A DNA stretch of 21,168 bases from a virus. The position numbers and the translations under genes are program-made. The stretch is from positions 1 through 21,168 of IMG/VR virus record IMGVR_UViG_3300017751_000307, one strand, 5' to 3'. Below are positions 1-21,168 of the stretch, in pieces. Position 1 is the stretch's first letter. The number at the start of each line of letters is the position of its first letter. Below the pieces are notes generated by a model, which was not told where the DNA came from, ran no database searches, and was given only the letters and a program-made list of their open reading frames with translations.

Positions 1-64
1 GATAATCATCTTCAGCCCAAACGTAAACATCTAATTGTACTGCGTATCTTTTTTGTTCTTTCAT
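1..64 (-). CDS. Small protein of unknown function, N-terminal fragment
   Basis: A minus-strand reading frame begins with ATG at 64-62 and runs out of the window at base 1, giving 21 visible residues (starting MKEQKRYAVQLDVYVWAEDD). It starts only 3 bp after the stop codon of the LPD29-like gene, so it is probably co-transcribed with it from the promoter near 700. The visible stretch looks like the first beta strand of a small alpha/beta protein, but too little is present to assign a family. The close spacing and the even codon content are the only support; the remainder lies outside the window. Confidence 0.6.
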   Translation of the reverse strand, partial: MKEQKRYAVQLDVYVWAEDDY

Positions 65-67
65 ATC

Positions 68-652
68 TTAAGCATTTACAGTTAATGAAGCCACTTTATC
101 AACATTCTTTTTGTTCATAAATTGTTTGTTGTATTCTAACCAACCACCTAATCTCTGAACTTTTTCAGTCCACTCAGAATCTAAACTATTTTGATACTCT
201 TTCCATTGAGATACCCAATATTCGATTGAGTCCCATTTTGGTTTGTTTTCTACAAATACATAAGAAGGGAAATATTTTAGAGGAGTACCACTCTGAGTAG
301 AAACAGAATCTTCTCTTGTTTCGTACATATCAATCATACCATTGAAAGTACCACCTTGTAAAGTGTATTTCCAAGAAGAGATATCTTCCCATATCTTTTG
401 GTCAGTAATTGGAGAACCATCAGAATTAGAAACGTTTACTCTTACAGAAGAACCACCACTATAAACATCGGAAGTAGCCCACACTTTTAGAGTTGGGTAA
501 GTTTTTTTAACATATTGTTTGATTACAGAAGCACAACTCTTAGCATTCATGTAGATATACTTTTCGTTGTTGTTGTAGTTATCTTCTCTTACTTGAGAAA
601 GGGGTAATTGGAACTCAGTTCCTCTTAATTGAAATTTGAATTTTTTACTCAT
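68..652 (-). CDS. LPD29-like domain protein (194 aa)
   Basis: Residues about 35-135 match my memory of the LPD29 family (large polyvalent protein-associated domain 29): an N-terminal helix (SCASVIKQYVKKTYPTLK), then the YSGGSSVRVNV strand, then GGTFNGMIDMYETRED. The domain is best known as a module of very large phage or plasmid polyvalent proteins; here it forms most of a short stand-alone protein, and its biochemical role is unknown. The frame can be extended to an ATG at 697-695, but that codon lies inside the predicted promoter/operator and only about 3 bases after the predicted transcription start. I therefore chose the next Met at 652-650, which follows an AT-rich leader without a Shine-Dalgarno sequence. 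The C-terminal part (Trp/Lys/Glu rich) is unassigned. It is likely an early or middle gene rather than a virion component. Confidence 0.7.
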   Translation of the reverse strand: MSKKFKFQLRGTEFQLPLSQVREDNYNNNEKYIYMNAKSCASVIKQYVKKTYPTLKVWATSDVYSGGSSVRVNVSNSDGSPITDQKIWEDISSWKYTLQGGTFNGMIDMYETREDSVSTQSGTPLKYFPSYVFVENKPKWDSIEYWVSQWKEYQNSLDSEWTEKVQRLGGWLEYNKQFMNKKNVDKVASLTVNA

Positions 653-695
653 TTTATTAATTTTAAGGTTTATTTTTATTGTTTTATTATCACTC

Positions 696-736
696 ATTTA
701 CATAGTAAATATACGAAAAAAAGCCGAGACTGCCAA
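696..736 (-). promoter_or_regulatory. Bacteroidota-type promoter with operator-like inverted repeat, copy 1
   Basis: On the minus strand TTGG (736-733) is followed after exactly 19 bases by TATATTTAC (713-705), close to the Bacteroidota -33 TTTG / -7 TAnnTTTG pattern. The inverted repeat ATTTAC-TAT-GTAAAT (710-696) covers the -7 element and the expected start site, as an operator would. The 27 bases 696-722 are identical to 1035-1061, and the -33 box lies at the same distance in both. It would drive the LPD29-like gene. The promoter reading rests on this match to the known consensus and on the two-copy conservation. Confidence 0.65.
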
Positions 737-740
737 GTCT
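727..740. terminator. Bidirectional hairpin terminator candidate
   Basis: AGACT (727-731), loop GCCA, AGTCT (736-740) forms a 5-bp stem. On the plus strand it runs directly into a T-rich tract (740-753); on the minus strand it is followed by CGGC and a run of seven T (722-716). It lies between the stop of the 87-residue gene and the next start, and overlaps the -33 box of the downstream promoter. The stem is short, so efficiency is uncertain. Confidence 0.4.
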
Positions 741-754
741 TTTTTTACTTTTTT

Positions 755-1018
755 TTATGAATTAAGGTCACTAATAGATTGAATAGTGTAGTCATATAAA
801 ATCTGGCCGAATTCACTTTCATCTACTTCATTTTCTATTACAACATATCTGTAAGGTAATAGTTTTTTTAATTCATCTAAGTTGACTTGTTTCCAATATC
901 CGAATCTTAAATCAATTTTTCCTTTAGGATTCAAATGTGAAAAGGAATTACCCACTTCAAAATCATCAGAACCATACCATTTTTCTATGTTTTTTAGAAT
1001 TTTGTAATCTACTCTCAT
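755..1018 (-). CDS. Hypothetical protein (87 aa)
   Basis: I do not recognise this protein. It is a short acidic protein of 87 residues with no signal peptide, no membrane segment and no cysteines, containing alternating helical and aromatic-rich strands (FGYWKQV, YRYVVIENEVDESEF). The ATG at 1018-1016 follows an AT-rich leader (ATTAAAACTTAAAAA) without a Shine-Dalgarno motif, and lies about 24 bases after the predicted start of transcription from the promoter at 1035-1075. Having its own promoter, shared in type with the next gene, suggests a small regulatory or host-interaction protein expressed apart from the tail genes; that role is an inference from position only. Confidence 0.65.
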   Translation of the reverse strand: MRVDYKILKNIEKWYGSDDFEVGNSFSHLNPKGKIDLRFGYWKQVNLDELKKLLPYRYVVIENEVDESEFGQILYDYTIQSISDLNS

Positions 1019-1034
1019 TTTTTAAGTTTTAATT

Positions 1035-1075
1035 ATTTACATAGTAAATATACGAAAAAAATACGAGAAATCCAA
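1035..1075 (-). promoter_or_regulatory. Bacteroidota-type promoter with operator-like inverted repeat, copy 2
   Basis: This is a second copy of the promoter module: TTGG (1075-1072), 19 bases, TATATTTAC (1052-1044), and the inverted repeat ATTTAC-TAT-GTAAAT (1049-1035). Bases 1035-1061 equal 696-722 exactly, while the spacer on the -33 side differs except for TTGG and the distance. It drives the 87-residue gene. A weak 6-bp hairpin (AATCCA/TGGATT, about 1072-1090) overlaps it and may end the baseplate transcript. Confidence 0.65.
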
Positions 1076-1087
1076 GCAAAAAGTGGA

Positions 1088-1480
1088 TTATTTTTTGTAA
1101 AATTGTAGAAGATGTAGTATATAGAGTTTGATACCTGGCATATCCTTCGAAACTATATCTAAGGCTATTCTATTTGATTCAGAAACTCCTTTATCAGCTA
1201 TAGTACCATCATCTTTGAACATCATTTTTAGAGGGCCTTTGATTCTCCATCTTAAGGTAACTGCTCTGTATAAAGCAGAAGTTGATATTCTTATATAATC
1301 ATCTCCTGATATTTCAGTTACTACTCCAAGTTTATCATTTGTTGGTTGAGCAAAGAATCTTCTAATATATCCTCTGTTGTAATCAGCTTGTTTTGGTTTT
1401 GGGATATAAGCAGATAGGGTAACCTTTGTTTTTGGTTTATTACCCTTTTTTAATTTACCATATAAATCTAATATACTCAT
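1088..1480 (-). CDS. Small protein of the baseplate cluster, unknown function (130 aa)
   Basis: This is the last gene of the tape measure-baseplate operon. It has 130 residues from the ATG at 1480-1478, which comes one base after the hub gene's stop codon. An upstream in-frame ATG (1507) would add nine residues and overlap the hub gene by 26 bp; a GAGG four bases before it makes that start possible, but the N-terminus MSILDLYGKL looks like the natural one. The protein is basic, with an early lysine-rich segment and a beta-rich middle (YIRRFFAQPTNDK, then VVTEISGDDYIRISTSALYR). No family was recognised. Its place directly after the hub gene suggests a minor tail or baseplate component or an assembly factor. 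Confidence 0.65.
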   Translation of the reverse strand: MSILDLYGKLKKGNKPKTKVTLSAYIPKPKQADYNRGYIRRFFAQPTNDKLGVVTEISGDDYIRISTSALYRAVTLRWRIKGPLKMMFKDDGTIADKGVSESNRIALDIVSKDMPGIKLYILHLLQFYKK

Positions 1481-1481
1481 C

Positions 1482-4070
1482 TTATTTTGCCGCTGTGTTT
1501 GAACCATACGCCCTCATACCAGTTTGTACAGTAGTGTACCAACCTGTTGTTGTTACTTCATGTTCTAATCCTGTAACTTCATATACATGAGGATTTGAGA
1601 AGTTTTTTGGTAATCCACTAAATCGTAAAGTATCACCTCGTTTGAATCCACTTATTCCATGAACTTTGAAGTTTACCTTTGCCATACCAAATGGAGTATT
1701 TACTTTACCACCATTTGTTGAAGAAATATCTCTCCAACCCTCAGCATCTATATCTTTTAAGTATATCTGTCTTAATAGTAATGGGTCATTAAAAGTACCA
1801 ACCATAAAAACTTCTTTAACATTGCCTTCATTTAATTGCTCTACAATACCTGCCATATCATTTCTATTTTGTACTTTAGGATAAACACCTGCTTTACCTG
1901 TGAAAAACTGATAATTAGCACTTCTAATTGCATCAGCATCTTTTTCTTGAGTTTCACTTGTATTTGCCTTTTCATTAGGTATTGCTGGTTCTTTGAACTT
2001 TATACCACTTAAAATAGTACCAACCATATCAACTGGTGTGATACCATCGTTATCCGCTGCATCAGGGTTAGACCATACTGAACCTACAACTGGTATTAAT
2101 CCTCCAAACTCTTGTATTGTTTCTGCATTTTTATCATTACTTGCTCTTTTTTGTAATATACTATTTTGCATTGCTGCTGGAGTAGTTACATCAAAATCAA
2201 CTTCTATAAATGGTGAAGTTGTTCCTCTTAATTGATACGTTGGTATTTTATCTTCAACATGATTTATTATACCACTAAAATTCATATCAACTACTTGTAA
2301 TTCTTTTTTTCCTGTGTTTGGATGTGCTCTTTCTATAATCTGAAATTTCCAATGTGAATTAACTGCAGAACTCATACCATTTAGTAAATCATAAAGAACA
2401 TCTCTAATTGTATAGTTTGGTGTTTTCATTACCTTATTAAAGTAATCAAAATTTATATACATATTTTTTAACCATCCCCAATAACCTTTTTTCATTTCAT
2501 AACTCTTAACAGAATTTTCAGGGTCGTATTCCCATTTATTATCTTCAGTAGTTAAATCATATTGGCAAGGAAAAGCATGAGGTGCTCCACCAAAACCATC
2601 ATTGTTTTTCTTTCGAGTTCCAGTCCAATTTATACCATCTGTTGGTTTGGGGTGTAAATTTTGTAAGTTGGAATTTAAGTTTTCTAAATCTACAAACTTA
2701 ACTTCAGTAGTTTCTCCATTGAAAGCATTATCTATATTGAAAGAAGGTGCAGTTGGATTAGGTAAATATAGTATATTTTTATCAAGTGAATACATATGTG
2801 GAAATGCACCACAAATAGAAGTATCTATATTAATTATATGACTAACTTTTTCACCACTACAAGAGGAATTTAATGAACCCTCTGCTTTACTAGATTTTTC
2901 GGTAAAATCTTCATTCATTATTGCACACGCAAGTTCAAATCTAATAAATCTTTCAGGTGATAGTAGTGGTTTATCTTCTGGCATCTCAAAATCACTACCA
3001 GTATCATCTTTAGTTGCTTTTACACTTTTTGTATCTTTTAAGGCTTTTAATATTGATGTTTGCATAACTTTATCAATATTAATATAATTTGATTCATCAG
3101 CCCATAGATTATCAGCATTAGGTTTATTATATTCTATAAATGCATAATCTTTTTTCTTATCTGAAATATTCTGTGATTCCCAAGCTTTTATTTCAGTTGT
3201 TTGTTTTTCTGAATTCAAATCATTAAACATTTGTCTGAATAGTGCTTTTGCAACCCCATCTTTAGAGGCAGAATCATCTATCTCTGCTGGGTCATATCTT
3301 TCAGATGATATGTTTTTAGTACTATTAGAACTACCTCCCTTATGTCCTTGCATATATTCAGCAACCTCACCTTGAGAAGTTAATTGTATATCTAATATAA
3401 ATGTTTCATTATCTCCAAACTTAACACCTCCATTTGTAGTTAAACCAAGAGTTGCATCATATTCAAAGTTAGAACTTATTCTTTTTTGTAAAATATATTT
3501 TTGATTCATATACTTTGACATCATACAAGGAGTAATTGCACCTGTCTCTGAATTTCCACACCAATTTTTTCTTGCATCACGAGTATTCCAACCCCATTCA
3601 ACTAAAACATAAAAACCTGGTTCTAAAAAGTATTTAGCCAATTTCTCCATATGTTCTAGTGTGTAACAAGTAATAGAAAAGTTTGTAGTTTTTCTTCCCA
3701 CATCTACTTCACTTACTGATAACCCACTAATGATTGGTCCAGGTCTTGTTGGTCTGCCTTTTACTCTAACTGGTGTTTTATAATCTAATTCGAATCCACA
3801 GATACCAGATTCTGCACTTTGACCAGTTGAACCATTACCATATCTAATATTAAAACCATCTTCAGGATAATTAGATTGTAATATAAGTCCATTTTTTGAA
3901 GATTCTGGTGTAGTTGCACCATATGATGAGATTACTCGTATCCAAGGCATTAAACCACTCACACCACCCTTACCACTTGCGTAAGGCATTGGTGAGTTGT
4001 TTCCTCCCCATGTATCTAATTTCGTTTGTATCCCTCTAAAGGGATATGAAAATTGTGGCCAGTTACCCAT
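1482..4070 (-). CDS. Baseplate hub-like tail protein (862 aa)
   Basis: A large protein predicted to form the central baseplate hub or a hub-associated wedge below the tail tube. The C-terminal ~100 residues contain GDTLRFSGLPKNF, then YEVTGLEHEVTTTGWYTTV, the pattern seen at the end of gp27/gp44-type hub proteins. The N-terminal third carries VDVGRKTTNFSITCYTLE and FLEPGFYVLVEWGWN, a signature I associate with hub-like proteins of large myoviruses. The middle (about residues 250-560) is polar and rich in Asn, Ser and Asp, with several cysteines. At 862 residues it is about twice T4 gp27, and I see no lysozyme or spike repeat in it, so it is not a gp5 fusion. ATG at 4070, with a weak AGG ten bases upstream, 4 bp after the LysM gene. 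The family call is from motif memory. Confidence 0.6.
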   Translation of the reverse strand: MGNWPQFSYPFRGIQTKLDTWGGNNSPMPYASGKGGVSGLMPWIRVISSYGATTPESSKNGLILQSNYPEDGFNIRYGNGSTGQSAESGICGFELDYKTPVRVKGRPTRPGPIISGLSVSEVDVGRKTTNFSITCYTLEHMEKLAKYFLEPGFYVLVEWGWNTRDARKNWCGNSETGAITPCMMSKYMNQKYILQKRISSNFEYDATLGLTTNGGVKFGDNETFILDIQLTSQGEVAEYMQGHKGGSSNSTKNISSERYDPAEIDDSASKDGVAKALFRQMFNDLNSEKQTTEIKAWESQNISDKKKDYAFIEYNKPNADNLWADESNYINIDKVMQTSILKALKDTKSVKATKDDTGSDFEMPEDKPLLSPERFIRFELACAIMNEDFTEKSSKAEGSLNSSCSGEKVSHIINIDTSICGAFPHMYSLDKNILYLPNPTAPSFNIDNAFNGETTEVKFVDLENLNSNLQNLHPKPTDGINWTGTRKKNNDGFGGAPHAFPCQYDLTTEDNKWEYDPENSVKSYEMKKGYWGWLKNMYINFDYFNKVMKTPNYTIRDVLYDLLNGMSSAVNSHWKFQIIERAHPNTGKKELQVVDMNFSGIINHVEDKIPTYQLRGTTSPFIEVDFDVTTPAAMQNSILQKRASNDKNAETIQEFGGLIPVVGSVWSNPDAADNDGITPVDMVGTILSGIKFKEPAIPNEKANTSETQEKDADAIRSANYQFFTGKAGVYPKVQNRNDMAGIVEQLNEGNVKEVFMVGTFNDPLLLRQIYLKDIDAEGWRDISSTNGGKVNTPFGMAKVNFKVHGISGFKRGDTLRFSGLPKNFSNPHVYEVTGLEHEVTTTGWYTTVQTGMRAYGSNTAAK

Positions 4071-4074
4071 ATTA

Positions 4075-4368
4075 TTACCTATTATCTACTTGACTTAAAA
4101 ATCTGTCTATATTAGCAGGTATTCTAAGAACAGTTCCATCAGGTAATGAAAATGGTGCATCATGTATTTGATTAGCATTTGCAATAACCCACCATAGAGA
4201 AGCATCTCCAAGATATTCTTGTGCAATCGAATCTAATCTATCTCCTGTTTGAACTGCTACATAGATATCACTATCAGTTTTAGGTATTTTAGGAAGTTTT
4301 TTAGAAATATAAACTTCTCTACCATCTGATAATTTCTTCTTTGGATTAAATGTATATCTACCTGCCAT
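4075..4368 (-). CDS. LysM-domain baseplate protein, gp53/tail protein X type (97 aa)
   Basis: Residues about 36-88 form a LysM-like module: VAVQTGDRLDSIAQEYLGD, then LWWVIANANQI, then PDGTVLRIP, with the GD-x3-IA-x3-LGD and WW-x-IA-x-AN features typical of the small LysM proteins of contractile tails (T4 gp53, phage tail protein X). Here the fold is thought to serve as a binding module between the tube initiator, hub and wedge rather than to bind peptidoglycan. The order gp48-like, LysM, hub is usual in contractile systems. The gene starts 2 bp after the stop of the gp48-like gene and ends 4 bp before the hub start; no clear Shine-Dalgarno sequence precedes it, so translation may be coupled. 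Confidence 0.8.
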   Translation of the reverse strand: MAGRYTFNPKKKLSDGREVYISKKLPKIPKTDSDIYVAVQTGDRLDSIAQEYLGDASLWWVIANANQIHDAPFSLPDGTVLRIPANIDRFLSQVDNR

Positions 4369-4370
4369 AA

Positions 4371-6059
4371 TTAATTTTTAATCTTTATTGTTTTTCTAAC
4401 TCCAACACCAGCACCAATGTAATTATCTTTACTTCCTTTTTTCAATTCACCATTTTCATCAGTTACAAAATATTCTATCTTATTTGGTGTTGCGTAAATT
4501 TCATGTTGAGAGGTAACCCCTTCACCATTTTTAGGGAATGAATATAATCCTCGTATAGAACCATCTTCTATATTTTCAACAAATTTTAGTGTAATTGCCA
4601 CATCTATAAATTTTGGTAACAATAATCCCGCAACATCAGTTTCCCAAGTTCCATTATCTGGAAATGTATAAGAAAGAGATTCTACTATACATACCTTGTC
4701 TTTATACATATCACCAAGGGTAAATTCGGTAAAATTTGGATGAGCCATGTTGTTCTCAATTAAAGGATATGATAATTTGGTTAAGTTAGATAATTTAGAC
4801 CAGTTGTTTGCAAGTTCCAATGGATTCTGTGCATATACTTGTAGGTTAAATGATACACTTCTTTCTACTGATTCGAAAATATAGTATTTGTATGGATTAC
4901 CAACAAAGTTATTTGATGCCCAAGATGGTGATGATGTTTCGGTTAGACCTGTAATTGAACATCTAAATGCCATCATTGGATATGTTTTTGATTTATACCT
5001 ACCAATGAATAAAGGAACTAAATCTTTTACTGGTGAAAATCCTTTAACAGTAACTTCACCATTTTCAGTATTAACTGTGGTAGTATATGGGTCTCCCATT
5101 GCAATGGTATCCCCACCACGAGTTAAACCTCTTTTTTCTAAAGTTGTTTTATCATCATCATCTCTTATGAATTGAGAATAACCTTCGCCATCTTTTGGTG
5201 TAAATGTTGGTAATTTTTCTCCTTTTTTGGGATTAGCTGAATTAAAAGAGAATGGATTATTTCCTATACCAAATGTTCCTTTTTGTTTATTACCACTTGC
5301 TTCTCGTTTTACTCCATATATAGGAGAAACCTTAGATAAATCTAATTTGGTTTCTTTTAATTCTTCTAATAATTCATCACCTTTAGCATTTTTAACAGAT
5401 TCTTTTTGGTCAGAATATGTTTCTCCCTTTTTACTATTTGTATAATTAACTTGAGGTTCTTTTGTACTTTGTGCATCTCCTAAACCTTGTGCCTCTCCAA
5501 ATAAAGCTCCTCTAAGTTTATCTTTTGCAAATCCAATACCATTACCTAAAGCTTGTTTTCCAATTGTTTTAGGATTACCCCCACCACTATTTTTTAAGAA
5601 CTTACCTAAGCCAGTTCCATTTTTACCCATAGTATCAGGTGTTATTGGGTCTGCAGATGTTAGTTCTTTACCTCTTAATTCAATTACTTTATCAGATACT
5701 TTTGTTGGTATTAAGTTTTCTGGTATACCTAACTTAGAGTTTACTTTATCTCTAACATCAGAAATTGAGGATACAGCTCCACCAGTAATTTTACTTAAAC
5801 CCTTTCCAATTAATCCACCATCTCCACCTTCACCACCTGTATTAGTTTTCATTTTTTCTAAATCAGGTGTACTTCTTAATGATATTCTACCAGCTTCATT
5901 TCCATAAATGAGAGGATTGTTAATCTCTACCAAAGATTTAATTCTAATACCACTTGTTTCTTGTTCTACAAGAGTTTCAGTATCAGATTTTACTTCAGAG
6001 TAAGCTGTTCCATACTTAAACGAATCTTTATTCTTAAAAAGTTCTAATAGTGTTGGCAT
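4371..6059 (-). CDS. gp48/gp54-like baseplate tail-tube initiator (562 aa)
   Basis: The C-terminal ~220 residues hold a tube-like beta domain: FIGRYKSKTYPMMAFRCSITG, later VCIVESLSYTFPDNGTWETD, then LLPKFIDVAITLKFVE. The last part resembles the end of T4 gp48 (a pattern of NG, hydrophobic, LP-x3-x-LEITM), the protein that caps the baseplate and nucleates tube polymerisation. Residues about 60-330 are a Gly/Lys/Asn/Ser-rich, probably disordered linker, which makes the protein longer than T4 gp48 (364 residues). The ATG at 6059 has GGGAG about 11 bases upstream, inside the end of the tape measure gene, 4 bp after its stop. The position between tape measure and LysM genes supports the call; gp54 and other tube-adaptor proteins are alternatives within the same fold. 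Confidence 0.55.
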   Translation of the reverse strand: MPTLLELFKNKDSFKYGTAYSEVKSDTETLVEQETSGIRIKSLVEINNPLIYGNEAGRISLRSTPDLEKMKTNTGGEGGDGGLIGKGLSKITGGAVSSISDVRDKVNSKLGIPENLIPTKVSDKVIELRGKELTSADPITPDTMGKNGTGLGKFLKNSGGGNPKTIGKQALGNGIGFAKDKLRGALFGEAQGLGDAQSTKEPQVNYTNSKKGETYSDQKESVKNAKGDELLEELKETKLDLSKVSPIYGVKREASGNKQKGTFGIGNNPFSFNSANPKKGEKLPTFTPKDGEGYSQFIRDDDDKTTLEKRGLTRGGDTIAMGDPYTTTVNTENGEVTVKGFSPVKDLVPLFIGRYKSKTYPMMAFRCSITGLTETSSPSWASNNFVGNPYKYYIFESVERSVSFNLQVYAQNPLELANNWSKLSNLTKLSYPLIENNMAHPNFTEFTLGDMYKDKVCIVESLSYTFPDNGTWETDVAGLLLPKFIDVAITLKFVENIEDGSIRGLYSFPKNGEGVTSQHEIYATPNKIEYFVTDENGELKKGSKDNYIGAGVGVRKTIKIKN

Positions 6060-6063
6060 ATAA

Positions 6064-8607
6064 TTAAGCTCCCATTAATCCAAATTGGTTAATATTACTT
6101 TTCTCTTGTGTTTTGGTAATACGAGAGGTAATTTTTTCATTATCTATATAAACATCTTTATTTGCCGTAGATACATTTGTTAATTCTTTTATGGCGTTTA
6201 CTACCTCACTCATATCAGTACCAGCTACTTGTTTAGCTGCACCAACTATATCACCACTTGCAGCCATTTGAGATATCGTTCCCATTTCAGTTTCCTCAAT
6301 AGGAGATTTTGCTGCCATTATTGGGTTATCTTTGTAATTCCCATAAGCTTCTTGTTCTTGTACTGATGCATCAGCAGGAGGTCTTACAGTTTCTGTTTCT
6401 TCTGTATCATCTCCGCCAAAGAAACTACCAAACCATCCTAGCGTATCCTTTATTTGGTCATATATGAAAGTACCTAAACCACTAAATACTGATTTAATAC
6501 CTTCCCATAGAGTAGTAACTATATTACCTACCATTTCAACCATACTACCAAGAATACCACTTACCATTTCACCAAATCCAATATCTCCTTTGAAGAAATC
6601 TATAATATATCCAAATGTATTAGCGATATGTGTGATTACATCTCCTATTGCTTTGAAAGCAGTTCCAACAACAGTACCTACAATATTACCAAGAAAAGAA
6701 AATGTACGATTCATAATATCCATTAACTTACCACTATCCCCTTTAGGTGAAAATATTTTAGCAAATAAATCCTGTATAGGTTTAAGAGCATTCATCATAG
6801 CATCAAATCCAGGTTTTAATGCACCCATAAAAGCTTCTATTGTTTTTCCAATTCCTTTGAATAAAAAACTAGTAATAGATACTATTGGTTTTATAACGGC
6901 TGTTAATATTTTACCTGCACCTGATAGAATAGGTACAAGACCAGATAACGCACCCATTAGTACTTCACCAATAGGTAAAAATGCTTGTGTTAGTGATGCA
7001 CCCAATGCTGAAACTTTATTACCTAAAGATTCTAATCTACCTTGTCTTTCTTCTTCTAATGCTAATTTATCAGTTGCGGCTGCAATCTCTTCTTTACTCA
7101 TATTAGAGATATCCATTCCAGCTTTAAGTGCCTTTTGTAAAAGTTTTCCTCTTTCACCTTCTGTACTTAATCCTAGTTCTTGGATTCTAGCCATGTTTTG
7201 CATCTCACCAAGAGTCATACCTGTTGCTTTTTCAAGAGCTTCTTGTTCAAATACACTCATGTTTTGTAAATCAACTTGGTTTCTAAGTTGTTCTACCATC
7301 GATGCTTGTGCACCAACTACATCACCTTGAGCTGCAAGATAACGAGATTGAGAGAAGTTTAAGTTAGTACCTAAGATAGCACTAGCTTCCATTTCACCAC
7401 CAATTGAATCTTGGTAGTTTAATAAACCACGAGATACCTCTACTGCCTTTTTAAGAGATGTACCTAATTTAGCTGCATTTATTGCTGCAGCTCCCATCGC
7501 TTGTACATTTCCTCTAAAGAATCCATTTGCATCTTCCGCCGATTCTGCAATATCAGCCATTACTTTACCTGGAGCAACTCCTGCTTGTTTAGCTAAGTGA
7601 GTTAATGATTCTAAGTTAGATTGAGCAACTTCTTCACTCATTCCACTCATGTTTTGGAATGCTTTATTTAATTTTGCTGCATCTTGTGTTGAAACCCCAA
7701 AGTTCTTACTAAGAACTGTCATGGATTTCATTGTATTTGCAGCTGGTTGTTCAATACCACCAAATTCGTTTGTGAAATCAGCTGCTGCTTTAGCAACATC
7801 TTCCATCGATGCACCTAATCCAACAGTTTCTAAATAGACGGAATTTATATTCCCTTCCATTTCTTTGGTTTGAGAATTTAGTAATCCAGTCTCATCCCTA
7901 AATGCTTTTGCACCAGCCTCCATGTTTGCAAATGCCTTAATAGCTAAGGCTATTACAGCAACAATTCCAAATATAATTGCTTGAGGACCTGTTAACATTG
8001 CAACACCCATTGCTCTAAACCCTCCTATGGAAGATTTAACAAATCCCATGATACCAGCCTTTCCTCCTGCAGCTGCAGCAGAAAAACCAGTAACAAAACG
8101 TTTTGCAGAATCAGAAATAGCACCTTTCATTGATTCAAGAGGACCTGAGGTTATACTTTGAAGCATTCCACCCAATACAGGTATACTTCCAAGTGAACTC
8201 TGAAACCCATCAAGACCAGAAGTTAAGGTATCTGAAAGTCTCATAGCTTTGGAATCTAATTCGTTAGTTAACTTTAACCTTTCTGAATCTGCAGATAAGA
8301 TATCAATATTTGCTTGAACTTCTTTTTGTTTTTGTGGAAGAAGTTTTTTATTTGCACCAAAATATCGTTTAGATAATCCAGCTTTTTGTTTTTCTAGTGC
8401 TAAGATTGCATCTTGAGTAGATTCATAATCAGTTGCACCTGAATTTATACTTTTTAATCTATTATTAAATTCCTTTTGAGCATCAGATACTTTTTTTTGA
8501 GATTTTTCAGTATCATCAATCATTTTATTTAACGCACCGGTTAATGATTGAGATACTTGTAAAGCCTCATTATATTCTTTCTGAATTTCTGCCTTTGATT
8601 TTGCCAT
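6064..8607 (-). CDS. Tail tape measure protein (847 aa)
   Basis: This is the longest alpha-helical protein in the tail cluster. It sets tail length by stretching through the tube and is ejected ahead of the DNA. Residues 1-130 are charged and coiled-coil-like (Lys/Glu/Gln heptads); residues about 204-226 form a membrane-like hydrophobic segment (QAIIFGIVAVIALAIKAF); residues about 225-520 are Ala/Met-rich helices; residues about 530-740 hold further hydrophobic, Gly-containing segments and several Trp/Phe clusters, which fits membrane insertion during ejection. At roughly 0.15 nm per residue, 847 residues predict a tail of about 125 nm. It is preceded by the frameshifted gp26-like region and a small basic protein, the classic place for a tape measure. 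The start at 8607 lies 3 bp after the previous stop and has no strong Shine-Dalgarno sequence. Confidence 0.88.
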   Translation of the reverse strand: MAKSKAEIQKEYNEALQVSQSLTGALNKMIDDTEKSQKKVSDAQKEFNNRLKSINSGATDYESTQDAILALEKQKAGLSKRYFGANKKLLPQKQKEVQANIDILSADSERLKLTNELDSKAMRLSDTLTSGLDGFQSSLGSIPVLGGMLQSITSGPLESMKGAISDSAKRFVTGFSAAAAGGKAGIMGFVKSSIGGFRAMGVAMLTGPQAIIFGIVAVIALAIKAFANMEAGAKAFRDETGLLNSQTKEMEGNINSVYLETVGLGASMEDVAKAAADFTNEFGGIEQPAANTMKSMTVLSKNFGVSTQDAAKLNKAFQNMSGMSEEVAQSNLESLTHLAKQAGVAPGKVMADIAESAEDANGFFRGNVQAMGAAAINAAKLGTSLKKAVEVSRGLLNYQDSIGGEMEASAILGTNLNFSQSRYLAAQGDVVGAQASMVEQLRNQVDLQNMSVFEQEALEKATGMTLGEMQNMARIQELGLSTEGERGKLLQKALKAGMDISNMSKEEIAAATDKLALEEERQGRLESLGNKVSALGASLTQAFLPIGEVLMGALSGLVPILSGAGKILTAVIKPIVSITSFLFKGIGKTIEAFMGALKPGFDAMMNALKPIQDLFAKIFSPKGDSGKLMDIMNRTFSFLGNIVGTVVGTAFKAIGDVITHIANTFGYIIDFFKGDIGFGEMVSGILGSMVEMVGNIVTTLWEGIKSVFSGLGTFIYDQIKDTLGWFGSFFGGDDTEETETVRPPADASVQEQEAYGNYKDNPIMAAKSPIEETEMGTISQMAASGDIVGAAKQVAGTDMSEVVNAIKELTNVSTANKDVYIDNEKITSRITKTQEKSNINQFGLMGA

Positions 8608-8610
8608 CTA

Positions 8611-8850
8611 TTAAAGTCCAGCGTATTTCTTAAGTTCTTTTGGAATTTTAACTCCTGCTTTTTCTGCATCAATAATTGATTTTCTCATTTTATCCTGTGC
8701 AGAATCTAGATTATCTACTGCCTTTTTGAAATCATTATCTTTCTTTAATAATTTTCCAAGTTTTCTGGCAAATAATCTACTTATAATACCTTCGTTTTGA
8801 AAGTATGGTTTGGATTTAAGTTCTCTTAATTGTTTTTTAGTTATCTTCAT
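8611..8850 (-). CDS. Small basic helical protein upstream of the tape measure (79 aa)
   Basis: I do not recognise this family. The protein is short, lysine-rich and almost wholly helical (MKITKKQLRELKSKPYF, later DFKKAVDNLDSAQDKMRK), without cysteines or a membrane segment. The ATG at 8850-8848 is chosen because GGAG lies six bases upstream; a TTG at 8862, in frame, would include that ribosome-binding site and is rejected. The gene is first in the tape-measure operon: a terminator (8888-8918) and the CTATATTTATAG element (8871-8882) lie immediately upstream, and the tape measure starts 3 bp after its stop. It may be a tape-measure chaperone or a tail terminator/assembly helper, but this rests on position alone. 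Confidence 0.7.
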   Translation of the reverse strand: MKITKKQLRELKSKPYFQNEGIISRLFARKLGKLLKKDNDFKKAVDNLDSAQDKMRKSIIDAEKAGVKIPKELKKYAGL

Positions 8851-8870
8851 ATTAATCTCCAATTATACTA

Positions 8871-8882
8871 CTATAAATATAG
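8871..8882 (-). promoter_or_regulatory. Candidate late promoter CTATATTTATAG for the tape-measure operon
   Basis: The minus strand reads CTATATTTATAG here, 20 bases before the ATG at 8850 and just downstream of a rho-independent terminator. The identical dodecamer stands 22 bases before the tail tube ATG. No TTG box is seen 19-20 bases upstream, unlike the promoters at 696 and 1035, so it may be a -10-only late promoter read by a phage factor. Confidence 0.5.
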
Positions 8883-8887
8883 AGCAT

Positions 8888-8918
8888 AAAAAAAGTGAGG
8901 AATTATTTCCTCACTCTT
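8888..8918 (-). terminator. Rho-independent terminator after the gp26-like/frameshift region
   Basis: On the minus strand the arms at 8918-8907 and 8902-8891 pair over 12 bp (one G-U pair) around the loop ATAA, followed by a T tract (8894-8888). The 5' arm encodes the last residues and the stop codon of the frameshifted frame. This separates the sheath/tube/gp26 side from the tape-measure operon. Confidence 0.85.
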
Positions 8919-9145
8919 ACATTTGGCCCCTTTGGGGAAGAGCCTTGTTGTTGTTTTTGAGATTTTTTTACTTGTTCTTGCTCTTTTTTCTTAGCATCAG
9001 CAAGTTGTTTATAATAAAACATTCTAATGTGGACTGGTAAACGATAAACTCCTTCTTGAGTAAACCCATTACCATAATAACACATTTCAAAAATCTGTTG
9101 ATGGAGTATAACTGAGTAGTTACTCGGTAGGCCAAAAAAACCCAA
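8903..9145 (-). CDS. Out-of-frame extension of the gp26-like protein (76 aa added by +1/-2 frameshift)
   Basis: An open frame shifted by one base relative to the gp26-like gene overlaps its end and continues to a TAA at 8905-8903. The only start codon inside the overlap is a TTG at 9145; its upstream GGGAG is too close to serve it, and the next Met, at the end of QQIFEM, lacks a Shine-Dalgarno sequence. The frame's upstream limit is a TGA near 9168, so ribosomes must enter within the overlap, where seven T (minus strand) occur. Crossing there yields GLPSNYSVILHQQIFEM, aromatic-rich helices (GVYRLPVHIRMFYYKQL), then a Lys/Gln-rich tail. It resembles the C-terminal extensions made by frameshifting in tail assembly chaperones next to tape measure genes. 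A separately initiated small protein is the alternative. Confidence 0.65.
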   Translation of the reverse strand: MGFFGLPSNYSVILHQQIFEMCYYGNGFTQEGVYRLPVHIRMFYYKQLADAKKKEQEQVKKSQKQQQGSSPKGPNVRVRK

Positions 9146-9878
9146 CTCCCATAGGGATGTTTTTCACCTCCACATCTCCTGTTTGTTCATCCTCGAAATC
9201 GAATTCCATATTGATATCAGGTGTTATCTTAGCAATGTATTCTCTGAATGCTCTAGTATCACGAGTAATGAATTTGTTATTAATGAAGTTAGTGATAGAT
9301 TTTGTATCAGATTCACCATTTACTGAAAGAATCATGTATCTATATCTTGTAGTAAGTTCTGCTGATACACTACCCTTGTTTAATCTCTGTAATGCTTTTA
9401 TATCAGCATCTATCTTTGATTCATCTCCATGAGTTAGAATCTTAAATTCTAATTCATCTTTTCCATGTGGTGTAGTGAAATCGTATTTATTTTCAGAAGA
9501 TAATAAATCAAAATCAATTTCTTTTGTTTGTACTTTACCTAAATCAACAATAACCTCTTGCTGTTCTCCCAATGAGTTTAGTACTTCTATTTTGTATTCA
9601 GGTCCATAACCTAATACACGAGTTGCTAATAATATTGCGTTTTTATCCCCTAATACAATATCATCTATATTAATTTCTTTTTCAACTATAATTGATTCGA
9701 AAAGCCGGTCTATCACTACCCCCTTTCTCACTAGATTCTGCGATGCAAGAATTTCTTCTTCACGAGCAGTCATATATTTAATCTCAACGGTTCCCTTCGA
9801 GAGAGGATTACTCTCAGGATAACACTTACCTTGTGAGGGTAGTGAGATGATTTCTGTTGGAAAATCATAATTTGCCAT
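9120..9878 (-). CDS. T4 gp26-like baseplate hub/assembly protein (252 aa)
   Basis: The N-terminus carries the gp26 family pattern: LPSQGKCYPESNPLSKGTVE, then YMTAREEEILASQNLVRKG, then VIDRLFESII, as in T4 gp26 and its marine phage relatives. Members act in baseplate hub assembly; the position just before the tape measure also fits a tail assembly chaperone role. The rest alternates strands and helices and ends MGVGFFWPTE. The 0-frame codons GGG TTT TTT TGG near the end contain the proposed slip site, so two products are predicted: 252 residues, and about 324 residues after the shift. The ATG at 9878 has no clear Shine-Dalgarno sequence; the TATATTTATA element lies about 24 bases upstream, and a strong terminator separates the gene from the tail tube gene. 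Confidence 0.8.
   Translation of the reverse strand: MANYDFPTEIISLPSQGKCYPESNPLSKGTVEIKYMTAREEEILASQNLVRKGVVIDRLFESIIVEKEINIDDIVLGDKNAILLATRVLGYGPEYKIEVLNSLGEQQEVIVDLGKVQTKEIDFDLLSSENKYDFTTPHGKDELEFKILTHGDESKIDADIKALQRLNKGSVSAELTTRYRYMILSVNGESDTKSITNFINNKFITRDTRAFREYIAKITPDINMEFDFEDEQTGDVEVKNIPMGVGFFWPTE
9134..9140 (-). other. Candidate frameshift slip site (T7 run)
   Basis: On the minus strand the gp26-like codons are GGG TTT TTT TGG. A Phe-tRNA on the second TTT can move +1 (or -2) within the seven T and re-pair perfectly; the next codon in the new frame is then GGC and reading continues for 76 codons. A -1 shift would not enter that frame. GGAG lies about eight bases before the slip codon and could act as an internal stimulator. 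The gp26 stop TAA follows within four codons. Confidence 0.6.
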
Positions 9879-9901
9879 AAACTTTTATTTTTAATGTTCG
9901 T

Positions 9902-9912
9902 ATATAAATATA
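9902..9912 (-). promoter_or_regulatory. Candidate late promoter (TATATTTATA) for the gp26-like gene
   Basis: The minus strand reads ATATATTTATATA around 9914-9902, with the core shared with 8871-8882 and 10504-10515. It lies between the tail tube terminator and the ATG at 9878, about 24 bases from it. No -33 TTG box is visible. Confidence 0.45.
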
Positions 9913-9930
9913 TAACTTTGAAAAAGTTGT

Positions 9931-9963
9931 AAAAAAAAAAGGTTCTCACTAAGAGAACCTTTT
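9931..9963 (-). terminator. Rho-independent terminator of the sheath-tube transcript
   Basis: On the minus strand AAAAGGTTCTC (9963-9953) pairs with GAGAACCTTTT (9947-9937) around TTAGT, an 11-bp perfect stem followed by a run of ten T (9940-9931). It lies 30 bases after the tail tube stop. On the plus strand it is followed by a short T run and might also work, but no plus-strand gene needs it. Confidence 0.9.
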
Positions 9964-9992
9964 ATATGGAAGTATCAAAAGTATTGTTTGTA

Positions 9993-10481
9993 TTAGTATT
10001 CTAATATAGCGTAATCGTATGAAAGAGTTAAAGTAATTTCAGATGGGTCATTTGAACTCCAATCTAAATCATTAAATACTGCACTGTTAATAAATGCACC
10101 TTTAATTTTCCAATTTTCGATTTTATCTCCAACTGGTCCTAACATATAGATATCGATATCTTTTTTATAGAAATCTGCATATCCATCTCTACCTGTAATA
10201 GATTCGTGTGATGTTCTCACCCATTCCATTACTTGTTGTGCTCCACTTGGAACGATTGGGTCGTATAGAGTAACCTCTATATCTTGCCATTCACCTTTAC
10301 CTTTTAATTTTCTCTTTACGTTGATATGGTCTAGAACAACAGGTTCAAATGTAATTGAAGGTCTGTTAGCCGCTTTAATAAGATAAGAAGCGATACCATC
10401 AATTTCCATGATGTATCTGTTCTTCATCTTCGGTTCGAAGTTCGTGTAGAACATATCGTTAAATTCTAATACTTCTGCCAT
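9993..10481 (-). CDS. gp19: Tail tube protein, T4 gp19 type (162 aa)
   Basis: The subunit of the inner tail tube, polymerised as stacked hexamers on the baseplate initiator inside the sheath. Its length (162) matches T4 gp19 (163). Visible family features are the N-terminal NRYIMEIDGI strand, RPSITFEPVVLDHINVKRK, WQDIEVTLYDPI, the central helix VMEWVRTSHE, and the C-terminal WKIKGAFINSAVFNDLDWSS followed by EITLTLSYDYA. The ATG at 10481 has AGGAG at good spacing and the CTATATTTATAG element 22 bases upstream. It follows the sheath gene by 55 bp, the standard sheath-tube order, and is ended by a strong terminator, which suits a highly expressed structural gene. Confidence 0.92.
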   Translation of the reverse strand: MAEVLEFNDMFYTNFEPKMKNRYIMEIDGIASYLIKAANRPSITFEPVVLDHINVKRKLKGKGEWQDIEVTLYDPIVPSGAQQVMEWVRTSHESITGRDGYADFYKKDIDIYMLGPVGDKIENWKIKGAFINSAVFNDLDWSSNDPSEITLTLSYDYAILEY

Positions 10482-10503
10482 TTTTTTATCTCCTAGTTAA
10501 CAA

Positions 10504-10515
10504 CTATAAATATAG
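10504..10515 (-). promoter_or_regulatory. Candidate late promoter CTATATTTATAG for the tail tube gene
   Basis: This is the same twelve bases as at 8871-8882, at almost the same distance from the start codon (22 bases), in the short gap between sheath and tube genes. It would add tube transcripts to those from the sheath promoter, fitting the higher tube demand. The arms CTATA/TATAG are an inverted repeat, so orientation is set only by the gene. Confidence 0.5.
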
Positions 10516-10536
10516 TTATTTTTTATTTTTAATTAA

Positions 10537-12912
10537 TTATGCTGAGAACGATGCTCCTGTTGGTAAAATGTTGAAATCAATTACAATGAATTCAGCCGTT
10601 TTTGTAGGTTGTAAGTAAATAGCCCCTGCCAAGATATTTCTATCGATAACGTCTGGTGTATTGTTTGATTCGTCCATTACAACTCTAAAAGCATAAAGTC
10701 CTTGTCTTTGTTGTATTCCTTCTAAATAAGGATTCACAGTATTTAGGAACTTACCTCTCGTTTGAGATGTGTTTTGTTCAAATACTAAGTATCTTGATGT
10801 TGAAGCAATATATTTCTTAACTTTGATTAATAATCTTCTTACGTTGATTCTATCAAGTGCAGATGCTCTATCTTGTAGAGTTTTCTGTCCAAATGCAACG
10901 ATACCTTCACCAGGGAAAGAAGCGATTGGATTAATCTTACCTTCATATAGTGTATCTCTTTCAGCATGTGTTAATCTGTTTAATACAGAAACTGCTCCTG
11001 TGATACCACCTCTATTTAATCCAGCTGGTGCAAACCATTCGGCAGCAACTGCATCATTTTCAGCGTATATTCCTGGCATCAATACTGATGGTGGAACTGA
11101 AGTTAGTTTATTAGTTCTACTATCAATTGTTTTAACCCATGGGTAGTAAGTACCAACATAGTTAGAATCAACTGATTCACCTTGTAGAATAGCCTGAGCT
11201 ATTGTATCATCTTTATCAGTTGAATCACCAATGAAGAATGCATCTTCTCTAGATTCTACCATATCAACTACTTTATCGAATACATAAGAATGTAATCTTC
11301 TAACTACACCTGGTGCAGATACTAAGTTAATATCGAAATCATCTGGATTAGATACTGAGTTAATTGCCTTTACATATGCAACTGAACCACTTGCTGTTGA
11401 AGTAGATAAGTTAAATCCTTGTGAGTTACCAGCACCCCATTCTGAATCATCAGCCTTAGCCGATTTGATTGTTGGAGATTTACCATCGAATCCACCTTGG
11501 AATCCTACTGTAAACTGTCTCTTATTGATTGTTGATGCATCATCTGATGTAGATATAGTATAAGCAAAGTTATAAGTTCCATATCCATCATCTGAGTGAT
11601 TTTGAGTACCACCTGAAATGTTTATATTTGCATCAAATGAGAAAGCTGTATTTCCACCAACAGTTGCCGAAGCAGGTAGTGGTGATAAATATCCTTTGTT
11701 ATCAATTTTAACAATTGCACTTTCTAAATCTATACCTGAGTAAGCTACTGATTTAGAAGAATTGTTATCTGATGAACCTGTTGAGAATATCACTGCTGGA
11801 ATATCTGATTCAGAACCACCTACTAAAATTGGATTAGTATATGCACCATGTCCAAATGGTACTGCAGTTACAGGTGATGCTCCTTCTTTAATCGTTTCAA
11901 CTCTAACGAATTTAGAACGATTTGCATAATCACCATTCATTGTCATTTTTCCAACTGCATCAATAGTAAGATTTTGGTCACCAATTGCTTTCTTAATATA
12001 GTTAGGTGATGCAGGGTCTAGTGATACATTGTTAAATGTTTCTAGTACTACTTTTCTTTTATCAGTATCATTAAATGAACGAATAGCTACTGAGAAAGTT
12101 CCGTAATCAGTTGCATTTGAACTACCAGCCGCTTTTACATTAAAGATAGATACTTTATATTCTGTGTTTGCATAATTACCATCACCAAGAGTATGTAACT
12201 TAAATAAGTTATGTCTCTCACCAGAAATCAACTGTGATTGTATCCAAGGAGTGGAAGCGTGTTGAACATCATGTGTGAAATCTTGGTCTGCTAATTCAAC
12301 AAGTGAAACTTGTGAACCACTATTAGTTAAGTGGTTAGCAAAGTTTGTTGCCGCATTTTCAAAATATTTGTATGAATAAACGTTTTTACTACCGAAAGCA
12401 TCTTCTCCAAATACATCTGATATATCGTTTCCAGCTGATGGAAGTACAGATGCTGAAATTGCAGTTCCTAATAAAGAACCTGAAATTTCAAATGCTGATG
12501 CTGAGGGTGATGAGTTAATTACTGTGGTATCGTCTAACTCAACATTTAATGCTAAGTTATCAGTTGCATGAAGGATACCAATTATTTGGTCATCTTTCGT
12601 TCCAACTCCACTTAATTTAATACCTAGAGGTTTAGCTTGAGTATAACCACCAATATGTCCTACACGAACAATAGTAGCCACTCCAGCTTCTCTTAGATAA
12701 TTTTGTACGGTATATCCCGAATAGTAATCTCCATTGGGTGTACCGAATATTTCTTCGAATTCTGATTGTGTATTAACAACGGTTGGTACGAAAGCAGGTC
12801 CTTTATGGAAAGGTCCAATTATTGCTGCTCCGATTTCTCCAATTCCTTGTGATAAGAAAGAAAGGTCATTTTCTCTCGTAAATACACCAGGTGATACAAT
12901 CTTTTCTGCCAT
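10537..12912 (-). CDS. gp18: Tail sheath protein, T4 gp18 type (791 aa)
   Basis: The contractile sheath subunit. The N-terminus shows the family start (SPGVFTRENDLSFL, later GAAIIGPFHKGPAF and YLREAGVATIVRVG). The C-terminus has the conserved sheath core: INVRRLLIKVKKYI, FEQNTSQTRGKFLNTVNPYL, GIQQRQGLYAFRVV, and a final ILAGAIYLQPTKTAEFIVID strand that interlocks neighbouring subunits. At 791 residues it is longer than T4 gp18 (659); the extra length lies in a Ser/Asn/Gly-rich middle (about residues 120-520), presumably surface domains on the outside of the tail. The ATG at 12912 follows AAGGAG eight bases upstream, one of the strongest ribosome-binding sites in the window. The tail tube gene follows. 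Confidence 0.93.
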   Translation of the reverse strand: MAEKIVSPGVFTRENDLSFLSQGIGEIGAAIIGPFHKGPAFVPTVVNTQSEFEEIFGTPNGDYYSGYTVQNYLREAGVATIVRVGHIGGYTQAKPLGIKLSGVGTKDDQIIGILHATDNLALNVELDDTTVINSSPSASAFEISGSLLGTAISASVLPSAGNDISDVFGEDAFGSKNVYSYKYFENAATNFANHLTNSGSQVSLVELADQDFTHDVQHASTPWIQSQLISGERHNLFKLHTLGDGNYANTEYKVSIFNVKAAGSSNATDYGTFSVAIRSFNDTDKRKVVLETFNNVSLDPASPNYIKKAIGDQNLTIDAVGKMTMNGDYANRSKFVRVETIKEGASPVTAVPFGHGAYTNPILVGGSESDIPAVIFSTGSSDNNSSKSVAYSGIDLESAIVKIDNKGYLSPLPASATVGGNTAFSFDANINISGGTQNHSDDGYGTYNFAYTISTSDDASTINKRQFTVGFQGGFDGKSPTIKSAKADDSEWGAGNSQGFNLSTSTASGSVAYVKAINSVSNPDDFDINLVSAPGVVRRLHSYVFDKVVDMVESREDAFFIGDSTDKDDTIAQAILQGESVDSNYVGTYYPWVKTIDSRTNKLTSVPPSVLMPGIYAENDAVAAEWFAPAGLNRGGITGAVSVLNRLTHAERDTLYEGKINPIASFPGEGIVAFGQKTLQDRASALDRINVRRLLIKVKKYIASTSRYLVFEQNTSQTRGKFLNTVNPYLEGIQQRQGLYAFRVVMDESNNTPDVIDRNILAGAIYLQPTKTAEFIVIDFNILPTGASFSA

Positions 12913-12950
12913 TTTATTTACTCCTTAGTTAATTTTATGTATATTATACT

Positions 12951-12960
12951 CTTATATAAG
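12951..12960. promoter_or_regulatory. CTTATATAAG palindrome upstream of the sheath gene
   Basis: The 81-base gap before the sheath lacks the TATATTTATA element but holds the perfect palindrome CTTATATAAG and, downstream of it on the minus strand, TATAATATAC. The same ten-base palindrome lies in the gap before the 715-residue fibre (18608-18617). Either could be a binding site or chance in AT-rich DNA. Confidence 0.25.
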
Positions 12961-12993
12961 TATTAATAACTTCACCGAAAAATATTTTTTATA

Positions 12994-13734
12994 CTAATAA
13001 TAAGAAATCGTTCCAAATATTCTTTGATGTTGAAACCCATTTTTGAAATCAGTACCATGATAACTATTCGGTTGTGTTTTGAAAAAGTGAGCATTCCTAG
13101 GAATACACTTCACTTCTTTTATTTCTTCAAACCCACTAAATGGGTCTGAAAAGTTTTTTCTTTCCTCTTCTGCATAAAATCTAGTTCCATAGTCTGTATA
13201 GTCTAAGTCTAAATCTCCTACATACAAGATTCCTTTATATCTAGGTAGCTCAAGGGATTCGATAATTTTTTTATTATCATATCCCATATTATTACCTATA
13301 TTATAAATATCATCTGAATGGGGATAAAGTGTATGTACATTGTTAGAAATACATAAATTTACACTCCATTCCAGTTTTTTTCCAGTATTAGGTCTAAATA
13401 GAATAGGAAAATTATCTAAATTTTCTTCTTGTATTTTTTCTAACCTGTCAATTATTTTACCTTGAAGTCCAATATATTTTTCTCCCTCAAGATGCACTCC
13501 ATTATTATTTTGAACTAAATACTTATTTTTACCACTAGTTAAGTTATCTAATCCAATTTCATCTATTTTATGTTTATCCCTTTCTAAAACCCAATATTTG
13601 TAATTTTTCAAATCTTCTTCATATGGTGCTAACGCATCAAGTGCAGCAGAGTACAAATATTCATTCTCTTCATTAGTTATTATATTTTCAATTTCTATAT
13701 GAGGAAAGGGTGAAATAAATGATTCGTGTTTCAT
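12994..13734 (-). CDS. 2-oxoglutarate/Fe(II)-dependent oxygenase-like protein (246 aa)
   Basis: The protein has the metal and cosubstrate residues of the prolyl-hydroxylase-type double-stranded beta helix: H139-x-D141 (TLYPHSDD), a distal His226 (NSYHGTDF) and Arg238 (HQRIFGTISYY). Its length and the start (FISPFPHIEIENIIT) fit the short oxygenases common in T4-like marine phages. These enzymes use 2-oxoglutarate and oxygen to hydroxylate a protein or small-molecule side chain; the substrate here is unknown. The position between the fibre/Hint genes and the sheath suggests a virion protein as target. The ATG at 13734 lies 15 bp after the coiled-coil gene and has no Shine-Dalgarno sequence; the gene looks more AT-, Lys- and Asn-rich than its neighbours, consistent with separate acquisition. 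Confidence 0.7.
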   Translation of the reverse strand: MKHESFISPFPHIEIENIITNEENEYLYSAALDALAPYEEDLKNYKYWVLERDKHKIDEIGLDNLTSGKNKYLVQNNNGVHLEGEKYIGLQGKIIDRLEKIQEENLDNFPILFRPNTGKKLEWSVNLCISNNVHTLYPHSDDIYNIGNNMGYDNKKIIESLELPRYKGILYVGDLDLDYTDYGTRFYAEEERKNFSDPFSGFEEIKEVKCIPRNAHFFKTQPNSYHGTDFKNGFQHQRIFGTISYY

Positions 13735-13749
13735 ATTAATAAAAAAAGC

Positions 13750-14055
13750 TTATTTTGCTTCTTGCAATTCTTCTTCAGCTGGAGCTTCTTTTTCAACAGG
13801 TGTAAATTCACCAGTTTTAGGGTCATAGTTCCCATCTCCATACTTTTCATTCAATCCTTTGAAAATTTCTTGTTCAGATTGTGCCAATTCTAGATGTTTT
13901 TGTATTAAAGCATCTTCTTGCTCTTCAAATTGTTGAATAGTTCTACTTTTTTGAATAGAAAGCTGTCCTAGTTGAGTGAAAATAACACCAACTGATTTTT
14001 TCAAATCTTCGATTGATTGAATTTCTTCTTTTGTAAATTTTTGCGTATTCGCCAT
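13750..14055 (-). CDS. Small coiled-coil protein (101 aa)
   Basis: Residues about 8-70 form a Gln/Glu/Lys-rich helix with heptad-like spacing (SIEDLKKSVGVIFTQLGQLS and QQFEEQEDALIQKHLELAQS), followed by EKYGDGNYDPKTGEFTP and a Pro/Glu-rich acidic tail. Proteins of this form, with the GDGNYDPKTGEF-type motif, occur near structural genes of T4-like marine phages, but I know no proven function. It may be a minor structural or assembly protein. No cysteines or membrane segments are present. The ATG at 14055 lacks a Shine-Dalgarno motif; a TATATTTATA element stands about 34 bases upstream. Confidence 0.7.
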   Translation of the reverse strand: MANTQKFTKEEIQSIEDLKKSVGVIFTQLGQLSIQKSRTIQQFEEQEDALIQKHLELAQSEQEIFKGLNEKYGDGNYDPKTGEFTPVEKEAPAEEELQEAK

Positions 14056-14086
14056 AACTAATTAATTTTTGTTGTTTACATTAATA

Positions 14087-14099
14087 TATATAAATATAT
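14087..14099 (-). promoter_or_regulatory. Candidate late promoter (TATATTTATA) upstream of the coiled-coil gene
   Basis: The minus strand reads TATATATTTATAT around 14099-14087, in the 67-base gap after the Hint gene. The core is shared with the elements at 8871, 9902 and 10504. It is 33 bases from the ATG, further than the others, and the surrounding DNA is very AT-rich, which weakens the call. Confidence 0.4.
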
Positions 14100-14122
14100 A
14101 GTATTTTAGAAAACGTAAAATT

Positions 14123-15394
14123 TTAAGCTTCAAATGTCAGAGTAGCTGAGTAAGTACCTATTCTTCCACCTTTTCTAGCCGCTACTCTTGCATAGTATGT
14201 AGTACCATCACTTAAGTTATATGGTGAAGCACCTAATCTAAGCTGCATTGTCTCAGCATTCCAATTACTTTTATTAATAATAGGTGATGAGAAATCAGAG
14301 TTATTATCTATTTGTACTGAATAGTCACTTGCTCCTGTATATTCAGTCCATGATAAATCAGGGTCAGAATATGCAAGGCCAGTTACTGCCGATGGTAATG
14401 GGTCACTAAATGTATTTCCACCTTTGTTATGAGTAATATATCCATTTGCTAAATAAGTATCTTCGGTTTCTACATCTATTGAAACAACTTCAGTTGAACC
14501 AACTGTTGATTCTTTGGAAGTAACTTCTACTAATGAGTTATCTCCTTTTACCAAATATTCCCCTACCTGAATATCTAAAACAGGTTTGAACTTAAATGTG
14601 TTATCTACTTTAACTAACATTGGGTGTTCACCAGTAACTTGTAGTTCACCATCGTTTATATCATATATTCTATCAGCAAATGAGAATATAACAGATGTTA
14701 CTGTTACATCTTCTGATGTTGTTGATAAATCACTTGTAGACCAATTTAGATAATCTTCATCTGAATCTTCTCCTAAACTTGCAATTTCAAATCCTTTAAG
14801 AATATCTCCTTCTTGTACATCTCCAGCTGATATGATTGTTCCATCTGCTTTTGTTACAGGAGTATCCAATGATAAACAAAGAGCATCAGAGTTACCATCG
14901 TAAGAATCAACTACATATATAGTTTTCGTTTTTACTACGTTATAATCAGTTGCATGGTCATTAAATCCATCAACAAATTTTACTTCAAGAGTATTTTGTT
15001 GGTTAGATACTTGTGATACTAAAGTTTGACTTGAACCACCTATATCAGTTTTAGCAGTTATAGTTGCTGTTGCATCTTGGTTTGAGGATATAGTTATATC
15101 ACTTTCAACTTCGATTTCATCCTTTGTCCAAACAAAATTTTGATATCTCAAAGCTATAGTACTAAATTTATCACCCGCACCTGTAAATCCAAGTGTATAG
15201 GTATCAGCAGTATCCTCTACTAAGTAAGTATATCCTGATATTGAACCAACTGTATCTATTCCGAAGTCATCTAACGATACTTCAGTTCCAGCTGAACTGT
15301 TAATAGTATTTAAGGATACATCTGAACCTTGAGTATTTCCAGTTGCTCCTGCTAATGCATTTAATGAGAGGGTATCTCCTGAACTTCTTGCCAT
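14123..15394 (-). CDS. Tail appendage protein with Hint (intein-like) and FN3-like domains (423 aa)
   Basis: Three parts are seen. Residues 1-172 are a Ser/Thr/Asn-rich, beta-rich region (SLNALAGATG, SLDDFGID, ending KTIYVVDSYDG) that looks like a virion appendage domain. Residues 173-323 are a Hint domain: Cys173 (CLSLDTPV), T254-G-E-H257 (VTGEHPML), and DTYLANGYITHN ending in His322-Asn323. Residues about 332-423 resemble a fibronectin type III domain (LSWTEYTGASDYSVQID, then TTYYARVAARKGG). The residue after Asn323 is Lys, not Cys/Ser/Thr, so canonical splicing is unlikely and self-cleavage of the bacterial intein-like kind is more probable. No homing endonuclease is inserted. The ATG at 15394 has AGGAG at good spacing, located inside the end of the glycosyltransferase gene's downstream region. 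Confidence 0.8.
   Translation of the reverse strand: MARSSGDTLSLNALAGATGNTQGSDVSLNTINSSAGTEVSLDDFGIDTVGSISGYTYLVEDTADTYTLGFTGAGDKFSTIALRYQNFVWTKDEIEVESDITISSNQDATATITAKTDIGGSSQTLVSQVSNQQNTLEVKFVDGFNDHATDYNVVKTKTIYVVDSYDGNSDALCLSLDTPVTKADGTIISAGDVQEGDILKGFEIASLGEDSDEDYLNWSTSDLSTTSEDVTVTSVIFSFADRIYDINDGELQVTGEHPMLVKVDNTFKFKPVLDIQVGEYLVKGDNSLVEVTSKESTVGSTEVVSIDVETEDTYLANGYITHNKGGNTFSDPLPSAVTGLAYSDPDLSWTEYTGASDYSVQIDNNSDFSSPIINKSNWNAETMQLRLGASPYNLSDGTTYYARVAARKGGRIGTYSATLTFEA
14426..14878 (-). other. Hint/intein-like domain (151 residues) inside the appendage gene
   Basis: The bases encode residues 173-323 of the protein above. Block A begins at Cys173 (codon TGT at 14878-14876); block B has the T-x-x-H motif; blocks F/G end in H-N. 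The size fits a mini-intein or bacterial intein-like domain without endonuclease. The +1 residue is Lys324, which lacks the side-chain nucleophile needed for the usual second step of splicing. Confidence 0.8.
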
Positions 15395-15403
15395 ATTTTT
15401 CTC

Positions 15404-16405
15404 CTATATGTTATAAATATCAAGTAATTGATTTATCCACTTCTGTTTATCTGTGAAATTTTTTATCATATACTGTTTAAGAATGTTAAACCACTTGTTT
15501 TTTATATCAAAAGACTCTGTTATTAGTCTATTATAAATATCAGTAAATTCGTTTTGCGATGCGGCTCTATAAGGATATTCAAAATTTTTACACCAAGTAG
15601 GGTGCAAAATTGGTAATTTACCATAATCAACTGCCTCAAAAATAGAATATCCAAATGGTTCATATGTAAAACAAGAATGAGATATACCCCAATCCATGTT
15701 ATAAAAAGTATCTTTATATTTTGGATTGTAATGATATACTTTTAATTTAGTAAAATCAAGTCCTTGTCCTTTTTTCCATAAATCATTTAACTCTTTTCCA
15801 TCTGTAAATGCAAATCCTTTTTTCCTATCTAATAGATGTGGATTTTTTCTCCCTTCACATCTTGCTGCAAATCCAATATTAGTTGAATTACTTAATGGTT
15901 TATTTTTTTTGAATTCATAGAAATTTGTTATATCAATTGTAGGATACTTTAATGGAAATAAACCAATCCATATTGATTTTTTTGCCCATTCATTTACTTC
16001 AATCTCCCATTTAGAAGAATGAAATGGATGAGATAAAACTGGAACATCACTAAACATAGTTGATTTTACAATATGGTCAACTGAGTTATGTAATACGTTA
16101 CTATATATTTTATGTTTATTATCTTCTATGGCTCTTTGTGGTGTGTAATGGCCATGTAATATATGAATTCTTCTACAATCTTTTACTATTTTTTCAAATT
16201 TTCTTATATCATCACCATGCCAATGAGTTTGTATTGGGAAAGTGTAATTATGATTATGAAAGTTTTTTGGTTTGTTTCTATGAATAAGAAGTACTGGTTT
16301 TACTTTTAATTTAGGTGCTATTTCTTCTAACCAAATATTAACCCATGTATCAGTTCCTGCGTTTAACCAAGGACCACCACCAGTTGTATAATAGACATCA
16401 TACAT
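15404..16405 (-). CDS. GT4-like glycosyltransferase (333 aa)
   Basis: The protein has the two-domain GT-B layout. Near the N-terminus is a Gly-rich TTGGGPWLNAG segment; the C-terminal half has GFAARCEGRKNPHLLD (the R/K region that contacts the nucleotide-sugar phosphates) and E249-PFGYSIF-E257 followed by GKLPIL, the E-x7-E motif of family 4 and related retaining transferases. It would transfer a sugar from an activated donor; acceptor and sugar cannot be read from the sequence. Lying 3 bp after a tail fibre and 9 bp before the Hint appendage gene, it may glycosylate virion fibres, or phage or host surface sugars. It has no signal peptide or membrane segment, so it is cytosolic. It lacks a Shine-Dalgarno sequence and is visibly AT-richer than neighbouring genes. 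Confidence 0.78.
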   Translation of the reverse strand: MYDVYYTTGGGPWLNAGTDTWVNIWLEEIAPKLKVKPVLLIHRNKPKNFHNHNYTFPIQTHWHGDDIRKFEKIVKDCRRIHILHGHYTPQRAIEDNKHKIYSNVLHNSVDHIVKSTMFSDVPVLSHPFHSSKWEIEVNEWAKKSIWIGLFPLKYPTIDITNFYEFKKNKPLSNSTNIGFAARCEGRKNPHLLDRKKGFAFTDGKELNDLWKKGQGLDFTKLKVYHYNPKYKDTFYNMDWGISHSCFTYEPFGYSIFEAVDYGKLPILHPTWCKNFEYPYRAASQNEFTDIYNRLITESFDIKNKWFNILKQYMIKNFTDKQKWINQLLDIYNI

Positions 16406-16408
16406 ATT

Positions 16409-18556
16409 TTATTTTTTTACTATTATTTTTCCTGCAAAGTTTGCTGAGAAAGAAATTGTGATTGCATTTATTGAAGTTGATTCTATATCTAATGGTACTT
16501 CTTGTGTATTATTTGTAGTATTCCAAGCTTGTACAAATGGATAACTCTCATTTAAGTTATGAGTTATACTATAAAAAGAGGCACCACTTACATCTTCTCT
16601 ATATGAAGTAAGTTCTTGTATTTTATCACCCAAACCACTAATATTATCTGCAGAGGTTGAACCACTTACAACGTGTCCACCTTTTGCAACTACAACATGA
16701 CCAGAATGAGCACCTGATAAAACAACTTGTACTGTATTTGAATCAGTTAAAGATACTGTTTGTGGTATAAGTTGATTATAACTTGAATCATATGTAGAAA
16801 CTAATACATTCCTTGTATCAAAATTATGTGATACGTTTATAGTTGATTGATTAGAGAAAGATGCAGTTACACTTGCAATTTGGTCAACTTGAATTCCAGT
16901 CAATCCACTACCATCACCAACAAAAGAACCACTAAAAGAACCACTTGCTATAATATCAGAAGTTGCTCCGATACTTGTACCATCTAATTGTGATGAACCT
17001 GAAATTATACCAGTTCCACCTAAATGTAATATTGTTTGTGCTGATGCAGAAACTATACTATCTCCATTTGCTAATAAAATTTTAGATTCTGAACCTGCTT
17101 TTCCTGCTTTCCAATAATCATTTGTAGCATCCCATAAAAGAGAACCACTTGTAGTTGAAGTACCAGTTGAATCTTTTACGAATAAACCACCTTCAGTTGC
17201 AGTTCCACCATAGTTAAGTTCTATAATATTATCTTCTACATTAAAGGTTGTAGTATTAAGAGTTGTAGTTGTACCTTGTACTATTAAATCACCTGATAAA
17301 GTTAATCCTGTAAATGTTGGAGAATTACCAGTATCTAATCCTAATTGTGCTCTTGCAGCTGATTGTGAACCAGAAATTACACCAGTTGGTAAGTGTTCTA
17401 CTGTTTGTGAAGAACCACTTACTATTCCACTTGGAATATCTGTAAAGTTATCATAATCTAAATAGTATGCTGCATTTTGTCCATTTAGTTGGTTTGAATC
17501 ATTAGCAGAACCACTTACAATATGTCCACCTTTTGCAACTACTACTGTACCTGATTGTGCAGATGAAAGAGTAATTACTACTTGGTCTAAATTGGAAGTA
17601 TTTACGTTCTGAGGGAGTATCTGATTGTTTTGGTTATCATATACTGCAACTAATATATTTCTCGTGTTAAAGTTATGAGAAACAGTTATAGAAGATGAAT
17701 TTGTATAGGTAGATGATACAGTTGCTGCTGCATCTACTGTAATGTTAGTAATGTTTGAACCATCACCATATAATGTTTTACCATGAACTTCATTCCAAGC
17801 TTTAGAAGAAGAACCTAAATCGTAAGTTGAACCACTATCTGGTATTAACGATGAAGAGAAATCTGCTGATACTGCAATAGAATCAGTAGTTGAATCTCCT
17901 ATTGTAATATTACCACCTAAAGTAAGATTACCTAATATGTTTACATCTCCACCTCCAAATTCGAATGCTGAACCACTAAATGATAATTTTTTATTTGATG
18001 TATTACCAGTATCCCTAGATGATAATACTATACCTTCATTAGTACTATTATTAGTGGCTACATGGAATTTATCACCAGTTGAGTTTGCTCCTACTGTCAA
18101 TGTATAGTTTTGACCAGAACGAGTATCAATTATATTTTGATTATCTACATTAGATGTACCAATATATGCCGTACTCCATTTTTTAGATGAAGAACCTAAA
18201 TTAAAATTTAATGTACTTTGTGGAATTAATGAGGAAGATAAACTTGCTATTACGTTTACCGAATCTGTTGTTGCATCTCCAATAGTTAGTTGACCTTCTA
18301 AGGTTAAATCACCTCCTATTGTAGTATTACCAGTAATGTTTAATGAAGAAGCCGATAAAGCACCATTCAAATTAAGTGAACCAGTTACTTCTGCATCTGT
18401 TGTTATAATTTCTTGTACCGATGGTGTTCCATTATTCTTTTCAAAGAATATTCTACCATCATAGGTATTCATCGCCAACTCACCGAGTTCGATGTTAGAT
18501 GTAGTCGGTATCTTACCTTGTACCGCAGTCCTTTTTAACTTGATTGTCTGTGCCAT
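16409..18556 (-). CDS. Modular tail fibre protein (715 aa)
   Basis: The N-terminus (AQTIKLKRTAVQGKIPTTSN, then IELGELAMNTYDGRIFFEK) is the usual start of fibre-type proteins in marine T4-like phages, presumably the virion attachment end. Two repeats follow (about residues 76-135 and 209-268; GNTTIGGDLTLEG and IPDSGSTYDLGSSSKAW). A Ser/Gly/Thr-rich shaft follows, and three copies of a beta domain: residues about 278-345, 560-627 and 652-715, with the pattern SHNFxTRN-x-LV, a Pro near the middle, and SG-x-VVVAKGGH at the end. The third copy is more diverged and ends the protein, so it may be the receptor-binding tip. A block at about 421-490 also occurs in the other fibre. No S74 domain is present. 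The start ATG at 18556 has no strong Shine-Dalgarno sequence. Confidence 0.82.
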   Translation of the reverse strand: MAQTIKLKRTAVQGKIPTTSNIELGELAMNTYDGRIFFEKNNGTPSVQEIITTDAEVTGSLNLNGALSASSLNITGNTTIGGDLTLEGQLTIGDATTDSVNVIASLSSSLIPQSTLNFNLGSSSKKWSTAYIGTSNVDNQNIIDTRSGQNYTLTVGANSTGDKFHVATNNSTNEGIVLSSRDTGNTSNKKLSFSGSAFEFGGGDVNILGNLTLGGNITIGDSTTDSIAVSADFSSSLIPDSGSTYDLGSSSKAWNEVHGKTLYGDGSNITNITVDAAATVSSTYTNSSSITVSHNFNTRNILVAVYDNQNNQILPQNVNTSNLDQVVITLSSAQSGTVVVAKGGHIVSGSANDSNQLNGQNAAYYLDYDNFTDIPSGIVSGSSQTVEHLPTGVISGSQSAARAQLGLDTGNSPTFTGLTLSGDLIVQGTTTTLNTTTFNVEDNIIELNYGGTATEGGLFVKDSTGTSTTSGSLLWDATNDYWKAGKAGSESKILLANGDSIVSASAQTILHLGGTGIISGSSQLDGTSIGATSDIIASGSFSGSFVGDGSGLTGIQVDQIASVTASFSNQSTINVSHNFDTRNVLVSTYDSSYNQLIPQTVSLTDSNTVQVVLSGAHSGHVVVAKGGHVVSGSTSADNISGLGDKIQELTSYREDVSGASFYSITHNLNESYPFVQAWNTTNNTQEVPLDIESTSINAITISFSANFAGKIIVKK
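16661..16879 (-). repeat. Beta-domain repeat, copy 2 of the short fibre
   Basis: These bases encode residues about 560-632 (SHNFDTRNVLV to VVVAKGGHVVSGS). They are a direct repeat of 17507-17725 at protein level and clearly also at DNA level, for example around the VVVAKGGH segment. Confidence 0.7.
17507..17725 (-). repeat. Beta-domain repeat, copy 1 of the short fibre
   Basis: These bases encode residues about 278-350 (SHNFNTRNILV to VVVAKGGHIVSGS). The partner copy is 16661-16879; a third, diverged copy spans about 16412-16603. The distance between the two close copies is 846 bp, that is 282 codons. Confidence 0.7.
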
Positions 18557-18590
18557 ATTTATGACTTATCGTTTTCATTATATAATTACT

Positions 18591-18600
18591 CGATAAATAG
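18591..18600 (-). promoter_or_regulatory. Weak late-promoter-like element before the short fibre
   Basis: The minus strand reads CTATTTATCG, matching TATTTAT of the late element but lacking the full TATATTTATA. It lies just after two terminator hairpins and 34 bases before the ATG at 18556, the place a promoter is expected. Confidence 0.3.
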
Positions 18601-18645
18601 AAAAATCCTTATATAAGGATTAAACCCCCCATAAAGGAGGGTTTA
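18600..18645 (-). terminator. Tandem hairpin terminator between the two fibre genes
   Basis: On the minus strand the first hairpin is TAAACCCTCC (18645-18636), loop TTTAT, GGGGGGTTTA (18630-18621): a 10-bp stem with one G-U pair that exists only in minus-strand RNA. It runs straight into a second hairpin, the 18-bp perfect palindrome at 18621-18604 (arms AATCCTT/AAGGATT), followed by a short T run. The pair should end most transcripts of the long fibre gene. Confidence 0.8.
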
Positions 18646-18659
18646 TATTTACCTTTATT

Positions 18660-21168
18660 TTAACCTATTTTATTCTTTAATTCTAAAATCTCAGATTGTT
18701 GGTGTTTAACTGCTTCGATTAGTAAAGCTACAATTTTATCATATTTTACAGCTTTATATCCATTTTCACGAGTTGTTACCAATTCTGGTAAAACTGCTTC
18801 AATTTCTTGAGCAATAACTCCAATATCATTACCTTTGTGAGAATGTACTTCAGAATTTTCAATCCAATCAAAAGTAACACCAGTTATTTCATGAAGTTTA
18901 CCTAATGGATTATCAATTGGTTTGATGTTTTCTTTTAATCTCTTATCTGATGATGAATATGCTACGATATCTGCTCCAGCGTGTATTTCACCTGATGTTC
19001 CAGATGGGTTAACACCAACACCTAAACAATGTGATTTAAGGTGAGAACTAAATACTGATGTACCAGTTCCATTAACTGCTAGTAAACCACTAGATGTTAT
19101 ACTACCAAAGTTTACAGTAGAATCTGTTTTTACATTTTGGTTACTGTTAGCTAAATATCCCCATTGGGTTGCTGAGATTACATTTGAACCAATTTTTTCT
19201 AATTGAGAACCCTCAGCTTCAGTAAGACCTGAAATCTCAGTAATTTTTGATGCTGCAATTCCACCTGCTAAATGTACATTATCAATAGAACCATCTACAT
19301 AGTGTTCTGAGTTAATTGCGTTATCATCGATTTTATCAGAATTTATAACATCATCTGCTAAGTGAGCCCTATCAATAGAAGCATCTGTATAGTGTTCTGA
19401 ATTAATTGCATTATCAGCGATTTTAGCTCCATCAATTGCATCTGCAGCAATTTTACCATTAGTAACTTGTAAATCTCCAATATGTGCAGTATCAATACTA
19501 CCATCTGTATAGTGTTCTGAATCAATTGCATTATCAGCAATTTTTGAACCATCTACTGCATTTGCACCAATGTGTTCATTATTAACATTACCATCAGCAA
19601 TTTTAGTTGAATTAATACAATCAGCTGCTAAATGTTCAGTATCAATAGAACCATCTGTATAGTGTTCTGAATCAATTGCATTATCAGCTATTTTTGCTCC
19701 ATTTACTGAATCAGCTGCTAAATGTACATTATCAATAGAACCATCTACATAGTGTTCTGAATTTATTGAGTTATCAGCAATTTTTGCTCCAGTCACAGAA
19801 TCTGCTGCTAAGTGAGCAGTATCAATACCTAAATCTACAAGGTGTTCTGAATCGATTGAGTCATCAGATATGTTTGTACCGTCAATTGCATCTAATCCGA
19901 TGTAATCGTGTGTAATTGCTGTACCATTCCATACACCAGTTCCAATTGTACCTAATGTTGTAATATCAGTATTACCAACTCCTACTACGATTCTTTCTTC
20001 AGCTCCTAATAGACCTGACATCCAGTAATCGTTTGTTTCGTTCCAAATTATTGAAGCATTAGTTGAACTACCTCTTTCTATTGCAATACCACCATTTTGT
20101 GTTGGAGTACCAGTCTCATCTGAGTTAAGTACTATTTGATTATCACCAATGTTAACAGTATTTGAATTAACACTTGTAGTTGTACCACTAACTGTTAAGT
20201 TACCAGTTATTACTGCATTTCCACTAACACCTAAATCGTTAGTTACTGTTAAATCATTACCGATTGTTACATCACTTGGTAAACCAATTGTAACTTTAAC
20301 ATCTGTACTATCTTTAGTTACTGCAGTTTCTATTTCATTTGTAGTTCCTAAGAATTGTAAATCATCAGCGATTAAATCTACATTTTGTGTTGTACTAGCA
20401 TCATCAATAGTTAATATAGTTGCAAGACCTGTAAGTCCCGAACCATCACCTACGAATGAACCAGTAATTGTAGAAGTACCTAGAAGGTTACCTATATTAT
20501 TTGCCGAGATTCTATTACTACCAGCAGATATATCATTTGCAAATGCAATTGCATTTCCATCTGAAGATAAAATATTGTTACCAGCTGTTATTTGTATTGG
20601 TGCATCTAATTCGATGTTACCAGTACCACTTCCATTTGTAAGTGTAATATCACCATTTTCAGTTTGTAGTGTGATTGTATCAGCACCAGTTTCTAAAAGT
20701 TTTAGAGATTCACCCGCATCAGTTTGTACTGTTAAATCTGTTCCATCTGTTGATAGTACTTGTTGTCCATTAATATATAATGAACCTGATGATAGATAAA
20801 GGTCTCTCCAGAATAGTGTAGTTGAACCTAAATCGTATGTGTTGTGTGCTCCTGGTAGGATATGACCAGTTACAGTTTGTTGTCCTGATGCTAATGTACC
20901 AGTTGTAGAAACATTACCACTTGTGTTTGCTACTGTAAATGCTCCATCTACATCAATACCACCATCAAGTGATGCAAGTCCCGATGCATCTACTGTACCA
21001 GCAATTGTTGTATTTCCAGCTCCTAATGTACCACTTGTAGAAACGTTACCAGTTGAATCGGCTACTGTAAATGCTCCATCTACATCTATACCTCCATCTA
21101 AACTAGCAAGACCAGAAGAACCTAAAGTTCCAACTGTTGTATTTCCTGCGGATAGTGTACCACTTGTA
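18660..21168 (-). CDS. Long tail fibre with decapeptide repeats and C-terminal S74 chaperone domain, 5' part outside the window
   Basis: The frame is open from the stop at 18660-18662 to the window edge, 835 codons. An ATG at 20021 is internal (the upstream residues INNER to NASIIWNETNDYW match the other fibre), so it is not the start. In order: two 43/44-residue repeats (GGIDVDGAFTVA); a strand-rich segment (NTYDLGSTTLFWRDLYLSSG); SFVGDGSGLTG; a block shared with the 715-residue fibre; about 21 decapeptide repeats; then a head region and the C-terminal 97 residues, an S74-type domain (SSDKRLKENI, GVIAQEIEAVLPELV, YDKIVALLIEAVK). S74 domains help the fibre trimerise and then cut themselves off with a Ser-Lys pair. 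It is likely the main host-binding fibre. Two hairpins follow its stop. Confidence 0.88.
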   Translation of the reverse strand, partial: TSGTLSAGNTTVGTLGSSGLASLDGGIDVDGAFTVADSTGNVSTSGTLGAGNTTIAGTVDASGLASLDGGIDVDGAFTVANTSGNVSTTGTLASGQQTVTGHILPGAHNTYDLGSTTLFWRDLYLSSGSLYINGQQVLSTDGTDLTVQTDAGESLKLLETGADTITLQTENGDITLTNGSGTGNIELDAPIQITAGNNILSSDGNAIAFANDISAGSNRISANNIGNLLGTSTITGSFVGDGSGLTGLATILTIDDASTTQNVDLIADDLQFLGTTNEIETAVTKDSTDVKVTIGLPSDVTIGNDLTVTNDLGVSGNAVITGNLTVSGTTTSVNSNTVNIGDNQIVLNSDETGTPTQNGGIAIERGSSTNASIIWNETNDYWMSGLLGAEERIVVGVGNTDITTLGTIGTGVWNGTAITHDYIGLDAIDGTNISDDSIDSEHLVDLGIDTAHLAADSVTGAKIADNSINSEHYVDGSIDNVHLAADSVNGAKIADNAIDSEHYTDGSIDTEHLAADCINSTKIADGNVNNEHIGANAVDGSKIADNAIDSEHYTDGSIDTAHIGDLQVTNGKIAADAIDGAKIADNAINSEHYTDASIDRAHLADDVINSDKIDDNAINSEHYVDGSIDNVHLAGGIAASKITEISGLTEAEGSQLEKIGSNVISATQWGYLANSNQNVKTDSTVNFGSITSSGLLAVNGTGTSVFSSHLKSHCLGVGVNPSGTSGEIHAGADIVAYSSSDKRLKENIKPIDNPLGKLHEITGVTFDWIENSEVHSHKGNDIGVIAQEIEAVLPELVTTRENGYKAVKYDKIVALLIEAVKHQQSEILELKNKIG
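18663..18953 (-). other. S74 peptidase/intramolecular chaperone domain
   Basis: These are the last 97 codons of the long fibre. The SSDKRLKENI motif carries the Ser and Lys expected for self-cleavage just N-terminal to the serine; GNDIGVIAQEIEAVLPELV and YKAVKYDKIVALLIEAVK are the other family signatures. The ending is a helix (KHQQSEILELKNKIG) typical of the trimeric coiled coil of the released piece. Confidence 0.88.
19272..19901 (-). repeat. About 21 tandem 30-bp units encoding decapeptides
   Basis: Each unit follows x-[AVT]-D-[NGA]-[AS]-[IV]-[ND]-x-x-[HK], for example IADNAIDSEH, YTDGSIDTEH, LAADSVNGAK. The tenth residue is His or Lys in every unit, mostly in the order H-H-K. Units differ at many bases but stay in frame without a single insertion or deletion across 630 bases. 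The repeats make up the fibre shaft. Confidence 0.88.
20907..21167 (-). repeat. Two tandem ~130-bp units in the long fibre
   Basis: Units at 21167-21039 (43 codons) and 21038-20907 (44 codons) share TSGTL-x-AGNTT, SGLASLDGGIDVDGAFTVA and a GNVS ending. A partial third start (TTGTLASGQQTV) follows. More copies probably lie beyond the window edge. Confidence 0.8.

Follow-up and report, generated by a model that had tools for sequence, protein, structure and literature searches.

The question raised by this locus is whether a gp26-like gene situated before the tape measure gene of an uncultured phage encodes one tail protein or two. The window, namely the whole stretch of DNA that was analyzed, comprises positions 1-21,168 (21,168 nt) of the IMG/VR record IMGVR_UViG_3300017751_000307 and is one metagenomic contig. 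We consider it very probable that the locus is a single gene of the T4 gp26/gp51 family of tail assembly chaperones, expressed as a short form and, by a +1 slip at UUU-Y, as a long form. The +1 frame relation, the slip site, the selection on both frames, the lack of independent starts, the gene order and the family membership are based on sequence; from these we infer that the shift takes place in cells, as well as its efficiency and the chaperone role.

The tail gene cluster and the frame junction

A contractile-tail cluster is located on the minus strand of the window, in the order sheath-like gene, tail tube gene, gp26-like gene, shifted frame, small ORF and tape measure gene:

12912-10537, minus: sheath-like ORF, assigned by position and size
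9993..10481, minus: tail tube protein (gp19-like), next gene upstream of the gp26-like gene (PF06841, E = 6.9e-10; phrog_4542, E = 5.7e-31)
9937..9963, minus: predicted terminator-like hairpin between the tail tube and gp26-like genes
9903..9912, minus: TATATTTATA, candidate late-promoter-like box 5' of the gp26-like gene (exact copy)
9120..9878, minus: gp26-like gene, frame 0, short product of 252 aa ("G" or TAC-N; phrog_150, baseplate hub, E = 1.1e-6)
9166..9171, minus: GGAGGT, Shine-Dalgarno-like tract 26 nt 5' of T1, candidate stimulator by enrichment in relatives
9129..9143, minus: slip site GGG TTT TTT TGG CCT (T1-T7 at 9140-9134)
8903..9133, minus: +1-frame coding region, candidate "T" domain of 76 codons plus stop (fused product of about 324 aa)
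8891..8918, minus: intrinsic-terminator-like hairpin (12-pair stem) across the stop codon of the +1 frame, with a T run behind it
8611..8850, minus: small ORF of about 80 aa, 3' of the shifted frame and 5' of the tape measure gene
6064..8607, minus: tail length tape measure protein, 847 aa (phrog_58, E = 2.9e-7; phrog_991; phrog_167)

The gp26-like ORF ends with ATG GGA GTT GGG TTT TTT TGG CCT ACC GAG TAA, with the stop codon at 9122-9120. From 9133 onward, the +1 frame (equivalently -2) reads GGC CTA CCG AGT AAC and remains open for 76 codons until the TAA at 8905-8903, its translation continuing GLPSNYSVILHQQIFEMCYYGNGFTQEGVYRLPVHIRMFYYKQ... Reading of the minus strand thereby bore out the preliminary description, which had reported a gp26-like frame overlapping a start-less frame open for 76 codons. 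The GGAG that it placed just upstream of the slip site is also present, as GGGAG at 9150-9146, and a better GGAGG is located at 9171-9167.

The sequence TATATTTATA occurs in four exact copies in the window (8881-8872, 9912-9903, 10514-10505 and 14098-14089, all minus), each just 5' of a gene start (ORF 8850, the gp26-like gene, the tail tube gene and ORF 14055, respectively). With one mismatch allowed, it showed no over-representation across the window. It resembles the late promoter box of T4-type phages and may function as a promoter. The hairpin across the +1-frame stop codon has an equivalent in 26 of 28 relatives, and given the terminator-like hairpins on both flanks, the gp26-like gene and the shifted frame look like one transcription unit. 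Profile comparison with Pfam and PHROG gave no convincing family match for the small ORF that follows.

The order tail tube, gp26-like gene, shifted frame and tape measure is common to Flavobacterium, Listeria and Bacillus phages. The annotation of phages immuto, SP-15 and LIS04 likewise puts the gp26-like locus between the tail tube and tape measure genes, while in Microcystis phage Mel-JY01 the tail tube gene is followed by the gp26-like gene and then by the shifted frame. The position between tail tube and tape measure genes, a mark of G/GT pairs, is also found in the window. A single-protein scan of genome contigs led to one match, a contig of a Saprospiraceae MAG, which is too little for naming a host.

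Two other ORFs of the window deserve a mention. The one at 15394-14123 (minus) encodes what looks like a structural protein; inside it is a Hint/intein-like segment (CLSLDTPVTKADG ... ANGYITHNKGG), and there is a weak match to an intein family (E = 0.0018). The one at 20021-18660 (minus) encodes a fibre-like protein with many degenerate DNAIDSEHYTDGSID repeats, the C-terminus of which looks, by eye only, like a self-cleaving peptidase S74 chaperone (SSDKRLKENI...).

Conservation of the junction and rival explanations

Conservation was assessed by comparing 257 junctions, with 170 distinct junctions in the +1 clade, and it speaks for function well beyond coincidence. Searching IMG/VR with the downstream domain led to 80 loci. 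In all 80 of these close relatives TTTTTTTGGCCT is present, the frame offset is unchanged and the stop codon of frame 0 starts 18 nt past the first T. Four gp26-like proteins, from Flavobacterium phage immuto, Microcystis phage Mel-JY01, Streptococcus phage GXN1 and the uncultured phage LR756508, were also used as queries and yielded at least 181 further, more distant loci, 176 of which have a readable junction. Among the matches listed, the offset of the downstream domain is +1 in 173 of these 176, again at the Phe-Phe/Leu site, the slip site being TTT TTT TGG (115), TTT CTT TGG (34), TTC TTT TGG (14) or, more rarely, TTT CTA TGG (4), CTT TTT TGG (3), TTT TTT TAC (2) and TTT CTT TAC (1). Every distinct junction among the matches listed has the +1 offset and, in frame, a TTT with T or C as the next base (170/170 for both), so that tRNA-Phe would be able to re-pair one base forward. 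Distant isolates agree (GXN1 with TTC TTT CGT, SP-15 with TTT TTT CAC), as does the uncultured LR756508 with TTT CTA TTC, and LIS04 (TTT TTT AGT) agrees at the first Phe codon. According to a quick tree of 97 proteins, in which many branches are open, the slip variants represent repeated changes and TTT CTA arose three times separately. A +1 site whose A-site codon is a sense codon is thereby available in hundreds of natural versions; few such bacterial sites are known to us.

The slip site was also studied at its synonymous positions in 32 non-redundant relatives of the window clade, over 81 codon columns of the gp26-like frame that are degenerate and invariant in amino acid. Only four of the 81 columns show a single codon throughout, namely Phe TTT, Phe TTT, Pro CCT and, about 30 nt further 5', a GAG, and three of these four belong to the slip site. 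In the other Phe columns of the gene, TTC makes up about one third. The constancy of CCT can be explained by the Leu of the shifted frame, while frame-0 coding would not explain that of the two TTT codons. Past the frame-0 stop codon, the +1 frame has a pN/pS of 0.31, as opposed to 0.96 and 1.36 when the same DNA is read in its two remaining frames; with a pN/pS of 0.30 for the gp26-like frame, purifying selection on the two coding frames is equal. An overlapping second frame with a conserved recoding site and without a start of its own, as in G/GT pairs, is therefore present at this locus. Such selection (pN/pS of 0.31), together with an offset that is the same in about 250 contigs and also in isolate genomes, leaves a negligible probability that the +1 frame is a pseudogene or a sequencing artefact, an idea that the origin of the window from a single metagenomic contig might have suggested.

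A separate gene with its own start, or reached by coupled reinitiation, is highly improbable as well, although several features could be read in its favor. In the window, a TTG is in frame at the slip site and an ATG follows 17 codons into the domain, small ORFs are annotated apart in immuto and Mel-JY01, and the sister loci L259 and L264 carry the domain as an ATG-started ORF with an N-terminal extension. The TTG, which overlaps the slip site, is the sole in-frame start-like codon ahead of the shared domain; it has no Shine-Dalgarno sequence at a usable distance and is present only in relatives with GTT GGG, and we regard it as an accident of these two codons. A stop three codons before GGC closes the +1 frame in 24 of 50 distinct close loci, with no start codon in between. 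An ATG is missing up to residue 17 in 42 of the 50 loci and up to residue 45 in 35 of them, and the protein region 5' of the window's internal ATG is conserved. As for L259 and L264, the in-frame TTT-Y has been lost there and they form the sole clade with its own ATG among the matches listed, which indicates that the fusion is not kept everywhere.

If the downstream domain is reached from the gp26-like frame, the same frame could also result from a programmed -2 slippage of the ribosome on the T run, as in Mu, or from RNA polymerase dropping one T of the seven, which would leave some mRNAs in frame. The preliminary description had pointed out that seven T allow perfect re-pairing after either a +1 or a -2 slip, and of these two directions we favor +1. 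In the window and the other T7 loci, tRNA-Phe can indeed re-pair two bases back, and among the matches listed this applies to 132 of 170 distinct junctions. However, the clades with TTC TTT TGG and TTT CTT TGG, to which immuto (TTT CTT TGG) conforms, as well as GXN1 (TTC TTT CGT), keep the frame where -2 pairing fails; for this reason the direction is read as +1, and we judge -2 slippage very unlikely. Polymerase slippage is very unlikely too: a tract of seven T is possible, if short, and deletion of one base yields exactly the observed frame, but the offset is unchanged at homologous sites in which the longest run is three or four T (38 of 170 distinct junctions among the matches listed), where such slippage is implausible. 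We know of no slippage at T runs of three or four. A run length varying at random between relatives had been named beforehand as a point against recoding; the length does vary between clades (seven, six, four or three T among distinct junctions), yet the offset and the TTT-Y remain constant. Both -2 and polymerase slippage would be possible only at loci with a long T run, and all the +1 sites found would be covered by one mechanism, in which peptidyl-tRNA-Phe moves one base forward from UUU to UUY.

According to the favored +1 reading, standard translation would give the short form of 252 aa, and a fraction of the ribosomes would slip one base forward near the end of the short frame, with tRNA-Phe on UUU followed by U or C. 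In the window the peptidyl-tRNA-Phe would move from UUU to UUU, and across relatives from UUU to UUY. Ribosomes that have slipped would read GGC CUA CCG... and produce the long form, whose C-terminal domain is helical and 76 residues long. Lambda gpG/gpGT suggests, by analogy, that the abundant short form may cover the tape measure protein and that tail tube subunits may be recruited by the scarce long form. As was first suspected, the best reading is that a gp26-type gene next to the tape measure gene gives rise to a G/GT-like pair by programmed frameshifting, in view of the conserved offset, the selection and the lack of a start. The direction can be told from the junction peptide, as +1 implies two Phe in the window (...GVGFFGLPSNYS) and -2 implies three (...GVGFFFGLPSNYS), while for Mel-JY01 ...VNFFGLSNEYR is expected for +1 and ...VNFFFGLSNEYR for -2. 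Immuto and Mel-JY01 are cultured phages, which makes the frameshift testable. The database records of the isolates have no frameshift annotation, and such chaperone genes lack their C-terminal domain in databases.

The very distant members LR756511 (locus L087) and L269 require a -1 shift, with T TTT TTC at the same Phe-Phe position. The direction of the shift therefore seems to have switched within the family.

Candidate stimulators of the shift

Shine-Dalgarno-like sequences are enriched at -36..-27 from the slip site above synonymous-codon expectation in several clades, with none near -10. The enrichment z was -17 with 118 sequences, -9 with 46 and -5.8 with 21 sequences below 60% identity, as three cuts of redundancy were applied. 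The tract is absent in some clades and is kept in the split loci L259 and L264. Its spacing (26-36 nt upstream) is unlike that of prfB or dnaX, and we know of no stimulator acting at this distance. As a speculation, a distance of 26-36 nt would suit a second ribosome kept waiting behind the one that slips. RNAalifold on 27 junctions gave four pairs only and no covariation, so a stimulatory RNA structure is not supported. A wider reading can be proposed, in which the T4 gp26 family harbors an unrecognised and very widespread class of +1 sites (UUU-Y plus a sense codon), with -1/+1 switching at the same Phe-Phe position and with a Shine-Dalgarno-like tract that, at roughly the length of one ribosome 5' of the site, would stimulate the shift by holding or slowing the trailing ribosome; as a whole, we find this doubtful.

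The gp26/gp51 family and known recoding systems

The short product of the window is homologous to T4 gp26 and gp51 through phrog_150, a "baseplate hub" family that it matches with the E-value given above and that its relatives match with E-values down to 2.9e-31. T4 gp26 (E = 6.7e-71) and gp51 (E = 2.6e-84) also belong to phrog_150 and both match PF12322 too, as do the gp26-like proteins of SP-15, GXN1, LR756508 and LR756511 with both families; PF12322 does not reach the window protein itself. Concerning coverage of phrog_150, gp51 extends to position 280 and gp26 to 235 only, and the fusions of Mel-JY01 and LR756508 extend the match to 273-274, in the gp51-only part, with a small gain of 2-3 bits. 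Comparison of the downstream domain with the gp51 C-terminus by hhalign was weak (E = 0.04, probability 1%), and the full fusion alignment against ten gp51 sequences gave no reliable match by hhalign. The family matched by most members of the downstream domain is phrog_634 (gp51), weakly and with a best E-value of 0.0074. In a MAFFT alignment the downstream frame falls opposite the gp51 C-terminus, an alignment that is no proof by itself.

The short form and the downstream domain were modelled apart with AlphaFold2, giving pLDDT values of 92 for the short form and 85 for the domain, which is predicted as all-helical with three helices. Viral structural neighbors of the short form are "baseplate hub" proteins of T4-like phages. 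Against 991 PDB chains, VIA-align ranked YqbN first (3klu; Z 5.3, rmsd 3.5, 81 residues) and the HK97 tail assembly chaperone second (2ob9; Z 4.2, rmsd 3.7, 81 residues), both spanning residues 129-221 of the short form and both with Z under the tool's secure level of 8. The PDB title of 3klu does not say so, but we take YqbN to be a phage tail chaperone. With Foldseek, the HK97 chaperone was not significant for the short form (E = 2.3), and the downstream domain had no significant match among viral models. Searching by sequence, no solved relative was found for T4 gp51 or the fusion profile.

According to Atkins et al. (2016; PMC5009743), T4 is the exception to a wide conservation of the G-T tail chaperone frameshift among long-tailed phages, and gp26 and gp51 are listed as hub assembly chaperones in a T4 tail review of 2010 (PMC3004832). 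The earlier remark that no standard description of this kind was known for a T4 gp26-type protein needs correction, since a chaperone description exists: as cited in PMC10885494 (PRFect) and PMC12846349, Vladimirov, Gautam and Davidson (Virology 2022, 566:9-15) describe the chaperone genes of T4-like phages as a short and a long gene without frameshifting, gp26 and gp51 of T4 being TAC-N and TAC-NC. The locus presented here resembles T4 gp26/gp51 in family (phrog_150) and in having a short form without and a long form with a C-terminal domain. In T4, however, these are two separate genes that are not adjacent to the tape measure gene, whereas here one +1-shifted gene occupies the interval between tail tube and tape measure.

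Tail chaperone shifts of the lambda type are mostly -1 at X XXY YYZ. In contrast to lambda gpG/gpGT, the shift here would be +1 at UUU-Y, and the likeness claims no sequence similarity; among the matches listed, a downstream frame at -1 is found only in LR756511 and L269. The prfB gene of E. coli uses a +1 frameshift at CUU UGA, with a stop codon in the A site and a Shine-Dalgarno sequence 3 nt upstream. Here too, a P-site tRNA would slip forward onto an overlapping codon that is rich in U, and sites of the immuto type contain CUU U. The differences from prfB are that the A-site codon is a sense codon (TGG or TAC), that the Shine-Dalgarno-like tract lies 26-36 nt upstream and not 3 nt from the P-site codon, and that no autoregulation is implied.

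The tail chaperone locus of Vandenendeviridae and Andersonviridae has a -1 shift at GTTTTT, and the Adele paper reports poly-T -1 sites as known in TAC-N genes of T4-like phages (both PMC12846349). The present locus shares with that of these two families a T-rich slip site where the chaperone gene ends, but the direction here is opposite; LR756511 and L269 (-1, T TTT TTC) probably correspond to the poly-T -1 kind of T4-like phages. HF1-like and HSTV-2 haloviruses have a probable +1 shift at TTT-CGC before the tape measure gene (PMC7230728; PMC5009743). The probable +1 direction, the tRNA-Phe on TTT-C and the chaperone position are common features, and TTT CGT of GXN1 is nearly the same site, although these are archaeal viruses, likened by site and position and not by homology to the gp26 family. 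The open-access literature that was searched yielded no account of +1 shifting in the gp26 family, and a +1 shift conserved by a large phage group in genes of the T4 gp26/gp51 family, alongside -1 in a distant branch, appears to be new. A large group of uncultured phages thus appears to make from one gene the pair of gp26-family chaperones for which T4 uses two, and if the family is made by frameshifting here, two-gene and one-gene solutions coexist, so that their order of origin can be asked.
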